Assembly: GCF_020905345.1 (NCBI RefSeq)
Contig: NZ_JAJJMO010000001.1
Span: forward strand, 4,774,001-4,838,000
Direction of reading: 5' to 3'
Source: Flavobacterium pisciphilum
GTDB lineage: Bacteria; Bacteroidota; Bacteroidia; Flavobacteriales; Flavobacteriaceae
DNA: 64,000 bases
The position numbers were made by a program, and so were the translations under genes. Below, piece after piece: positions 1-64,000 of this stretch. The notes below the pieces were generated by a model. That model did no database searches. It was not told where the DNA came from and saw nothing but the letters and a program-made list of their open reading frames with translations. The stretch's first letter is position 1, and every line of letters starts with the position of its first letter.

Positions 1-62
1 TTATAAGTAAGTATGATAACGGATAGTTTTTTCATTTCTTTAATTAACATACTTACTTATAA
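1..62. repeat. 15-bp perfect inverted repeat at the window edge
   Basis: Bases 1-15 (TTATAAGTAAGTATG) are the exact reverse complement of bases 48-62, separated by 32 AT-rich bases. It lies just downstream of the dapD stop. It has no U-tract typical of an intrinsic terminator, so it could be a stem-loop at the 3' end of dapD mRNA, a protein site or a small repeat element. The gene on its other side is outside the window. Confidence 0.6.
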
Positions 63-82
63 GTGAGTTTAATAATATATTA

Positions 83-898
83 TTATACTGCAACATCGTA
101 CTCCCGAAGTGCATTGTTTAATGAAGTTTTTAAGTCTGTAGATGGTTTACGAGTACCAATGATTAAAGCACATGGAACTTGAAATTCTCCAGCAGCAAAT
201 TTTTTGGTATAGCTTCCTGGAATAACTACAGAACGAGCAGGAACATATCCTTTCATTTCTACAGGAGTATTACCAGTTACATCAATTATCTTTGTTGATG
301 CAGTTAAACATACATTTGCTCCTAAAACTGCTTCTTTTCCAACATGCACACCTTCTACAACGATGCAACGAGAACCTATGAATGCTCCATCTTCAATGAT
401 TACTGGGGCTGCTTGTAAAGGCTCTAATACTCCACCAATACCTACACCACCACTTAAGTGTACATTTTTACCAATTTGAGCACAGCTTCCTACAGTTGCC
501 CATGTATCTACCATTGTTCCTTCATCAACATATGCCCCAATGTTTACATAGCTAGGCATTAAGATTACACCGCTAGAGATGTAAGCTCCATAACGCGCTA
601 CTGCATTAGGTACTACACGAATACCTTTTTCAGCATATCCTCTTTTTAATAACATTTTATCGTGATATTCGAAAATACCAGACTCTAAAGTTTCCATTTT
701 CTGAATAGGGAAGTACATAACAACTGCTTTTTTTACCCATTCGTTTACTTGCCAAGCATCTCCAGCTGGTTCAGCAACACGTAATTTTCCAGCATCCAAA
801 AGTTCAATAACTTCTCTGATAGCATCAGTTGTAGTTGTTTCTTGTAGTAAAGCTCTGTTCTCCCAAGCTTGTTCTATAATAGTTTGTAATGAATTCAT
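83..898 (-). CDS. dapD: 2,3,4,5-tetrahydropyridine-2,6-dicarboxylate N-succinyltransferase
   Basis: Cytoplasmic enzyme of the succinylase branch of lysine/diaminopimelate synthesis; it transfers succinyl from succinyl-CoA to tetrahydrodipicolinate. The 271-aa product has the family's usual length, an N-terminal helical part, then a left-handed beta-helix of hexapeptide repeats (for example VNIGAYVDEGTMVDTWATVG and GGVGIGGVLEPLQ), and a C-terminal part with VVIPGSYTKKF. An upstream in-frame ATG would add 18 residues, but the family normally begins at MNSLQTIIEQAWENR, and the upstream ATG would lie above the predicted promoter, so the start at 898 was chosen. It stands alone, divergent from the PAS gene at 1181. 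Confidence 0.95.
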   Translation of the reverse strand: MNSLQTIIEQAWENRALLQETTTTDAIREVIELLDAGKLRVAEPAGDAWQVNEWVKKAVVMYFPIQKMETLESGIFEYHDKMLLKRGYAEKGIRVVPNAVARYGAYISSGVILMPSYVNIGAYVDEGTMVDTWATVGSCAQIGKNVHLSGGVGIGGVLEPLQAAPVIIEDGAFIGSRCIVVEGVHVGKEAVLGANVCLTASTKIIDVTGNTPVEMKGYVPARSVVIPGSYTKKFAAGEFQVPCALIIGTRKPSTDLKTSLNNALREYDVAV

Positions 899-915
899 AA
901 TAGTAAGATTTTTGG

Positions 916-945
916 CAAATATAATTCGATTTTTTTTTAAAACAA
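916..945 (-). promoter_or_regulatory. Probable dapD promoter (TTG-N19-TATATTTG)
   Basis: On the minus strand a TTG (945-943) is followed after 19 bases by TATATTTG (923-916), matching the flavobacterial -33/-7 consensus TTG-N17-23-TANNTTTG. Transcription would start near 911, leaving a leader of about a dozen bases before the start at 898. Confidence 0.6.
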
Positions 946-1066
946 CCCTCATTGCTTTATAGTAACAATTTTAATCAAAAAACAAGAATTTATTTTGTTG
1001 TGCAAAATTATAGTCTTTTTATTTCAAATAAGTTCTCTTTCTATAAAATATTTTACATCTTATTTC

Positions 1067-1110
1067 CTGATAAATATCAATTTTTGCTATTACTTATAAA
1101 AGTAGTTTTG
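1067..1110 (+). promoter_or_regulatory. Fnr-type operator plus -7 box upstream of the PAS gene
   Basis: The 12-bp palindrome TGATAAATATCA (1068-1079) is centred at 1073.5. A TAGTTTTG -7 box ends at 1110, exactly 36.5 bases downstream. This is the same geometry as the sites before ccoI, ccoS and hemN. It fits a class II activator site near -41.5 with the start of transcription near 1115. A TTG at 1084-1086 gives a weak -33 element. Confidence 0.65.
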
Positions 1111-1180
1111 TAGGACAATTTAATAAGAGCATACAGTATTTTAATTTGTTAGAACCCAAAATTTAATTAGTATTTTAACT

Positions 1181-1810
1181 ATGAATCAAGAAAACCAGTT
1201 GTTTAAAAGACCTACACCAATTGATAAAGAAGTTTCTTGGGATAAAACCCAAGTGATCATGAGTAAAACAAATCCGTTTGGGATTATTGAATATGCAAAT
1301 GAGACTTTTGTAGATGTTTGTGGATATGAAGACTATGAGTTAATGGGACAGCCACATAGTATAATAAGACATCCAGATATGCCACGAGTAATATTTAAAG
1401 TATTATGGGAAAATCTTAAAGAAGGAAATAATTTTCATGCTGTTGTAAAAAATCTAGCTAAATCAGGAAGATTTTACTGGGTAGTTACTGATTTTGAAAT
1501 TGCGAGGGATGCAAATGGAGCGATTGTAAATTATTTTGGAAGAAGACGCTCTGTGCCGCAAGAAGTAATTGCAATGCATATTGAACCTTTATATAAAAAA
1601 TTATTACAGATAGAATCGGCTAGCGGAATGGAGTTTAGTGAAAAATATCTGATTGGTTTTTTAGAAGAGAAAAAAAGATCCTATGTAGAGTATATTAAAG
1701 AGTTGATATATGAGCATGAAAAAGCACAATTTACACCTCACCAATCTGAAACCCCGCTTGTGGAGGAAGAAGAGGAAAGAGGGTTTTTTAGTCGTTTTTT
1801 TGGTAGATAA
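1181..1810 (+). CDS. PAS-domain protein, Aer-type, without a recognised output domain
   Basis: A 209-aa soluble protein. Residues about 25-125 form a PAS fold: NPFGIIEYANETFVDVCGY, then HSIIRHPDMPR and a YWVVTDFEIARDANG strand, close to the PAS of the FAD-binding aerotaxis receptor Aer. The rest is helical and ends in an acidic run followed by GFFSRFFGR. No kinase, GGDEF or methyl-accepting domain follows. It is a single gene with its own Fnr-type operator upstream and two terminators downstream, which suggests a redox or oxygen-linked sensor made at low oxygen. FAD binding is inferred from similarity, not seen directly. Confidence 0.8.
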   Translation: MNQENQLFKRPTPIDKEVSWDKTQVIMSKTNPFGIIEYANETFVDVCGYEDYELMGQPHSIIRHPDMPRVIFKVLWENLKEGNNFHAVVKNLAKSGRFYWVVTDFEIARDANGAIVNYFGRRRSVPQEVIAMHIEPLYKKLLQIESASGMEFSEKYLIGFLEEKKRSYVEYIKELIYEHEKAQFTPHQSETPLVEEEEERGFFSRFFGR

Positions 1811-1850
1811 AAGATATATAAGCTCTAAAAGAGCGAGGTTAAAAATAATA

Positions 1851-1886
1851 GGGTTTGACTTTTGATTAAAGTCAAACCCTTTTTTA
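1851..1886 (+). terminator. Intrinsic terminator after the PAS gene
   Basis: GGGTTTGACT (1851-1860) pairs perfectly with AGTCAAACCC (1870-1879) across a 9-base loop and is followed by a run of seven T. Confidence 0.85.
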
Positions 1887-1914
1887 TAGAGATGAGTGAT
1901 TCAAAAGAAAGCAT

Positions 1915-1945
1915 AAAAAAAGGAGGTTTTAAACCTCCTTTTTTT
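1915..1945. terminator. Bidirectional terminator between convergent genes
   Basis: A near-perfect palindrome: an A-run, AGGAGGTTT, then AAACCTCCT and a T-run. It can terminate the PAS transcript from the left and the sulfatase transcript from the right. Confidence 0.85.
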
Positions 1946-1992
1946 ATCTGTATTCTATGATAGAACTTTCTTTTTATTTGTTTTAAGACTAG

Positions 1993-3861
1993 TTAAATGG
2001 CTAGTTTATTATTAATAACTCTTTCATTAAAAGACTGTATGTATGCTTTTAAGAATTTTTCAGATTCTTTGACTTTAGATTTGTCTTGTTGCATTAAATT
2101 ATTTTTTAATAGAATATCCTCTTTCCATTTATATAATCCAATAGTTTGATTATTTGCAAAAGCAAGATAATAGTCATCTTTGATATAATGATAAGTTCCT
2201 TGAAGATAATAAACTACAAAGTTTTCTTTAGATTTATAACTTTTACCAAAACTAACCATATCAGTTTTTACATTCAGGTAATCTAAAATACTAGGCATGA
2301 TATCAATTTGTTGAAAGTTTTTATCGCTGACACCAGTTAATTCAGGATTTGATGGGTCAAAAAATAATATTGGAATATTGAATTTTCCAATATTTGTCTT
2401 GTCAATATCTTTATCTCCTCCAGATGAAGTATGATCAGATGAAATCACAAATAAGGTGTTTTTGTACCAACCTTCTTTTTTAGCAGTATTAAAAAATTTT
2501 CGCAAGGCAAAATCTGTATACGCGATACTTTCTTGAATATCAGTGGTTCCTTTAGGGAATTTTCCTTTGTATCTTTCTGGTATGGTATATGGATTATGTG
2601 AGGAGATAGTAAATAATGAACTAAAGAATGGTTGTTTAAAAGAAGTTAATTTCGAAGCGTAAAATTGTAGAAATTCTTCGTCAAAAACTCCCCATTTGCC
2701 ATCAAATGCATCTTTACCGGTATATTGATCTTTACCAAAGTATTGATCAAATCCTGCTACTTCAGCATATTGATCAAAGTTTTGGCTACCATTAAAAGCG
2801 CCATGAAAAAAAGATGTATTATAACCTTCTTTTTTTAAAATTTTTGGAAGACCATTTATTTTATTCAAAGAATAGCTTGATGATATAAAGGAATTATTCA
2901 TTAAGCTTGGAATACTTGAAAGTATTGATGGAACAGCATCAATTGAAACTTTTCCGTTTGCAAATCCATTTTTGAAATAGTATGATTTTGTGATAAGAGA
3001 ATCTAGGAAAGGAGTTTGTCCACGTCCTATGTTTTCATTCCCAAAGCTTTCTAGAATTAAAATTACAACATTCTTTTTAATAGCTGGTTCACTAGGTTTT
3101 AAGGAAATAACAGGATTGTAAATCGAAATTAATTCTTTGTCATTGTAATAACTAATTTTATCTATGTCTTCTTTCTTGAAAGCAGATTTAAGGATGCAAA
3201 AAGGAGTGTTTAAAACCAATCCAGAGTTGTTTAATGCCCCATATTCAGCAGCATCTACAATCTTAATAGGTTTTTTTCGGAAACCTCCACGACCCATAAG
3301 TAAAATTATAACTAAGGAAAGAACAAAATAAGCAATTTGTTTGTAATAATCTTTTCTAGTCGATTTTTCGTGTATTAGGTGTGTTCTTAAATTAGGAATC
3401 AACTTCCAAAGTAAAATGCTTACAATAAGGAATAAAGCAAAGATGTACCAAAATTCTTTTAGAAAAGAGGGGATCAATCCTAAAGCTTCTTGTTCCATTC
3501 CTTTGGCTGTAATCATTCCAAAAGTACTTCTCCTGCCAGTAAAACGATAGTAGATAATGTCTATGAAATTTGTAGCAATGAATAGAAGGTTTGCAGAATA
3601 AAAAGTAATCTTTAAAATGCTTTGGTATCTGGGTTTGTATTTAAAATTCCCTGGAATTAAGTGGGCAATCAAGAAAATAATATTTATATAGGCTATAGCA
3701 GCAAAATCAAAAAGAACTCCTCCAAAAAAGGTGTGCAATGTAAAGGTTTCAAATAAGTTTAAATTCATTAGATAAAAAAGAACTCGAGAAAGTTGGTAGA
3801 TTACAACAATTAAAAAGAATCTTTTTAGGAATAAAACAATGCTATTTTTATAGTTATTCAT
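1993..3861 (-). CDS. LTA-synthase-like membrane sulfatase/phosphotransferase
   Basis: A 622-aa protein with about five N-terminal membrane segments (within residues 10-190) and a large periplasmic sulfatase-fold domain (about 262-600). Metal-site motifs of the LtaS/OpgB class are visible: E271 in VILILESFG, a candidate nucleophile S306 in GKVSIDA (LtaS uses Thr here), and an SDH motif in VISSDHTSSGGDKD. In Gram-negative bacteria such proteins usually transfer phosphoglycerol or phosphoethanolamine groups to glycans or lipids; the substrate here is not deducible. It is a single gene, divergent from the candidate small RNA at 4169. Confidence 0.85.
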   Translation of the reverse strand: MNNYKNSIVLFLKRFFLIVVIYQLSRVLFYLMNLNLFETFTLHTFFGGVLFDFAAIAYINIIFLIAHLIPGNFKYKPRYQSILKITFYSANLLFIATNFIDIIYYRFTGRRSTFGMITAKGMEQEALGLIPSFLKEFWYIFALFLIVSILLWKLIPNLRTHLIHEKSTRKDYYKQIAYFVLSLVIILLMGRGGFRKKPIKIVDAAEYGALNNSGLVLNTPFCILKSAFKKEDIDKISYYNDKELISIYNPVISLKPSEPAIKKNVVILILESFGNENIGRGQTPFLDSLITKSYYFKNGFANGKVSIDAVPSILSSIPSLMNNSFISSSYSLNKINGLPKILKKEGYNTSFFHGAFNGSQNFDQYAEVAGFDQYFGKDQYTGKDAFDGKWGVFDEEFLQFYASKLTSFKQPFFSSLFTISSHNPYTIPERYKGKFPKGTTDIQESIAYTDFALRKFFNTAKKEGWYKNTLFVISSDHTSSGGDKDIDKTNIGKFNIPILFFDPSNPELTGVSDKNFQQIDIMPSILDYLNVKTDMVSFGKSYKSKENFVVYYLQGTYHYIKDDYYLAFANNQTIGLYKWKEDILLKNNLMQQDKSKVKESEKFLKAYIQSFNERVINNKLAI

Positions 3862-4120
3862 TTGGAGTTTAGTAATTTTTAGGTATTTGCTTTTGCTTTA
3901 AGTTTATAGTAAAGAATGAAATTTTGGACAAAAGAACTATTTTTTTTTAAATTATAATTACTTATTCATCTAATTTTGTAAGAACAGGATTTGGTTTTTT
4001 ATGTTGTAAAACAATATTTTAGATGTAATCTATTTGTTATTAAATAGTTATGTTTTTATTTTTTTAAATTAACATGTTTAGAATATTTATTTAAAACAAG
4101 TTAATTCTTTCTTTTGTTCG

Positions 4121-4164
4121 ATGATAATTATCATGAATTAAGAAGGTAATGAAGAGTACTTTTG
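4121..4164 (+). promoter_or_regulatory. Fnr-type operator plus -7 box with no gene directly behind it
   Basis: ATGATAATTATCAT (4121-4134) is a perfect 14-bp palindrome, identical to the site upstream of hemN. Its centre, 4127.5, is 36.5 bases before the last G of TACTTTTG (4157-4164), a perfect TANNTTTG box. No such box sits at the mirrored minus-strand position, so the site points rightward, away from the sulfatase gene. The predicted transcription start is near 4169. Confidence 0.7.
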
Positions 4165-4168
4165 AAGT

Positions 4169-4347
4169 GAAATTATATATAAGAATTTTTAAGAGCAGTA
4201 TTCCATTTAAGATTGTTTAAATCTATGAATTAGTATAAATAGAGATGATCAGTAAGCTCCCAGTATAAATTTTTAAATATTGTTTTAATTTTTTTTGGAG
4301 AAAAAATTTAATTAATCCGTTTTAAATTCTAGAACGGATTTTTTTTT
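4169..4347 (+). ncRNA. Candidate Fnr-activated small RNA
   Basis: The predicted transcript runs about 179 nt from the Fnr-type promoter to a strong intrinsic terminator. The only ATG-initiated frames inside it are 2 and 7 codons long, so it is unlikely to be an mRNA. The neighbouring gene on the left is on the other strand, so the terminator has no protein gene to serve. ruvX, to the right, has its own -7 box beyond the terminator. It could instead be a terminated leader or attenuator for ruvX. Both ends are predicted, not observed. Confidence 0.5.
4314..4347 (+). terminator. Intrinsic terminator of the candidate small RNA
   Basis: AATCCGTT (4314-4321) pairs with AACGGATT (4333-4340); two further pairs, one of them G-U, extend the stem. 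It leaves a 7-base loop and is followed by a T-run to 4347. Confidence 0.85.
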
Positions 4348-4371
4348 ACGGCAGGAGGTTTTTACTTTATG

Positions 4372-4379
4372 TATCTTTG
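4372..4379 (+). promoter_or_regulatory. -7 promoter box of ruvX
   Basis: TATCTTTG matches TANNTTTG and lies about 18 bases before the ruvX start, beyond the small-RNA terminator. No clear TTG element is seen at the usual distance. Confidence 0.45.
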
Positions 4380-4397
4380 TCATATAATTTTAATAAG

Positions 4398-4814
4398 ATG
4401 CCAAGAATTCTCGCTATAGATTACGGACAAAAAAGAACAGGGATAGCTGTTACTGATGAATTACAAATTATTGCTTCAGGGTTAATAACAATTCCATCAC
4501 ATACAACAATTGATTTTTTGAAGGATTATTTTGCTAAAGAGAAGGTGGAAGCGGTTTTAATAGGGGAGCCAAAACAGATGAATGGAGAACCATCTGAAAG
4601 TGCTTCCATTATAAAAGGTTTTGTAACTCATTTTTCTAATATTTTTCCAGATATGAAAGTGGTTCGCGTAGATGAAAGATTTACTTCTAAAATGGCATTT
4701 CAAACAATGATTGATAGTGGTCTAAGTAAAAAACAACGTCAGAATAAGGGTTTGATTGATGAAATCTCAGCAACAATAATGCTTCAGGACTATTTGTCTC
4801 GAAAAATGTTTTAA
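4398..4814 (+). CDS. ruvX: RuvX/YqgF Holliday-junction resolvase-like nuclease
   Basis: A 138-aa RNase H-fold protein of the YqgF family, linked to Holliday junction resolution and 16S rRNA maturation. Visible motifs are the N-terminal LAIDYGQKRTGIAVTDE with the catalytic Asp, VLIGEPKQMNG in the middle, and VRVDERFTSKMA. A start 7 codons further upstream is possible, but the family begins close to RILAIDYG and the upstream ATG overlaps the -7 box. It lies before mqo, separated from it by a terminator. Confidence 0.92.
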   Translation: MPRILAIDYGQKRTGIAVTDELQIIASGLITIPSHTTIDFLKDYFAKEKVEAVLIGEPKQMNGEPSESASIIKGFVTHFSNIFPDMKVVRVDERFTSKMAFQTMIDSGLSKKQRQNKGLIDEISATIMLQDYLSRKMF

Positions 4815-4847
4815 GATTTTAGTAGTTTTGCCTCGAAAACGTTTTAG

Positions 4848-4887
4848 AAAACTATAACTTTTCAGATGAAATTTATAGTTTTTTTTT
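4848..4887 (+). terminator. Terminator after ruvX
   Basis: AAACTATAA (4848-4856) pairs with TTATAGTTT (4873-4881) across a 16-base loop, followed by a T-run. Confidence 0.7.
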
Positions 4888-4901
4888 GCAATTTTATGAA
4901 G

Positions 4902-4909
4902 TACCTTTG
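4902..4909 (+). promoter_or_regulatory. -7 promoter box of mqo
   Basis: TACCTTTG matches TANNTTTG and lies 20 bases upstream of the mqo ATG. The nearest upstream TTG is only 13 bases away, closer than the consensus spacing. Confidence 0.45.
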
Positions 4910-4929
4910 CACTTTAAAATTTTCTTGCT

Positions 4930-6423
4930 ATGTCCGACAAAACCATACGTTCAAATACCGAAGTAGTACTTATTGGTGCTGGAATTATGAGTGCAACTCT
5001 TGGGTTAATCTTAAAAGAATTACAGCCAGATTTAAAAATTGAAATTTACGAAAGATTAGATGTTGCTGCAGCCGAAAGCTCTGATGCTTGGAATAATGCG
5101 GGAACAGGACATTCAGCCTTTTGTGAATTAAATTATACTCCAGAAAAAAATGGAAGTATTGATCCTAAAAAAGCAATCAGTATTGCTGAATCCTTTGAAG
5201 TTTCTCGTCAGTTTTGGTCTTACTTAGTACAGCAAAACAAAATTACATCTCCTGATAATTTTATAAAAAGTGTTCCTCATATGAGTTTTGTTTGGGGAGA
5301 AAAAAATGTGGATTATCTTAAAAAAAGATTTGAAGCATTACAGAAAAATCCAATCTTCAAAGAAATGGTTTTTAGTACTGATTTTGCTCAATTAAAGGAA
5401 TGGATGCCCTTGGTAATGGAGGGAAGAGATGCTTCGGATAAATTTGCTGCAACTTCTATGGCAATAGGAACAGATGTGAATTTTGGAGAATTAACAAGAA
5501 GTATGTTTAATTATCTAGGGAAATTAGATGGTGTGACAATTCATTTTAATCACGAAGTTAAAAAGTTAAAACAGCGTGAAGATAAATCATGGAGAATTAA
5601 AATCACAGATTTAGCAACAGGTCAAACCAGAAAAGTATATACTAAATTTGTATTTATTGGCGCTGGTGGAGGTTCTTTGCCTTTGTTAGAGAAAGCAAAT
5701 GTTGCTGAGGGTAAAGGATTTGGAGGTTTTCCTGTGAGCGGACAGTGGTTAAAATGTACCAATCCAGAAGTTATTCTTCAGCATCAAGCTAAAGTTTATG
5801 GAAAAGCAAGTGTTGGTGCACCGCCTATGTCGGTTCCTCATATCGATACCCGAATGATAGACGGAGAAAGAGCGTTGCTTTTTGGACCATTTGCAGGTTT
5901 TTCTACTCGATTTTTAAAGAACGGATCCTACATGGATTTACCCATGTCAATAAAAACAGACAACATAATGCCGATGTTGGCAGCAGGTTATCATAATATA
6001 CCACTTACTAAATATTTAATTGAGCAAGTGAGACAATCGCCTAAGGACAGAATGAATGCTTTACGTGAATACTTACCTAATGCAAAATCGAAAGATTGGA
6101 AATTAGAACGAGCAGGTCAGCGTGTTCAAGTTATTAAAAAAGATGAAAAAGAAGGTGGGATTCTTGAGTTTGGAACTGAGGTAATTAATACTAAAGACGG
6201 GACATTAGCTGTTTTATTAGGGGCTTCACCAGGAGCTTCAACTGCAGTTTCGATTATGGTAGGATTGGTTAATAAGTGTTTTAAAGATAAAGTGAAAACA
6301 CCAGAATGGAATGAGAAATTTAAAGCAATGATTCCTTCTTATGGTCAAACCTTAAACGATAAACCAGAGCTATTAGCAGAAATAAGAAAAAATACAGCTG
6401 CTACTTTAAAGTTAGATAATTAG
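4930..6423 (+). CDS. mqo: Malate:quinone oxidoreductase
   Basis: FAD-dependent, membrane-associated enzyme of the TCA cycle; it oxidises malate to oxaloacetate and passes electrons to the quinone pool, in place of or beside NAD malate dehydrogenase. The 497-aa length is typical. Visible are the N-terminal Rossmann motif VVLIGAGIMSATLG, the family stretch SSDAWNNAGTGHSAFCELNYTP, GGFPVSGQWL, and the C-terminal AVLLGASPGASTAVSIM. It is a single gene with its own promoter box, convergent with the FUSC gene across a shared terminator. As a quinone reductant it feeds the same respiratory chain that ends in the cbb3 oxidase encoded nearby. Confidence 0.95.
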   Translation: MSDKTIRSNTEVVLIGAGIMSATLGLILKELQPDLKIEIYERLDVAAAESSDAWNNAGTGHSAFCELNYTPEKNGSIDPKKAISIAESFEVSRQFWSYLVQQNKITSPDNFIKSVPHMSFVWGEKNVDYLKKRFEALQKNPIFKEMVFSTDFAQLKEWMPLVMEGRDASDKFAATSMAIGTDVNFGELTRSMFNYLGKLDGVTIHFNHEVKKLKQREDKSWRIKITDLATGQTRKVYTKFVFIGAGGGSLPLLEKANVAEGKGFGGFPVSGQWLKCTNPEVILQHQAKVYGKASVGAPPMSVPHIDTRMIDGERALLFGPFAGFSTRFLKNGSYMDLPMSIKTDNIMPMLAAGYHNIPLTKYLIEQVRQSPKDRMNALREYLPNAKSKDWKLERAGQRVQVIKKDEKEGGILEFGTEVINTKDGTLAVLLGASPGASTAVSIMVGLVNKCFKDKVKTPEWNEKFKAMIPSYGQTLNDKPELLAEIRKNTAATLKLDN

Positions 6424-6448
6424 TAGTACTGTTATATCGCATATAAAT

Positions 6449-6482
6449 AAAAAATCCAGATTAATTTTAATCTGGATTTTTT
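6449..6482. terminator. Bidirectional terminator between mqo and the FUSC gene
   Basis: AAAAATCCAGATT pairs with AATCTGGATTTTT around a short loop, with A- and T-runs on both sides. It overlaps the last codons of the FUSC gene, whose stop is at 6467. Confidence 0.85.
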
Positions 6483-8695
6483 GCTATAAACTCTTTTGTA
6501 ATCGTTACTATTTTATCAGAAAGATTAGTCATCCATATTAATTGCTCGATTACTAACTGTGCTTCCTGCATTTTAGATTCTCTTGCACTTTCATCAAGTT
6601 CATTATCATTTTCTAATCGGCTGAAGTTTTTCCTTTTTAATTCTTCAAAATGGAAAGTCAACTTTTCTTTATTAATGTCTCTATTCTTGTATATGGTTGT
6701 TTTTTCATGTCTTAAAATAGCAATTGAGTAATTTAAATTAGAAATAACGATATCAATTACAAAATTAAAAGATTCGGATGCAGAGGTCGTCTTGTGAGAT
6801 TGAATGTAGGTACCTAAGGAGGCTGAGGACGAAAGCAAAGAATGGTTTAGTACAGCAAGCTTGTTTATTTGCGGAAGCTGTTTTTGTTTTGACTTAGGTT
6901 CTTGTACCATTCTCTGAAAAGAGGTCATTAGATTTCCAATTTCAATAAAGGCATTTTTTCTAGCTAAACGATAAGATGTAGGTAATGCTCCTTTCTTATT
7001 ATAGTATTCGGCAATTTCTCGTAGATAATTTCTGTTGGCTTCAATTGATTTCTCTAAAAATGATGCTGCATTCAAAAATTCCCAAGCAGGCCATAAATAA
7101 TAATTTGCTAAAAAGGCTAATGTAGCTCCAACAAGAGAATCTAATATTCTAAACTGAATTACTTCAAGTATGTTAGGTGTTAAAATTCCGTAAACAAATA
7201 CTACATACATCGTAACAAATGTGGTGCTTACTTTATAGTTGCTTTGTGTAAAAGAAATACCAATGAGCATACAGAAAATGGCAAATATGCTTATTGCAAT
7301 ATGATTGTGTACTAATGATACAATTCCAAAAGCAATTAATCCACCTAGAACAGTACCAAAAACACGATTATAAGAGCGTTCTTTGGTTAGGCCGTAACCA
7401 GGGCGCATAATTACTACAATAGTCAATAAAATCCAATATACATTTTGGAAAGGTAGCATTTTGCCGATTATGAAACCTAACATAATGGTTATTGTAAGAC
7501 GCAGTGAATGCCTGAAAAATGTAGATGAAAAACTAAAATTTTCAATTAATGTGCGTATCGGGTAATATTGAGGGGTAAGAAATTTTTCAAGTTCCTTATC
7601 CTTCTCTTTAAAATCATAAGAATTGATGGCTAATGAAAATGCCATTTCTACAATTTTAATTTTTTCGACCTGCTTTTGAGCGTATTTCAGCATATTGGTA
7701 AGCATCCAGACTCCTTCTGAAGCTTCAGTTTTTTCTAAACTATTTTTATAGGCATCAATTGCAGATTGTAATCCATTTATCTCCTTTTTTAAATCGTTAA
7801 TAGATATATATTTAGATGCTTTATGAACACTTTTAGATAGTTTCTTTAATGTAGAAGCGAGTTTGTAGGCTAGATTTTGATAAGAACGTAGCGTTTCAGG
7901 ATGATCGCTAAATTTTTTGTGCAATTTATCATGGTCAAATGATGTAGATAGTGCCAACTCCTGAATTTCGACTAAAGTTATAAAAACAATAAGCATCTTT
8001 CGGTTTTGACTTGAGTCGCCAGAAGTTGCTCTATTACCAATAAGTACTTGTCGCAAATTCTCATGAATTTGGTTTAACTCCACCTGAAGATGCAATTGTT
8101 TCTCGATTATCTTTTTTCTATCTGCATCAGGATTCCATAAATCACCTCTAAGTTTTAAGTATTTTGCTGTTAATCGAATTCCATCAGCAATTTGTAATTC
8201 GATATAGCGATGTGGTTTTACATAATGGAAAATAAGGGAAACTATTAAATAGAATAATCCTCCGATAAAAATATAACTAGAGTGTAATACAGCTTCCCAA
8301 CCTTCGTGTAAGTGGGCAAATGATAGGGAAATAGAAAGTAAGGCGGAGAAAGATGCCATGGTTGCTCTTTGTCCATACACAGAAATCATAGAGGATAGAA
8401 AAAGTATTATCCCTAAAAATGGATAAAATAGCCAAGGAAAAGGATAAACTAAATTAACCAATAAGTTTACACCTGAAACAATTAAGGCAGTTACTACAAT
8501 TCCTTTTATTTTATGTTTAAGATTACTAGGGATATCACTTGGATAAGTATAAAAAGCACCAAGGGCAATTGTAAAGCCAATTTCAAAATAACCTAAAAAG
8601 TTAAAAAACAAGACAGGAACAACAGATGCAAGTGTAACTTTTGAAGCGTTGATGAAAGAAGTACTGTCTGTGAATTTAACGATGCGATCGAACAT
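6467..8695 (-). CDS. FUSC family inner-membrane protein (YccS-like)
   Basis: A 742-aa protein with the two-block architecture of the YccS/YhfK/AaeB group. A hydrophobic N-terminal block (about 15-160) is followed by a long cytoplasmic helical region and a second hydrophobic block (about 395-535) containing MLPFQNVYWILLTIVVIMRPGYGLTK, typical of FUSC domains; a soluble C-terminal tail ends the protein. Relatives are thought to export aromatic acids or similar compounds; the substrate here is unknown. It is a single gene, divergent from def. Confidence 0.85.
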   Translation of the reverse strand: MFDRIVKFTDSTSFINASKVTLASVVPVLFFNFLGYFEIGFTIALGAFYTYPSDIPSNLKHKIKGIVVTALIVSGVNLLVNLVYPFPWLFYPFLGIILFLSSMISVYGQRATMASFSALLSISLSFAHLHEGWEAVLHSSYIFIGGLFYLIVSLIFHYVKPHRYIELQIADGIRLTAKYLKLRGDLWNPDADRKKIIEKQLHLQVELNQIHENLRQVLIGNRATSGDSSQNRKMLIVFITLVEIQELALSTSFDHDKLHKKFSDHPETLRSYQNLAYKLASTLKKLSKSVHKASKYISINDLKKEINGLQSAIDAYKNSLEKTEASEGVWMLTNMLKYAQKQVEKIKIVEMAFSLAINSYDFKEKDKELEKFLTPQYYPIRTLIENFSFSSTFFRHSLRLTITIMLGFIIGKMLPFQNVYWILLTIVVIMRPGYGLTKERSYNRVFGTVLGGLIAFGIVSLVHNHIAISIFAIFCMLIGISFTQSNYKVSTTFVTMYVVFVYGILTPNILEVIQFRILDSLVGATLAFLANYYLWPAWEFLNAASFLEKSIEANRNYLREIAEYYNKKGALPTSYRLARKNAFIEIGNLMTSFQRMVQEPKSKQKQLPQINKLAVLNHSLLSSSASLGTYIQSHKTTSASESFNFVIDIVISNLNYSIAILRHEKTTIYKNRDINKEKLTFHFEELKRKNFSRLENDNELDESARESKMQEAQLVIEQLIWMTNLSDKIVTITKEFIAKNPD

Positions 8696-8892
8696 AGTAA
8701 TAGGTTTACTAGCAAAGATAAGAATTGTGCGAATTATTTAGCAATAATAGTAGCTTTGATTTAAATAGAAATCAAAAAGCATATAATCTGGTTTATAGAA
8801 TTATTCATTGACTATTTTTTACTATTTTTGCCAACCTAATTCAGAATAATGAAATTTTGAATTAATAGTCGTTAATACATAATACAACAAGA

Positions 8893-9483
8893 ATGATTTT
8901 ACCAATTATAGGATATGGTGATCCTGTTTTAAGAAAAGTTGGAGAGGCAGTTACGCCAGAGTACCCAAACTTGAAAGAAACAATAGCGAACATGTACGAA
9001 ACAATGTACAATGCTTATGGAGTAGGTCTTGCTGCGCCACAAGTTGGTTTGGCCTTGCGTTTATTTGTAATTGACACAACTCCTTTTAGTGATGATGAGG
9101 ACTTACCAGCAGATGAACAAAAAGAATTAAAAGGATTTAAAAAGACTTTTATCAATGCCAAAATTTTAAAAGAAGATGGCGAAGAGTGGAGTTTTAATGA
9201 AGGTTGCTTGAGTATTCCAGATGTTCGTGAGGATGTTTACAGACATGAAAGAATTACAATTGAATATTGTGAAGAAGATTTTGTTGTGAAAACTGAAGTA
9301 TTTGATGGTTTAATTGCAAGAGTAATTCAGCATGAGTATGATCATATTGAAGGAATTTTGTTTACAGATAAAATCTCATCATTAAAAAAACGTTTAATTC
9401 AAAAGAAATTAAAAAATATTACCGAAGGCAAAACGTTTCAAGAATACAGAATGAAATTTGCTGCTGCTAAAAAAGGGAGATAG
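8893..9483 (+). CDS. def: Peptide deformylase
   Basis: Removes the N-formyl group from new proteins, using a metal ion. All three family motifs are present in the 196-aa product: GVGLAAPQVG, EGCLSIP (the Cys is a metal ligand) and HEYDHIEG (two His ligands and the catalytic Glu). An insertion of about 15 residues (SDDEDLPADEQKELKG) after the first motif is common in Bacteroidota. A TATTTTTG promoter box lies at 8823-8830. The DUF5606-type gene follows 63 bases downstream, so the two may be co-transcribed. Confidence 0.96.
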   Translation: MILPIIGYGDPVLRKVGEAVTPEYPNLKETIANMYETMYNAYGVGLAAPQVGLALRLFVIDTTPFSDDEDLPADEQKELKGFKKTFINAKILKEDGEEWSFNEGCLSIPDVREDVYRHERITIEYCEEDFVVKTEVFDGLIARVIQHEYDHIEGILFTDKISSLKKRLIQKKLKNITEGKTFQEYRMKFAAAKKGR

Positions 9484-9546
9484 TTTTTGATAGTCATTTG
9501 ATAATAAAATAAAATAACCGAATTCTTAATACTAATTATAATAAAC

Positions 9547-10029
9547 ATGAATTTAGAAAAAATATTAGCTATTTCTGGGAAACCAGGTTTATACGCATTA
9601 AAAGTACAAACGCGTACAGGATTTGTAGCTGAATCATTAATTGATGGAAAAAAAATCACTGTTAGCTTAAAGAGTAATGTAAGTTTATTGTCAGAAATTT
9701 CAATTTATACATACGAAGGAGAAAAACCTTTATCAGAAGTAATGCAATTAATTGCAATAAAAGAAGATAAAGGACCAGCAATTTCTCATAAAGAAGATAA
9801 TGCAACTTTAACAGCTTATTTTAAAGAAGTTTTACCTCAATATGATGAAGAAAGAGTTTATCCTTCTGATATTAAAAAAGTATTGAACTGGTACAATATG
9901 CTTCAAGCAAAAGGATTGGTTACAGATTTAGCGCCTGCACCAGCAGAGTCTAAAGAAGAAACTCCGGTTTTGGAAGAAGTAAAAAAAGCACCAGCAAAAA
10001 AAGCTAAAGCAGCTGCTGAAAAAAAATAG
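9547..10029 (+). CDS. DUF5606-type conserved protein of Bacteroidota
   Basis: A 160-aa soluble protein. Residues 1-135 match a conserved Bacteroidota family of unknown function (start MNLEKILAISGKPGLYAL, core VYPSDIKKVLNWYNMLQAKGL). The C-terminal 25 residues are an Ala/Lys-rich tail (KKAPAKKAKAAAEKK) resembling histone-H1-like basic tails, which suggests, but does not prove, nucleic-acid contact. It sits between def and mazG, an arrangement I believe recurs in flavobacteria. Confidence 0.75.
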   Translation: MNLEKILAISGKPGLYALKVQTRTGFVAESLIDGKKITVSLKSNVSLLSEISIYTYEGEKPLSEVMQLIAIKEDKGPAISHKEDNATLTAYFKEVLPQYDEERVYPSDIKKVLNWYNMLQAKGLVTDLAPAPAESKEETPVLEEVKKAPAKKAKAAAEKK

Positions 10030-10129
10030 TTTCATTTTAAGGAATGATATTTAATCCTGTTGAGATGATTTCTTGACAGGATTTTTTACTTTTACAAAAC
10101 TACTTATCCAATTTCAAAAAGATTTCACA

Positions 10130-10900
10130 ATGAATAAAGATTTACAATTACAAGCCTTCGAAAGATTATTAAATATAATGGATGATTTGCGTGAAAAATG
10201 CCCTTGGGACATGAAGCAAACTATTCAAAGCTTGCGTCATCTTACGATTGAAGAAACATACGAATTGGGAGATGCTATCTTAGATAATGATCTTAACGAA
10301 GTAAAGAAAGAGTTAGGAGATTTGTTGTTACATATTGTTTTTTATGCCAAAATTGGTAGTGAAACAAATGATTTTGATATGGCGGATGTGTGTAATGAAA
10401 TTTGTGAAAAACTAATTCATCGCCATCCTCATATTTATAGTGATACAGTTGTAAAAGATGAAGAAGAAGTAAAGCAAAACTGGGAAAAACTGAAATTAAA
10501 AGAAGGGAAAAAGTCTGTTTTAGAGGGAGTTCCTAGAAGTTTACCAGCATTGGTTAAAGCAAGTAGAATTCAAGATAAGGTAAAAGGAGTAGGTTTTGAT
10601 TGGGAAGAGCCACATCAGGTTTGGGATAAGGTACAAGAAGAATTACAGGAACTACAGGTTGAGGTAAAAGCTGGAGATCAAGATAAAATTGAAGCCGAAT
10701 TTGGAGATGTTTTGTTCTCGATGATTAACTATGCGAGGTTTCTAAATGTAAATGCCGAAGACGCGTTGGAACGTACCAATAAAAAATTCATAAAACGCTT
10801 TCAATACCTTGAGAGTAAAGCAGGAGAATTAGGGAAACCTTTAATGGATATGACTTTGGCGGAAATGGACGTTTTTTGGAACGAAGCAAAAAAGCTATAA
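10130..10900 (+). CDS. mazG: Nucleoside triphosphate pyrophosphohydrolase
   Basis: Hydrolyses (d)NTPs to monophosphates and pyrophosphate; it cleans the nucleotide pool. The 256-aa product contains two MazG domains: residues about 5-120, with LREKCPWDMKQTIQSL and the metal-binding EETYELGDAI and ELGDLLLH, and about 150-250, with EELQELQVEVKAGD and EFGDVLFSMINYAR. A longer frame begins 19 codons upstream, but MNKDLQLQAFERLL is the family-like start. The stop codon abuts the stop of the convergent crp/fnr gene with no spacer. Confidence 0.93.
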   Translation: MNKDLQLQAFERLLNIMDDLREKCPWDMKQTIQSLRHLTIEETYELGDAILDNDLNEVKKELGDLLLHIVFYAKIGSETNDFDMADVCNEICEKLIHRHPHIYSDTVVKDEEEVKQNWEKLKLKEGKKSVLEGVPRSLPALVKASRIQDKVKGVGFDWEEPHQVWDKVQEELQELQVEVKAGDQDKIEAEFGDVLFSMINYARFLNVNAEDALERTNKKFIKRFQYLESKAGELGKPLMDMTLAEMDVFWNEAKKL

Positions 10901-11581
10901 TTATTCAGCCATTTTCTTTAAGGCATTAAAATTTTTCAAAACAATTTTTTTACCAATTAAGTCAATTACATCTAGTTTTTTAAAATCAGATAATAATCGG
11001 ATGCAACTTTCAGTAGCAGTACCAATCATACTTGCTAATTCATCTCTAGAAAGTTGTATTTGAAGTGTTTTGTCATTGTTTTCACCAAAAGTATCATGTA
11101 AATATAATAAGGTTTCAGCCAAACGTGATTTAACCGTTTTTTGAGCTAAGGAAACAGTATGATTATCAGATTCTTTTAAATCATCACAAATTGTTTTCAT
11201 GACATTCATAGAAAACTGATTGTTTTGATTAAAGAAATTAATAATCTCGGTTTTAGGAATAAAACATACCTCCATATCATCTAAAGCTTTTGCGCTTAAA
11301 TTGGCAGGTTCATTGCTAATCATAGATCGCTGACCTAGAAGCTCTCCAGATTTTACAAGTTTTACAATTTGATCTTTACCGTTGGCGCTTAGTTTAGAAA
11401 GTTTACCAACACCATCTTTTACACAGAAAACACCATTAGTAATTTCGCCTTCTTCAAAGATAGGATCCCCTTTTTTAATAGTATAAGTAGTTTTACTATT
11501 TGCTAGTTTAATAACTTCATCTTTGTTTAAAGCTTTTAACGAGGTAAGTTGTCTTACGATACATTGGTCACATTTATTCAT
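10901..11581 (-). CDS. Crp/Fnr-family regulator, probable oxygen/redox sensor
   Basis: A 226-aa protein with an N-terminal cyclic-nucleotide-binding-like fold (about 20-120), a dimer helix and a winged helix (about 150-222). Compared from memory with E. coli FNR, cluster ligands C20, C23 and C122 correspond to C4, C7 (CDQC) and C106 (EVCFIP). The position of C29 is Thr12, so a fourth ligand would have to come from elsewhere. In the recognition helix GTATESCIRLL, the FNR residues E209 and R213 are kept (E191, R195), but S212 is Ile194. That predicts a TGA-core palindrome, which is what the five operators here show. It lies next to the cco cluster, transcribed away from it. Confidence 0.85.
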   Translation of the reverse strand: MNKCDQCIVRQLTSLKALNKDEVIKLANSKTTYTIKKGDPIFEEGEITNGVFCVKDGVGKLSKLSANGKDQIVKLVKSGELLGQRSMISNEPANLSAKALDDMEVCFIPKTEIINFFNQNNQFSMNVMKTICDDLKESDNHTVSLAQKTVKSRLAETLLYLHDTFGENNDKTLQIQLSRDELASMIGTATESCIRLLSDFKKLDVIDLIGKKIVLKNFNALKKMAE

Positions 11582-11718
11582 AGCAAGTTATTTGTTTACA
11601 AAATTAAGTATTATTATGATTTTATACTCTTAAAATTTTGTAATAATAGCAGAAATACAATTTCTATAGGTTTATTCCCAATTTATTTTATTAAATTTAA
11701 AAATGTATTTTAAGAGCT

Positions 11719-11762
11719 ATGATAAATGTCATGTTTTTTGATTATACCGTTCGTGACCTTTG
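11719..11762 (+). promoter_or_regulatory. Fnr-type operator and promoter of ccoI/fixI
   Basis: ATGATAAATGTCAT (11719-11732), centred at 11725.5, is 36.5 bases before the end of GACCTTTG (11755-11762). That box has one mismatch to TANNTTTG, as expected for an activator-dependent promoter. The predicted start of transcription is near 11767. No matching box lies at the mirrored position toward the regulator gene. Confidence 0.7.
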
Positions 11763-11785
11763 TAAAAGCTTAAAAATGGTAAATT

Positions 11786-14167
11786 ATGAGTGTCCAAAAT
11801 TGTTTTCATTGTGGTTTAATTATACCAAAAAATGAAGTAATTGTTTTTGATGAAAAAGAATTTTGTTGCAGTGGATGTAAAACAGTTTATGAGATTTTTA
11901 GTCTAAATGACCTAACTTGTTATTATGATTTTGAGAATTCTCCCGGGGCAACACCACAAGATATTCAAGGTAAATATGATTTCTTAGATAATGAAAGTAT
12001 TCAGCTTAAATTATTAGAATTTCAAGAAGATACTACAGCAATAGTTTCGTTAAATATCCCACATATTCATTGCAGTTCTTGTATTTGGATTTTAGAAAAC
12101 TTAAATCGTCTTAAACCTGGAATTAGTTCTTCTCAGGTTAATTTTCCAGAAAAGAAAGTTAGAATTAACTACAATTCCGAAGAGATTACGCTTAAAGAAA
12201 TTGCTTATACATTAAGCTCAATAGGGTATGAGCCTTATATCAGCTTAGAGAATTATGAGGCTGGGAAAAATAACGTCGACAGAAGTCTAACGTATAAATT
12301 AGGAGTCGCTTTCTTTTGTTTCGGAAACATTATGTTGCTTTCTTTTCCCGAATATTTTGAAGTAAAAGAATTTTGGTTAGATAATTATAAGCCCTTTTTT
12401 CGTTGGCTGATATTAATTCTGGCCATGCCAAGTTTTTTATACTCAGCAAGTGGTTACTATGTTTCGGCTTATAAAAGTATAAAAAGCAAAATGCTAAATA
12501 TTGATATTCCCATTGCTTTAGGGATTGTTGTAATGTTTATACGAAGCACTTTTGATATTGTCATGGATTACGGTCCTGGTTTTTTTGACAGTTTGACAGG
12601 GTTGATTTTCTTTATGCTGTTAGGGAAAATGTTTCAAATCAAAACGTATAGTTTTTTAAGTTTCGAAAGAGACTTTAAATCTTATTTTCCAATTGCGGTA
12701 ACTCGAATAAACCCAAATACACCCGAAGAAAGTATTCCTATTTATGATATAGATAAAGGAGATCGACTATTGATTAGAAATCAGGAGTTGATACCTGTTG
12801 ATGGAATTTTGATAAGTGACCAAGCCGAAATTGATTATAGTTTTGTAACAGGAGAGGCTGTTCCTATCACAAAAAAATCGGGAGATAAAGTTTTTGCAGG
12901 AGGGAAGCAAATTGGTAAAGTGATAGAAATGGAGGTGCTTCATAGTGTTTCTAATAGTTACTTAACGCAGTTGTGGGGGAATGATATTTTCCAGAAAGAC
13001 GTTCAGCAAAAACATAAAACTATAACTGATGCAATTAGTCGTTATTTTACACCAATTCTATTATTAATTGCCTTTGCAGGCTTTGGTTATTGGATATTTA
13101 TAGATGCTAATACAGCGTTTAATGTCTTTACTGCTGTGCTTATTGTAGCTTGTCCGTGTGCTTTAGCATTGACCGCACCGTTTACATTTGGTAATATTTT
13201 AAGAATTTTAGGTAAGCAGAAATTCTATTTAAAAAACGCTTTGGTTATTGAGCAGCTTGCTAAAGTTGATACTTTGGTTTTTGATAAAACAGGGACGATT
13301 ACGACTAATAAAAAATCGAATATTGCATACGAAGGAAAATCACTTTCTGAAGCAAACCTTGTTATGTTAAAAAATGTACTTCGAGCATCAAATCACCCTT
13401 TAAGCCGCATGTTATATGATTCTTTACCAGAATCTAACCGAATAAAATTAGATGATTTTAAAGAAATAACTGGAAAAGGAATTTTGGCAGTAATCGAAGA
13501 TCATCAATTTCAGATAGGGTCATTTTCATTTGTTGCTGATAAAGAAGAGAATTCAATTCAACAAACGTCACTTCATATTAAAATAGATGGGGTTTATTAT
13601 GGTAAATATATATTTAATAATCAGTATAGAGAAGGCTTAGCGGCTTTGTTTAAAGAGTTGAGCTTGAATTATAAAATCAAAGTTCTTTCAGGTGATAATG
13701 ATGGAGAACGTGAAACTTTAGAAAAACTTTTGCCAGAAGGAACAGAACTTGTTTTTAATCAAAAACCAGAGCAAAAGCTTGCATTCATAAAAGAGTTACA
13801 AGATCATGGACATAATGTAATGATGGTAGGTGATGGGCTAAATGATGCAGGAGCACTGGCACAAAGTAATGTCGGGGTCTCTATTTCTGAGAATGTCAAT
13901 GTCTTTTCGCCTGCTTGTGATGCTATTTTGGATGCAACAGAATTTAAGCACCTGAGCTATTTCTTAAAATTGTCTAAAAATTCTATTAAGATTATTAAAA
14001 TGAGTTTTGTTTTATCATTGCTTTATAATGTTGTAGGATTGTCTTTTGCTATTACTGGAAATCTACTTCCTCTGGTTGCAGCTATCATAATGCCTCTGAG
14101 TACTATTACGATAGTAAGTTTTGTAACATTAGCCTCTAACTATTTCAGCAGAAGCAGTTTAAAATGA
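11786..14167 (+). CDS. ccoI: Copper-transporting P-type ATPase for cbb3 oxidase assembly
   Basis: A FixI/CcoI-type P1B ATPase that pumps copper across the inner membrane for the CuB centre of cbb3 oxidase. The 793-aa product carries an N-terminal Cys-rich zinc-ribbon-like segment (CFHCG, CCSGC), a heavy-metal-associated domain with HCSSC (about 93-98), the membrane CPCALAL motif (about 456), the phosphorylation motif DKTGT (about 499) and GDGLNDAGAL (about 683). An Fnr-type operator precedes it, and ccoS follows after a second operator. It differs from general CopA pumps by the FixI-like N-terminus and its place in the cco cluster. Confidence 0.93.
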   Translation: MSVQNCFHCGLIIPKNEVIVFDEKEFCCSGCKTVYEIFSLNDLTCYYDFENSPGATPQDIQGKYDFLDNESIQLKLLEFQEDTTAIVSLNIPHIHCSSCIWILENLNRLKPGISSSQVNFPEKKVRINYNSEEITLKEIAYTLSSIGYEPYISLENYEAGKNNVDRSLTYKLGVAFFCFGNIMLLSFPEYFEVKEFWLDNYKPFFRWLILILAMPSFLYSASGYYVSAYKSIKSKMLNIDIPIALGIVVMFIRSTFDIVMDYGPGFFDSLTGLIFFMLLGKMFQIKTYSFLSFERDFKSYFPIAVTRINPNTPEESIPIYDIDKGDRLLIRNQELIPVDGILISDQAEIDYSFVTGEAVPITKKSGDKVFAGGKQIGKVIEMEVLHSVSNSYLTQLWGNDIFQKDVQQKHKTITDAISRYFTPILLLIAFAGFGYWIFIDANTAFNVFTAVLIVACPCALALTAPFTFGNILRILGKQKFYLKNALVIEQLAKVDTLVFDKTGTITTNKKSNIAYEGKSLSEANLVMLKNVLRASNHPLSRMLYDSLPESNRIKLDDFKEITGKGILAVIEDHQFQIGSFSFVADKEENSIQQTSLHIKIDGVYYGKYIFNNQYREGLAALFKELSLNYKIKVLSGDNDGERETLEKLLPEGTELVFNQKPEQKLAFIKELQDHGHNVMMVGDGLNDAGALAQSNVGVSISENVNVFSPACDAILDATEFKHLSYFLKLSKNSIKIIKMSFVLSLLYNVVGLSFAITGNLLPLVAAIIMPLSTITIVSFVTLASNYFSRSSLK

Positions 14168-14221
14168 TTATAAATAATTCAAATGTTATTTTTTCATAAA
14201 TTTAACATATACCGCAGGAGC

Positions 14222-14265
14222 ATGATAAATGTCATATTTTAAAAGGATGCTTAAAAGTAATTTTG
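14222..14265 (+). promoter_or_regulatory. Fnr-type operator and promoter of the ccoS-ccoNOQPGH operon
   Basis: ATGATAAATGTCAT (14222-14235) has the same 14 bases as the ccoI site. Its centre, 14228.5, is 36.5 bases before the last G of a perfect TAATTTTG box (14258-14265). No TTG -33 element is visible, consistent with activator dependence. The predicted start of transcription is near 14270. Confidence 0.75.
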
Positions 14266-14287
14266 TATAACTTAAATTTTTAAGAAT

Positions 14288-14500
14288 ATGAGTGTAATTT
14301 ACTTATTAATCTCTGTTAGTATTATTATTGCGATTGGGTTTTTTATAGCCTTTGTAGTTGCAGTAAAAACAGGTCAATACGACGATGATTATACCCCTTC
14401 AGTTAGAATGCTTTTTGATGACGAAATCAAAAAAACTCCCAACGAAAAAATAAAAACTCCCAACAATAAAATAAAAATAACCAAAGAAAAACAAATCTAG
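14288..14500 (+). CDS. ccoS: cbb3 oxidase maturation protein CcoS
   Basis: A 70-aa protein with one N-terminal membrane segment (about 4-26), then the CcoS signature FVVAVKTGQYDDDYTPSVRM. CcoS is needed for insertion of cofactors into CcoN. The C-terminus is a lysine-rich, near-repetitive tail (KTPNEKIKTPNNKIKI) beyond the usual family length. It is the first gene after the Fnr-type promoter and lies 3 bases before ccoNO. Confidence 0.9.
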   Translation: MSVIYLLISVSIIIAIGFFIAFVVAVKTGQYDDDYTPSVRMLFDDEIKKTPNEKIKTPNNKIKITKEKQI

Positions 14501-14503
14501 ATT

Positions 14504-16690
14504 ATGGAAATGCAACAATTTTATTATGACAACAAAATTGTAAAGAAATTCATCTATGCTACCATTCTTTTTGGTGTAGTAGGAATGCTGGTCGGCCTTA
14601 CATTGGCTTTTATGTACCTCTTTCCTAATATTACTGACGGGATCTCATGGTTGAGCTACGGGCGACTAAGACCTTTACACACCAACGCAGTTATTTTTGC
14701 CTTTGTAGGGAATGCATTCTTTGCAGGAATGTATTATTCTTTACAGCGACTTTTAAAAGCAAGAATGTTCAGTGATTTTTTAAGTAATGTACATTTCTGG
14801 GGATGGCAATTAATAATTGCTGCAGCAGCTATCACATTACCTTTAGGGTATACTTCGTCTAAAGAATATGCCGAATTAGAATGGCCAATTGATATCGCTA
14901 TCGCATTAATTTGGGTAGTAATGGGTATTAACATGATTGGTACAATTTTACGCCGTAGAGAACGTCATTTGTATGTTGCTATTTGGTTTTATTTGGCCAC
15001 ATTTGTTACTGTTGCGGTACTGCATATTTTTAATAATATAGAAATACCAGTTTCAGCAATGAAAAGTTATTCTGTTTACGCAGGAGTTCAGGATGCTTTA
15101 GTACAATGGTGGTATGGTCATAATGCAGTTGCTTTCTTCTTAACAACTCCATTTTTAGGAATGATGTACTATTTTGTACCTAAAGTTGCTAATCGTCCAG
15201 TATATTCTTATCGTCTATCGATTATACATTTCTGGTCATTAATATTTATATACATCTGGGCTGGGCCTCACCATTTATTGTATTCAGCATTGCCTAACTG
15301 GGCACAGAATTTAGGAGTAGCTTTTTCAGTTATGTTACTTGCTCCATCTTGGGGAGGTATGATTAACGGGCTTTTAACACTAAGAGGTGCATGGGATAAA
15401 GTTCGTGAAGAGCCAGTTTTAAAATTCTTCGTTGTAGCTATTACTGGTTACGGTATGGCAACTTTTGAAGGGCCAATGCTTTCTTTTAAAAATGTAAACG
15501 CTATTGCGCATTATACAGACTGGATTATTGCTCACGTACACGTAGGTGCATTAGCATGGAATGGTTTTATGACTTTTGGTATGATTTATTGGTTGATACC
15601 AAGAATGACAAAAAGTACTTTATTCTCTAAAAAATTAGCAAACTTCCATTTCTGGATTGGTACTTTAGGGATTCTATTATATACATTACCAATGTACGTT
15701 GCTGGTTTTCAACAAGCTTCGATGTGGAAACAATTTAACCCAGATGGTACTTTAACTTACGGAAACTTCCTAGAAACAGTAACAGCGATTATGCCATTGT
15801 ATTGGATGAGAGCTATTGGAGGTACTTTCTACCTTGTTGGAATGTTTGTATTAGTTTATAATATAATTCAAACTATACGTGTTGGTAGCCCAATTGAAGA
15901 TGAATTGGCAGAAGCACCAGCATTAGAGAAAATTAGCAGTAGTAGAGTTCGTGGAGAAAAATTCCATTCATGGTTAGAAAGAAAACCTATCCAGTTAACT
16001 ATTTTGGCTACAATTGCTATTTTAATTGGTGGAATCATTCAAATTGTTCCAACGATTATGGTAAAATCAAATATACCTACAATAACAAGTGTAAAACCAT
16101 ATTCACCATTGGAACTTGAAGGTCGTGACTTATATATTCGTGAAGGTTGTGTTGGATGTCACTCACAATCAGTACGACCATTTAGAAGTGAGGTTGAACG
16201 TTATGGACCACAATCAAAAGCAGGAGAGTTTGTGTATGACCATCCATTCTTATGGGGATCTAAACGTACAGGGCCAGACTTGTTAAGAGTAGGTGGTAAG
16301 TACAATGATAACTGGCATTTTAATCATTTCTGGAATCCACAAAGTATATCTGCAGGTTCAATCATGCCAGGGTACAAATGGTTATTTGATAATAAGCCGA
16401 TGGATATTTCATTAACACAAAAGAAAATGGAAGTAATGGTTCAGTTAGGAGTTCCGTATTCTCCTGATGAAATTGCCAATGCACAAAAATTATTGAGAGC
16501 TCAAGCCCTTAAGATCGAAAAGAATTTAGAAAACGATCCTGATTATGTTGCGAGTTATGCTGATAGCAAGAAAAAGGCAGAAGCAAAAGGAGAGAAATTC
16601 ATTCCTATGAATGAAAGAGAAATTGTAGCGCTTATTGCTTATATGCAACGATTAGGAACAGATATCAAAGTAAAAGAGACTTCAAAATAG
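14504..16690 (+). CDS. ccoNO: Fused cbb3 cytochrome oxidase subunits I/II (CcoN-CcoO)
   Basis: Catalytic core of the high-affinity cbb3-type terminal oxidase. Residues 1 to about 470 are CcoN, with about 12 membrane helices and the heme/CuB histidines in RPLHTNAVIF, WWYGHNAVAFF, GPHHLLYSALP and IAHVHVGALAWNG. From about 500 to the end is CcoO: one anchor (ILATIAILIGGIIQIVPTI) and a mono-heme c domain with CVGCH (about 549). In most Proteobacteria these are two genes; the fusion is usual in Bacteroidota. It follows ccoS by 3 bases and precedes the short ccoQ gene. Confidence 0.96.
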   Translation: MEMQQFYYDNKIVKKFIYATILFGVVGMLVGLTLAFMYLFPNITDGISWLSYGRLRPLHTNAVIFAFVGNAFFAGMYYSLQRLLKARMFSDFLSNVHFWGWQLIIAAAAITLPLGYTSSKEYAELEWPIDIAIALIWVVMGINMIGTILRRRERHLYVAIWFYLATFVTVAVLHIFNNIEIPVSAMKSYSVYAGVQDALVQWWYGHNAVAFFLTTPFLGMMYYFVPKVANRPVYSYRLSIIHFWSLIFIYIWAGPHHLLYSALPNWAQNLGVAFSVMLLAPSWGGMINGLLTLRGAWDKVREEPVLKFFVVAITGYGMATFEGPMLSFKNVNAIAHYTDWIIAHVHVGALAWNGFMTFGMIYWLIPRMTKSTLFSKKLANFHFWIGTLGILLYTLPMYVAGFQQASMWKQFNPDGTLTYGNFLETVTAIMPLYWMRAIGGTFYLVGMFVLVYNIIQTIRVGSPIEDELAEAPALEKISSSRVRGEKFHSWLERKPIQLTILATIAILIGGIIQIVPTIMVKSNIPTITSVKPYSPLELEGRDLYIREGCVGCHSQSVRPFRSEVERYGPQSKAGEFVYDHPFLWGSKRTGPDLLRVGGKYNDNWHFNHFWNPQSISAGSIMPGYKWLFDNKPMDISLTQKKMEVMVQLGVPYSPDEIANAQKLLRAQALKIEKNLENDPDYVASYADSKKKAEAKGEKFIPMNEREIVALIAYMQRLGTDIKVKETSK

Positions 16691-16697
16691 AGAAATT

Positions 16698-16868
16698 ATG
16701 TTCGAACAAGTAAAACACAACTTAGAGACTATCGCAGGAGTAGAGGTATTTCCAATACTTTCTTTGCTAATATTTTTCATCTTTTTTGTTTGCCTAGGGA
16801 TCTGGGTATTTTCATACGGGAAAGATAAAATTGAAGAAATGAGCCAAATTCCATTGGACGAAAATTAA
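16698..16868 (+). CDS. ccoQ: cbb3 oxidase subunit CcoQ
   Basis: A 56-aa frame between ccoNO and ccoP, starting 7 bases after the ccoNO stop (MFEQVKHNLETIAGVEVFPI). It has one membrane segment (about 18-39, LSLLIFFIFFVCLGIWVFSY), followed by a short charged tail. Size, topology and position are those of CcoQ, a small subunit that stabilises the oxidase. Confidence 0.85.
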   Translation: MFEQVKHNLETIAGVEVFPILSLLIFFIFFVCLGIWVFSYGKDKIEEMSQIPLDEN

Positions 16869-16895
16869 ATTGTAGAATTAAAAATAATATATAAA

Positions 16896-17837
16896 ATGAA
16901 AAAATTAATTCCAGTATATATACGATTACCACTAATTTTCTTCATCGTTTTTGGTGCAATGGAATATTTTATAGACTCAGGAGATAAACCGGCATTTATA
17001 AAATACCCAATGGTTTCTGTCTTTTTATTCGTATTTCTTTTTCTTTTAATAGCAATTGAGATTACAGTAAGTGCAATCGATCGTATTACATATAATCTGT
17101 TGACAGAAGAGCAGAAAGCTAAACTAGAGCTTGATAGTAATTTAAGTCTGAAAGAAAGAGCTTGGTATAAAAATTTAATGCAAAAACTAACAAAATCGGA
17201 GCCAATAGAAATGGAGGCGAGTTTGTTATTAGATCATGATTATGATGGTATTAAAGAGTTAGATAATAACTTACCACCATGGTGGATTTACTTATTCTAC
17301 ATTACAATTGCCTTTGCTGTATTTTATGTAGCACATTATGATGTGTTTGGCGGAGATGATCAGGAGATGGAGTTAAAAAAGGAGATGGCGCAAGCTAAGA
17401 TAGATGTTGAAGAATATCTTAAAACAGCTCCAGATTTAATGGATGAGAAAACGGTTACTATATCAACAGATCCTGCTGATATTGCAGCTGGTAAGGAGAT
17501 CTTTACAACCAATTGTGCAGCTTGTCACCGAGTTGATGGAGGAGGGCAAATTGGACCAAACTTAACAGATGATCACTGGATTTTAGGAGGAGGAATAAAA
17601 GAAATATTCCATACGATTAGTAATGGAGGACGAGATGGAAAAGGGATGATAGCATGGAAAGGAACATTAAAGCCAAAGGAGATACAAAAAGTAGCTAGTT
17701 ATATTTTGACTTTAAAAGGAAGTAATCCAAAAGATCCGAAAGAACCAGAAGGAGAAGTATGGATAGATAAAGATGCATCAAAAGCTGATGCGGGAGCAGT
17801 TGCAACACAAACAGATTCTACACAAGTTAAAAAATAA
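16896..17837 (+). CDS. ccoP: cbb3 oxidase subunit CcoP with a single heme c
   Basis: A 313-aa membrane-anchored cytochrome c that delivers electrons to CcoNO. It has two N-terminal membrane segments (about 8-58), a cytoplasmic linker, the CcoP signature HDYDGIKELDNNLPPWW with a third membrane segment (about 129-148), and one heme-binding motif C207-A-A-C210-H211 with a later Met in GKGMIAWKG. Proteobacterial CcoP normally has two CXXCH motifs; only one is present here. The C-terminus is a low-complexity, Lys/Ala-rich tail. Confidence 0.93.
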   Translation: MKKLIPVYIRLPLIFFIVFGAMEYFIDSGDKPAFIKYPMVSVFLFVFLFLLIAIEITVSAIDRITYNLLTEEQKAKLELDSNLSLKERAWYKNLMQKLTKSEPIEMEASLLLDHDYDGIKELDNNLPPWWIYLFYITIAFAVFYVAHYDVFGGDDQEMELKKEMAQAKIDVEEYLKTAPDLMDEKTVTISTDPADIAAGKEIFTTNCAACHRVDGGGQIGPNLTDDHWILGGGIKEIFHTISNGGRDGKGMIAWKGTLKPKEIQKVASYILTLKGSNPKDPKEPEGEVWIDKDASKADAGAVATQTDSTQVKK

Positions 17838-17841
17838 TACC

Positions 17842-19260
17842 ATGTCAAATTTACCAGACGAAGCTTTTAGAGATACCATCGGAACGATTGATGAAGGGGG
17901 TAATAGAAAATTTATTTTCCCTAAGAAACCGTCTGGTAAATTATATGAATACAGAAAATGGGTTAGTTATGTTTTATTAACCATTTTAGTTGTAAATCCA
18001 TTTATAAAAGTAAATGGGAATCAATTTATGATGTTCAATATATTAGAACGTCGTTTTAATATTTTCGGATTTCCTTTTTGGCCTCAAGATTTTTATCTTT
18101 TTGTAATTTCAATGCTTGTAGGTATTGTATTTATAATCTTGTTTACAGTTGTATATGGTCGTATTTTTTGTGGATGGATTTGTCCACAAACTATATTTTT
18201 AGAACTTGTTTTTCGTCGAATAGAATATTGGATTGATGGAGACAGAGGAGCGCAATCACGACTTGCTAGGCAAGAGTGGAATGGAGAAAAAATTAGAAAA
18301 CGATTGATAAAATGGTTTATCTTTTTTGTGATCTCTTTTTTAATAGCCAATGTGTTCTTGGCTTATTTGGTAGGAAGTGATCAATTGTTTTTAATGATTG
18401 AAGAAGGACCAATTAAGCAAGCAAGTAACTTCATAGCGCTATTATTATTTACAGGAGTTTTCTACTTTATATTTGTTTGGTTTCGTGAGCAGGTGTGTAT
18501 TATAGCTTGTCCATATGGAAGGTTACAAGGAGTGCTTTTGGATAATAAATCCATTAATGTAGCTTATGATTTTGTTCGTGGTGAAAAAGAACTAGGTAGA
18601 GCCAAATACAATAAGCAAGAAGATAGAGCAGCCTCTGGAAAAGGAGATTGTATTGATTGTAAACAATGTGTTCATGTTTGTCCAATGGGAATTGATATAA
18701 GAAACGGAACTCAATTAGAATGTACCAATTGCACGGCTTGTATTGATGAATGCGATACCATCATGGAAAATGTTGGTTTGCCAAAAGGACTTATCCGATA
18801 TGCCTCAGAAGATGAAATAGAGAAAAAAGAGCCTTTCAGATTTACAGCAAGAATGAAAGGATATACAGCAGTATTGGTTGTCTTGCTAGGAATTTTTGTT
18901 GGAATGTTGTTTTTAAGAAATGATGTTCAAGCTACAATTTTGCGTTTACCAGGACAGCTTTTTCAACACAAAGGGGATAAAATAAGTAACATCTATACGT
19001 ATAAGATTGTCAATAAAACAATGAATGATTTTACTGATATCCATTTTGAGTTAATTAATCAAAAAGGAACTATAAAAAATGTTGGAACTCAAAAATTTAA
19101 AGTTCCAAAACAAGGAATTTCACAAGGTACTTTGTTTATAGAAATAGATCAAGTACTTTTAGATAGTGATAAAACCAAGGTAGAAATAGGTGTTTTTAGT
19201 GGTGAAAAGCTAATAGAAAAAACATCAACAAACTTTTTAGGACCGAGAAGTTTTAATTAA
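17842..19260 (+). CDS. ccoG: Cytochrome oxidase accessory protein CcoG (FixG), 4Fe-4S
   Basis: A membrane iron-sulfur protein of the cbb3 maturation set, reported to act in copper reduction for CuB. The 472-aa product has about five membrane segments, cytoplasmic ferredoxin motifs CIDCKQCVHVCPMG and CTNCTACIDEC, and a C-terminal immunoglobulin-like domain (about 350-470). An ATG 23 codons upstream lies inside ccoP in another frame; the start at 17842, four bases after the ccoP stop, fits the family. Confidence 0.94.
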   Translation: MSNLPDEAFRDTIGTIDEGGNRKFIFPKKPSGKLYEYRKWVSYVLLTILVVNPFIKVNGNQFMMFNILERRFNIFGFPFWPQDFYLFVISMLVGIVFIILFTVVYGRIFCGWICPQTIFLELVFRRIEYWIDGDRGAQSRLARQEWNGEKIRKRLIKWFIFFVISFLIANVFLAYLVGSDQLFLMIEEGPIKQASNFIALLLFTGVFYFIFVWFREQVCIIACPYGRLQGVLLDNKSINVAYDFVRGEKELGRAKYNKQEDRAASGKGDCIDCKQCVHVCPMGIDIRNGTQLECTNCTACIDECDTIMENVGLPKGLIRYASEDEIEKKEPFRFTARMKGYTAVLVVLLGIFVGMLFLRNDVQATILRLPGQLFQHKGDKISNIYTYKIVNKTMNDFTDIHFELINQKGTIKNVGTQKFKVPKQGISQGTLFIEIDQVLLDSDKTKVEIGVFSGEKLIEKTSTNFLGPRSFN

Positions 19261-19270
19261 AAAAGAAATT

Positions 19271-19720
19271 ATGAAAATTAACTGGGGAACTGCAATTGTA
19301 ATTGCATTTGGATTGTTTATGACATTCATTTTATACTTTGTTTTTAAAGTACAATCCGATAGTAAGTATAGTAATGATTTGGTTGTTGAAGAGTATTATA
19401 AACACGATTCTCATTTTGGAGATGAAATGACGCGTGTTCAAAATGCTCATGATTTAAAATTAAAGCCAACGATTATTGCTATGAAAGAAGGGGTTAAAAT
19501 TGTTTTCCCTAATACTTTTGAAAGCAAAAATATAAAAGGAGAGGTATTAATGTACCGTCCATCAAATAAAAAACTAGATTTTAATACAGCAATTAGCTTA
19601 ACAAATTCTGAATTATTGATTCCTCAAAAGAAATTAATAAAAGGACGTTGGGATGTAAATATGGAGTGGCAATATAATGGCCAACAGTATTTAACTAAAG
19701 AAGTTGTTTATGTTAACTAA
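19271..19720 (+). CDS. ccoH: FixH/CcoH family protein
   Basis: A 149-aa protein with one N-terminal membrane segment (about 6-26), KINWGTAIVIAFGLFMTFILYFV, then a periplasmic domain with the FixH pattern VVEEYYKHDSHFGDEM and a C-terminal RGRWDVNMEWQYNGQQY. CcoH assists cbb3 oxidase assembly. It starts 10 bases after ccoG and is the last gene of the tight run; a 164-base gap follows. Confidence 0.9.
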   Translation: MKINWGTAIVIAFGLFMTFILYFVFKVQSDSKYSNDLVVEEYYKHDSHFGDEMTRVQNAHDLKLKPTIIAMKEGVKIVFPNTFESKNIKGEVLMYRPSNKKLDFNTAISLTNSELLIPQKKLIKGRWDVNMEWQYNGQQYLTKEVVYVN

Positions 19721-19884
19721 AACAATGCTTGTGCAATATCATCTAATAGTCATACATTGTATGGGAAGGAAGTTTTAACACGCAGAAATTTAGATTTAGA
19801 ATGTAATACCAACATGATCATTTAGAGAGAAATGTCTTTTTAGACTTTGTCAGCTATATCAAGAAGGTACTAATATAAGTAATA

Positions 19885-20586
19885 ATGCTCTATTCAGCTT
19901 TTATATTCGGTTTAATCAGTAGTTTTCACTGCATTGGTATGTGTGGTCCAATTGCTATGATGTTGCCAGTAGATAAGCACAATAAGGCAAGAAAAGCAAT
20001 ACAGATTATAGTTTACCACTTAGGTAGATTGACTGCATATGGAACAATTGGGCTGATTTTTGGATTATTAGGAAAAGGTTTTTTCCTTGCCGGAATTCAA
20101 CAAAAAATATCTATTATCATTGGGGTAATTATGATAGTTGTGGTTCTAACTCCAGAGAAAATTTTTGCTCAATATAATTTTTCAAAACCAGTTTATAGGC
20201 TAATTTCAAGAATAAAAACTAATCTTGGAAAGCATTTCAGAAACAAGAGTTATAAATCACTTTTTATCATTGGACTCCTTAATGGGTTTTTACCTTGCGG
20301 GATGGTATATGTAGCCTTATTTGGTGCAATTGCTATGCAAAGTGCCGAATTAGGTGTTTTATATATGGTTTTGTTTGGTTTAGGAACAGTTCCTTTAATG
20401 ACCAGTGTAGTATATTTTAATTCGTTTTTGACACAATCAACTCGCAATAAATTTCAAAAGGCAATTCCTTATGTTGCTGTTATTATTGGAGTTTTGTTTA
20501 TTTTGAGAGGATTAGGTCTAGGTATTCCGTATTTATCTCCATCAAATATGAGTTTATTTGTTCAAGAGACTCCTAATTGTCATTAG
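19885..20586 (+). CDS. SafE/TauE-like membrane protein of the cco cluster
   Basis: A 233-aa protein with six or so membrane segments and the family motif FHCIGMCGP at residues 15-23 and NGFLPCGMVY in the middle. Members encoded beside cbb3 genes are annotated as sulfite-exporter-family proteins and often suspected to handle copper or thiol redox; the conserved Cys pair in each half supports a metal or redox role. The function is not established. It is convergent with hemN, 16 bases apart. Confidence 0.8.
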   Translation: MLYSAFIFGLISSFHCIGMCGPIAMMLPVDKHNKARKAIQIIVYHLGRLTAYGTIGLIFGLLGKGFFLAGIQQKISIIIGVIMIVVVLTPEKIFAQYNFSKPVYRLISRIKTNLGKHFRNKSYKSLFIIGLLNGFLPCGMVYVALFGAIAMQSAELGVLYMVLFGLGTVPLMTSVVYFNSFLTQSTRNKFQKAIPYVAVIIGVLFILRGLGLGIPYLSPSNMSLFVQETPNCH

Positions 20587-20602
20587 TTAATTAAGGATTT
20601 CG

Positions 20603-21967
20603 TTAAATAGTCATTGAAAATAAACTTGTTTCAGGGGCTTTTCTTTTTAGATGTAAATCAAAAGCCATACAAATGTTGCGTACAAAAGGTTTTCCTGCTT
20701 CAGTAACATTTATTTTTTGGTTCTCGATAGTAAGTAACCCGTCATTCTCCATTTCTTTTAATTGAAGTAGAATTTCAGGAATCTCTTTAAAATAGGTGCT
20801 TTCTTCGCTCCATGTCGTTTCAAAATTGCACATTAAGTTTAGTATGTGCTTTCTAATAATAAGGTCCTCTTCAGTCAATATATGTCCTTTTACAACAGGA
20901 AGTTTATCCCATTCTAGTAATTGATAGTAATCTTCTATGGTTTTTACATTTTGAGCAAAACTATACCAGCTATCACTAATTGAAGAAACACCCAGTCCAA
21001 TCATTAATTGAGTTTTGGAAGCACTATATCCCATGAAATTACGATGTAATTTGCCTTCTTTAAAAGCAGTATATAAATGGTCAGATTTTAGAGCAAAATG
21101 ATCCATACCAATTTCATGAAATTCATTTTTATACAATAATTGTTTTCCAATTTCGTATAATTTTCGTTTTTCGGCATCTTTAGGGACGTTTTCATCGCTA
21201 AAACCTCTTTGTCCATTCCCTTTAATCCAAGGCACATGTGCGTAGCTGTAAAAAGCCAAACGATCAGGTTGTAGTGAATTTGTTTTCTCTATCGTGTCGA
21301 TGATATCTTCGACTTCTTGGAAAGGCAAGCCAAAAATTAAATCATGACTTATAGATGTATAGCCAATTTCTTTAGCCCAAAATGTTACTTTGGCTACATT
21401 GTGAAAAGATTGCTCACGATGAATTGCTTTTTGTACTTTTTTAGAATAATCCTGAACACCATAACTGACTCTTCTGAAGCCTAAGTTATAAAGTTTTTGT
21501 AAGTGTTCGTAGGTTGTATTATTAGGATGGCCTTCAAAGCTAAACTCGTGCTCTTTGGCTATATCCGCATAAGAAAAGATACCATTAATTAAATCTTCGA
21601 GATTTTTAGGGGAGAAGAAAGTAGGTGTTCCGCCCCCCAAGTGAATCTCTTTAATTATGGGCTTTTCGTTAAGTAATTTACAGTATAGGCTCCATTCTTT
21701 AATTACTGCTTCTATGTATGGATTTTCTACATCATGGTTTTTTGTAATTCGCTTGTTACAACCACAAAAAGTACACATACTTTCGCAAAAAGGCAAATGG
21801 ATATATAAACTAATCCCATCTTTCTGATTACTTTCAGCAAATGATTTTTGTAAAGAATCAATCCAAAGTTGATAAGTAAAATCATTTTCATTCCAGTAAG
21901 GAACAGTAGGATAGCTTGTGTATCTTGGCCCTGGAACATTATATTTTTGTATCAACAAATTTTTCAT
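20603..21967 (-). CDS. hemN: Oxygen-independent coproporphyrinogen III oxidase
   Basis: A radical-SAM enzyme of heme synthesis that works without oxygen. The 454-aa product has PRYTSYPTVPYW near the N-terminus, the radical-SAM cluster motif CESMCTFCGCNK, and GGGTPTFFSP. An upstream ATG would add 8 residues and lies within the promoter region, so MKNLLIQKYNVPGPRYTSYP was taken as the start. It has its own Fnr-type operator with an ideal -7 box. This joins heme supply to the heme-rich cbb3 oxidase at low oxygen. Confidence 0.95.
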   Translation of the reverse strand: MKNLLIQKYNVPGPRYTSYPTVPYWNENDFTYQLWIDSLQKSFAESNQKDGISLYIHLPFCESMCTFCGCNKRITKNHDVENPYIEAVIKEWSLYCKLLNEKPIIKEIHLGGGTPTFFSPKNLEDLINGIFSYADIAKEHEFSFEGHPNNTTYEHLQKLYNLGFRRVSYGVQDYSKKVQKAIHREQSFHNVAKVTFWAKEIGYTSISHDLIFGLPFQEVEDIIDTIEKTNSLQPDRLAFYSYAHVPWIKGNGQRGFSDENVPKDAEKRKLYEIGKQLLYKNEFHEIGMDHFALKSDHLYTAFKEGKLHRNFMGYSASKTQLMIGLGVSSISDSWYSFAQNVKTIEDYYQLLEWDKLPVVKGHILTEEDLIIRKHILNLMCNFETTWSEESTYFKEIPEILLQLKEMENDGLLTIENQKINVTEAGKPFVRNICMAFDLHLKRKAPETSLFSMTI

Positions 21968-21988
21968 AGTAAGAAATTTAATGGATAT

Positions 21989-22032
21989 CAAAATTAATTA
22001 GAAACCAAAGAGATTAAAATGATAATTATCAT
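21989..22032 (-). promoter_or_regulatory. Fnr-type operator and promoter of hemN
   Basis: The palindrome ATGATAATTATCAT (22019-22032) is centred at 22025.5. On the minus strand a perfect TAATTTTG box ends at 21989, again 36.5 bases away. Transcription would start near 21984, 17 bases before the chosen ATG. Confidence 0.75.
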
Positions 22033-22042
22033 AATGTAATTC

Positions 22043-22074
22043 AAAAAAAAAAGAGGCTCTAAATGAGCCTCTTT
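22043..22074 (-). terminator. Terminator downstream of the 158-aa membrane protein gene
   Basis: AAAGAGGCTC (22050-22059) pairs with GAGCCTCTTT (22065-22074) across a 5-base loop; the A-run at 22043-22052 gives a U-tract on the minus strand. It insulates hemN from the upstream minus-strand gene. Confidence 0.85.
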
Positions 22075-22087
22075 AACGAATTAAGAA

Positions 22088-22564
22088 CTAAACAGAAATG
22101 CAATCTTGGATGATTTGTACCCATTTTTTACCTAATTGTTGATCTTCATGCAAGCAAACTTGATTTATTTGATCGTCTTCAATATTGTAAAATGGAATTA
22201 CATTTTTTTGTCCAGTTGCTTTATCTTGAAACTCAAAATCAACTTTTATGGTGGTGTCAGAGCTTGCATCAGTTGTAGGTACTAATCGGCAAGATTTAAC
22301 GAGATTTAAGTCTATAAATGAGCTTTCTTCTTTTCCCTTATTGAAGTTCATTGATATAAAACCTTTGTTCTTTTTATCAATAGTTAGGATTTTTTTGTTT
22401 TGTGATTCAGTTAAATCAAAGTCAAATTTTCCATTTTGGCTATGCTTTTCTTTTATTGCTTTGATTCTAGCTTTATTTAACGAGTTGGAACGGTAAGAGA
22501 AATAAAGAGGTAATATTGTTATTATGGCAAGTACAATGCCTATGATTGTTACGGAATTATCCAT
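22088..22564 (-). CDS. Unrecognised small membrane-anchored protein
   Basis: A 158-aa protein with one N-terminal membrane segment (about 5-23, VTIIGIVLAIITILPLYFSY). A short basic stretch (KARIKAIKEKH) and a soluble domain of about 115 residues with beta-strand character follow. I recognise no family. It ends in a clear terminator before the hemN operator and may be in one transcript with the 117-aa gene 115 bases upstream. Confidence 0.6.
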   Translation of the reverse strand: MDNSVTIIGIVLAIITILPLYFSYRSNSLNKARIKAIKEKHSQNGKFDFDLTESQNKKILTIDKKNKGFISMNFNKGKEESSFIDLNLVKSCRLVPTTDASSDTTIKVDFEFQDKATGQKNVIPFYNIEDDQINQVCLHEDQQLGKKWVQIIQDCISV

Positions 22565-22678
22565 TATTGTTTTATTTTAAATTTAATTATATAGCATGAG
22601 ATAATAAACAGAGTACTATTTGTAAACTGTTTACTTGTGAAGAAATTAATCTTCAATAGATAAAATCATGAGATTTAA

Positions 22679-23032
22679 TTACCAGAAATAATGAAAAGGG
22701 TAGAGTAGTATTGAGATTTTCTTTCTCTGATTTATGGTCTGATCTGCAAAATTGAATATGCTTCTTTTTATCTTGTAATCTGGAATTACAACTAAAAAAG
22801 TATTAAACCATTTAGATAGAGAAGGATTCGAATAATTTGTTTTTAGATCGGCAATAACATGGAAACTTGCTTGTGGCTGTATAAAAGCAGAAGCCTTGAT
22901 GTTATCGGGAGTAAAATTAAAATCTTTTTTTTGAGGTTGAATTATATCAATAGCAATTTTGTCTGCATTATAAGCAGACAAAAAGAGCATTAAGAGCCCA
23001 ACAAAGATGATTGTTTTACGAATCCAGGTCAT
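22679..23032 (-). CDS. Unrecognised small protein with an N-terminal membrane/signal segment
   Basis: A 117-aa product. Residues 5-22 are hydrophobic (RKTIIFVGLLMLFLSAYNAD) and look like a signal or anchor; the rest has no recognisable motif. It lies among minus-strand genes between the DoxX gene and the 158-aa gene. Coding is likely from its length, start and signal-like N-terminus, but not certain. Confidence 0.45.
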   Translation of the reverse strand: MTWIRKTIIFVGLLMLFLSAYNADKIAIDIIQPQKKDFNFTPDNIKASAFIQPQASFHVIADLKTNYSNPSLSKWFNTFLVVIPDYKIKRSIFNFADQTINQRKKISILLYPFHYFW

Positions 23033-23131
23033 GCTACAAATCTAATTCATAAAATGTAATTTAAGTACCTTTTAAGAAAAAAATAGCACAATATAAGCCA
23101 AATGTTGGTCTCTAAATGTTTTTTAGATTAG

Positions 23132-23554
23132 TTATTGGTGCATTTTAAAATAATAATCGGCTGAATGTTTTCCACTGCCATAAAAAAAGAAAAACAGGCA
23201 TACAATAAAAACACAAATAGCCAAGAGTAAATTTTGAGAATGCATTTCTCCCATAAAATTCACTAAGATTGCTCCTAACAAAATAGGTAGTTGTGCACCG
23301 ATTGCCCATCGGGTAAGCAACCCAAAAACAATCATGATACCTCCAATCATGTGAGCTGGTGCTATGTAATGTAAAAGGAACATTCCGCCACCAAACTTGT
23401 CAATTGGAGATATTAAATCATGTAAATATTGGATATTAGTTACAAAGAAAACTCCTTTCATAAACAAAAATACCCCTAAAGCAATACGTAATAAATCTAC
23501 AGGTAAATAAGTGTGCGCATTTGCCCATTTATTTAAATTTTTTACATTTTCCAT
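23132..23554 (-). CDS. DoxX-family membrane protein
   Basis: A 140-aa protein with four membrane segments (about 18-36, 60-80, 87-103, 108-126), in the DoxX/DUF417-like pattern: LLRIALGVFLFMKGVFFV near the start and APAHMIGGIMIVFGLLTR in the middle. DoxX-like proteins are linked to quinone or oxidative-stress functions in some bacteria; no specific role can be assigned here. It is a single gene. Confidence 0.8.
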   Translation of the reverse strand: MENVKNLNKWANAHTYLPVDLLRIALGVFLFMKGVFFVTNIQYLHDLISPIDKFGGGMFLLHYIAPAHMIGGIMIVFGLLTRWAIGAQLPILLGAILVNFMGEMHSQNLLLAICVFIVCLFFFFYGSGKHSADYYFKMHQ

Positions 23555-23661
23555 GATACAATAGTTATTTGAAAATAATAGTACTAAGTTACTAATTTTT
23601 AACTATATAGTATTTTTTTTGGTTGTAAAAATGATTGAGGTGATTTTACTTACTTTATAAA

Positions 23662-25290
23662 TTACACTTGAATAACTCCAAGATTAAATGGTTTTGTGAT
23701 AGGGGAATGATTTGCTGCTTCGATTCCCATAGAAATCCACTTACGGGTATCTAATGGATCAATGATAGCATCTGTCCATAATCTAGAAGCTGCATAATAT
23801 GGCGAAACTTGTTCGTCATAACGAGCTTTTATTTTTGCAAATAGCTCAGCCTCCTTGGCTTCATCTACAATTTCTCCTTTTGATTTTAAAGAAGAAGCTT
23901 CTATTTGAGCTAATACTTTTGCGGCTTGCGTTCCGCCCATTACTGCCAATTCAGCACTTGGCCAAGCAAAAATTAATCTTGGATCATAGGCTTTACCACA
24001 CATGGCATAATTTCCTGCTCCATACGAATTTCCTACAATAACAGTGAATTTTGGTACTACCGAATTACTTACAGCATTTACCATTTTAGCACCGTCTTTT
24101 ATAATTCCACCATGTTCAGATTTAGAACCTACCATGAAACCTGTAACATCTTGTACAAATACCAGAGGGATTTTTTTCTGATTGCAATTGGCAATAAAAC
24201 GAGTTGCTTTATCAGCACTATCAGAGTAAATAACTCCACCAAATTGCATTTCACCTTTAGCAGTTTTTACAACTTTTCTTTGGTTTGCTATTATCCCTAC
24301 TGCCCAGCCATCAATTCTAGCATAACCAGTAATTAAGGATTGACCATAGCCTTCTTTATATGCTTCAAACTCTGAATTATCAACCATACGCTTGATGATT
24401 TCCATCATATCATATTGTTCATTTCGTGCTTTTGGTAGAATTCCATAAATTTCATTTGGATCTAAGGCTGGTTTTACTGCTTTGATACGGCTATATCCAG
24501 CTTTATCGTAATCACCAATTTTATCTACGATATTTTTTATTTTATCTAATGCATCTTTATCATCCTTAGCTTTATAGTCGGTAACACCTGAAATTTCGCA
24601 ATGAGTAGTTGCTCCACCCAAAGTTTCATTATCAATTGTTTCTCCAATAGCTGCTTTTACCAAATAACTTCCAGCTAGAAAAATACTTCCAGTTTTATCT
24701 ACAATCAATGCTTCATCACTCATAATTGGTAAATAAGCACCGCCAGCGACACAACTGCCCATTACAGCAGCAATTTGAGTAATTCCCATGCTACTCATTT
24801 GAGCATTATTTCTAAAAATACGCCCAAAGTGTTCTTTATCGGGGAAAATTTCATCTTGCAAAGGCAGATAAACACCTGCACTATCAACTAGGTAGATTAT
24901 TGGCAACCTATTTTCCATTGCAATTTCTTGTGCGCGTAGATTTTTTTTGGCAGTAATAGGAAACCATGCACCAGCTTTTACTGTCGCATCATTGGCAACT
25001 ACTACACACTGTTTTCCTCGTACATATCCTATTTTTACAACGACACCGCCAGATGGACAGCCACCATGCTCGGCATACATTCCGTCTCCAACAAAACCAC
25101 CGATTTCTATATATTTTGAATTCTCGTCAAGTAAATAATCAATTCGCTCTCTTGCAGTCATTTTGCCTTCTGCATGAAGTTTTTCTATACGTTTTTCTCC
25201 ACCACCTAGTTTTACTTTGGCGAATTTTTGTTTTAGTTCAGAAAGTAAGAGTTTATTGTGATCTTCGTTTTTATTGAAGTTTAAATCCAT
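23662..25290 (-). CDS. Acyl-CoA carboxylase carboxyltransferase subunit (methylcrotonyl-CoA type)
   Basis: A 542-aa biotin-dependent carboxyltransferase with the two crotonase-fold halves of the family. The N-terminal half has KMTARERIDYLLD, GGCPSGGVV, VDSAGVYLPLQDE and GSCVAGGAYLP; the C-terminal half has VQDVTGFMVG and GNSYGAGNYAMCGKAYDPRL. The VDSAGVYLPLQ and NYAMCGKAY stretches point to methylcrotonyl-CoA carboxylase beta (leucine breakdown) rather than propionyl-CoA carboxylase. The biotin-carrying alpha subunit is not in the window. Substrate is moderately certain, class is firm. Confidence 0.88.
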   Translation of the reverse strand: MDLNFNKNEDHNKLLLSELKQKFAKVKLGGGEKRIEKLHAEGKMTARERIDYLLDENSKYIEIGGFVGDGMYAEHGGCPSGGVVVKIGYVRGKQCVVVANDATVKAGAWFPITAKKNLRAQEIAMENRLPIIYLVDSAGVYLPLQDEIFPDKEHFGRIFRNNAQMSSMGITQIAAVMGSCVAGGAYLPIMSDEALIVDKTGSIFLAGSYLVKAAIGETIDNETLGGATTHCEISGVTDYKAKDDKDALDKIKNIVDKIGDYDKAGYSRIKAVKPALDPNEIYGILPKARNEQYDMMEIIKRMVDNSEFEAYKEGYGQSLITGYARIDGWAVGIIANQRKVVKTAKGEMQFGGVIYSDSADKATRFIANCNQKKIPLVFVQDVTGFMVGSKSEHGGIIKDGAKMVNAVSNSVVPKFTVIVGNSYGAGNYAMCGKAYDPRLIFAWPSAELAVMGGTQAAKVLAQIEASSLKSKGEIVDEAKEAELFAKIKARYDEQVSPYYAASRLWTDAIIDPLDTRKWISMGIEAANHSPITKPFNLGVIQV

Positions 25291-25410
25291 AATAAAATAG
25301 TGTTTTTATAAAATAGTGTGTGCTAATTTACGAAATCGATCGAAATAAATTGATATGATATAATTAGTTTAAAAAGATAAACTGTAAAGTGTTTATTTAC
25401 AGATTGAAAC

Positions 25411-25440
25411 AAAAAAAAACAGAAGAGAACTTCTGTTTTT
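25411..25440 (-). terminator. Terminator after lpxD
   Basis: ACAGAAG (25419-25425) pairs with CTTCTGT (25430-25436) across a 4-base loop; A-run on the left and T-run on the right. As only minus-strand genes flank it, it serves lpxD. Confidence 0.8.
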
Positions 25441-25464
25441 TATATATTCAAATATATTGTTTTT

Positions 25465-26463
25465 TTATTTTTTAGAATTGCTAACTAATCGTTTTAAGAT
25501 TGCCCATTGTTTAAGGGCATCACGAGCTTCTACAGCTGGATATCCTAACATTGTTTTTCCTGCAGGAATGTCTCCAGTAACTCCTGAACCCGCACCTACA
25601 ATAGCACCATCACCAATAGTTGTGTGGTCTTTAATAGAAGCGCTACCACCAATGATAACTCCGTTTCCTAGCGTTACAGAACCAGCTAAACCACTATTTC
25701 CAGCCATGATACAAAATTTCCCTAGTTTACTGTTGTGACCTATTTGAACTAAATTATCAATTTTACATCCATCACCAAGAATAGTCGAGCTAAATTTACC
25801 GCGATCAACACATGAGTTAGCACCTATTTCTACTCCATTTCCTATGATTACATTTCCTATTTGAGGAATTTTCACCAATCCTTTTTCACTACATGGGCGA
25901 AATCCAAAACCATCAGCTCCAATAGTTGCATTAGGATGAATGATACAATCATTTCCAATATGACAACGTTCGCGGATTACTGATCCTGACCAAATAGTTG
26001 TATTTCTTCCAATAGTACATTCGTCAAGGATAGTTACATTTGGATAAATAGTTACATTATCGCCTAATTTAACTTTAGGACCAATATAACATCCAGCTCC
26101 AATTCTAACTCCTTCGCCAATAATTGCAGATTCATCTACAACAGCTTTAACGTGAATATCATTGTGAAATACTGGTGTAGGTGGTGCAAAAAGAGCTAAT
26201 ATTTGGGACATTGCCAAATCAGCATTTTTTACTTTTATAAAAGCTCGATTGTCTCCTGGTTCTATTGAAATATCTTCATTAACAATAGCTATGCTTGCTT
26301 TGGAGTCTTGCCAATGTTTTTCATATTTTTTGTTTCCAATGAAAGAAATTTCGGAATTGGTTGCTTTGTCTAATTGCTCAGTTGCAGTAATATTCTGGGA
26401 AGTTTCACCATAAATAACACCATTAATTACTTCGTTAAGCTCTTGAATAGAATAGGATTTCAT
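25465..26463 (-). CDS. lpxD: UDP-3-O-acylglucosamine N-acyltransferase
   Basis: Third step of lipid A synthesis: adds a hydroxyacyl chain to the 2-amino group. The 332-aa product has the LpxD N-terminal uridine-binding domain (about 1-100), then a left-handed beta-helix of hexapeptides (about 105-290). The catalytic His region is IDNLVQIGHNSKLG, and GADGFGFRP is the characteristic LpxD insertion. It is not next to lpxC, fabZ or lpxA; flavobacteria usually have another lpxD there, so this may be a second copy. Confidence 0.9.
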   Translation of the reverse strand: MKSYSIQELNEVINGVIYGETSQNITATEQLDKATNSEISFIGNKKYEKHWQDSKASIAIVNEDISIEPGDNRAFIKVKNADLAMSQILALFAPPTPVFHNDIHVKAVVDESAIIGEGVRIGAGCYIGPKVKLGDNVTIYPNVTILDECTIGRNTTIWSGSVIRERCHIGNDCIIHPNATIGADGFGFRPCSEKGLVKIPQIGNVIIGNGVEIGANSCVDRGKFSSTILGDGCKIDNLVQIGHNSKLGKFCIMAGNSGLAGSVTLGNGVIIGGSASIKDHTTIGDGAIVGAGSGVTGDIPAGKTMLGYPAVEARDALKQWAILKRLVSNSKK

Positions 26464-26783
26464 TTATTATCGATTAGTTTTAGGGGTTGCGTGGTATTTT
26501 ATGCCAAATAAAATCAATTAGTATTTAATTACCTAATTATATTTTGATGGATTTTAATAAAAAGATAAAATAATAATCTGATTGTTATAAAAACGTTATT
26601 AAATCTATTAAATTGTTGATAGTTTCTAATTAGCTCCAAAAAGTTATTTTCTTGGTTGTCAATAGCCCTATATATGGAATAGTAAGTAGGTAAGGTTGTG
26701 ATGGATGTAACATTTTAATGTAAATGTATAACTGTAATGATTCTTTATGACGTATTTTTATCACAAAAATCAACAAAAAATTT
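26464..26783. other. Intergenic region between divergent lpxD and pldA
   Basis: A 320-base AT-rich stretch. No ORF, hairpin terminator or Fnr-type palindrome was seen, and no full TTG-N17-23-TANNTTTG promoter could be assigned on either strand. It must hold both divergent promoters. Confidence 0.4.
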
Positions 26784-27692
26784 ATGAAATTGTATTCTGT
26801 TAAAAAAGTACTTGCTTTCCTGCTATTTAATTCTTTGATTGCTCATTCTCAAGTTAAAGACCTGTTTAGCAAGCCTACTAAACTTCATACAATTTCTGAA
26901 AGATGGGAATTAACTTCAGAATCATCAAACGGAACCTTTTTGATAACTCCTTATAAGTCTATTTATATTTTACCAGTTAATTGGTATAGCTCGCCAAATG
27001 AACAGCCCTATTCAGGAAATGGTAAACCAGAGTATGTTGCCCCACCAGGGACGAACTATAATAATCTTGAAACAAAATTTCAGCTTAGTTTTAAAACCAA
27101 AATTTTTCACAATGCTCTTTTTGGAAAGGGGGATTTATGGGTTGGATATACTCAGACATCACAATGGCAGATCTACAACGAAAGTTTATCAAGGCCATTT
27201 AGAGAGATCAATTATGAACCAGAAGTTATTTTTAATTACCCACTTGATTTTAGTGTTTTAGGATTTAATATGCGAATGGCTGGTGTTGCATTTAATCATG
27301 AATCAAATGGGAAAGGATTGCCTTTTTCAAGAAGTTGGAATAGGATTATTTTTCATTTAGGGTTTGATCGTGATAACTGGAGTGTCTATGTTAGACCATG
27401 GCTTAGACTTCGTTCAAAAAAAGATGATAATCCAGATATTGCTCAATATATAGGACGTGGAGATATAAATATAATTTATACCAATAATAAAAGTGTATTT
27501 ACTTTTACAGGGAGTAATAATTTAAATTTTAATAAAAATAGGGGGAGTGCTGCATTTTCATGGTCGTATCCAATTGCTGGAAATTTAAAAGGATTTCTTT
27601 TGGCGACCCATGGTTATGGAGAAACCTTAATTGATTATAATAATTCGCAGACTACAATAGGCGTGGGTGTCTCCTTAATTGGGCCACTTTAG
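26784..27692 (+). CDS. pldA: Outer membrane phospholipase A
   Basis: A 302-aa exported protein with a signal peptide (1-22, ending IAHSQ) and a predicted 12-strand barrel. The OMPLA active-site motif NHESNGKGLPFSRSWNR is clear: H172 and S174 match E. coli H142 and S144, and N186 matches N156. OMPLA hydrolyses phospholipids that reach the outer leaflet and is calcium- and dimerisation-dependent in E. coli. It is a single gene, convergent with prfB across a shared hairpin. Confidence 0.9.
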   Translation: MKLYSVKKVLAFLLFNSLIAHSQVKDLFSKPTKLHTISERWELTSESSNGTFLITPYKSIYILPVNWYSSPNEQPYSGNGKPEYVAPPGTNYNNLETKFQLSFKTKIFHNALFGKGDLWVGYTQTSQWQIYNESLSRPFREINYEPEVIFNYPLDFSVLGFNMRMAGVAFNHESNGKGLPFSRSWNRIIFHLGFDRDNWSVYVRPWLRLRSKKDDNPDIAQYIGRGDINIIYTNNKSVFTFTGSNNLNFNKNRGSAAFSWSYPIAGNLKGFLLATHGYGETLIDYNNSQTTIGVGVSLIGPL

Positions 27693-27701
27693 TATAAAAA
27701 G

Positions 27702-27724
27702 AAACCCAGCTAAAAGCTGGGTTT
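27702..27724. terminator. Hairpin between pldA and prfB
   Basis: AAACCCAGCT (27702-27711) pairs perfectly with AGCTGGGTTT (27715-27724) around a 3-base loop. An A-run on the left gives a U-tract for the prfB (minus) direction; the rightward T-run is short. Confidence 0.75.
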
Positions 27725-27729
27725 AATAA

Positions 27730-28831
27730 TTAAGATTCTTCTTCTTTTTGTCCCATCATCATTAAGAATGCTTTTAGGAAAGGGTCGATTTCACCGTTCA
27801 TTACTCCATCGACATCGCTGGTTTCATAACCTGTACGGACGTCTTTGACTAATTTGTAAGGTTGCATTACATAATTTCGGATTTGTGATCCCCATTCGAT
27901 TTTCATTTTCCCTGCTTCAATATCAGCGCGTTGTGCTTGTTGTTTCTTTAATTCGATTTCGTACAACTGAGATCGTAACATTTGCATAGCACGTTGTCTA
28001 TTGTCTTGTTGTGATCTTGTTTCGGAACATTGAATTTGAATTCCAGTTGGTTTGTGAACCAATTGAACTTTTGTTTCTACTTTATTTACATTTTGCCCTC
28101 CAGCACCACTAGAGCGAGAAGTTGTAATTTCAATATCGGCAGGATTAATATCAATTTCAATACTATCATCCACAAGAGGATAGACATAAACTGATGCAAA
28201 TGAGGTATGACGTTTAGCATTACTATCAAAAGGGGAGATTCTAACTAAGCGGTGTACGCCATTTTCTCCTTTTAAGTAACCAAAAGAATAATCTCCTTCA
28301 AACTCAAGGGTAACAGTTTTTATCCCTGCAACCTCACCAGCTTGAAAGTTAAGTTCTTTTATTTTATAGCCATAACTTTCGCCCCACATCATGTACATAC
28401 GCATAAGCATTCCTGCCCAATCACAACTTTCGGTTCCACCAGCACCAGCAGTAATTTGAACTACGGCACTTAAGCTATCCCCTTCATCAGAAAGCATGTT
28501 TTTAAACTCAATGTTTTCAATATGCAATTGCGCAGCTTTATAATGCTCATCTAATTCTTCTGCAGAAATTGCTCCTTCTTTATAGAAATCATAGGCAATC
28601 TGTAATTCATCGGTAAGTTCGATAGCTTTGTTGTAATCTTCGATCCATTTTTTCTTGTTTCTTAGATTTTTTACAATGGCTTCAGCTTCTTTGGCATTGT
28701 TCCAGAAATCGGGCGCAAAAGTCTTTTCTTCTTCGTTGGCAATTTCAATTAATTTGGCATCAACGTCAAAGATACCTCCTCAACGCACCAAGGCGCTCTA
28801 CAATACCTTTTATTTGTTCGGTAGTTGTCAT
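27730..28831 (-). CDS. prfB: Peptide chain release factor 2, with programmed +1 frameshift
   Basis: RF2 ends translation at UGA and UAA. The gene is in two frames. Frame one starts at the ATG at 28831 and reads 21 codons to an in-frame TGA (28768-28766). A +1 shift at CTT-TGA-C then joins the second frame, running to the stop at 27730 and giving 366 residues, the usual RF2 length (E. coli 365). The SPF recognition tripeptide (about 199-201) and the catalytic GGQ (about 244-246, GAGGQNVNK) are intact. Reading only the longest open frame from 28527 would lose about 100 N-terminal residues. The TGA provides the known autoregulation by RF2 level. Confidence 0.95.
28765..28780 (-). promoter_or_regulatory. 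prfB programmed +1 frameshift site
   Basis: In minus-strand order: AGGAGG (28780-28775), TAT, the slippery CTT (28771-28769), then TGA C. This is the canonical RF2 signal (E. coli AGGGGG TAT CTT TGA C) with identical 3-base spacing. The upstream hexamer is a perfect anti-Shine-Dalgarno match. Confidence 0.95.
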
Positions 28832-28920
28832 AAATTATTAGTAGTTTTAATAAGATTTTTATAAATAACTCGTTTTAGTGCTTAACTGTTTTGTAATGGG
28901 TTAAAATTTATATAACTTCA

Positions 28921-28952
28921 TTGAATTAGAAAACACGAAATACGTAATTTTG
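28921..28952 (+). promoter_or_regulatory. Probable promoter of the threonine aldolase gene
   Basis: TTG (28921-28923), 21 bases, then TAATTTTG (28945-28952): a full flavobacterial -33/-7 promoter, with the ATG 32 bases beyond. Confidence 0.65.
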
Positions 28953-28983
28953 TTGGACAAAAATAAGATATAGTTTTTAGAAT

Positions 28984-30003
28984 ATGGAAATAAATTTAAT
29001 TAGCGATACAATCACCAAGCCTAGTATTGAGATGTTACAATACATGTTCAATGCTCAAGTAGGAGATGATGTTTACAAGCAAGACCCAACGGTTATTGAA
29101 CTTGAAGCTGGAATAGCAGCAATGTTTGGTATGGAAGCAGGGTTATTTTTTCCATCAGGAACTATGGCAAATCAAGCCGCAATAAAATTACATACACAAC
29201 CAGGAGAGCAATTAATTGCTGATAAATATGCACATGTTTTTAACTATGAAGGAGGGGGAGTTTCGTTTAATAGCGGCGTTTCTTGTTGTTTATTAGAAGG
29301 AAATCGAGGTATGATTACTGCTGAGCAGGTTGCGGAAGCAATTAATGATCCAGAATTTTACCATAGCCCACTTACGAGTTTAGTATGTGTAGAGAATACA
29401 ACTAATAAAGGAGGAGGAGCATGCTATGAAATTGAAGATTTAAAGAAAATAAAACAAGTTTGTGATGCTAATAATTTAAAATTCCATTTAGATGGGGCAA
29501 GAATTTGGAATGCCTTAGTCGCTAAAAGACAAGACCCGAAAGAATTTGGTAAATTATTCGATACTATTTCGGTTTGTTTCTCTAAAGGATTGGGAGCTCC
29601 TATTGGTTCAATGTTATTAGGTACCAAAGCTGATATTAAAAGAGCGTTGAGGATTCGAAAAATGTTGGGTGGAGGAATGCGTCAGGTGGGGTATTTGGCA
29701 GCTGCAGCTATCTTTGCTTTGGAAAATAACTTAGAAAGATTAGCAGACGATCACCGTAGAGCCAAAGAGATTGCTGCTGTTTTAAGCACAAAACATTGGG
29801 TTGCTTCTATAGAGCCTGTAGAAACTAATATTTTGATTTTTTCTTTGCAACCTAATTTTAGTGAGCAACTTTTGATAGAAAAATTAAAGCAGAAAAATAT
29901 TTCGATAAGTTCAATGGGACATGGTAAACTCCGAATTGTTACTCATCTTGATTATAGACAAGTAATGCATACATACGTTTTAGAAACGTTGCAGAAATTA
30001 TAA
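28984..30003 (+). CDS. ltaE: Low-specificity L-threonine aldolase
   Basis: A PLP enzyme that cleaves threonine or allo-threonine to glycine and acetaldehyde. The 339-aa length is normal. Visible are the substrate/PLP-binding N-terminus INLISDTITKPS, GDDVYKQDPTV, FFPSGTMANQ, HLDGARIWNA (Asp contacting PLP) and the Schiff-base lysine in CFSKGLGAPIGS. It is a single gene with its own promoter. Confidence 0.93.
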   Translation: MEINLISDTITKPSIEMLQYMFNAQVGDDVYKQDPTVIELEAGIAAMFGMEAGLFFPSGTMANQAAIKLHTQPGEQLIADKYAHVFNYEGGGVSFNSGVSCCLLEGNRGMITAEQVAEAINDPEFYHSPLTSLVCVENTTNKGGGACYEIEDLKKIKQVCDANNLKFHLDGARIWNALVAKRQDPKEFGKLFDTISVCFSKGLGAPIGSMLLGTKADIKRALRIRKMLGGGMRQVGYLAAAAIFALENNLERLADDHRRAKEIAAVLSTKHWVASIEPVETNILIFSLQPNFSEQLLIEKLKQKNISISSMGHGKLRIVTHLDYRQVMHTYVLETLQKL

Positions 30004-30163
30004 GATGTAAATTGCGAGATGTGAATTGTAAAAAGGTAGTTTAATAAAATTTTAAACTGAGTAGTATAAACTATTTAGTAGTAATTTTTAATAAAAGAAC
30101 TATAATTTATAAAGTCAAAAGAAGGCTTTCTATTCAAAATAAATGACATCTCCCAATTTACAT
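30001..30163. repeat. Short repeats between ltaE and ybaB
   Basis: TAAGATGTAAATTG at 30001-30014 recurs exactly at 60412-60425. An inverted copy of the core ATGTAAATTG lies at 30154-30163, and GATGTGAATTG is a diverged copy close to the first. These look like members of a simple intergenic repeat family. Confidence 0.45.
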
Positions 30164-30185
30164 TTCACATATCACTTATAAGGTG

Positions 30186-30506
30186 TTATTTAAACAAATT
30201 ATCCATTCCAGGAATCATCGGCATGTCCATTTTTGCAACAGCATCAAGTTCAGTCTGGTTAACATCTGTAGCTTTTTCTATAGCTTTATTTAATGTTACA
30301 ATTAGATAATCTTCTAATTGCTCTTTATCTTCTAATAAAGAATCTGCTATTGTAATTGATTTTATTTTTCGGTTAGCTGTCAAAGTAACTTTTAACAATC
30401 CATCAGCACTTTGCTCATCTATTAAAACCGTATCCAATCGTTTTTTTGTATCTTCTATTTTTTGTTGGGTTTCTTTAAGTTTTCCCATCATTCCCATTAA
30501 ATCCAT
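30186..30506 (-). CDS. YbaB/EbfC family nucleoid-associated protein
   Basis: A 106-aa protein with the YbaB pattern: an N-terminal amphipathic helix ([20 protein letters not shown]), a central beta region ([18 protein letters not shown]) and a C-terminal helix ([15 protein letters not shown]). YbaB/EbfC dimers bind DNA and are often encoded with dnaX and recR, which are absent here. It is convergent with ltaE and divergent from the oligopeptidase gene. Confidence 0.85.
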
Positions 30507-30643
30507 TTTCGGTTATTTTTAAATTATAGAACGAAATTACTAATTCAATTTTAAAATCAAGTGTTAATTTACATAAAAAAGAATTTAGTTACGCCTTCGT
30601 TTATATTATTTTTGTAAATTCATTTTAAATTAAAATTCAGAAA

Positions 30644-32704
30644 ATGCCAAATAAAATTGCTGCTCCAATAGCTAAAGAAATTCCTAAGTCGTTAAAAAAA
30701 CATAAAGAAGTTAGAATTGATAATTATTTTTGGCTGAATGATAGAGAAAACCCCGAAGTCATTGACTATCTAAATCAGGAGAATGCCTATTACGAAAGTA
30801 TGACTGAACATACTAAGGATTTACAGAAAGCATTGTACGAGGAAATGAAAGCTAGGATTAAGGAAGATGATGAGTCGGTTCCTTATTTTTATAATGGATA
30901 TTTTTATATTACTCGTTTTGAAACAGGTAAAGATTACCCAATTTATTCCCGAAAAAAAGGAAATTTAACTGCTGATGAGGAAATTCTATTTAATTGTAAT
31001 GAACTATCAGTAGGACACAACTATTTTAAATTAGGTGGACTGAGTATAAGCCCTGATAATAAGTTTATCTCATTTGCACAAGATATAGTAGGAAGAAGAA
31101 TCTATACAATCCAAATTAAAAACTTGGAAACTGGTGAAATTTTTTCTGATAAAATAGAAAATACAACAGGAGCTTCAGTTTGGGCAAATGACAATAAGAC
31201 TATATTTTATACCAAACAAGATGAGGTGACATTACGCGCTGATAAAGTCTTTAAACACAAATTAGATACTGACTCGGTTAATGATGTTTTAGTTTTTGAA
31301 GAAACTGATGATACCTTTAATGTTTCTATAGGTAAAGAAAAATCACGAAAATATATTGTAATTAGTTCAGGCAGTACATTGACTACTGAATATAGAACAT
31401 TGAACTCTGACGATCCAGATGGAGAGTTTGTTGTTTTTCAACCCCGCGTTCGTGGTTTAGAATATAGTATTTCGCATTTTGAAGATCATTTTTATATTTT
31501 AACCAATAAAGACAAGGCAACTAACTTTAAGTTAATGAAAACGCCTGAAAATGCTACTGGGAAGAAAAATTGGAAAGACCTTATTCCGCATAGAGAGGAT
31601 GTTTTATTAGAAGACATTGAAATTTTTAAGAATTATTTGGTTGTTGAGGAGCGTTCGAATGGCTTAAACCACATTCGAATTATGCCTTGGAATGGAGAAC
31701 CAGACTATTATTTGCCTTTTGGAAGCGAGACTTACAGCGCTTTTACCACTACTAATATTGATTTTGACACTGATATTTTACGTTATAGTTACCAATCTTT
31801 GGCAACACCTTCTTCGGTTATCGATTTTAATATGAAAACGAAAACAAAAGAAATTCTAAAGGAACAACAAGTCTTAGGAGGAAAATTTGATAAAAACAAT
31901 TATATCGAAGAACGCATTTGGGCTACGGCTACAGATGGTGTGAAAGTACCTATCTCAATAGTTTACCGTAAAGGATTGGAGAAAAATGGTAAGAACCCGT
32001 TATTGCTTTATGCTTATGGTTCATACGGTATGACAATGGATACTTATTTTTCATCAACCCGATTATCATTACTAGATAGAGGTTTTGTTTTTGCAATAGC
32101 ACATATTCGTGGAGGAGAAGATCTAGGAAGACAATGGTACGAAGATGGTAAATTATTAAAAAAGAAAAATACCTTTACAGATTTTATAGATTGTTCTAAA
32201 TTTGTAATCGAACAAAAATACACTTCTCCAGAGCATTTATATGCTGAAGGAGGCTCTGCTGGAGGGCTTTTAATGGGGGTTGTTGTTAACTGGGCTCCAG
32301 AGTTATACAATGGAGTAATTGCTCAAGTACCATTTGTTGATGTTATGACCACAATGTTAGATAGTAGTATTCCGTTAACTACAGGAGAGTATGATGAGTG
32401 GGGAAATCCAAATACAAAGAAATATTACGACTATATGTTGTCATATTCACCATATGATAATGTTAGTGCTCAAAAATACCCTAATATGTACATTTCTACT
32501 GGGTTACATGATTCTCAGGTGCAATATTGGGAGCCAGCCAAGTGGGTGGCTAAATTAAGAAATAAAAAAACGAATAATAATTTATTATTCTTAAATACTA
32601 ACATGGATGCGGGGCACGGTGGTGCTTCCGGACGTTTTGAAGCTCTAAAGGAACTAGCCAAAGAGTTTAGTTTTTTATTAGATTTAGAGAAAATTAAAAT
32701 GTAA
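30644..32704 (+). CDS. ptrB: Oligopeptidase B (prolyl oligopeptidase family)
   Basis: A serine peptidase that cuts short peptides after basic residues. The 686-aa product has an N-terminal seven-bladed propeller (about 70-400) and a C-terminal alpha/beta hydrolase domain. There, GGSAGG holds the nucleophile, and the Asp and His regions are [14 protein letters not shown] and [11 protein letters not shown]. There is no signal peptide, so it is cytoplasmic, as typical for this branch. It begins shortly after a TATTTTTG box (30607-30614). The following synthase gene has its own -7 box. Confidence 0.9.
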
Positions 32705-32719
32705 TTAGAATTTTTTTGT

Positions 32720-32727
32720 TAAATTTG
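32720..32727 (+). promoter_or_regulatory. -7 promoter box of the cysteine/cystathionine synthase gene
   Basis: TAAATTTG, a perfect TANNTTTG match, lies 48 bases upstream of the chosen start. No TTG at the standard distance was seen. Confidence 0.45.
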
Positions 32728-32775
32728 CATCCTGTCGAGGTTAATTTAAAAATACCCTCGATTAACTATTTTTTT

Positions 32776-33816
32776 ATGAAAGAAGAAATAACTGCTTACA
32801 ACAACGTTTTAGAATTAATAGGTAATACACCTCTTATTAAACTAAATAAAATCACAGAAGGGTTAGAAGGTAATTTCTATGCAAAGGTAGAAGCTTTTAA
32901 TCCGGGACATTCCTCAAAAGATAGAATCGCATTATATATTATTGAAGAGGCCGAAAAGAGAGGGATTTTATCTCCAGGAGATACAATTATAGAAACTACT
33001 TCCGGTAACACAGGTTTTAGCTTAGCTATGGTTAGCATTATAAAAGGTTATAATTGCATTCTAGCTGTTAGCTCAAAATCATCTAAAGATAAAATTGACA
33101 TGTTGCGTAGTTTAGGTGCCAAAGTATATGTTTGCCCTGCACACGTTTCTGCTGATGATGAGCGCTCTTATTATAATGTTGCCAAAAGATTGCATGAAGA
33201 GACTAAAGGTTCTGTCTATATTAATCAATATTTTAATCAATTAAATGTTGATGCACACTACAACACTACAGGACCAGAAATTTGGGAACAAACAAAAGGT
33301 CAGATAACACATCTTATTGCTTGTAGTGGAACTGGAGGAACAATCTCAGGAACTGCAAAATTCTTAAAAGAGCAAAATCCAAATATTCGAATTCTAGGAG
33401 TTGATGCTTTTGGATCGGTATTAAAAAAATACCACGAAACAAGAGAATTTGATAACAAAGAAATTTATCCATACCGTATAGAAGGTTTAGGTAAAAATCT
33501 TATCCCATCAGCTACAGATTTTGATATCATCGATAAGTTTATAAAGGTTACCGATGAAGAAAGTGCACACTCAGCTAGAGAAGTTACTAGAAAAGAAGGT
33601 TTATTCGTAGGATACACATCTGGAGCAGTAATGCAAGCAATTAAACAATATGCAGAAGAAGGTGAGTTTACTAAAGATAGTAATATAATAGCAATATTTC
33701 CTGATCACGGTTCACGTTACATGAGTAAAGTATTTAGCGATGATTGGATGAATGAACAAGGATTCTTTGACAGTGTCAATGAAGAAGAAGTTCAAAAAAT
33801 TGAATTCGTAAAGTAG
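32776..33816 (+). CDS. PLP-dependent cysteine synthase/cystathionine beta-synthase family enzyme
   Basis: A 346-aa fold-type II PLP enzyme. [14 protein letters not shown] opens the domain, the Schiff-base lysine is in [13 protein letters not shown], the phosphate loop is SGTGGT and the substrate loop TSGNTGF. The usual GGSVKDR of CysK is changed to GHSSKDR. No CBS regulatory pair follows. The family is certain, but cysteine synthase and cystathionine beta-synthase activity cannot be separated by eye. A frame starting 20 codons earlier would include the promoter region, so [10 protein letters not shown] was chosen. Confidence 0.85.
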
Positions 33817-33836
33817 TAGATAATACACTTATATAT

Positions 33837-33868
33837 TAAAAAACTCCAGATGCTTCTGGAGTTTTTTT
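33837..33868 (+). terminator. Terminator after the cysteine/cystathionine synthase gene
   Basis: AAACTCCAGA (33841-33850) pairs with TCTGGAGTTT (33855-33864) over a 4-base loop, then a T-run. The rest of the gap to 34113 shows nothing recognisable. Confidence 0.85.
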
Positions 33869-34113
33869 GTTTTAGAACTTGCTTGTTTGACTAGTATTAA
33901 AATAGGTTGACAAGTTTTACAATGTTAATTAAAACCAGTGAGTCTACTTCACTAGTTTTTTGATATACAAAGTTAGGTATTTTCATTTTTAAACTTAAAT
34001 GAGGTCTTTTTTTAAATTATTTATTCATTTTCAACTGTTAATCAATAATATGTATTTTTCGGTATGTGCTAAGAAAAATAAAATAAAACTGATTCTATTA
34101 TTGTCCATATTTT

Positions 34114-34677
34114 TCACCAAGGGTTTTTTTTCAAAATTGGATTGATAGGAAGGGCGTGATTCAATTCTTTTCCTATTGGAGCCATCCATTCTAAATTATG
34201 TTCATTAAAAATAGCAATATCTCTTATACCAAATGTTATTTTAGCAAGAGCATCAAAAGTTTCATCAGAAATCCAGATAAGTTGGGGTATGGAATCAATA
34301 ACATAAAAATTCCCATTTTCATCCATTAAAACAATACTTTGTTCTATTAAGTCAGCAATGGGATACAATTGAAAGCCAATTAATGTTGAATAATAATATT
34401 CTAAATCATTATTTTTTGTTAAATCAATTTTCTTATCCAATTGATAAGAGTTTATATAATAATTATATAATTTTGTATCATTTAAATAGGAGGTATCAGT
34501 ATTTATCGTTTCAAGTTTGTCTTCAGCATGAATTATTAAATTACCAAATTCACAGAGAAAATCTTGAACCTTTTTTGGAAATATTTTATATAAAATAGTG
34601 TTTTCTATTTGGGCTTTTATAGTTCTATTTTTATGCCATCCAGCTTCATTTAATACAGTTGTTAAATTATTATTCAT
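34114..34677 (-). CDS. SUKH-family immunity protein (SUKH-3-like)
   Basis: A 187-aa cytoplasmic protein, last gene of the accessory locus. The N-terminus AGWHKNRTIKAQIENTILYK followed by FPKKVQDFLCEFGNLII, and the mid part LYPIADLIEQSIVLMDENGNFYVI, match the SUKH (SMI1/KNR4-like) immunity pattern, closest to SUKH-3. Its ATG begins one base after the stop of the deaminase-toxin gene, so the two should be translated together and it most likely neutralises that toxin. The family call is by pattern, not search. Confidence 0.7.
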   Translation of the reverse strand: MNNNLTTVLNEAGWHKNRTIKAQIENTILYKIFPKKVQDFLCEFGNLIIHAEDKLETINTDTSYLNDTKLYNYYINSYQLDKKIDLTKNNDLEYYYSTLIGFQLYPIADLIEQSIVLMDENGNFYVIDSIPQLIWISDETFDALAKITFGIRDIAIFNEHNLEWMAPIGKELNHALPINPILKKNPW

Positions 34678-34678
34678 A

Positions 34679-35551
34679 TTATTCGATTTTTATATTAACA
34701 TTTACTTTTATTTCCTCTATTCCGAAGAAATCTAAAAATGGATTACAACTTAAGCAAGCTGGTTTTATCTCTCCAATTTCAGCAATAATAGTTTTATTTT
34801 TTGCGCCTTTATTTGTTGTCTCAAATGCAATTGATTTTGTCCCTTTTAAAACATCTCTGGCCTCATCTTTTGTCTTAATTTTTATTTTTGTTCTTTTTTC
34901 GTATTCATATAACCATTTAGAAATAGCCTCAGGCTCTGCACATTTTCCATGTTGTCCTCGTCTTATTAATTCTTCAGCGTTTAGAGAAGGGTTTTTAAAC
35001 CAATCATATACTAATGGATGGAGACTTTCAGGTAATTCACCTTCCTTTAACCCTGTTTTGTTACTCACAGCAGAAGTGAATTTAGAGTCTTTTAATAAAA
35101 TACTACCTGCTCCTGGTTTACTACTATTTGACATTTTTGCTACTTCATCGATTATCTTATTTCCTTCAGTATATACAATTGAATTTTCTGTAGTCGATAA
35201 TCCTGGAATATCTCTGATTTTTGATTCACCGAGTAATTTTATTTCTGTACTTTGAATATTCTCTAGCTTTTTCCACTTCAAATACCCACCAACGTCATTA
35301 ATTTCATCAAGATTTTTTGCAACCAGACTAAGTTCTTCTACATTTTTGGTTAGACCAGTTTTTTCATTATAGAGTACTTTCCAGGAATCAAAAGCCTTTT
35401 GCGGGTCTTTTTCGGCAAAAGCTACAAGTTTATCTGATGTATATAGGTCATCTTTAAAGAACTTTATAATAGTTTCACATTGTGCATTTACGTTTAAAAA
35501 TGCAAACAATATGATCCATAAAGTTAAATATATTTTTATTTTATTTCTCAT
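34679..35551 (-). CDS. Secreted deaminase-fold toxin (YwqJ-like)
   Basis: A 290-aa protein with a signal peptide (1-24, ending NVNAQ) and a C-terminal deaminase-like domain. It has zinc-site residues H201-G-K-C204-A-E206 and C266-L-S-C269, the C(A)E...CxxC pattern of YwqJ-type nucleic-acid deaminase toxins. The middle (about 36-100: VAFAEKDPQKAFDSWKVLY) resembles the pre-toxin region of large Bacteroidota toxins. It lacks a large delivery region and a T9SS tail, so it may be a shortened toxin that kept its signal and warhead. It lies between two immunity-type genes. Confidence 0.65.
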   Translation of the reverse strand: MRNKIKIYLTLWIILFAFLNVNAQCETIIKFFKDDLYTSDKLVAFAEKDPQKAFDSWKVLYNEKTGLTKNVEELSLVAKNLDEINDVGGYLKWKKLENIQSTEIKLLGESKIRDIPGLSTTENSIVYTEGNKIIDEVAKMSNSSKPGAGSILLKDSKFTSAVSNKTGLKEGELPESLHPLVYDWFKNPSLNAEELIRRGQHGKCAEPEAISKWLYEYEKRTKIKIKTKDEARDVLKGTKSIAFETTNKGAKNKTIIAEIGEIKPACLSCNPFLDFFGIEEIKVNVNIKIE

Positions 35552-36078
35552 TATCTCTTGTTTTTGATTTTTGCAATTATCTCATCTGTGAGAAGTGGAT
35601 TTTCCCATATCCCCAATATATAAGTGATATCTTCTCCTAGTTGATCTTCTCCTGCTGAGCGCGGTTGGTCTTCTAATTTCCACCGGTTGAATTCAATTAT
35701 TAAGTATTCTTTTTTATCCTCTTCAATCAAAAAAACATTTGCTGACCTCTTGTATAGAGGATTATTTTTTATTATGCTAGTAAAGTACCCTTCATATTCA
35801 GGACTTTCTTGGATGTCAAATTGGTATGTTTTTGAGAGGAAAAATAATTCTTCCTTATTAAAATATTCATTTGTCTGTACATAGGGATTTGCAATCAATC
35901 GTTTCATGTAAATTGACCTATTTCCAGAAGATATAACCTCTCCATTTGAATTTATAAAGCGTATTGTAGGGCGAATTAATTCCTGTTTAATTTGAGCTAT
36001 TCCTTCTGCTATAACTTTTTCTGATCCATCACCGTATTTTTCGGTTTGAATACAATAAAATTTTTCTATTAATTTCAT
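35551..36078 (-). CDS. Probable immunity protein of the 2001-aa toxin
   Basis: A 175-aa protein without signal peptide or recognised family. Its ATG overlaps the toxin stop (ATGA, 36078-36075), and its own TAA overlaps the start of the next gene by one base, the usual toxin-immunity coupling. Its size, cytoplasmic nature and position directly behind the C-terminal toxin domain make immunity the best inference. It shows no similarity that I recognise to IFT, the known antitoxin of mycobacterial TNT. Confidence 0.55.
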   Translation of the reverse strand: MKLIEKFYCIQTEKYGDGSEKVIAEGIAQIKQELIRPTIRFINSNGEVISSGNRSIYMKRLIANPYVQTNEYFNKEELFFLSKTYQFDIQESPEYEGYFTSIIKNNPLYKRSANVFLIEEDKKEYLIIEFNRWKLEDQPRSAGEDQLGEDITYILGIWENPLLTDEIIAKIKNKR

Positions 36079-39000
36079 TTACAATCAATATTTTTTATTA
36101 ATTTATCTACTCTAAAAGTTAAATCTTCTATATCATCTACCCATCTTCCTCCTCGAAAAACGGAGCGCTGAACAATATCATAATGTATTCCATTTATAAA
36201 AGCCTCATCGTGGAATTTCATAGTAGAAGATTCAACTTGTTTTGCTAATCCTTGTTGTGAGACACCATTTTTATTTTTCCAAGGTATTGCATCTCCATAT
36301 CTAAATTTTAAACCGTCTGCTTTTTTTATTCTAAATTTTATATATACCATTCCTTCTTGTATATCTTCTAGTAAGGCTCGTGAATCATAGGTGAAAGGTA
36401 TATCAATTTTATTATATTCATCAAGTTTTACAGGACTCGCAAAACCTCCACCTAATTCTATTACTTCAGTAACTTTGCCATCTGCTTTATCCACTCTTGG
36501 ATTTTGAAAACGATCAAACAAACCACCATTTGCAATAATTTCAGAGGGGCCTAGTTCCCTTTCAATTTTAACGAATCCGCTATAAGGTGGCCAACCTCCA
36601 TTTATTAAGTTTTTTGGATCTGCATGGAAAAAATTATATAGCCCATCCCAATCTTTGTCGCCCCATAATTTATATGCTTCAACTTTTTGATTCATGTTAG
36701 CAGATCCTACCGTTGTCTCAAACGCTTCAAAGGTACCTCTATTTAGCTTTTCAATTCTCGAGATAGTGGAAAGTTCATCTATATTTTTTACTCCTTTAAT
36801 TCCCCATTTTTTCCATAGGTCAGCAAGTTCTAAATTTGTATTAAATTGGTTTAATATTTTTTCATCTTTATACAATAAGATAAATTCATTAACAAGCTTA
36901 TCATCTTTCCAAGCTATTAGTTTTGATTTTAAATTAACGGGAAAGTTTGCTGGAAAAGTAACCGTATTTTCAATTACTTTTTCCAATTTAAGCTTTCCAA
37001 TTGCTTTATTAAGTATTGCAATGTTTTCTATTTTCCCAGTGACTTTTAGGTATTCAATGTCTTTATTTATAGTTATAATTATTGCTTCCTTTGTATCTTT
37101 AGAAAGTTGATTAAATTCTCTAGCAGGGAATTCTTCATTTATATATTTAGCAAAATCTAGTGAGTTTTTTTCTACCTGTACCAGTGTTTCTGTCAATGCA
37201 CCAGTTCTTAGTGCATCTTCAATAGGCAAGGCAGAAATTTTTGTCCATTTGTTCGGCATTGCTAAATCTGTAACAGACAATACTCCTGTGGCTAAACTTG
37301 CTCTGTTAAAGAAAGTGGCTAACTCAGGATTGGTTTCTCTAAAAGCTGTGCCAGCCATGCTAGAAATTGAACTTATTTTATCAGCATAAAAAAGTGCTCT
37401 ACCTAAGGTTGTAAATTGACCACCTGGTATTGCGAGCGTAATTACATCTACTGACGTTTGAATAATATCACTTTGAGTTTGTTCTCTGCCGACTTCGCTT
37501 GCATAATGTATTATTATAGCAGGAACAGGTAATTCTGTGATGTGGTTTTTATCTTTATAGGCTTTAAAATCCCCTAATAAATCTTGTTCTGAATAGTTTT
37601 TAAATAAAATTAAGTCAAAAGGTAGATTTGTACTTTTTGATTTTATTTTATTATTAAATAAACCTCTTTTTATATTTTGCTCAATTGTAATTCCTCTTGA
37701 CTTTGCATCGTATGAAGTTGTAACTGAATTAAATTTATCCGAGTTCTCATCATATTCATAAAACATTCCAATGACCAAATCATTTGAAAAACTATTTTTC
37801 ATGTCAGACCAACCTCTTCTAAAAATATTTTGATAATCATGTTCTATAATTTTAAACTTAGAATCTTTAACAGATAAATCATTTATAGAAAGAGTTGCAT
37901 ATTTATCATTAATTGCTTTGTAATCATTTTTAAAACGATTACTTTTTAGATAATATTGATAAAATACTTTCATTAATTCTTTTCTATTATTTCCAGAGAA
38001 AAGAAAGTTACTATCATTTACTTTTTCAAAAAAAACATACCATAGAGGGAAGTCTTTTTCAACTAAAGGACCTGGGCTTAATCCCATAGGAGTTGAAACA
38101 GTTGACGTTATTTCCATCTTTTGATTATGAGTTTCTAATAAACTAATTAAAACGTCACTGTCAAATTTGGCATATTTTATAATGTCAACTATAATTTTTT
38201 CTTCCTCATTGCTCCATAAATTTCTCTTTAGTAAGATTTGAACAAGTTCTAATGCTTTGTTTGATTCTAATTTTTGGAATTCTAACTCAGTAGCTAATTT
38301 TAAACATGCTATTTGTTCTTCATTTATAGAAGTTATTTTAGTATCAAATAAAGTCTTTAAACATTCATTGTTAAGTTTAATTTGCTCGTTTAACGAGGTA
38401 TCAAAATATTGAAAGTATTTCTCAAAGTATTTAGATTTATTATTGTCATTAAATCTTACATTGATAAAATCATATTTTTTAATGTTTCCTCTCCATCCTT
38501 CAGGGTTACTGCTTTCTGTTCTAAAATTTTCATTCCACTTGTAGGTAATTGTATTTCCAATAGGTGAATATATTGAGGAAGTGGGTTGGGTATAATAAGT
38601 ATCAGTAAATCTCTCAAAGAATTTAGGATAAACAACTCGCATCTCGGCTATTTTATTTACCCATAATTGTTCAGGTTTTCCAAAATGAGTTTTTAGCATT
38701 TCTTGGGTGTCTTTATTATAACACCAAGAACATACGCTTACATTTGCTTTGAGTTCTTTATTTAAAGGGACTAAGAATTTGGTAGAGTATGGTGATATTT
38801 TATTTATAAAATCAATAAGACTTAAATCGTTCGTAGCCCCACTTTTATATTGAGATAGAGTTTCGTGTTCAATTGTAGGATTTAATGATAATTTGAATAT
38901 TGCATAATTTGAATTTTCGTTAATCAATGGATAAATGAATCCATTTACTTTACTGAAATCAGTTAAATCTTTATATACTTCGCCATTTTTATTTACATAT

Positions 39001-42000
39001 CCTTTATTTGAATCGATTATATACTCCAGTGATGTTTTTTCATCAATCTTTAATGTAAAACGTTCTAAACTACCTGTTTTAGTATTATTATTGTATGTGT
39101 TATCTTTAGGATTATTTCTATCGCCTGTAACTGACCCATAAGTGAATTCATATTTAATTAACTTGTCCTTAGGTATAGAGACTATTTGTCCTTGGCTTGT
39201 TATAAAGGATAATGTTTTCTTATCTAAATTTAAAAAATCATTAGGGATTTCGATTGATGTTACAATATTTTCACCAGCTTCATCTCCTTGAAACAGATAT
39301 AATTGCAGTCCTGGAGCATGAAGAACCTGCCAATCATTGTGACTAAATTCCGTTCCTGTACCATAATCCATTAGTAGATCAGTAGGAGAGGTAGTTTTGT
39401 ATTCTGTGAACGGGTGTTGCAATCCAAAAACACCATGTCCTAATTCGTGTGCAATGGTTTTTGTAGTACTGCCTTTGTCTTCTTCTTTATCTGTTGCTTT
39501 ACTAAATATGAATCCAAATTGGCGTTTTAGTGGCATAAAACCAGCTAAACCTTTAGATGAAGGAATATTTGTAACTAAAACATAATACGAATCTTTTTCG
39601 TAGGTTATTTGTGTTTTTATGTAAGCTATTATTGCCTGTTGTTCTGCAGTATATTGTGCTAGCCATCCACTGTCACCACATTCGATAGTATTTTTAGGGT
39701 AATAACTGCTAGGTAAATTTACATTTTGAGTTGATACATTAAATTTAACTCCAGCTTTGTTGTATATGGCATTAAGATCATTTTCAACATTAGTAATTGA
39801 AGCGTTATTAATGCTTATTACTTTTAGGTTAATGTTTTTTTGAGATAGGTGCCACATATTCATGGTTCCTGCAATATCATAGTTTCCTGCAATTGCTTTC
39901 GGATCTTTCGGATCTTTTGAAGCAGTAGGTTTTACAGTTGCAATAATGGTTTCTTTAGCAAAATCTAAAGTGCGTTTTACATCTATGGTTGCTGTATTAC
40001 CAGACCAAGTAGATTTTATCTCTGTTCCGGTTTGGGTTTTAAAGACGATATCGTCTTTAGTTTTTCCATTTTTGAATGTTGCAGTTGCAGTTACAATATC
40101 TGTACTATTTGGGCTATCAGAAATTGCTTTGTAACTTACTTTATATGGATTTCCATTTTTTTGCGGAATTGTTTCGTATGTTTTACTCAGGTTACCGTTA
40201 TCTGTTGCAGGAGCAACATCAAAAGCATAAAATCCATTGCCTTTAGAAAATAGAATGGTAACATCCTCAGAAGAGATTTGTGCTACATCTCCACCAGAAC
40301 CCATTCCATTTGTATTTTTAGATGTAGGTATTCCTCCAGGAGCTAATTGTCCTGTTTGTGCAATATCTCCAGGAGGTGCATTTGGAGGAACTGCATATTG
40401 TTTACCATCTTTATCGGTAAATATTATGTCATTAGCTGTTTTAGGCTCTATAAACGAGACACCATCTGGTCCAGTTACAGTAATAGTACCATCTGGATTT
40501 TTTACAACTTTGTCGATGACAAATTGTATGTCTTTCTGTACAATATTACCTATATCACCAAATACATCATTTATTAATGGATCTAAATCACCTACACCGC
40601 TCCATGTAGGATCATAACTAGCTATTATTTCTCCTGAAATTAACTTGAAATCGGTATTAACACCAATATTGTTAAATGTAATTCGGATGCGGGAGAATTT
40701 TCCAATATTGGTTTTTTCTCCACCCAATGCATCGGCTGCATCGATGAGTTTTCGGAATTTCTCTAAGAATGGTAGTGTTACGTAACCATCTCCCGAAAAT
40801 GTACCGTTACTACCTGAAGAATGCAGTACTACAATAGGGAAATCACCTGCTGTAACAACATCATTAGGGAAAAGATCTGGTAAAGGAGTTTTATTGGCTA
40901 AATCATTCGGATCTGGTTTTATTCCGCAGCCTACAAAAGCAATTTCATCACTAGCCATAGTGGTGAATTCTTTAGTGTTACTATGCGTATATTTACCTAA
41001 ATCGCAAGAAGCTCCTACAGTATACTCGTAAGTAGTATTGGGTTTTAAATTACTTATTGTTGCATATTCACGTGGGGTAACTAATTTATACCATTCTGAG
41101 CTGGCATTCTTTTCACGGTAATTTACTTGGTAATCATAATTGGCAATATCGCCACTCCAAGTGATTTTAGCTTGATCTTGACTTATACTCGTAGTTTCTA
41201 TTGCAAGAGGTGCAGTACAAAACACTTCGTAGGTAAAAGAATAAATTTCGCTATAGCCATTGTTTTTAAATACACCAACCTCTTCAGCATTTGCGAGTGC
41301 TTTTGCTTTTATTCTCCAAGCATATCTTCTTCCAGGGATTAGTTGAGGTTCAGATAGGCTATATTGTAATGTTGTGGTTCTTGTAGTAGTGGTATAAAGA
41401 GGAGGAGAGTAGGCAAAGGCATTTTGTACTGGAGTGTATTTATCCCAGATTTCTACCAATGCGAACTCATATTCTACATTGCTTACATTTATTTGGCGCG
41501 GTGTCCAGCTAAAAATAATATTCTGAATATTTTGCTGCATAATCGAAGCATTATTCAGTGGTAGATTAAGGAATGGCGGATCGTTTTGGAAAATAATGGT
41601 AGTAACGCTAGTCTTGCGAGACAATTTTTTGCCAGTTGCAAAATCATATACTTCTACTGAAAAAGAGTAAATACCTTCAGGAAGTGCTTGTGCATATTGA
41701 TTTGGATTAATTCCTTGTATGTTTTGAAACTGGAAATAAGGTGCTAAATCTATATTAGTAAGTTGTAATGGAAATCCTCCTTCAAGATGAAGTGGTCTTG
41801 CTCCAACTACGAAATCATTGGTAAGAAAAGAAATTCCGTTACCTTGAAAATAGCATTTAAGTCGTACTTGACGATTAGAAATCGTTAAATCGTTAAGAAT
41901 TAATTGCACTTTTATTGGACTATTTATAGTCGTAGCATCAGCATAATTACTTAGGTAAATAGGTGATGGCTGTGTAAGTTGTGTACTTATCGTAACAGGA

Positions 42001-42080
42001 AATGTTTGTGCTGTACCTGCAAAAGCCAAAAGCAAGAAGCTAAGGGTTATGAATAGTTGTAATCGTAGTTTTTTTAACAT
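36075..42080 (-). CDS. Giant polymorphic toxin with embedded metallopeptidase motif and TNT-like C-terminus
   Basis: A 2001-aa exported protein with signal peptide 1-24 (ending AGTAQ). Residues about 25-380 are beta-rich with fibronectin-III-like units (ITWSGDIANYDYQVNYREK, LKPNTTYEYTVGASC), like TANFOR-type Bacteroidota surface proteins. At 878-889 lies HELGHGVFGLQH, a zinc-peptidase HExxH with a third His seven residues after the second and an M904 turn (LLMDYG). The C-terminus (about 1830-2001) has GGLFDRF, GGGFASP, YDSRALLED and GDAIPW...GVSQQGLAKQ, the order of motifs seen in TNT NAD-glycohydrolase toxins. There is no T9SS tail, so the export route is unclear. The immunity-type gene overlaps its stop. 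Confidence 0.7.
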   Translation of the reverse strand: MLKKLRLQLFITLSFLLLAFAGTAQTFPVTISTQLTQPSPIYLSNYADATTINSPIKVQLILNDLTISNRQVRLKCYFQGNGISFLTNDFVVGARPLHLEGGFPLQLTNIDLAPYFQFQNIQGINPNQYAQALPEGIYSFSVEVYDFATGKKLSRKTSVTTIIFQNDPPFLNLPLNNASIMQQNIQNIIFSWTPRQINVSNVEYEFALVEIWDKYTPVQNAFAYSPPLYTTTTRTTTLQYSLSEPQLIPGRRYAWRIKAKALANAEEVGVFKNNGYSEIYSFTYEVFCTAPLAIETTSISQDQAKITWSGDIANYDYQVNYREKNASSEWYKLVTPREYATISNLKPNTTYEYTVGASCDLGKYTHSNTKEFTTMASDEIAFVGCGIKPDPNDLANKTPLPDLFPNDVVTAGDFPIVVLHSSGSNGTFSGDGYVTLPFLEKFRKLIDAADALGGEKTNIGKFSRIRITFNNIGVNTDFKLISGEIIASYDPTWSGVGDLDPLINDVFGDIGNIVQKDIQFVIDKVVKNPDGTITVTGPDGVSFIEPKTANDIIFTDKDGKQYAVPPNAPPGDIAQTGQLAPGGIPTSKNTNGMGSGGDVAQISSEDVTILFSKGNGFYAFDVAPATDNGNLSKTYETIPQKNGNPYKVSYKAISDSPNSTDIVTATATFKNGKTKDDIVFKTQTGTEIKSTWSGNTATIDVKRTLDFAKETIIATVKPTASKDPKDPKAIAGNYDIAGTMNMWHLSQKNINLKVISINNASITNVENDLNAIYNKAGVKFNVSTQNVNLPSSYYPKNTIECGDSGWLAQYTAEQQAIIAYIKTQITYEKDSYYVLVTNIPSSKGLAGFMPLKRQFGFIFSKATDKEEDKGSTTKTIAHELGHGVFGLQHPFTEYKTTSPTDLLMDYGTGTEFSHNDWQVLHAPGLQLYLFQGDEAGENIVTSIEIPNDFLNLDKKTLSFITSQGQIVSIPKDKLIKYEFTYGSVTGDRNNPKDNTYNNNTKTGSLERFTLKIDEKTSLEYIIDSNKGYVNKNGEVYKDLTDFSKVNGFIYPLINENSNYAIFKLSLNPTIEHETLSQYKSGATNDLSLIDFINKISPYSTKFLVPLNKELKANVSVCSWCYNKDTQEMLKTHFGKPEQLWVNKIAEMRVVYPKFFERFTDTYYTQPTSSIYSPIGNTITYKWNENFRTESSNPEGWRGNIKKYDFINVRFNDNNKSKYFEKYFQYFDTSLNEQIKLNNECLKTLFDTKITSINEEQIACLKLATELEFQKLESNKALELVQILLKRNLWSNEEEKIIVDIIKYAKFDSDVLISLLETHNQKMEITSTVSTPMGLSPGPLVEKDFPLWYVFFEKVNDSNFLFSGNNRKELMKVFYQYYLKSNRFKNDYKAINDKYATLSINDLSVKDSKFKIIEHDYQNIFRRGWSDMKNSFSNDLVIGMFYEYDENSDKFNSVTTSYDAKSRGITIEQNIKRGLFNNKIKSKSTNLPFDLILFKNYSEQDLLGDFKAYKDKNHITELPVPAIIIHYASEVGREQTQSDIIQTSVDVITLAIPGGQFTTLGRALFYADKISSISSMAGTAFRETNPELATFFNRASLATGVLSVTDLAMPNKWTKISALPIEDALRTGALTETLVQVEKNSLDFAKYINEEFPAREFNQLSKDTKEAIIITINKDIEYLKVTGKIENIAILNKAIGKLKLEKVIENTVTFPANFPVNLKSKLIAWKDDKLVNEFILLYKDEKILNQFNTNLELADLWKKWGIKGVKNIDELSTISRIEKLNRGTFEAFETTVGSANMNQKVEAYKLWGDKDWDGLYNFFHADPKNLINGGWPPYSGFVKIERELGPSEIIANGGLFDRFQNPRVDKADGKVTEVIELGGGFASPVKLDEYNKIDIPFTYDSRALLEDIQEGMVYIKFRIKKADGLKFRYGDAIPWKNKNGVSQQGLAKQVESSTMKFHDEAFINGIHYDIVQRSVFRGGRWVDDIEDLTFRVDKLIKNIDCK

Positions 42081-42130
42081 CTGGGTAATTTATTTGTAAC
42101 TATTATACTTTTAGATTTTTAATCTTCTTA

Positions 42131-44575
42131 CTATTTTAATTCAATTTCATCGTTGACAGCTTTTTTGACAGCCAACTGATGGTAAAATGGAATTATTTTT
42201 TCTTCTAATCCTTCAATAATTTCGATATCAGGCTTTTTATTAGCTATCATATCAAAAACTGAATCAACTTCTTGTTTACTGAAATTTGCTATCGTTTCGT
42301 TTGTTTGTAAATCTTTTGCTGGTATTTTAGCAAGACTTGAGAATTCACGAAGCATCCATCGGTGGTTGGTAAGCTGTTGTTGGTTTTTATTACTTCTTTC
42401 AACAAGTTTTAAATACGCATTGTAACTTACTTTATCTGTAACATCAGTACTGTTTACTCCGTGCATTTTATGATTGTTTACTTTTCCTATGGCATTTACA
42501 TATGAGTTTTGGATGCTTTCGTCTTTACGAGTCATTTCTTGATGTAGTCTTTTACAAACATCCGATAGTAATGAATTGTATTGATTTATTGCTTCTTTAT
42601 CCAAGGTGAATTGGTCTAAATAGTCTAACACTTTTTCTTTAAATTCCGCATCATCCAAAGTCATTCTTGCAACGGTTAGTAAATGATCCAAGTTGGTTAA
42701 TTTACTTGTTGGTATAGGATTGAGTTGAAGTTGTAATTCTTCTAATTGCTTTATTATTTCAGATTTTGTCCCTTCTAGAGCAATATCCTTGGAGTTGATT
42801 TTTAGTCTATTATCTTGAACTAGTTTATCTTTAGTTTCTATTTTATCTTCTTTCTTATTAGCTCGAAGTTTGATTTTATCAAAGGAATAGCTGTATGAAA
42901 ATGTAGCTGTGATATCATTGTTTTTTGTCGTTGTAGAATTACTTAGAAGTGTAATTGCATTTAAGCCAAAATTATGCTTTTCCATATAGATATAGGATCC
43001 GTTAAGGCGTATATTAAAGACATCATTTTGTTTATCACCATTGTTGTAACTTGTGTTATAACTGCTCGAAAATGAGGTGTTTAGTTTTCTGTCAAAGAAT
43101 AGTTTTGTTGCGCCAATTGTTGGTCCTATGATTAGATTTTTCCCTGTGTCCATTTTGCCTACAGTACTATTTAATGAAGCTGTTAGGTTAAGTGATTTTT
43201 CTGGAAAGCCTAGTATGTATGAAAGTCCCGAATTATAAAAAGTGGTAGCTCCACCAGCAATTGTTTTACCTTCTTGTTGGTTTACGGCATCTTGAAGGCT
43301 AAAATTAGCATTAATTGCTTGTTTTATTCTTTTATCATTTTTAAGCAAATAGTTAACCGCAACTGTAGCATTTTGATTGACTTGTCTGAAATTTAAAGTA
43401 TCTAAATATTCATAATCTGAAGTTTGATTGATGTAATCAAATTGATTGCGACTATTGGTATAAGATTGGAAATTTGAATAATTAAAATTAATATTTAATT
43501 TCTGATTTGCTCTAAAATCGGCTGTTATGGATGAAACCAATCGTTTCATCTGACTTTGTTTTTGTTTCTCTAAATTGTCTTTTTGGAGTCCCAGATTCAG
43601 ATTTAAGCTCAGTTTATCTTTGTACAATGTTTGAGATGCATTTACAGTAATGTTTTCTAAATCATTATTAAAATAATAACCACCCAATGTTCTGTAATTA
43701 GGATCTATCCGTTCATATCCTAATCCTAATGTCCCTTTTCCTGCGGGATAAACTAGTTGTCCTTTAAAAGCTTTATAGCTTGTGGTGGTGGTGTTTGAGT
43801 TCAAAAACAATGATGAGACACTTTTTGCTTTGCTACTTGATGTTACTCTTGAATCTTCAGTAATACTACTATTAGCAAATTCAGTTACAATTTGTAATTT
43901 ATTAAAAAGCTTAAATGAGGTTTCAAAACTTATAGCTGCATTTTCTTGTGGAGTTACACCTAGTTCAAAAGGAATAGGGGTAGACAAAGAACTCATTTGA
44001 TCCTTGGCTTTAAAAAAGGTAAGTCCAAGATTTACTTTTTCTAATTGGTACTGCGTTTTAAAACCATAACCGTATCTTTTGTAAGTAGGCACTAGCTCTT
44101 TATTGATTTCATCATACTCGCTACTTCGAACTAATCGCCCATACATGGCACTAACTTTGAATTTGCCTTGTGGAGTTAAGTCAATCCCGAAACCCGTAAA
44201 CTGATGTCCACTTAATGTGTAAGGAGAAAAAGTCATACTCACATCACCAATATGAGCAGTAATCCATTTATAAGATGGATGTATGCTTAATCGATTCATT
44301 AATACAGGTTTGTTATAACCAAATTTTTGACTGGTATAAGAAAAGGAAAATGGCAAATTATATAAATTAGCGATATTTATATTTATGTTTCCGTTGAGGA
44401 AATAGGTGAAAGGATCTCGTACCGCATTACCAGAATACATCACTGCATTAGCAGATGCTCCTCCAGTAACATTTACTAATTTGGCTTTGGTTACTTCTTG
44501 AACATTGAAATTTTGGGAATATCCAAATGTACCTGCAAGCAGTATGATAAAAAATAATATTCTTCTTAAATTCAT
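42131..44575 (-). CDS. Unrecognised outer-membrane protein of the toxin locus
   Basis: An 814-aa product from the start MNLRRILFFIILLAGTFGYSQ, whose signal peptide decides the start; a frame 15 codons longer lacks it. Residues about 50-590 alternate hydrophobic and polar residues in many beta hairpins (for example FTGFGIDLTPQGKFKVSAMYG), consistent with a large barrel. The C-terminal 200 residues are helical and charged (LEELQLQLNP to VKKAVNDEIELK), perhaps periplasmic. I recognise no PorP/SprF signature. Between the SprB-repeat protein and the toxin, it is a candidate exporter, anchor or receptor for them. Confidence 0.65.
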   Translation of the reverse strand: MNLRRILFFIILLAGTFGYSQNFNVQEVTKAKLVNVTGGASANAVMYSGNAVRDPFTYFLNGNININIANLYNLPFSFSYTSQKFGYNKPVLMNRLSIHPSYKWITAHIGDVSMTFSPYTLSGHQFTGFGIDLTPQGKFKVSAMYGRLVRSSEYDEINKELVPTYKRYGYGFKTQYQLEKVNLGLTFFKAKDQMSSLSTPIPFELGVTPQENAAISFETSFKLFNKLQIVTEFANSSITEDSRVTSSSKAKSVSSLFLNSNTTTTSYKAFKGQLVYPAGKGTLGLGYERIDPNYRTLGGYYFNNDLENITVNASQTLYKDKLSLNLNLGLQKDNLEKQKQSQMKRLVSSITADFRANQKLNINFNYSNFQSYTNSRNQFDYINQTSDYEYLDTLNFRQVNQNATVAVNYLLKNDKRIKQAINANFSLQDAVNQQEGKTIAGGATTFYNSGLSYILGFPEKSLNLTASLNSTVGKMDTGKNLIIGPTIGATKLFFDRKLNTSFSSSYNTSYNNGDKQNDVFNIRLNGSYIYMEKHNFGLNAITLLSNSTTTKNNDITATFSYSYSFDKIKLRANKKEDKIETKDKLVQDNRLKINSKDIALEGTKSEIIKQLEELQLQLNPIPTSKLTNLDHLLTVARMTLDDAEFKEKVLDYLDQFTLDKEAINQYNSLLSDVCKRLHQEMTRKDESIQNSYVNAIGKVNNHKMHGVNSTDVTDKVSYNAYLKLVERSNKNQQQLTNHRWMLREFSSLAKIPAKDLQTNETIANFSKQEVDSVFDMIANKKPDIEIIEGLEEKIIPFYHQLAVKKAVNDEIELK

Positions 44576-44667
44576 TATTATGTGTGCTAGAGAAACAAAT
44601 AGGGAAGGGTTAATTCCCATTTGTTTCTGACTATATGATTTGTTTTTTGATGTAGAAATGATCTCTC

Positions 44668-47600
44668 TTACTGTATAATTATTTTTCTCAATTTATTTCC
44701 TTGTTGGGATTCAAACAAGACAAAATATATTCCTGAAGGTAGTCCGCTTAAGCTAAAATTAAATGAGTAGGCATCTTTACCATTTTCAGATTTAGAGTCA
44801 ATTACCATATTATTATTCAAGCTATATACTTTAATATGTCCTGGTATTATTTTGTCTAAGGTTACATCTACAGTAAATACTCCGTTTGAAGGATTTGGAT
44901 AAATCTTCATGTCAAATTTCTTCTGCAAATCGGTTGAATCTGGATTTTCGTATTCTCCTTCAATTACCAATACTTTTTTGGTTTGAAAGGCGGTACAATC
45001 ACCTTTTTGAGTAGTCATTGTAATTTCGTATTCACCTGGTTTAGAGAAACTCATTTCTGCGTAGTCCTTATCTTTTGATTTTACAGTTGCTTCAGCAGGT
45101 AATATCCATTTGATACTATCGGCTTGTGGATTACTGATATCGACTATTATAAATTTCTCACCAACAAAAACTTGTGATGAAATTGCAAATTCAGCACTGA
45201 TGGCAGTTTGTTGTGCTGAAATTTTGATGGTATCTGTAGCCTTACAGCCTAATTTGTTGGTTACAACAACAGTGTAATTTGCAGGTTCTGATACTGTAAT
45301 CATCGGTTTGTTACTTGTAAACCCTTTGTCTGAACTCCATAAATAAGTTGCTTTATCATCGTCGATAGTAGCATTTATTGTTAGACTTTGGTCAAAACAT
45401 AATGTAACATCTTCTCCAAGATAAATAATATCTTTTGGAGGATTTACAATTGTATATGTATTTGTAATAATACAACCTTTATTATCGGTTACTGTAACAG
45501 TATAATCTCCTGCGGAAGCATTACTTAATATATTTGATTTTTCACCTGTACTCCATAAATAGGTATAAGGAGCAATTCCTGCGACTGGTGTTACAATTAT
45601 TGTTGCATCTGAACCTTCATAACATGTTGGGATTTTAATTTCGTTGGTTGCACTTAAATGTTCTGGGGCAACAATGTTTATATTTTTAGTGATTGTACAA
45701 CCATTATTATCAGTAATTAATAAAGAATAATTTCCAGGAATGACATCTACTAAATTAGCAGTTTTGGCTCCTGTATTCCATAAGTAAGAGTAAGGTGTTG
45801 TACCTCCAGATGCTGCTGAGGTAATTGTCCAATCATTTCCATCTCCACAACGAGTATATTCAGATGAAAGAGTATTATTTAAAGGACTAGGTTCTGAAAT
45901 TGTAATGGTTTCACTTTGAATAGATTTACCAAAATAATCTGTTGCGATAACATAATAAGTTCCTGCTTTGGCATTCATTAAAGTTTCATCCTCACTGATA
46001 ACTACTGTAGGGTTGGTTACATTATACCACTTGTAGTAGTAATCAGGGAGCCCACCAGAAGTAATTGCTTTTATACTTGCTGTAGCATCACCATGACATT
46101 TTACAATGTTTATTTGAACTAATTTAATAAATAATGGATCTACTTTGTCTAAATCTCTTTTTTCAATTCTACAACCATTTGCATCTACTATAGTAATAAA
46201 ATATTGTCCTACATAGATATTATAAATACTATTAGATTCTTTGTTACTATCTGTATATATTGATTTTCCAGTTTTATCAAACCATTCAAAATCATAATTA
46301 GGAGTTCCACCTACAACAGTAACTTTTATGCTAGCATCATCTACTCCTAAAGCCGATGGAGGAGTTTTGACTACAATTATGCTCATGGCTTTTGGCTCAG
46401 TAATAGTAATTTCTTGGCTTGTTTGACATAAGTTGGCATCGGTAACTGTAACGTTGTATGTTGAAGCAATTAGATTATCTAATATATTTTGATCTGCATT
46501 TTTTCCTGTGCTCCATACAATTTTATAAGGTGCTGTTCCTCCAGTGATAGCAATCTTAATTTCGGCATCGGATCCACCATTACAAGAAACATTCTTTTGT
46601 GTATAATCAATTTTTAAAAGTTTTGGTTCGATTATAGTTTTTGGAGTTGAGGTATAACTATTTCCAAATCCATCTGAAACTTCCAAAATATAATCTCCAG
46701 CAAGCATTGCATCAGAAGGGTTTGTTATAGATGTTACAATGTTAGGAGTTAGTACATTGTACCATTTGTATTTGTATGATTTATTTGCATCAGGTGTTCC
46801 TATTGGAGCCCCTCCTGTAATAGTAGCTTTTAAGATAGCTTGTTTATTCCCAAAACATTTTATTGCTTGAGTCTGAGAAATACTTGTAATTAATAACTCA
46901 TCTGGTTGGTAGATGATATAGGTTGCTTCAGTTTTGCATTTATTTTTATCGGTAACAACTACGGTATAAGTTCCTTCGCCAATTCCGTCTAATAGAGGAT
47001 TTGTTTTCCCCGTCATTTCTATTTTACCAACCTCTTTATACCATTGATAAGTGTATGGAAATGTTCCATCAGTCGCTATGATACCAATGCTACCGTTTTT
47101 TAAGCCATAACCGGTGGCTTCAATTTTCTTAGAAGAAGCTATGATTAATGGTTTTAAAGGTTGTGTAATTTCAACAGGAGTTGGAGTAGTTGAATAAGAG
47201 CATCCATTGGCATCTGTAATAGTAAAATTGTAATTACCAGCAGGAATTCCTGTTCTATCCTTTGTAGTGATGCCATCGTTCCATTTGACATTGTAAGCTC
47301 CAGTTCCTCCTTGAATATTTAACGTAATAGTTGCATCGCTACCACTAAAGCAATTTACGTTTGTTGTAGTTACGGTACATGTAATAGCTGGTCTTTCTAT
47401 TAGTTCAGCGATAATTAGTTCTCTCGAAATATTCACATTGTCTGTTACTACGACTTTATAAAAACCAGCATATAAATTTTGAGCCCTATTTGTTACTTCT
47501 CCAGCAAGTTCTGTATAATTAATATCTGTTATATTCTGTTTGTAATACCATTTGTAAGTGTATAGTGGTTTTCCTCCGCTTACCAATACTTCTATACTAC

Positions 47601-49521
47601 CAGTATTTGCTCCATTACAGGTTACATCAATCTTATTTACAAAGTCTACAGCTAATGCTTTTAGGGTAATTATTTCGATGCTAGATGTACAGTTGTTGTC
47701 ATCTCTAATGGTAACTTCATAAGTTCCATTTCCTAAACCTGCAATTGTATTGGTTTTATATTCGGTACTAATACCATTCTTTTTCAAAATATAGGTATAC
47801 GTTTTTGTACCTCCAGCTGCATTAATAGTTATGTTTCCATCATTAGCCGTAACTATTGTTGGCTGAGTTTGTGTAATATTTGTTATGGTTACTTGGTCAT
47901 TCTGACTAATTGTAATATTTGCAGGACTGTTAAAAGTACAACCATTATCATCTGTAATGATATAAGAATAAGTTCCAGCAATTAATTTGGTTGCATCTAT
48001 TTTTTTTGCAGGAGTTTTAATGTCTGTGTAAACAACAGTGTACGCTCCCGTTCCTCCTTTAATGTCCAATGTAATAGTTCCATTATTACCACCATAACAA
48101 CTTACATCTGTATAAGAAGAAGTTGCAGTAAGTGGTTCTAGTGGCTCTGAAATGTTATAGTCGGTATAAATTTCTTTCGAAGCATCGTTAAGTTTTATTC
48201 TGTATTTACCTACTGTAAGTCCTGAAATAATAGGATTAGTTTGTAAGGGAATTTCTGTCTCAATGCCACTAATAATTTGAAACCAACTATATGAGTATGG
48301 AGTTGTACCACCAACTGCTTCAATGCTTAGAGCGCCAGTATCTTGTCCATGGCATTTAATGTTCACTTGGTTAACAAGATTTATAGTTAATGCTTTTAAT
48401 GTAAATCGTTCTGATGTTGTTGTACATCCATTGGCATCTTTCACATAAACATCATAAACACCATCTCTTAAACCTGTAATTACATTTGATGAGTGTGTAG
48501 TGGCAGTACCACTTACCTTAGTTACTATGTAGCTATAAACACCAGTTCCTCCACTTGCATTTATTGTGATTTCTCCATCGTTAGCTGTTGGTGTTGAAGG
48601 TTGTTTTTGCGATTTGCTATTAATTACTAAAGATTCAGAGGGTTCTGTAATAGAAATTAATGTTGTATATTTAGAATAAATACACCCTTCTGAGTCAGTG
48701 ATTATAAAATAATAATCATCTTTTTTCAACCCCGTTCTTTTTTGTCCAGTCCATTTCTGTCCATTAGTGTCATTATCATCCCAAATTACATTATATGGCC
48801 CAGTTCCTCCAGAAATTTTCAAGTCGATTTCAGCAGTTGCTTCTCCTTTACAAAGCACATTTATAGTTATAGAATTTTTAAGATCAACAGAAATGATATC
48901 TTTTTGTTTAACAGATAGAGAAGTGACATATTCATTTATTGGTGTTGCATTATCATATACGGTAAGTGTATAAACACCTGCTTTTCCTGTTACTGTTTTA
49001 TTTGTAGAAGATGTTGATGTACCATCAAGATATTTAATATCCCAGTAAAAAGTATAATTGGCATTTGTATTAGGAAAACCTCCACTTGGGTTTGCTGTTA
49101 ATGTGGTAGTTCCTCCATTACAAACAATGTCGGTGTTTCCTAATATACTTACTAGAAGTGCTTTTTCGGGTTGACCAACTATAAATATTTTTGTTGCAAA
49201 ACAACCTTTAGCGTCAGTTACATTAATTATGTATTTCCCTGCTAGAAGTTTACTCAAATCAGTAGGATTAAAAGTTACATTATCTTTTGTCCATGTTTGG
49301 GTATATCCTGGAGTTCCTCCCGTAATGCCAAAACCATTAATTTGGCCATTAGGGTTATTAAAAGCAGTTGCATCTTTTTCAGTCCCAGATATTACTATTG
49401 CTGATGCGGGTTTTATTGGTACTGTTCTAGCCCCATTATTTAGCTCTCCAACACCAGCTTTTTGTTGAGAATACCCCAATAAACTAATAAAGAATAATAG
49501 TAGTAGGTAATGTTTTTTCAT
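44668..49521 (-). CDS. SprB-repeat surface protein with T9SS sorting domain
   Basis: A 1617-aa exported protein. The signal peptide (1-19, LLLLFFISLLGYSQQ) is followed by more than a dozen repeats of about 80-90 residues, with the SprB pattern (VSCNGGSDAEIKIAITGGTA then PYKIVWSTG, then VTVTDANLC). A PKD-like domain lies near 1440-1530, and the last 80 residues are a type A T9SS sorting domain (MKIYPNPSNGVFTVDV to SGLPSGIYFVLFESQQG). SprB repeats occur in the gliding adhesin of F. johnsoniae. It is likely exported by T9SS to the cell surface; an adhesin or scaffold role is inferred. Confidence 0.88.
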   Translation of the reverse strand: MKKHYLLLLFFISLLGYSQQKAGVGELNNGARTVPIKPASAIVISGTEKDATAFNNPNGQINGFGITGGTPGYTQTWTKDNVTFNPTDLSKLLAGKYIINVTDAKGCFATKIFIVGQPEKALLVSILGNTDIVCNGGTTTLTANPSGGFPNTNANYTFYWDIKYLDGTSTSSTNKTVTGKAGVYTLTVYDNATPINEYVTSLSVKQKDIISVDLKNSITINVLCKGEATAEIDLKISGGTGPYNVIWDDNDTNGQKWTGQKRTGLKKDDYYFIITDSEGCIYSKYTTLISITEPSESLVINSKSQKQPSTPTANDGEITINASGGTGVYSYIVTKVSGTATTHSSNVITGLRDGVYDVYVKDANGCTTTSERFTLKALTINLVNQVNIKCHGQDTGALSIEAVGGTTPYSYSWFQIISGIETEIPLQTNPIISGLTVGKYRIKLNDASKEIYTDYNISEPLEPLTATSSYTDVSCYGGNNGTITLDIKGGTGAYTVVYTDIKTPAKKIDATKLIAGTYSYIITDDNGCTFNSPANITISQNDQVTITNITQTQPTIVTANDGNITINAAGGTKTYTYILKKNGISTEYKTNTIAGLGNGTYEVTIRDDNNCTSSIEIITLKALAVDFVNKIDVTCNGANTGSIEVLVSGGKPLYTYKWYYKQNITDINYTELAGEVTNRAQNLYAGFYKVVVTDNVNISRELIIAELIERPAITCTVTTTNVNCFSGSDATITLNIQGGTGAYNVKWNDGITTKDRTGIPAGNYNFTITDANGCSYSTTPTPVEITQPLKPLIIASSKKIEATGYGLKNGSIGIIATDGTFPYTYQWYKEVGKIEMTGKTNPLLDGIGEGTYTVVVTDKNKCKTEATYIIYQPDELLITSISQTQAIKCFGNKQAILKATITGGAPIGTPDANKSYKYKWYNVLTPNIVTSITNPSDAMLAGDYILEVSDGFGNSYTSTPKTIIEPKLLKIDYTQKNVSCNGGSDAEIKIAITGGTAPYKIVWSTGKNADQNILDNLIASTYNVTVTDANLCQTSQEITITEPKAMSIIVVKTPPSALGVDDASIKVTVVGGTPNYDFEWFDKTGKSIYTDSNKESNSIYNIYVGQYFITIVDANGCRIEKRDLDKVDPLFIKLVQINIVKCHGDATASIKAITSGGLPDYYYKWYNVTNPTVVISEDETLMNAKAGTYYVIATDYFGKSIQSETITISEPSPLNNTLSSEYTRCGDGNDWTITSAASGGTTPYSYLWNTGAKTANLVDVIPGNYSLLITDNNGCTITKNINIVAPEHLSATNEIKIPTCYEGSDATIIVTPVAGIAPYTYLWSTGEKSNILSNASAGDYTVTVTDNKGCIITNTYTIVNPPKDIIYLGEDVTLCFDQSLTINATIDDDKATYLWSSDKGFTSNKPMITVSEPANYTVVVTNKLGCKATDTIKISAQQTAISAEFAISSQVFVGEKFIIVDISNPQADSIKWILPAEATVKSKDKDYAEMSFSKPGEYEITMTTQKGDCTAFQTKKVLVIEGEYENPDSTDLQKKFDMKIYPNPSNGVFTVDVTLDKIIPGHIKVYSLNNNMVIDSKSENGKDAYSFNFSLSGLPSGIYFVLFESQQGNKLRKIIIQ

Positions 49522-49559
49522 AATTTATATTGGTTGTTTTGGATATTTTTTTTGGCTTA

Positions 49560-50735
49560 TTATTTTTTCTCAATGCAACCTTTTGCATCGGTAATCATAA
49601 TATTATATTCTTTTGCTTTTAGTCCTGAGATATAATATTTATCATTAATAAAGCTTGGATTAAAAGCGCTAGTTAATTCTACACCATCTTTATAAAAATG
49701 ATAAGGAGACCTGCCACTTAGTATTTTTATTTCAATTGTACCATCTGCACCTCCTGCACAAGAGGGTTCTGTATAATTGGTTATTTCGAACTTTACTTCT
49801 GGAGGTGATTGTATTGTAAATTCACTTTTACCTACACTAGTTTTAGTTTTAATGCCATTTATGATTTGATTGGTTTGATAGGTCATAGTATATATATGTT
49901 TTCCTAGATTTGTCCAAACATATGTATCAGGAGTCGTCATCATAGTTTTGGTTATTACTTTAGAATCCCTTGTAATGCCATCACTATCTTTGAGAGTCAT
50001 TTCATATTCTTCGTCATCTAATAACTCTCTACTAAAATTAAATGTTACCTGCCCATCATTGTTATAAAAGCAAGAAGTGAAGTTTGGTTCTGATGTGCTT
50101 ATTAATTTAGGAGAACAAGGAATTATATTGTAAGTAATTTTATTTGTAAATTGTGTTTTGTAACCAGTTTGAAAATGAATTGTTTTTTTTTTATCATACC
50201 CATCAAGTTCAGATATTTTAAAAGAGATTGATGAAAATGATTGAAAATCCTTTGGGAAATTAACCCAATTAATACCATCGTAGCTGTATTGCCAATTAAA
50301 GCCATTATCAAATTCAATTATTTCATCTATACAGAAGGTTGTTTTAGGGCTTTTAGGAGTAATATGTAATAGACTTATACTTGATGAAGCATAACATCCA
50401 TTAAAATAGGTATTGTAATTTGTACTATTTAAATCGATGAAATGGTTTTCATAAATTTCACAATCTTTATGCATACTGTTCGAGTCAAAATATATTTTTT
50501 GAGCTACCAAATCAGGTATAACATAAAAAAAATCTGTTCTTGATGATGGTTTATAATTTTGATTTGGGGGTAAACTGAAATTACCACCATTAAAAGAGAT
50601 CTGATAACTACCAACAGTCATTTCATGTTCCTCTCTAGGATACAAATCGCTATAAATTAGTAATCCATACTCCGTTTGGGCATGCAACGTAATTGATGAT
50701 GTGATAAACATTATGGAGAGTAGAATTTTATTCAT
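49560..50735 (-). CDS. Exported protein ending in one SprB-like repeat (paralogue A)
   Basis: A 391-aa product with signal peptide (1-19, ending SITLHAQ), a beta-rich body of about 290 residues and a C-terminal SprB-like repeat (about 325-391: VKFEITNYTEPSCAGGADG to MITDAKGCIEKK). The protein stops directly after the repeat and has no T9SS tail. It shares the terminal repeat closely with the gene at 51090 and the decayed copy between them. The role is unknown; the repeat suggests interaction with the large SprB-repeat protein 38 bases downstream. Confidence 0.75.
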   Translation of the reverse strand: MNKILLSIMFITSSITLHAQTEYGLLIYSDLYPREEHEMTVGSYQISFNGGNFSLPPNQNYKPSSRTDFFYVIPDLVAQKIYFDSNSMHKDCEIYENHFIDLNSTNYNTYFNGCYASSSISLLHITPKSPKTTFCIDEIIEFDNGFNWQYSYDGINWVNFPKDFQSFSSISFKISELDGYDKKKTIHFQTGYKTQFTNKITYNIIPCSPKLISTSEPNFTSCFYNNDGQVTFNFSRELLDDEEYEMTLKDSDGITRDSKVITKTMMTTPDTYVWTNLGKHIYTMTYQTNQIINGIKTKTSVGKSEFTIQSPPEVKFEITNYTEPSCAGGADGTIEIKILSGRSPYHFYKDGVELTSAFNPSFINDKYYISGLKAKEYNIMITDAKGCIEKK

Positions 50736-50737
50736 TT

Positions 50738-51073
50738 TTATTTCTCAATACAATTATTAGTATCTGTTATTTTAACTCGATATCCTATTGGATTTGCTGA
50801 CAATTCATTTATAATATAATGTTGGTTGTCTATTTTTACTGTGTTTTTTATTATATCGTCTAAGGGAAATATGTACTGCAAATCACTTTTATTTCAATTG
50901 TTCCATCATTGGCTCCTACGCAAGAAAGTGCTGTGTAATTAGTTATTTTAAATAATATATTGTGTGTCAGGAAGTTGTTTCGTGTGATTTATGGTTAGGC
51001 TATAAATAGGTACTTCTTGCCCAAATGGATTGAGGGAATAAGCTAGTATAAGTATTATAAAAAATATTTTCAT
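50738..51073 (-). pseudogene. Decayed third paralogue of the SprB-like-repeat genes
   Basis: An ATG at 51073 opens 41 codons with a good signal peptide (MKIFFIILILAYSLNPFGQ), then a stop. In other frames the remains of the shared terminal repeat follow: ITNYTALSCVGANDGTIEIK, a stop, and at the end VKITDTNNCIEK with a stop at 50738. The whole 300-residue middle is missing. It lies 17 bases below the gene at 51090 and 2 bases above the one at 50735, exactly where an intact paralogue would sit. Confidence 0.8.
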
Positions 51074-51089
51074 GTGTTATTATTGATTA

Positions 51090-52418
51090 TTATTTTTCAA
51101 TGCAACCTTCTGCATCAGTAACCATAATATTATGAGTTTGTGCTTTTAGTCCTGTGATATAGTATTTACTGTTAGCATAGCTAGGCTGAGATGGACCAGT
51201 TAGTTCTACACCATCTTTATAAAAACGATAAGGAGATGTACCACTAAGTACTTTTATTTCAATTGTACCATCATTGCCTCCTACGCAAGACGGTTCAGTA
51301 TAATTGGTAATTTCGAACAATACTTTGGGAGGGTCTGTATAAGTAAAATTAAGAGTACTAGCAGATTCCATAAAACCTTTCAATATTTTTTTTGTAGGGT
51401 CTAATGGATCAACCATTTGCGCTTGGTATACAATTTTATAGGTATGTCCATTTTCTAAAGCGTTAACAAGATTAGTAAAGGAATAAACTTGAGGATTACT
51501 AGTACTAAAAATAGAAATGTTTTCACGTTCATTTCTTTCTATACCATTTGTGACATCTTTCATTTTTATACGATCCAAGCTTTCCCCTGGATATAATGGT
51601 CTATCAAAAGTAATATCTACTTTTTGAATTGGATCACCACTGCATTTAGGACCCTCATAGGTAACATTATTTATTGTTGGAGCGCAAGGAGAATATTTAA
51701 TAGGGATAGGTGGTAAACCTCCATAATGTAATCTAAAGTATATAGTTTTATTAAGATAGTTTACATGATTATCTCCAAGAAGTTCTTGAATTGAAAATCT
51801 TGTTGTAGCAATATAATTTGTCTTTTTTCCACGAATGTAATCTGGTACAGTATTATAAGATGCTCCATTATCTAGAGAATATGACCAACGATAAACTTCA
51901 GCAGGAAAATCGGGAGCATTACCAGGTAGTAGTTCAGTCGGAAAAGCTGCTAATGCTACCTGAGACCCAGCGCAGATCTCGTTAGGACTAGCATTGTCTA
52001 GGTTTTTAAAGTATATATTAGGTTTAAAATTATCAATTGCAAATCTTTGGTACCCAGGACAATCCCATAGGGTAGCATTCGTTGCTTTAAGTAATTCAAG
52101 AAAAGTTAATGTTTGTTTTTTTATTTTAGGATCACAATTTATTGATGAAGTACAATCATATGCTAAGATTTCTAGATTAAATTTGGTAGGATTTGACTTT
52201 ATAGTATATTCTTTAAAAGAAAAATTAGGAGGATATTGCTCATTATATGCATTCTCTCCAAGTTGTATTGTTGTATTGCTTAATATATCCATTTTCCATC
52301 CATGCCATCCATCTCTACATTTCTGACCTTGAGAATTATATGAATAATTAAACGTATAGGTTTGTCCAAAACTTTTTATTGTAGTAATAATAAAAAATAA
52401 GATAAATAATTTCTTCAT
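51090..52418 (-). CDS. Exported protein ending in one SprB-like repeat (paralogue B)
   Basis: A 442-aa product with signal peptide (1-18, ending IKSFGQ), a body with several Cys (CRDGWHGWK, CTSSINCDPK) and a C-terminal SprB-like repeat (VLFEITNYTEPSCVGGNDG to MVTDAEGCIEK) at which the protein ends. The repeat is nearly identical to that of paralogue A, while the bodies are more diverged. It starts 4 bases after the fibronectin-type gene, so the two are coupled. Confidence 0.75.
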   Translation of the reverse strand: MKKLFILFFIITTIKSFGQTYTFNYSYNSQGQKCRDGWHGWKMDILSNTTIQLGENAYNEQYPPNFSFKEYTIKSNPTKFNLEILAYDCTSSINCDPKIKKQTLTFLELLKATNATLWDCPGYQRFAIDNFKPNIYFKNLDNASPNEICAGSQVALAAFPTELLPGNAPDFPAEVYRWSYSLDNGASYNTVPDYIRGKKTNYIATTRFSIQELLGDNHVNYLNKTIYFRLHYGGLPPIPIKYSPCAPTINNVTYEGPKCSGDPIQKVDITFDRPLYPGESLDRIKMKDVTNGIERNERENISIFSTSNPQVYSFTNLVNALENGHTYKIVYQAQMVDPLDPTKKILKGFMESASTLNFTYTDPPKVLFEITNYTEPSCVGGNDGTIEIKVLSGTSPYRFYKDGVELTGPSQPSYANSKYYITGLKAQTHNIMVTDAEGCIEK

Positions 52419-52422
52419 GCTC

Positions 52423-54498
52423 TTAAAACTTTACTGTATAGAAATCCATTTTTGACATTCTTCCGTCTTTAAATTGGGCTCTAATTCCGTATTTGTATGT
52501 GGTATTTATGGTAAGTGTTGGATCTGATAACTTTCGTGATTCAGCTTTTAGAATCTGAATTAACTGTAGCGGTTCTTGATTTGTAGCTTTGTATATTTCA
52601 AAACTATCAACATCACTTTCTTTATAATCCCATGATAAATCAATACTTTTTGTGGTTGGATTTGCTTGAGCATAGAATCCTTTTACAGCTGGCTTAACTG
52701 TATATTTTGGTATAAATAGAGCTATTTCAGGTGTAGGATTAGAGACAAGGCCGCTTTCGTCTTTAGCAAAAATCGCATATCTGTAGGTTGCTCCTTCGTT
52801 TGTTTTTTTGTCTTGAAATGATTCTAATTTTGTTACATCATTTAAAATTAATTCCCATTTTTCCTGCTCATTTTCTTTACGATATAATTGATGAGAAGTT
52901 ACATCTTCACTCTGGCTATTAACCCATTCTAAGAAAACGGCACCATCTTTTATTTCATATTTAGTAAATACGGGTGAAGTAGGAGGGATTACATCTGGTT
53001 TTTTAATAATTAATGTTTCAGAAAACGGAGACATATTATAATGTTGATCAACCGCAATGACTCTATAATATACTTTACTATTTAAACTCTTAATAATTAC
53101 TTTATCTTCATAAGTATTTGGCTCGCTCGGACTAACAGTTAATTGGCTAAATTCTTCTTCTGCAGTATTTCCTCTATAAATACGATACCCCATTAAATCT
53201 TTTTCTTTGTTAGGAGCCCATGAAATTTTCACAACGCCCAAGCTATCAATTATCCCTTTTAATCCAATTGGTTTTGATGGTGGAATTGAATCTACAGGTT
53301 GTACTAGCATAGGAAATGAAGTTCTGCTATTCCCTTGTTTTCCTACTGCCGTAATGGTAAAATAATTGGTTGACGAAAGTTTGTTATAGGTTACAGAACG
53401 ATTTTTTGGAGGAATGTTCTTTAGTACTGTAGTATATTTTTCGTTATCATAATCAGAACGATTAAGTTCAAAACTTGATATTTCTTGGTTTCCTTCCTCA
53501 GGAAACTCCCAAGATAATGTAACTGTAGTATCATCCTTAAATTCTTTTACTGTAAGATGAGGTACAAATTTTAATAAAGATTTGCCTTTCCCAGTAATTA
53601 TTTCTGAGTAGGGGCTTAGCTCTCCAAAAGGTGATATACCTTGAATTCTATAGCTGTAGGGCTTGTTATTAGCAATTGAATCTACGTAAAAAATACGATT
53701 GTTATTTGCGTTTTCTTGGTTTAGACTTGTGTATGGTTTATCAGTAATTCTTTCAAAGGTTTTTTTATCTGTAGAACGTTCTACGTAATAACTGCCATAT
53801 GCATGTGATAGAATTTTAAAATTCCAGCTTAACATAGTGCTGTTATCATTAAAATGGGCAGTGAAGTCCATTGGTTTAGGTAGTGGTTCATATTCTTTTA
53901 ATCCTACAAAAACACCTCCATAATCAATACTCATTTCACTTTCAGGTACATTTGATGAAACTCTATATGCGTATTTCTCGTTTTGTTTTGCTGTTTTATC
54001 TTCAAAGCCTAATCCAGCTTTTTTAGCAATTTCAAAATCTTTATCAGCAGTAAATAATGCAAACGTAAATCTTTGCTCAGTTTCTTCTGAAAGATTTATA
54101 ATAGTTTCTAATTTATCAGTTCCAGTAACTGCAAAATCCTCCCCATAAATAGCCTGAGCAACGATTGCTGCATTATCATTATTATCAATTAATTTTTCCC
54201 AAGCTTCGATTGGATCCGGTTTTGAAACTTTGGATAAAATTATTCTTTCTGGTGGTGATAAAGTTCTATTATCTCTAGTTACAGTATATCTTTCTACTAA
54301 ATAGCCATAAATATTTAATTTTTTCCATGCTATGGGATCGGTAACTGCCCAACGTAATAATATTTTATCTTTTTGTATTCTTGCTATGACTTGTATTTCA
54401 GGTTTTTTTTCTGTTGTAATGGCCTCTTCCGTTTTATTTTGGGAGAAGCAATTGCTGATTATTGTAAAAAAAAGTATAGTTATAATTCTAAGCTTCAT
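52423..54498 (-). CDS. Exported fibronectin type III repeat protein
   Basis: A 691-aa protein with signal peptide (1-19, ending SNCFSQ). About five fibronectin-III-like units follow, seen as repeated KISWAPNKEKDLMGYRIYRG, VFLEWVNSQSEDVTSHQLYR and IDLSWDYKESDVDSFEIYK stretches with matching YRYAIFAKDESG-type ends. No catalytic motif and no T9SS tail are visible. It begins 1 base after the stop of the 1552-aa gene. It is probably a surface or periplasmic binding/scaffold component. Confidence 0.75.
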   Translation of the reverse strand: MKLRIITILFFTIISNCFSQNKTEEAITTEKKPEIQVIARIQKDKILLRWAVTDPIAWKKLNIYGYLVERYTVTRDNRTLSPPERIILSKVSKPDPIEAWEKLIDNNDNAAIVAQAIYGEDFAVTGTDKLETIINLSEETEQRFTFALFTADKDFEIAKKAGLGFEDKTAKQNEKYAYRVSSNVPESEMSIDYGGVFVGLKEYEPLPKPMDFTAHFNDNSTMLSWNFKILSHAYGSYYVERSTDKKTFERITDKPYTSLNQENANNNRIFYVDSIANNKPYSYRIQGISPFGELSPYSEIITGKGKSLLKFVPHLTVKEFKDDTTVTLSWEFPEEGNQEISSFELNRSDYDNEKYTTVLKNIPPKNRSVTYNKLSSTNYFTITAVGKQGNSRTSFPMLVQPVDSIPPSKPIGLKGIIDSLGVVKISWAPNKEKDLMGYRIYRGNTAEEEFSQLTVSPSEPNTYEDKVIIKSLNSKVYYRVIAVDQHYNMSPFSETLIIKKPDVIPPTSPVFTKYEIKDGAVFLEWVNSQSEDVTSHQLYRKENEQEKWELILNDVTKLESFQDKKTNEGATYRYAIFAKDESGLVSNPTPEIALFIPKYTVKPAVKGFYAQANPTTKSIDLSWDYKESDVDSFEIYKATNQEPLQLIQILKAESRKLSDPTLTINTTYKYGIRAQFKDGRMSKMDFYTVKF

Positions 54499-54499
54499 G

Positions 54500-57400
54500 C
54501 TAATTTGATTTATTAAATGTGAAAATTGAACTAGTTCCTGTTTGACCTCCTGGAAGTATATAATTCAATTTAATGTTATAAGTGCCTTGTTTTATAAATG
54601 GAAATTGACCATTAATAATATAATTGTATTTTGTAATCATTTCTTGATTTAGTGTATTCAAGTACTTATTAACTACTTTATATCGTATGTCTATAAAATC
54701 ATTTTTATAATAAAATGGTAGATTATATCGGAAAGGCAAGTATTCTTTAAGCATGAAACTGGTAGGATTATTTATGATATAATCCTGATACCACGCCAGT
54801 GTCTCTACACCTTTAGTAGGAGGGATTCCTACTATATTAGTATCTCTGTTGACAGTTATAGTTCCTTCTAATGGGTATCCTTTATAAATTAATGGATAGA
54901 TTTCATTTTTGTAATAACTATCATCTAGAATAGCTTCAGCATTTACTAATGGTATATTTAGAGTTTTTTCATTGCCTATTATTTCTATTTCATCAAAAGG
55001 TTCTGTTGATGTATTAAGAGATTGTAGTGCATGTACATCAGAATAAATGATCTCCACTAATGTTTGTTTAGGTTTTTTTGCTGCCAATTTTTCCTGAAAA
55101 GTATTGTATTGACTGGTGTTAAAATTATATTGTAATAATTCAACTCCTTGGCCACCAGAGATAGTTTCAGTTAGTTTATTACTTTTGGTTTCTATATTTG
55201 CATCTGAGCCTAAATCTTGTTTCTCATAATTTTCAGTCAAGTTTGCGTTAGCTTCTGTCTTCGGTTCTAGTGTCATCAAAGAGATATTATATTGCTTTAA
55301 AGTTTGTAAAGAAGGTAAATCAATACTAACTTTTTTAAGATTAGCATTATAAGCTATTGATGTAGAACTTGTTTTGTCACCAGTTTTATAAAAAGCTTTT
55401 TGTGATTGTCCAGCCTTTAAATCAAATAAATAGGGTTGACCTTGTTTTAAGACAACATATGCTTGTTTTGATTCATTTTGATACACGTATTTTTGATCAA
55501 AAACAGGGTAAGAATAAGCGACATTACTAACAGGAATATTGTTTGGAGCAATGCCTGTTGTAAAATTTCTTATTTCAGTCTCAGTCGCTATTTGGCCATT
55601 CTGATAAATGGTTTTCCATGATCCATTGACATTTTCTTGAAAACTTACTTTTGCTGTTGTAGTTAAATTCGAATTTTGAGGTAATATGTCAAATGGGGTA
55701 AATGTTACCAAATCTTTGTTCGTGTTCCATGATAATTCACCTATAAGTGGGATGCCATCTTTTTTAACAGTAAACTCTTCTAATTTTAATTTATACGTTT
55801 TTATTCCACTATCTTCTTCGATAGTAAAATTCTTTTCAATAGGCATATTAAATCCAACTTGAGGAAGAGCAAAAACATCAACATCTTTTGAGCCTTCAGC
55901 AGGAGTTACGTCTGCAATTGTTTTAAGGCCACCTAGCGGACTATCAGTAATGAACTCGCATTGCTTTCCAAACTCTAATTTAAATCTGAAGCGTCCTTTA
56001 ACAGCTCCACCTAGTAAGCTGAAATTACCTCCTAGATAACCTCTAATCCATACAGGGTTGGGTAATTTGGCTTGTAAAAGAACTGCTCCACCACCTTTTA
56101 TAATCGATAGCTTCTTTCGGATCATAAGTATTTTAATCTTTATGCCTAATTCTCCTTGTAAGTAGGCATAGGATTGGCCATTTGCATACCAGCCATTTAT
56201 TCCAATTTGTCCAGAACCTTTACATGCTGCTTCACCATAATCTTTTACCATTATATCAAAACCAAATCCTGCTTGAAAGTTTGCGTAGAAAATTAGAAAA
56301 GTCAAGTCACCAGTTTTTAGGCTAAAATCAGATCCAAAGGCAAAGCCTTTTCCTGACGAAATACTATTTTCGTCTCGCATATAATCTAATTTAGCTACTT
56401 CTATTCCTAAAATTTGTGCTACAATAGCAGGGGGAGGAGGACTTCCTGGGATGTCATCTCCTAACATAAAATAACCACCAGCTTCTACTTCTATAGGTCC
56501 AATTGCTAGTTTTATTCCTAAACGATCAGTAGGAGTACCCATGTGGATATACCATTTATCAGGACCAAAATGCAGTACAGCCCAACCAGCTCTATTACCA
56601 GATGCACGACCTTTTATAAAACCTCCAGGAGTGTCAATATATAAATCGAATGTACCATGTAAAGTCTTAGATCTGAAGTCATATTCGATAGCAGCAAAAG
56701 CATTAATACCCATAGATTGTTTTACGGTATTAGGATACAATTGCTCAGCAGCTTTTGATAAATTTGAAGTTTTTAATGCCTCTAAAGCAACTTTAGATAA
56801 TAAAGATTCATTTTCGGCAACAGCTTTTAAAGCACCTTTTAAAGCATCAGCTCCCGGTATCTCAAAAGGTTGCATTACGTGACCTTCCCCATAAAGACTA
56901 ATTCTGTTTATACCTCCATGTGTATTAAATGCAATTTCAAAACCTGCACCTCCCCAAAAGGCATCAGCTGTTGCAGTTCCTGCAAATTTCAGCATAGCCT
57001 TGACTCCAAGTGCAGAATCAATATCTGGAACATAATTAGAACCCGATGCTACAAACGAAGAGCTAAAGCCATCTTTCCTCATTTTATAGTAAGCACCACC
57101 ACCAAAGCCTTTGAAGGTAATTGCACCAGCAGGTATATTAAGATTGTCAACCATTGCATCTACATACCAATATCTAAATGTAGTAGAACCAAAAATGGCA
57201 TTTGCTTCTACGGATATTCCTCCGGTAAAATCAGCGCCCACCATTCCTTTAAAGCCATTACCATAAACGGGATCATTATCCATTATAGTGATGCTTCCCT
57301 TAAATTTCACTCCCCCTAAATCAGCAGAAACTTTGATTTCTTCAAATTTAAGATGGTCAAATTTCCATTTTTGGATTCCTGCATTTTTAGCAAATTTACC

Positions 57401-59158
57401 AACAACATAAAATTTAGTTTGCCCCTTAAATTGATCCTTCATCAAATTGATGGCTATATCTATTTTTAAGCTTGCCGATTCATCATTTGCTATTAGGGCT
57501 ATTTCGTTTATTGTAATAGGAAAGTTGCTGACTTTAGCATCATCTTCGGCAGTGTTTTTATAGCCAAAATAATCTGCTTTTATATAAGGAACTACGGTTT
57601 GCAATTGTAAATTTTGGAAAGTAACGCCTTTAAAGTTTACTGTTTCCTTTGTGTCAGTTTCTGATTCAGGAGTATTACTTCCTTTTATAGCCAAGCTTCC
57701 GTAAAGAACAGCTTTAGGTAAAAAAACGCCTTCTTTTACTTTTAACTCTACATAAGAGTTTTTTTCAATTTTAGCGTTAGCTTTAAATAGTTGAAAACAG
57801 ATATCGTTTTTAACCTCAGCTTTTAAAAGATATTCATTATCTATTGGATTAATGATTGCTTTGTAACCAAGTTCACTTCTTACACCTGGTTTGCATTGTT
57901 TGGATGGATCAGTTACAGGTAAAACGATGTCTCCATCAAATCCAGCGTATGTTAAAGCATTTGCTCTAAATCCTAATTCAATATGATTAACAGAAAACTG
58001 CCAGCCAGAAGCGCTTCCTTTACCTAAATCCAAGACATTTTCTGCAGAGAAGTTACCAGAAACTCCCATTCGATCAATTAATAAATCGGTAGCTTTGAAA
58101 ACAATTCGTTCGTTTGTTTCTTTATTCTTAAATTGTGATGGTAAAACTACTTTTAAGGATTTTACATAAAGACCTCTCCATAAATTTTCATTTCCAGGAA
58201 CCAGATAATCTTTTTGATAGTCTTTTGGCCAAGTGACATCGGTAGAATTCCGAATATCACTAAAATCGATTACTGCTTTATTTAACTCAAAGCAAGTACC
58301 TTTATAATTTGTTAATTGAAAACTAGGTAATGATATTTCTACCAAGATATCATTCCAGTTAGATACTATTGTTTTAAATTTTGCTTGGACTTTTTGAGGA
58401 AATGGGATGACGTTATAATTGCTGTCAACAGGTTCTAATAAACTTCTAGAAAAGACTACATCGGCAGTTATTCCAAGTTCTTTAAAACCATTACAATCTA
58501 TGGTTACGTAGGTTTGGTTTGTTACTTCACCAGTAGCCATATCCATACCTCCTTTTAATATTAATAATAGTTTCTCACCATTTATTTTTATAGGAGCATC
58601 GCCTAGTAATACCAAACTAGTGTTTCCTACTAAACCTCCTTTGTGTGATAATTTAATATTGTTTGCTCCAAAGAAAAGTTCTTTAGCCTTGCCTAATGAA
58701 TCACGCTGGGGAAGAACTATTTTAACAAAAGCAGTTAGTTCTGTATATTGAGGAGTGAATTTTGCATTACTAATTCCCAAAGTGTATTGAATACCACCAA
58801 TTGTTTTTTTGATACCCAAAGGCAGCATTGATAAACTTTTTGGCTCTAATAAGTCAGTTAGGTTTTCATTTTTATCAATCTCTTTAAAAACTTCAATAGC
58901 CTTATTCAAATTCTCATTTGTAGAGTTTGAAATTGGGTAGTTCTTTTTGATATAAGTATTAGTAAACTCGCTTTCGGTATTTAGGGAATGCGGAGTTAAA
59001 TTAGTAGCTTTTCCTTGAGAAAGTAGCTTTATAATCGAATTGTTCTTGTTAATACTGTTTATAGTATCTCTATTAATATTAGAAAAACTATTAAAACTTA
59101 TAAGAAATAAAACAAAAGTTAAGATAAAAGAGGAGAACTTCGTGGTAATTTTTTTCAA
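54500..59158 (-). CDS. Unrecognised 1552-aa exported protein, first gene of the accessory locus
   Basis: A signal peptide (about 1-27, FILTFVLFLISFNSFS) is followed by a very long, beta-rich body without a motif I recognise. Residues about 620-1060 are Gly-rich and amphipathic (GGAYYKMRKDGFSSSF, GEGHVMQPFEIPGADALKG, RGYLGGNFSLLGGAVKGRF), compatible with a barrel or a beta-solenoid. A PPPP linker (GDDIPGSPPPPAI) and an Ig-like region (about 1085-1200) follow. No T9SS tail is seen. It is the leading gene of the run, so its abundance may set that of the system. Confidence 0.6.
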   Translation of the reverse strand: MKKITTKFSSFILTFVLFLISFNSFSNINRDTINSINKNNSIIKLLSQGKATNLTPHSLNTESEFTNTYIKKNYPISNSTNENLNKAIEVFKEIDKNENLTDLLEPKSLSMLPLGIKKTIGGIQYTLGISNAKFTPQYTELTAFVKIVLPQRDSLGKAKELFFGANNIKLSHKGGLVGNTSLVLLGDAPIKINGEKLLLILKGGMDMATGEVTNQTYVTIDCNGFKELGITADVVFSRSLLEPVDSNYNVIPFPQKVQAKFKTIVSNWNDILVEISLPSFQLTNYKGTCFELNKAVIDFSDIRNSTDVTWPKDYQKDYLVPGNENLWRGLYVKSLKVVLPSQFKNKETNERIVFKATDLLIDRMGVSGNFSAENVLDLGKGSASGWQFSVNHIELGFRANALTYAGFDGDIVLPVTDPSKQCKPGVRSELGYKAIINPIDNEYLLKAEVKNDICFQLFKANAKIEKNSYVELKVKEGVFLPKAVLYGSLAIKGSNTPESETDTKETVNFKGVTFQNLQLQTVVPYIKADYFGYKNTAEDDAKVSNFPITINEIALIANDESASLKIDIAINLMKDQFKGQTKFYVVGKFAKNAGIQKWKFDHLKFEEIKVSADLGGVKFKGSITIMDNDPVYGNGFKGMVGADFTGGISVEANAIFGSTTFRYWYVDAMVDNLNIPAGAITFKGFGGGAYYKMRKDGFSSSFVASGSNYVPDIDSALGVKAMLKFAGTATADAFWGGAGFEIAFNTHGGINRISLYGEGHVMQPFEIPGADALKGALKAVAENESLLSKVALEALKTSNLSKAAEQLYPNTVKQSMGINAFAAIEYDFRSKTLHGTFDLYIDTPGGFIKGRASGNRAGWAVLHFGPDKWYIHMGTPTDRLGIKLAIGPIEVEAGGYFMLGDDIPGSPPPPAIVAQILGIEVAKLDYMRDENSISSGKGFAFGSDFSLKTGDLTFLIFYANFQAGFGFDIMVKDYGEAACKGSGQIGINGWYANGQSYAYLQGELGIKIKILMIRKKLSIIKGGGAVLLQAKLPNPVWIRGYLGGNFSLLGGAVKGRFRFKLEFGKQCEFITDSPLGGLKTIADVTPAEGSKDVDVFALPQVGFNMPIEKNFTIEEDSGIKTYKLKLEEFTVKKDGIPLIGELSWNTNKDLVTFTPFDILPQNSNLTTTAKVSFQENVNGSWKTIYQNGQIATETEIRNFTTGIAPNNIPVSNVAYSYPVFDQKYVYQNESKQAYVVLKQGQPYLFDLKAGQSQKAFYKTGDKTSSTSIAYNANLKKVSIDLPSLQTLKQYNISLMTLEPKTEANANLTENYEKQDLGSDANIETKSNKLTETISGGQGVELLQYNFNTSQYNTFQEKLAAKKPKQTLVEIIYSDVHALQSLNTSTEPFDEIEIIGNEKTLNIPLVNAEAILDDSYYKNEIYPLIYKGYPLEGTITVNRDTNIVGIPPTKGVETLAWYQDYIINNPTSFMLKEYLPFRYNLPFYYKNDFIDIRYKVVNKYLNTLNQEMITKYNYIINGQFPFIKQGTYNIKLNYILPGGQTGTSSIFTFNKSN

Positions 59159-59534
59159 TTTTCTGGTAGGTTGGTTTGGTATTAAGTTGTAAATTAATGA
59201 ATTAATATAACTTAATTAAATGATTTATGGGCGCCTAAATATATATAATTATTAATAGGAAAATAATGGTTTATAAAAAGTTATAAAAGTTTTTTTTGTC
59301 AATACATATAGGACTTATCTGAGGTAAATAATCCGGCGAAAATAGGAGGCATCTTGTCTTTCTACAATACCCACTTTTGGTGATTTTTGGTACCTTATTT
59401 AAAAAAAAATACAAATTAAGTGTTGAATTCTTAATTATGATGTCATTATAAATTATAAAAGTATAGTAATAAGCTCTTTCGTTTCAAACCTAGACAATCT
59501 AAGATATAATTCTTCACAGATTTACTGGTTATAA
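59159..59534. other. Upstream region of the accessory locus
   Basis: A gene-free AT-rich stretch between yebC and the accessory locus; with the yebC terminator it makes a 429-base gap. I see no ORF or palindromic operator. A weak promoter candidate lies at 59276-59302. Confidence 0.4.
59276..59302 (-). promoter_or_regulatory. Possible promoter of the accessory locus
   Basis: Minus-strand TTG (59302-59300), 16 bases, then TAACTTTT (59283-59276): close to TTG-N17-23-TANNTTTG but with the final G changed and the spacer one base short. It lies about 120 bases before the first gene. Confidence 0.25.
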
Positions 59535-59562
59535 CAAAAAAAACTCCAGATTTCTCTGGAGT
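59535..59562 (-). terminator. Terminator after yebC
   Basis: AACTCCAGA (59542-59550) pairs with TCTGGAGTT (59554-59562); the A-run at 59535-59541 gives the U-tract on the minus strand. Confidence 0.85.
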
Positions 59563-59587
59563 TTAGTAGATGTATAAAGTAAAAGAA

Positions 59588-60301
59588 TTACTCTTCTTTC
59601 ATGGTATGATATACGTTCATTACGTCATCATCTTCTTCAATTTTTTCGATAAGTTTTTCCACATCAGCAATTTGATCTTCAGTAAGTTCTTTTGTTATTT
59701 GTGGGATGCGCTCAAAACCAGAAGATAAAATTTCAATACCTCTATTTTCTAGTTCTTTTTGTAAAGCACCAAAGCTTCCAAAAGGAGCGTAGATTAAGAT
59801 ACCATCTTCATCTTCAAAAACTTCTTCAGCACCAAAATCAATTAATTCTAATTCCAATTCCTCAGGATCAAGGTTACCTTTAGGTATTCTGAAATTACAA
59901 GTGTGATCAAACATAAATTCAACAGAACCCTGAGTACCCATTGTTCCGTTACATTTATTAAAGTAACTACGAATATTGGCAACAGTACGGTTATTATTAT
60001 CCGATGCAGTTTCTATTAATATAGCAATTCCGTGAGGTGCATAACCTTCAAATAAAATTTCTTTATAGTTAGCAGTATCTTTATTGCTGGCATTTTTTAT
60101 AGCGCGCTCAACGTTGTCTTTCGGCATGTTGGCAGCTTTTGCATTTTGTATAACAGCTCTAAGTCTAGAATTGGCATCTGGATTAGGGCCACCTTCTTTA
60201 ACAGCCATTACAATATCTTTACCAATTCGGGTAAATGTTTTGGCCATTGCTGACCAACGCTTCATTTTTCTACCTTTTCTAAATTCAAACGCTCTTCCCA
60301 T
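59588..60301 (-). CDS. yebC: YebC/PmpR family protein (TACO1 family)
   Basis: A 237-aa cytoplasmic protein of the universally conserved YebC family, reported as transcriptional regulators and, more recently, as helpers of ribosomes stalled on proline runs. Family landmarks are the start MGRAFEFRKGRKMKRWSAMAKTF, KAANMPKDNVERAIKNAS, YEG-type FEGYAPHGIAILIE, and a C-terminal IEDDDDVMNVYH-like acidic end. It has its own promoter and terminator. Confidence 0.93.
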   Translation of the reverse strand: MGRAFEFRKGRKMKRWSAMAKTFTRIGKDIVMAVKEGGPNPDANSRLRAVIQNAKAANMPKDNVERAIKNASNKDTANYKEILFEGYAPHGIAILIETASDNNNRTVANIRSYFNKCNGTMGTQGSVEFMFDHTCNFRIPKGNLDPEELELELIDFGAEEVFEDEDGILIYAPFGSFGALQKELENRGIEILSSGFERIPQITKELTEDQIADVEKLIEKIEEDDDVMNVYHTMKEE

Positions 60302-60324
60302 TGCTGATTTTTTATTTTGAGTTG

Positions 60325-60353
60325 CAAAAATACAGTTATTAGTTATTTTACAA
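60325..60353 (-). promoter_or_regulatory. Probable yebC promoter (TTG-N18-TATTTTTG)
   Basis: On the minus strand, TTG (60353-60351) is followed after 18 bases by TATTTTTG (60332-60325), 23 bases before the ATG. Confidence 0.6.
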
Positions 60354-60397
60354 AAACAAACGCTATTCTTTTTTTAAATTATGTTTTATTTAAACTG

Positions 60398-60425
60398 TAA
60401 GATGTGAGAAGTAAGATGTAAATTG
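60398..60425. repeat. Short intergenic repeat copies
   Basis: TAAGATGTGAGAA (60398-60410) and TAAGATGTAAATTG (60412-60425) are two adjacent variants of the repeat seen after ltaE at 30001-30014. A further pair, GTCACTG twice, lies about 100 bases on. Confidence 0.4.
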
Positions 60426-60554
60426 AGATTATATACTACACAAACGAAATAAGATTATCCACAGATTTAGTAGAACGGTGTATGAATCACTACAAGTCTT
60501 GTTATTTAACTTCTATAAGTACGTCACTGCAAACTGTCACTGAATACTGAATAA

Positions 60555-62585
60555 CTACCTAGCTGCATTAAAATCATTGATAATATTTACAGCCTCATTT
60601 AAATAAGGATTAGTCTTAAGGTTATTAATTTGGTATTGATTCATAGTTTTCTCAGTAGGATGAATCCCTAAAAGGAATCGGTTTACAGTCGAGTTATATA
60701 CATCCAGAGGATCATTCTTAGTGTTGTAAGAAACGATTTCTTCCCATAAGCTAGATCTTGTTTTTTTCTGAACAAAGACAGAGTCTAAGGTCATCGGAAT
60801 CTCAGTTCGAGGAGTATTAACCAGTTGATCTATTTTCTTGTTTATTGTAATTATATTATTAAAATAATCACTAGCAGCAACTCTTATACTACTATCATCT
60901 GACAAAGCATTTATCAAGCTCCTTTTTACGTAAGGTCTAAATTTCAGGACAGGAATAATCGAATCATTTTTAATTGCAGTTGGGAAGTTTTTTTCTTTTT
61001 GAATAATGTTTTCATAAAATTCAGGAAGAACCACATCAGGAGTTATACCTATATATTGGTGGCTTTTTCCAGTTATTCGATAAAATTTATTAATTGTTAT
61101 TTTCAAGAAATCAGTGTTTTTATCCTCATCCAATGATTGTATTGTTTGCATAGTCGCTTTGCCTAGCGTAGTACTTCCTAATAGCAAAGCGCGATTGTAA
61201 TCCTGCATAATAGATGCAAAAAACTCACTAGCCGATGCTGTATTACCATTAACCAAAACAACAACAATACCTTTGTAGAGCATTCCTTTGTAAGGGTCGT
61301 TAATAACCGATTGTTCCTTTTTATTATCTACAACAATCGAGATAGGACCGCTATCGATAAACATTCCAGCTAGTTTTATAGCCTCTTCCATAGATCCACC
61401 ACCATTATCGATTAAATCAATAACGAGGCCTTTGATGTTATCTTTCTGTAGTTTTATAATCTCTTTGGCAGTATCATCAGCACAACCTTTTCCGCTATTA
61501 CCTTCTAAATCGGCATAAAAGCTAGGGATTTTTATATAACCAATCTTACTCTCTTTACCTATTATAAAACTAAAAACAGAGTTTTCTTCATCCTTCATGA
61601 TTTGTTTTTCGATATAAACATCAAAACTTTTTCCTGAATTTCTTTTAAGTGTAAGTGTTATACTTTTGTTTGATTCAGATAAAATCATACTCGAAATGGA
61701 TTCAAGTGTAGCGCACGAAACTTTTAAAGTTTCCTTTTGGTTAGAGATAGAGATAATTTGGTCCCCTTTCTTTATTTGGCCTGTTTGAAAAGCAGGGCCA
61801 TTTGGATCCAATTCAGCAACAATAATTTCGTTTCTTTCATTCAGATTCACATTCATTCCTAATGATAAGTGTTCTTTAGATAGAGAAGCAACAAAGCTAG
61901 ATTTTGAGTCATTGCTAAAATAAGCCGTATGAGGGTCAAAGTAAGTGCAGAAGTAATTGTATAGTTTCTCTTGAGGTTTTTTCTCCGTTTGCAAAAGAGT
62001 ATTAATTCGACATATCTCATTATCGATAACTGACTTTTTATAAGTAGCTTCAAGAGATTTAAAATTTGTTTTAAGTGAGTCTAGATTGGAACTCACCTCA
62101 GCAATTTGATCTAAGATTTCATAACGCATTTTCTTGCGCCATACTTTCTCAACTTCGTTTTCCTTCATATATACGGGGAACGATTTTTTATAGAACCGAA
62201 TCGTATCTTTTGCAGAATAATCAATAGGATCAGCTAAAATTTTTTGTAAAGCAACTTTATTTCTTATGAGACCATTTCTATATTTAGAAATAATGTCATT
62301 CAAGAAAGTGCAATCTTTATTGAGAATGAAATTGTCAATATTCAATCGGTATTTTTTGACAAGAGCATCATATTCTGACTTTAGGAGGATGTTTCTAGAA
62401 GAGTCTAGATCATCAATTAAGTTGTCAAAAACAAAAACCGATAGACTATCATCTACCGGTTTAGGTTGAATATGTTCGCTTTGAATAAGCGTATTTATTT
62501 TAGTTAAAACTTCACATGTAGAGTCACTATTTTGACCAAACAGAGAGAAACTAAGAAGCAGAAATACTAATGAAAAATTTTTCAT
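60555..62585 (-). CDS. C-terminal processing peptidase (S41, Prc/CtpA-like)
   Basis: An exported serine peptidase that cuts proteins near their C-termini in the envelope. The 676-aa product has a signal peptide (1-17, ending SLFGQ), an N-terminal helical region (about 20-220), a PDZ domain (about 230-315, LSLGMNVNLNERNEIIVAEL, GPAFQTGQIKKGDQI) and the S41 domain. That domain has LIDNGGGSMEEAI, the nucleophile in GNTASASEFF and the general-base Lys in LGKATMQ. It follows gcvT, on the same strand, by 190 bases that contain nothing recognisable. Confidence 0.9.
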   Translation of the reverse strand: MKNFSLVFLLLSFSLFGQNSDSTCEVLTKINTLIQSEHIQPKPVDDSLSVFVFDNLIDDLDSSRNILLKSEYDALVKKYRLNIDNFILNKDCTFLNDIISKYRNGLIRNKVALQKILADPIDYSAKDTIRFYKKSFPVYMKENEVEKVWRKKMRYEILDQIAEVSSNLDSLKTNFKSLEATYKKSVIDNEICRINTLLQTEKKPQEKLYNYFCTYFDPHTAYFSNDSKSSFVASLSKEHLSLGMNVNLNERNEIIVAELDPNGPAFQTGQIKKGDQIISISNQKETLKVSCATLESISSMILSESNKSITLTLKRNSGKSFDVYIEKQIMKDEENSVFSFIIGKESKIGYIKIPSFYADLEGNSGKGCADDTAKEIIKLQKDNIKGLVIDLIDNGGGSMEEAIKLAGMFIDSGPISIVVDNKKEQSVINDPYKGMLYKGIVVVLVNGNTASASEFFASIMQDYNRALLLGSTTLGKATMQTIQSLDEDKNTDFLKITINKFYRITGKSHQYIGITPDVVLPEFYENIIQKEKNFPTAIKNDSIIPVLKFRPYVKRSLINALSDDSSIRVAASDYFNNIITINKKIDQLVNTPRTEIPMTLDSVFVQKKTRSSLWEEIVSYNTKNDPLDVYNSTVNRFLLGIHPTEKTMNQYQINNLKTNPYLNEAVNIINDFNAAR

Positions 62586-62775
62586 AAATCGAGTATCAAC
62601 ATTTAAACTAAAATTACACTAATTTTTTTGATAAAACGAGTATAATCTCACTAAAATACTGATTCCGAAATAGAATCTAACCACAGATTAAATTGATTTC
62701 AATGATAAAACAGAGCTAATCATTTTAAGCTGTGGTATATAAGGTAAGCCTTAGTATAGTGCTTTTAAATATAAA

Positions 62776-63858
62776 TTATTTTTTGTAGAAAGGTAATTTT
62801 GCCACTTTAGCAGGAACATCATTTTTTCTAATTCTAATAAAGATATCACTGTCTACAGCACTATTTGCAATAGTAACGTATCCTAAACCAATTCCAACGT
62901 TCATTGATGGAGACATAGTTCCAGAAGTAACAATTCCAATTACATTTCCAGATGCATCTACAATTTCATAACCTTGTCTTGGTACAGCACGTTCCTGCAT
63001 TTCAAAACCAATAAGTTTTTTGGTAACACCAGCTTCTTTTTGCTTTTTAAGGTTTTCAGAGTTAGTAAAATCTTTAGTAAATTTTGTAATCCAACCCAAT
63101 CCAGCTTCAAGTGGAGATGTAGTATCATCAATATCATTTCCGTATAAACAGAAGCCCATTTCTAAACGTAAAGTATCACGAGCCGCTAATCCAATTGGTT
63201 TAATACCAAAAGAGGCACCAGCTTCAAACACCTTATTCCAGATGTGTTCAACCTCATCATTTTTGCAATAAATCTCAAAACCACCAGAACCAGTATAACC
63301 AGTAGCCGAAATAATTACATTTTCAACACCAGCAAAAGTACCAACTTCAAAATGGTAATAAGGAATAGCAGATAAATCTACAGTAGTTAAACTTTGCATC
63401 GCTTCAACCGCTTTAGGACCTTGAATTGCTAATAAAGAGTAATCATCCGATAGGTTTTTCATCTCAGCACCAACATCATTGTGAGAAGAAATCCAATTCC
63501 AATCCTTATCAATATTCGAAGCATTTACAACAAGTAAATACTCTTCCTCTTTCATTTTATAAATAATCAAATCATCTACAATTCCGCCATCATTATTAGG
63601 TAAACAAGAATATTGAGCTCTACCAATAGTTAGTGTAGAAGCATCATTCGAAGTTACTTTCTGAATCAATGCCAAAGCATTTGGACCAGTCAACAAAAAT
63701 TCTCCCATGTGCGAAACGTCAAAAACGCCAACACCAGTACGAACTGTTTCGTGTTCAGCATTTACACCTTCGTATAAAATAGGCATATTATAACCAGCAA
63801 AAGGTAGCATTTTCGCTCCCAAACCCTCATGTATGTGCGTTAGCGCAGTATTTTTCAT
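62776..63858 (-). CDS. gcvT: Glycine cleavage system T protein (aminomethyltransferase)
   Basis: Takes the methylene group from the aminomethyl-lipoyl H protein to tetrahydrofolate, releasing ammonia. The 360-aa product is full length: [11 protein letters not shown] near the N-terminus, [11 protein letters not shown] with the conserved Asp, [12 protein letters not shown] (here [13 protein letters not shown]), [19 protein letters not shown] and [15 protein letters not shown] [21 protein letters not shown] at the end. It has its own consensus promoter. Confidence 0.96.
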
Positions 63859-63883
63859 TGTGTGTGTTTATAAAAGTGAATCG

Positions 63884-63912
63884 CAAATTTATTCAAAAAA
63901 TATTGTAAACAA
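63884..63912 (-). promoter_or_regulatory. Probable gcvT promoter (TTG-N18-TAAATTTG)
   Basis: Minus-strand TTG (63912-63910), 18 bases, then TAAATTTG (63891-63884), 25 bases before the ATG: a full flavobacterial consensus. Beyond it, to 64000, I see nothing recognisable. Confidence 0.65.
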
Positions 63913-64000
63913 GTACTCAAAATTATAAAAGTCGCAAAGATTTGGAGCTATTTCCTGTTATTCGCTATATCTTTATGTTTTTAAAGAAAAAAGATTAGTA

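Follow-up and report, generated by a model that had tools for sequence, protein, structure and literature searches.

A recurring Fnr-type operator-promoter unit points to an FNR-like regulon with a candidate small RNA in Flavobacterium

The described systems closest to the one considered here are the FNR regulons of Proteobacteria, represented by E. coli FNR and A. fischeri FNR (5CVR/5E44). The E. coli FNR box is TTGAT-N4-ATCAA, residues with roles in the FNR recognition helix are E, R, and Ser, and the targets of proteobacterial FNR include the cbb3 oxidase and hemN, as they probably do in the locus described below. E. coli also makes FnrS, a small RNA under FNR-type control, which is a short non-coding transcript that begins at a promoter with an Fnr-type operator and ends at its own terminator. 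Within the Bacteroidota, the SnoA RNA locus and HcpR of Bacteroides thetaiotaomicron are reported to bring a regulatory RNA and a Crp/Fnr-family regulator into one response, a pairing that resembles the one proposed here; SnoA is antisense in the hcp promoter, its level is independent of HcpR, and the signal is nitrosative stress (PMC13370916). The transcriptome of F. psychrophilum is reported to contain many independent small RNAs with a median size of 176 bp, and the main text of that paper has no occurrence of Fnr or Crp (PMC9723704). A reported CRP/FNR meta-regulon of an anammox microbiome likewise takes in homologues of Flavobacteriales, with a MalR-like, carbon-sensing role predicted (PMC8510549). 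Searched at the level of listings, the open-licence literature yielded no description of an Fnr-type oxygen regulon of flavobacteria.

We analysed a 64,000-nucleotide stretch of the Flavobacterium pisciphilum genome, hereafter the window (G+C 32%, in a genome of 5.46 Mb). An exact search of the window for TGATANNTRTCA recovered the five palindromes of the preliminary description, at 1068, 4122, 11720, 14223, and 22020. The window held 8 strand-matches to this pattern against a shuffle mean of 0.56, and 0 of 100 shuffles reached 8. Read base by base, the palindrome centre lay 36.5 bases from the last G of a -7 box at all five sites, four of the boxes being perfect TANNTTTG and one, GACCTTTG, having a single mismatch, which confirmed the earlier observation of five sites at one fixed distance. 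The unit at 1068..1110 (+) consists of operator TGATAAATATCA, a spacer of 23, and the -7 box TAGTTTTG at 1103-1110, and lies 5' of a gene for a PAS-domain protein of 209 aa, its probable target (1181..1810, +; Pfam); the same unit occurs in genome G004, and G299 and G475 have it in corresponding positions. The unit at 4122..4164 (+), with operator TGATAATTATCA, spacer 23, and box TACTTTTG at 4157-4164, is the candidate promoter of a small RNA. In the intergenic region common to fnr and the copper-pump gene, operator TGATAAATGTCA is separated by 23 bases from the weakened box GACCTTTG at 11755-11762 (11720..11762, +). The cco cluster promoter (14223..14265, +) combines TGATAAATGTCA and a spacer of 23 with box TAATTTTG at 14258-14265, and the hemN promoter (21989..22031, -) combines TGATAATTATCA and the same spacer with TAATTTTG at 21996-21989.

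The four genes that had been assigned an oxygen theme were rightly named according to family-model searches: the PAS-domain protein, a heavy-metal P-type ATPase, the cbb3 cluster with ccoS as its first gene, and hemN. The ATPase (11786..14167, +) scored below the copper-specific cut-off and, as judged from its position, is putatively CcoI, the copper pump used in cbb3 assembly. The 70-aa ccoS (14288..14500, +; TIGR00847 above cut-off) is followed by a ccoNO fusion, ccoP, ccoG, and a 149-aa gene that is ccoH by position (14504..19720, +). PRK14485 and TIGR02745 scored above cut-off in this cluster, ccoP scored below cut-off for TIGR00782, and the 149-aa gene gave no NCBIfam match. On the opposite strand, hemN (20603..21967, -; TIGR00538 above cut-off) encodes an oxygen-independent coproporphyrinogen III oxidase of 454 aa.

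In the whole 5.46-Mb genome, the motif alone was not enriched (37 strand-matches in 22 places, compared to 40 for the reversed control) and was rejected as evidence in itself; the signal lies in motif and spacing combined. An exact box at gap 23 accompanied 1 of the 17 motif places outside the window, 5' of a universal stress protein (usp) gene. The genome contained 5 exact units and the reversed control 0, and with up to two mismatches the counts were 37 and 16, so that single weak sites in this genome may be due to chance. When the spacing was left free between gaps of 8 and 38 in 37 Flavobacterium genomes, this one included, 143 motif-box pairs were found, with 74 at gap 23, 18 at gap 22, and 4 at gap 24, and the remainder scattered with smaller groups at gaps 9-10 and 14. 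These 143 are the genus part of a larger set that has at least 7 matches outside the genus, and the excess at gap 23 has a nominal binomial probability of 3e-70, relatedness being ignored. With the gap fixed, the exact unit was present in 254 of 299 genus genomes and the reversed pattern numbered 0 in each; in a sample of the order, 70 of 296 genomes, from 35 of 90 genera, carried the unit. The preliminary description had named, as one result that would undo it, a motif-plus-spacing pair as frequent in shuffled or coding sequence as in intergenic regions, and its claim withstood the comparison with the reversed pattern. With a fixed operator-promoter unit that recurs across the genus, members of the regulon can also be predicted by rule from their sequence.

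The genes downstream were counted for 69 gap-23 units in 27 other genomes, with classes set by short sequence signatures. Library searches covered the window genes, the usp, NarK-like, nirK, YceI, and OMP genes of this genome, the L275 protein, and a single example each of the nadA, feoB, cytochrome c assembly, and rhodanese/lactamase proteins. The commonest genes 3' of these units were respiratory, in support of the earlier interpretation, with hemN behind 18 of the 69 and ccoS behind 15. These were followed by usp and a small membrane-protein ORF (6 each), a lactamase-fold/rhodanese protein (3), a nitrite reductase-cytochrome fusion and, judged by eye, a monooxygenase (2 each), and a NarK-like transporter, the PAS gene, and the small RNA (1 each). 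Single other genes, left unclassed, stood behind 14 units, and several of them were c-type cytochromes by eye. In F. pisciphilum itself, the genes behind one-mismatch units include nirK, which scored above cut-off for TIGR02376, that of a NarK-type transporter, which fell below its cut-off, and that of a YceI protein; no ORF was found behind the one-mismatch site at 683519.

The start-site map of F. psychrophilum is reported to place the sigma-A box at -12 to -5 (PMC9723704), which would centre a gap-23 site at -41.5, the class II position. The earlier placement of the last G at -5 and of the operator at -41.5 agrees with this map; 36.5 bases separate the operator centre from the box G at 5 of 5 sites, with this G taken as -5 from the map of the related species. 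We aligned 75 promoters, comprising the 69 from other genomes, the usp promoter of this genome, and the five window promoters. Position -48 was A in 77% and C in 21%, positions -42 and -41 were exclusively A or T, and position -35 was T in 80% and G in 14%, and this bias at positions left free in the search indicates an operator of the form (A/C)TGATAwwTRTCA(T/G). The outer bases of the classical FNR operator were nearly absent from the 75 promoters (outer T 1%, outer A 2%), so that TTGAT-N4-ATCAA does not describe these sites, and the TGAT-N4-RTCA core is present through the search pattern itself. The Flavobacterium operator thus resembles that of proteobacterial FNR in its TGAT-N4-ATCA core and class II position, but is flanked by A/C and T/G instead of the T and A of the E. 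coli box. No TTG was present at -33 to -31 in the 75 promoters, and G occupied -31 in 10%. Unlike those of proteobacterial FNR, the Flavobacterium sites are located at Bacteroidota-type sigma-A promoters without a -33 TTG, which makes these units a natural test of a class II activator on an unusual promoter.

The window encodes a Crp/Fnr-type regulator of 226 aa (10901..11581, -; Pfam cNMP_binding and HTH_Crp_2), with a CxxC at residues 4 and 7 and further cysteines at 53, 106, and 132, from a gene divergent from the copper-pump gene. Its identity to the Crp/Fnr proteins of F. hydatis, F. branchiarum, and strain LS1R49 is 94-96%. It shares the Crp fold with proteobacterial FNR, as indicated by its Pfam domains, by an AlphaFold2 model with a mean pLDDT of 88.7, in which C53 lies in strand 50-56 and C106 in strand 103-109, and by Foldseek matches to Crp/Fnr structures, the top match being the Porphyromonas gingivalis Crp/Fnr protein 2GAU. 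The NCBIfam Fnr model, which judging by its name was made for the proteobacterial protein, gave 81.5 bits against a cut-off of 228. Given this score and the scarcity of the classical outer operator bases, we refer to the protein as FNR-like and do not file it as a member of Fnr. Its recognition helix, GTATESCIRLL, retains the E and R of FNR and lacks the Ser. C4, C7, and C106 align with three of the four cluster ligands of FNR; the fourth position is Thr, which, like the NCBIfam score, counts against the FNR-like reading and makes C53 or C132 the candidate fourth ligand. The protein differs from E. coli FNR in having no equivalent of Cys29 and in having an invariant Cys53 and a near-invariant Cys132: 57 of 57 aligned sequences have C4, C7, C53, and C106, and at least 90% have C132. 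The cysteines C4, C7, C53, and C132 have been lost from two orthologues (G040 and G053), and in two others (L211 and L214) C53 is kept and C132 is missing. This pattern of cysteines would call for a new cluster ligand.

Of the 30 loci under comparison, 28 have fnr and the copper pump in divergent arrangement, even where the identity of the regulator falls to about 37%. Among the short-gap matches of the genus (gap 8-11), 17 of 18 were directly 5' of fnr itself. Relative to the fnr promoter, such a site would fall at -26.5 to -29.5, a position suited to repression. The distance between operator and fnr is greater in the window than in these relatives.

Downstream of the 4122 site, which had been left with no target in the preliminary description, more than 200 bases pass before the next gene starts. 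The terminator scan identified a hairpin with a T-run at 4314-4347 (stem 4314-4340), and a separate TATCTTTG box at 4372..4379 (+), apart from the small RNA unit, lies between this hairpin and the next gene (ATG at 4398), which we take to be ruvX; both features argue against the site serving ruvX directly. With its start placed from the box, the candidate small RNA would span about 179 nt (4169..4347, +). The locus was found in seven genomes, namely this one, G004, G198 (F. shii), G299, G307, G475, and F. hydatis; a contig scan with a 23-base RNA core returned three records (F. sp. KMS, F. hydatis DSM 2063, and F. shii LS1R49), and G475 was found through the order scan. The operator-box unit was kept in 7 of 7 loci, including that of F. 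shii, where the upstream flank is a PAS gene (by eye), not a sulfatase gene, and operator, box, RNA body, and terminator are all retained. Mean pairwise identity among the seven sequences was 0.95 for the operator, 0.96 for the box, 0.82 for the RNA body, and 0.85 for the terminator, compared to 0.64 for the promoter spacer, 0.63 for the upstream region, 0.73 for the ruvX leader, and 0.61 for ruvX four-fold sites. A coding function was rejected, as the longest ORF has 21 codons, occurs in 1 of 7 sequences, and no ORF is conserved. By sequence, all seven loci display the general features of a small RNA gene, with its own promoter, its own terminator, and a conserved non-coding body.

No Rfam match, one to the FnrS family included, was obtained for the window at the gathering score or for 4100-4400 at E up to 1. 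Counting against a structured RNA, the single-sequence fold was unremarkable (z -1.54; 17 of 200 shuffles as stable), and covariation was slight (2 of 38 pairs with six sequences; 1 of 50 pairs compensatory with seven), so the argument draws on conservation, promoter, and terminator, not on structure. A covariance model matched 30 of the 299 genus genomes at E up to 0.1 and gave strong matches (E below 1e-25) in 5 only, those being G000, G004, G198, G299, and G307. Of 30 weaker matches listed, 15 (L230-L244) were checked, and with an operator-box unit upstream in 0 of these 15 they were treated as noise; widening the family was rejected. Six other sites lacking a long ORF (L081, L082, L090, L097, L122, and L134) were rejected as further small RNAs, since each holds a conserved ORF, about 42-53 codons in length, for a membrane protein. 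The restriction of the RNA to a few close Flavobacterium species counts against the regulon as we read it and, with the absence of an Rfam match, distinguishes it from FnrS. The likeliest product of the 4122 unit is a regulatory small RNA expressed when oxygen is low. Apparently a candidate for activation by the Fnr-type regulator, and without an Rfam family, 4169..4347 offers a specific case in which a small RNA of this genus may be under oxygen control.

The equal frequency of motif and reversed control could be taken to mean that motif and spacing coincide by chance in an AT-rich genome, but this explanation, to which we attach next to no probability, is refuted by the 254 of 299 genomes against 0 reversed, by the single gap that accounts for 74 of 143 pairs, by the recurrence of the same genes behind the units, and by the bias at operator positions that the search had left free. 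We consider it quite unlikely, though far less so than chance, that the main binder is another Crp/Fnr paralogue, or a group of paralogues that overlap in specificity and in signals, NO for example. Searching this genome for the Crp helix-turn-helix family produced 8 matches, four of them Crp/Fnr-like by inspection, so at least three more such proteins are present, and two (L300 and L302) have an E..xxR recognition helix; yet the N-terminal CxxC occurs in the window's protein only among these four, the fnr gene itself shares the operator, and the targets are low-oxygen genes. Co-occurrence bears on both sides of this question. The unit was present in 244 of 269 genus genomes with an orthologue of the window's regulator and in 10 of 30 without (Fisher 5.5e-12), the 30 comprising 20 listed directly and 10 obtained by elimination among the 299; for high-quality genomes the figures were 214 of 234 and 5 of 19 (3.1e-10). 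The strength of this association favours the window's protein as the binder, whereas the 10 genomes that have the unit and no detected orthologue, as well as the 25 of 269 that have the orthologue and no exact unit, count against the regulon as we read it, and feoB-associated gap-22 sites also occur in a genome without the orthologue (G026). The earlier assignment of the sites to the neighbouring Crp/Fnr gene is supported by the co-occurrence and by the operator common to fnr and the copper pump, and binding by the protein stands as an inference.

For the 4122 unit, the main competitor is that the site drives a long ruvX 5' leader with a conserved hairpin, acting as an attenuator in cis and not as a separate small RNA. 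The unit adjoins ruvX in 7 of 7 genomes, as such a leader would; however, the unit ends in a terminator that includes a T-run, a separate conserved TATCTTTG box for ruvX stands directly 5' of the ruvX start, and an extra hairpin lies between the unit and ruvX in G475. We regard the attenuator as unlikely and retain the separate small RNA as the preferred reading of this unit.

We put at roughly 0.7 the probability that the motif, spacing, recurrence, recurrent targets, and conservation observed here reflect an FNR-like Flavobacterium regulon that includes a small RNA arm, for which we infer regulator binding, the cluster, the oxygen signal, the transcription starts, and the transcription and action of the RNA; the oxygen-regulon interpretation of the preliminary description is supported to this extent. 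The Crp/Fnr protein (10901-11581) would hold an iron-sulfur cluster that is labile to oxygen, and under oxygen shortage its dimer would bind (A/C)TGATAwwTRTCA(T/G) centred at -41.5. Bound there, the regulator may replace the missing -33 element and activate sigma-A RNA polymerase, in class II fashion, at promoters with a TAnnTTTG -7 box. It would thereby raise the copper pump and the cbb3 oxidase cluster, supplying a high-affinity oxidase together with its copper loading, and would turn on hemN for oxygen-independent haem synthesis, the PAS protein, and the universal stress protein; nirK and the NarK-like transporter are probably also switched on. In its own clade, it is predicted to turn on the small RNA (about 179 nt, closed by its own terminator), which presumably serves as a post-transcriptional repressing arm, as FnrS does in E. 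coli, and in many relatives the operator common to fnr and the pump, at about -27 of the fnr promoter, should repress fnr. In F. psychrophilum, the cbb3 oxidase and haem genes are reported to be raised by oxygen limitation (PMC9723704), as expected from this mechanism. A more specific version, in which the switch is FNR-like with a new ligand set (C4, C7, C106, and either C53 or C132) and a shifted operator, and the RNA is a lineage-specific, trans-acting Bacteroidota counterpart of FnrS that represses aerobic functions at low oxygen, is advanced tentatively, at somewhat less than even odds.

The weakened box in the window is typical of the copper-pump promoters of the genus. With the operator pattern relaxed to TGAYANNTRTCA, an operator was found before the pump gene in 18 of 19 genus loci examined, and a gap-23 unit in 0 of 9 non-genus loci with a pump gene. 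For 17 of the 18 operators, the gap-23 box deviated at exactly one base, in every case the first T, which was replaced by G in 12, by C in 3, and by A in 2. The conservation of this weakened -7 box sets the Flavobacterium copper-pump promoter apart from E. coli FNR systems, and its natural reading is that of a weak promoter that is presumably activator-dependent.

A second spacing between the operator and the -7 box, with a gap of 22 bases, was found in 18 of the 143 motif-box pairs from 37 Flavobacterium genomes. An ORF resembling FeoB lies approximately 265 bases downstream of the gap-22 site in L140-L143, L145, and L147, six of the eight loci examined, with Pfam analysis of these ORFs covering L140 only. 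The same spacing is present in G026, a genome lacking the fnr orthologue, and therefore a regulator other than the fnr orthologue may be involved at gap-22 sites.

The fnr orthologues of G040 and G053 (loci L215 and L216) have lost the N-terminal cysteines. Both retain the divergent copper-pump neighbor, and the motif TGAYAnnTRTCA is still found at these loci; a cluster-free descendant is a possible description of these proteins.

Among the genes at units with the usual gap of 23 bases, single-span proteins of approximately 42 aa form a family at loci L188-L200 (for example, L081 1201-1370), with the sequence pattern MKDTTLF.WDNGTFIM...MMNSDKK. Of the 14 loci of this family, 13 carry an operator followed by a box at a gap of 23, each element having no more than one mismatch. 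Database searches returned 95 relatives, the named ones hypothetical proteins from Flavobacterium, and the family carries no Pfam domain; a search of the F. pisciphilum genome detected no member. It is possible that the protein is a small subunit of a low-oxygen oxidase. A large protein, 601 aa in L120, is conserved between L120 and L275, and searches with the L275 sequence gave no Pfam or NCBIfam match. Its gene is preceded by an exact unit in G025 and by a one-mismatch unit (3471318) in F. pisciphilum.

In the F. pisciphilum nirK promoter (L033; genome positions 4644819-4644861), the spacer between operator and box contains an inverted repeat, AAAGAC...GTCTTT. Similar repeats occur upstream of nirK-type genes in G020 and G002, and the nirK repeat is perhaps a site for a second regulator. 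At the candidate small RNA locus of G475, an additional GC-rich hairpin (L296 4240-4280) lies between the small RNA terminator and the ruvX promoter.
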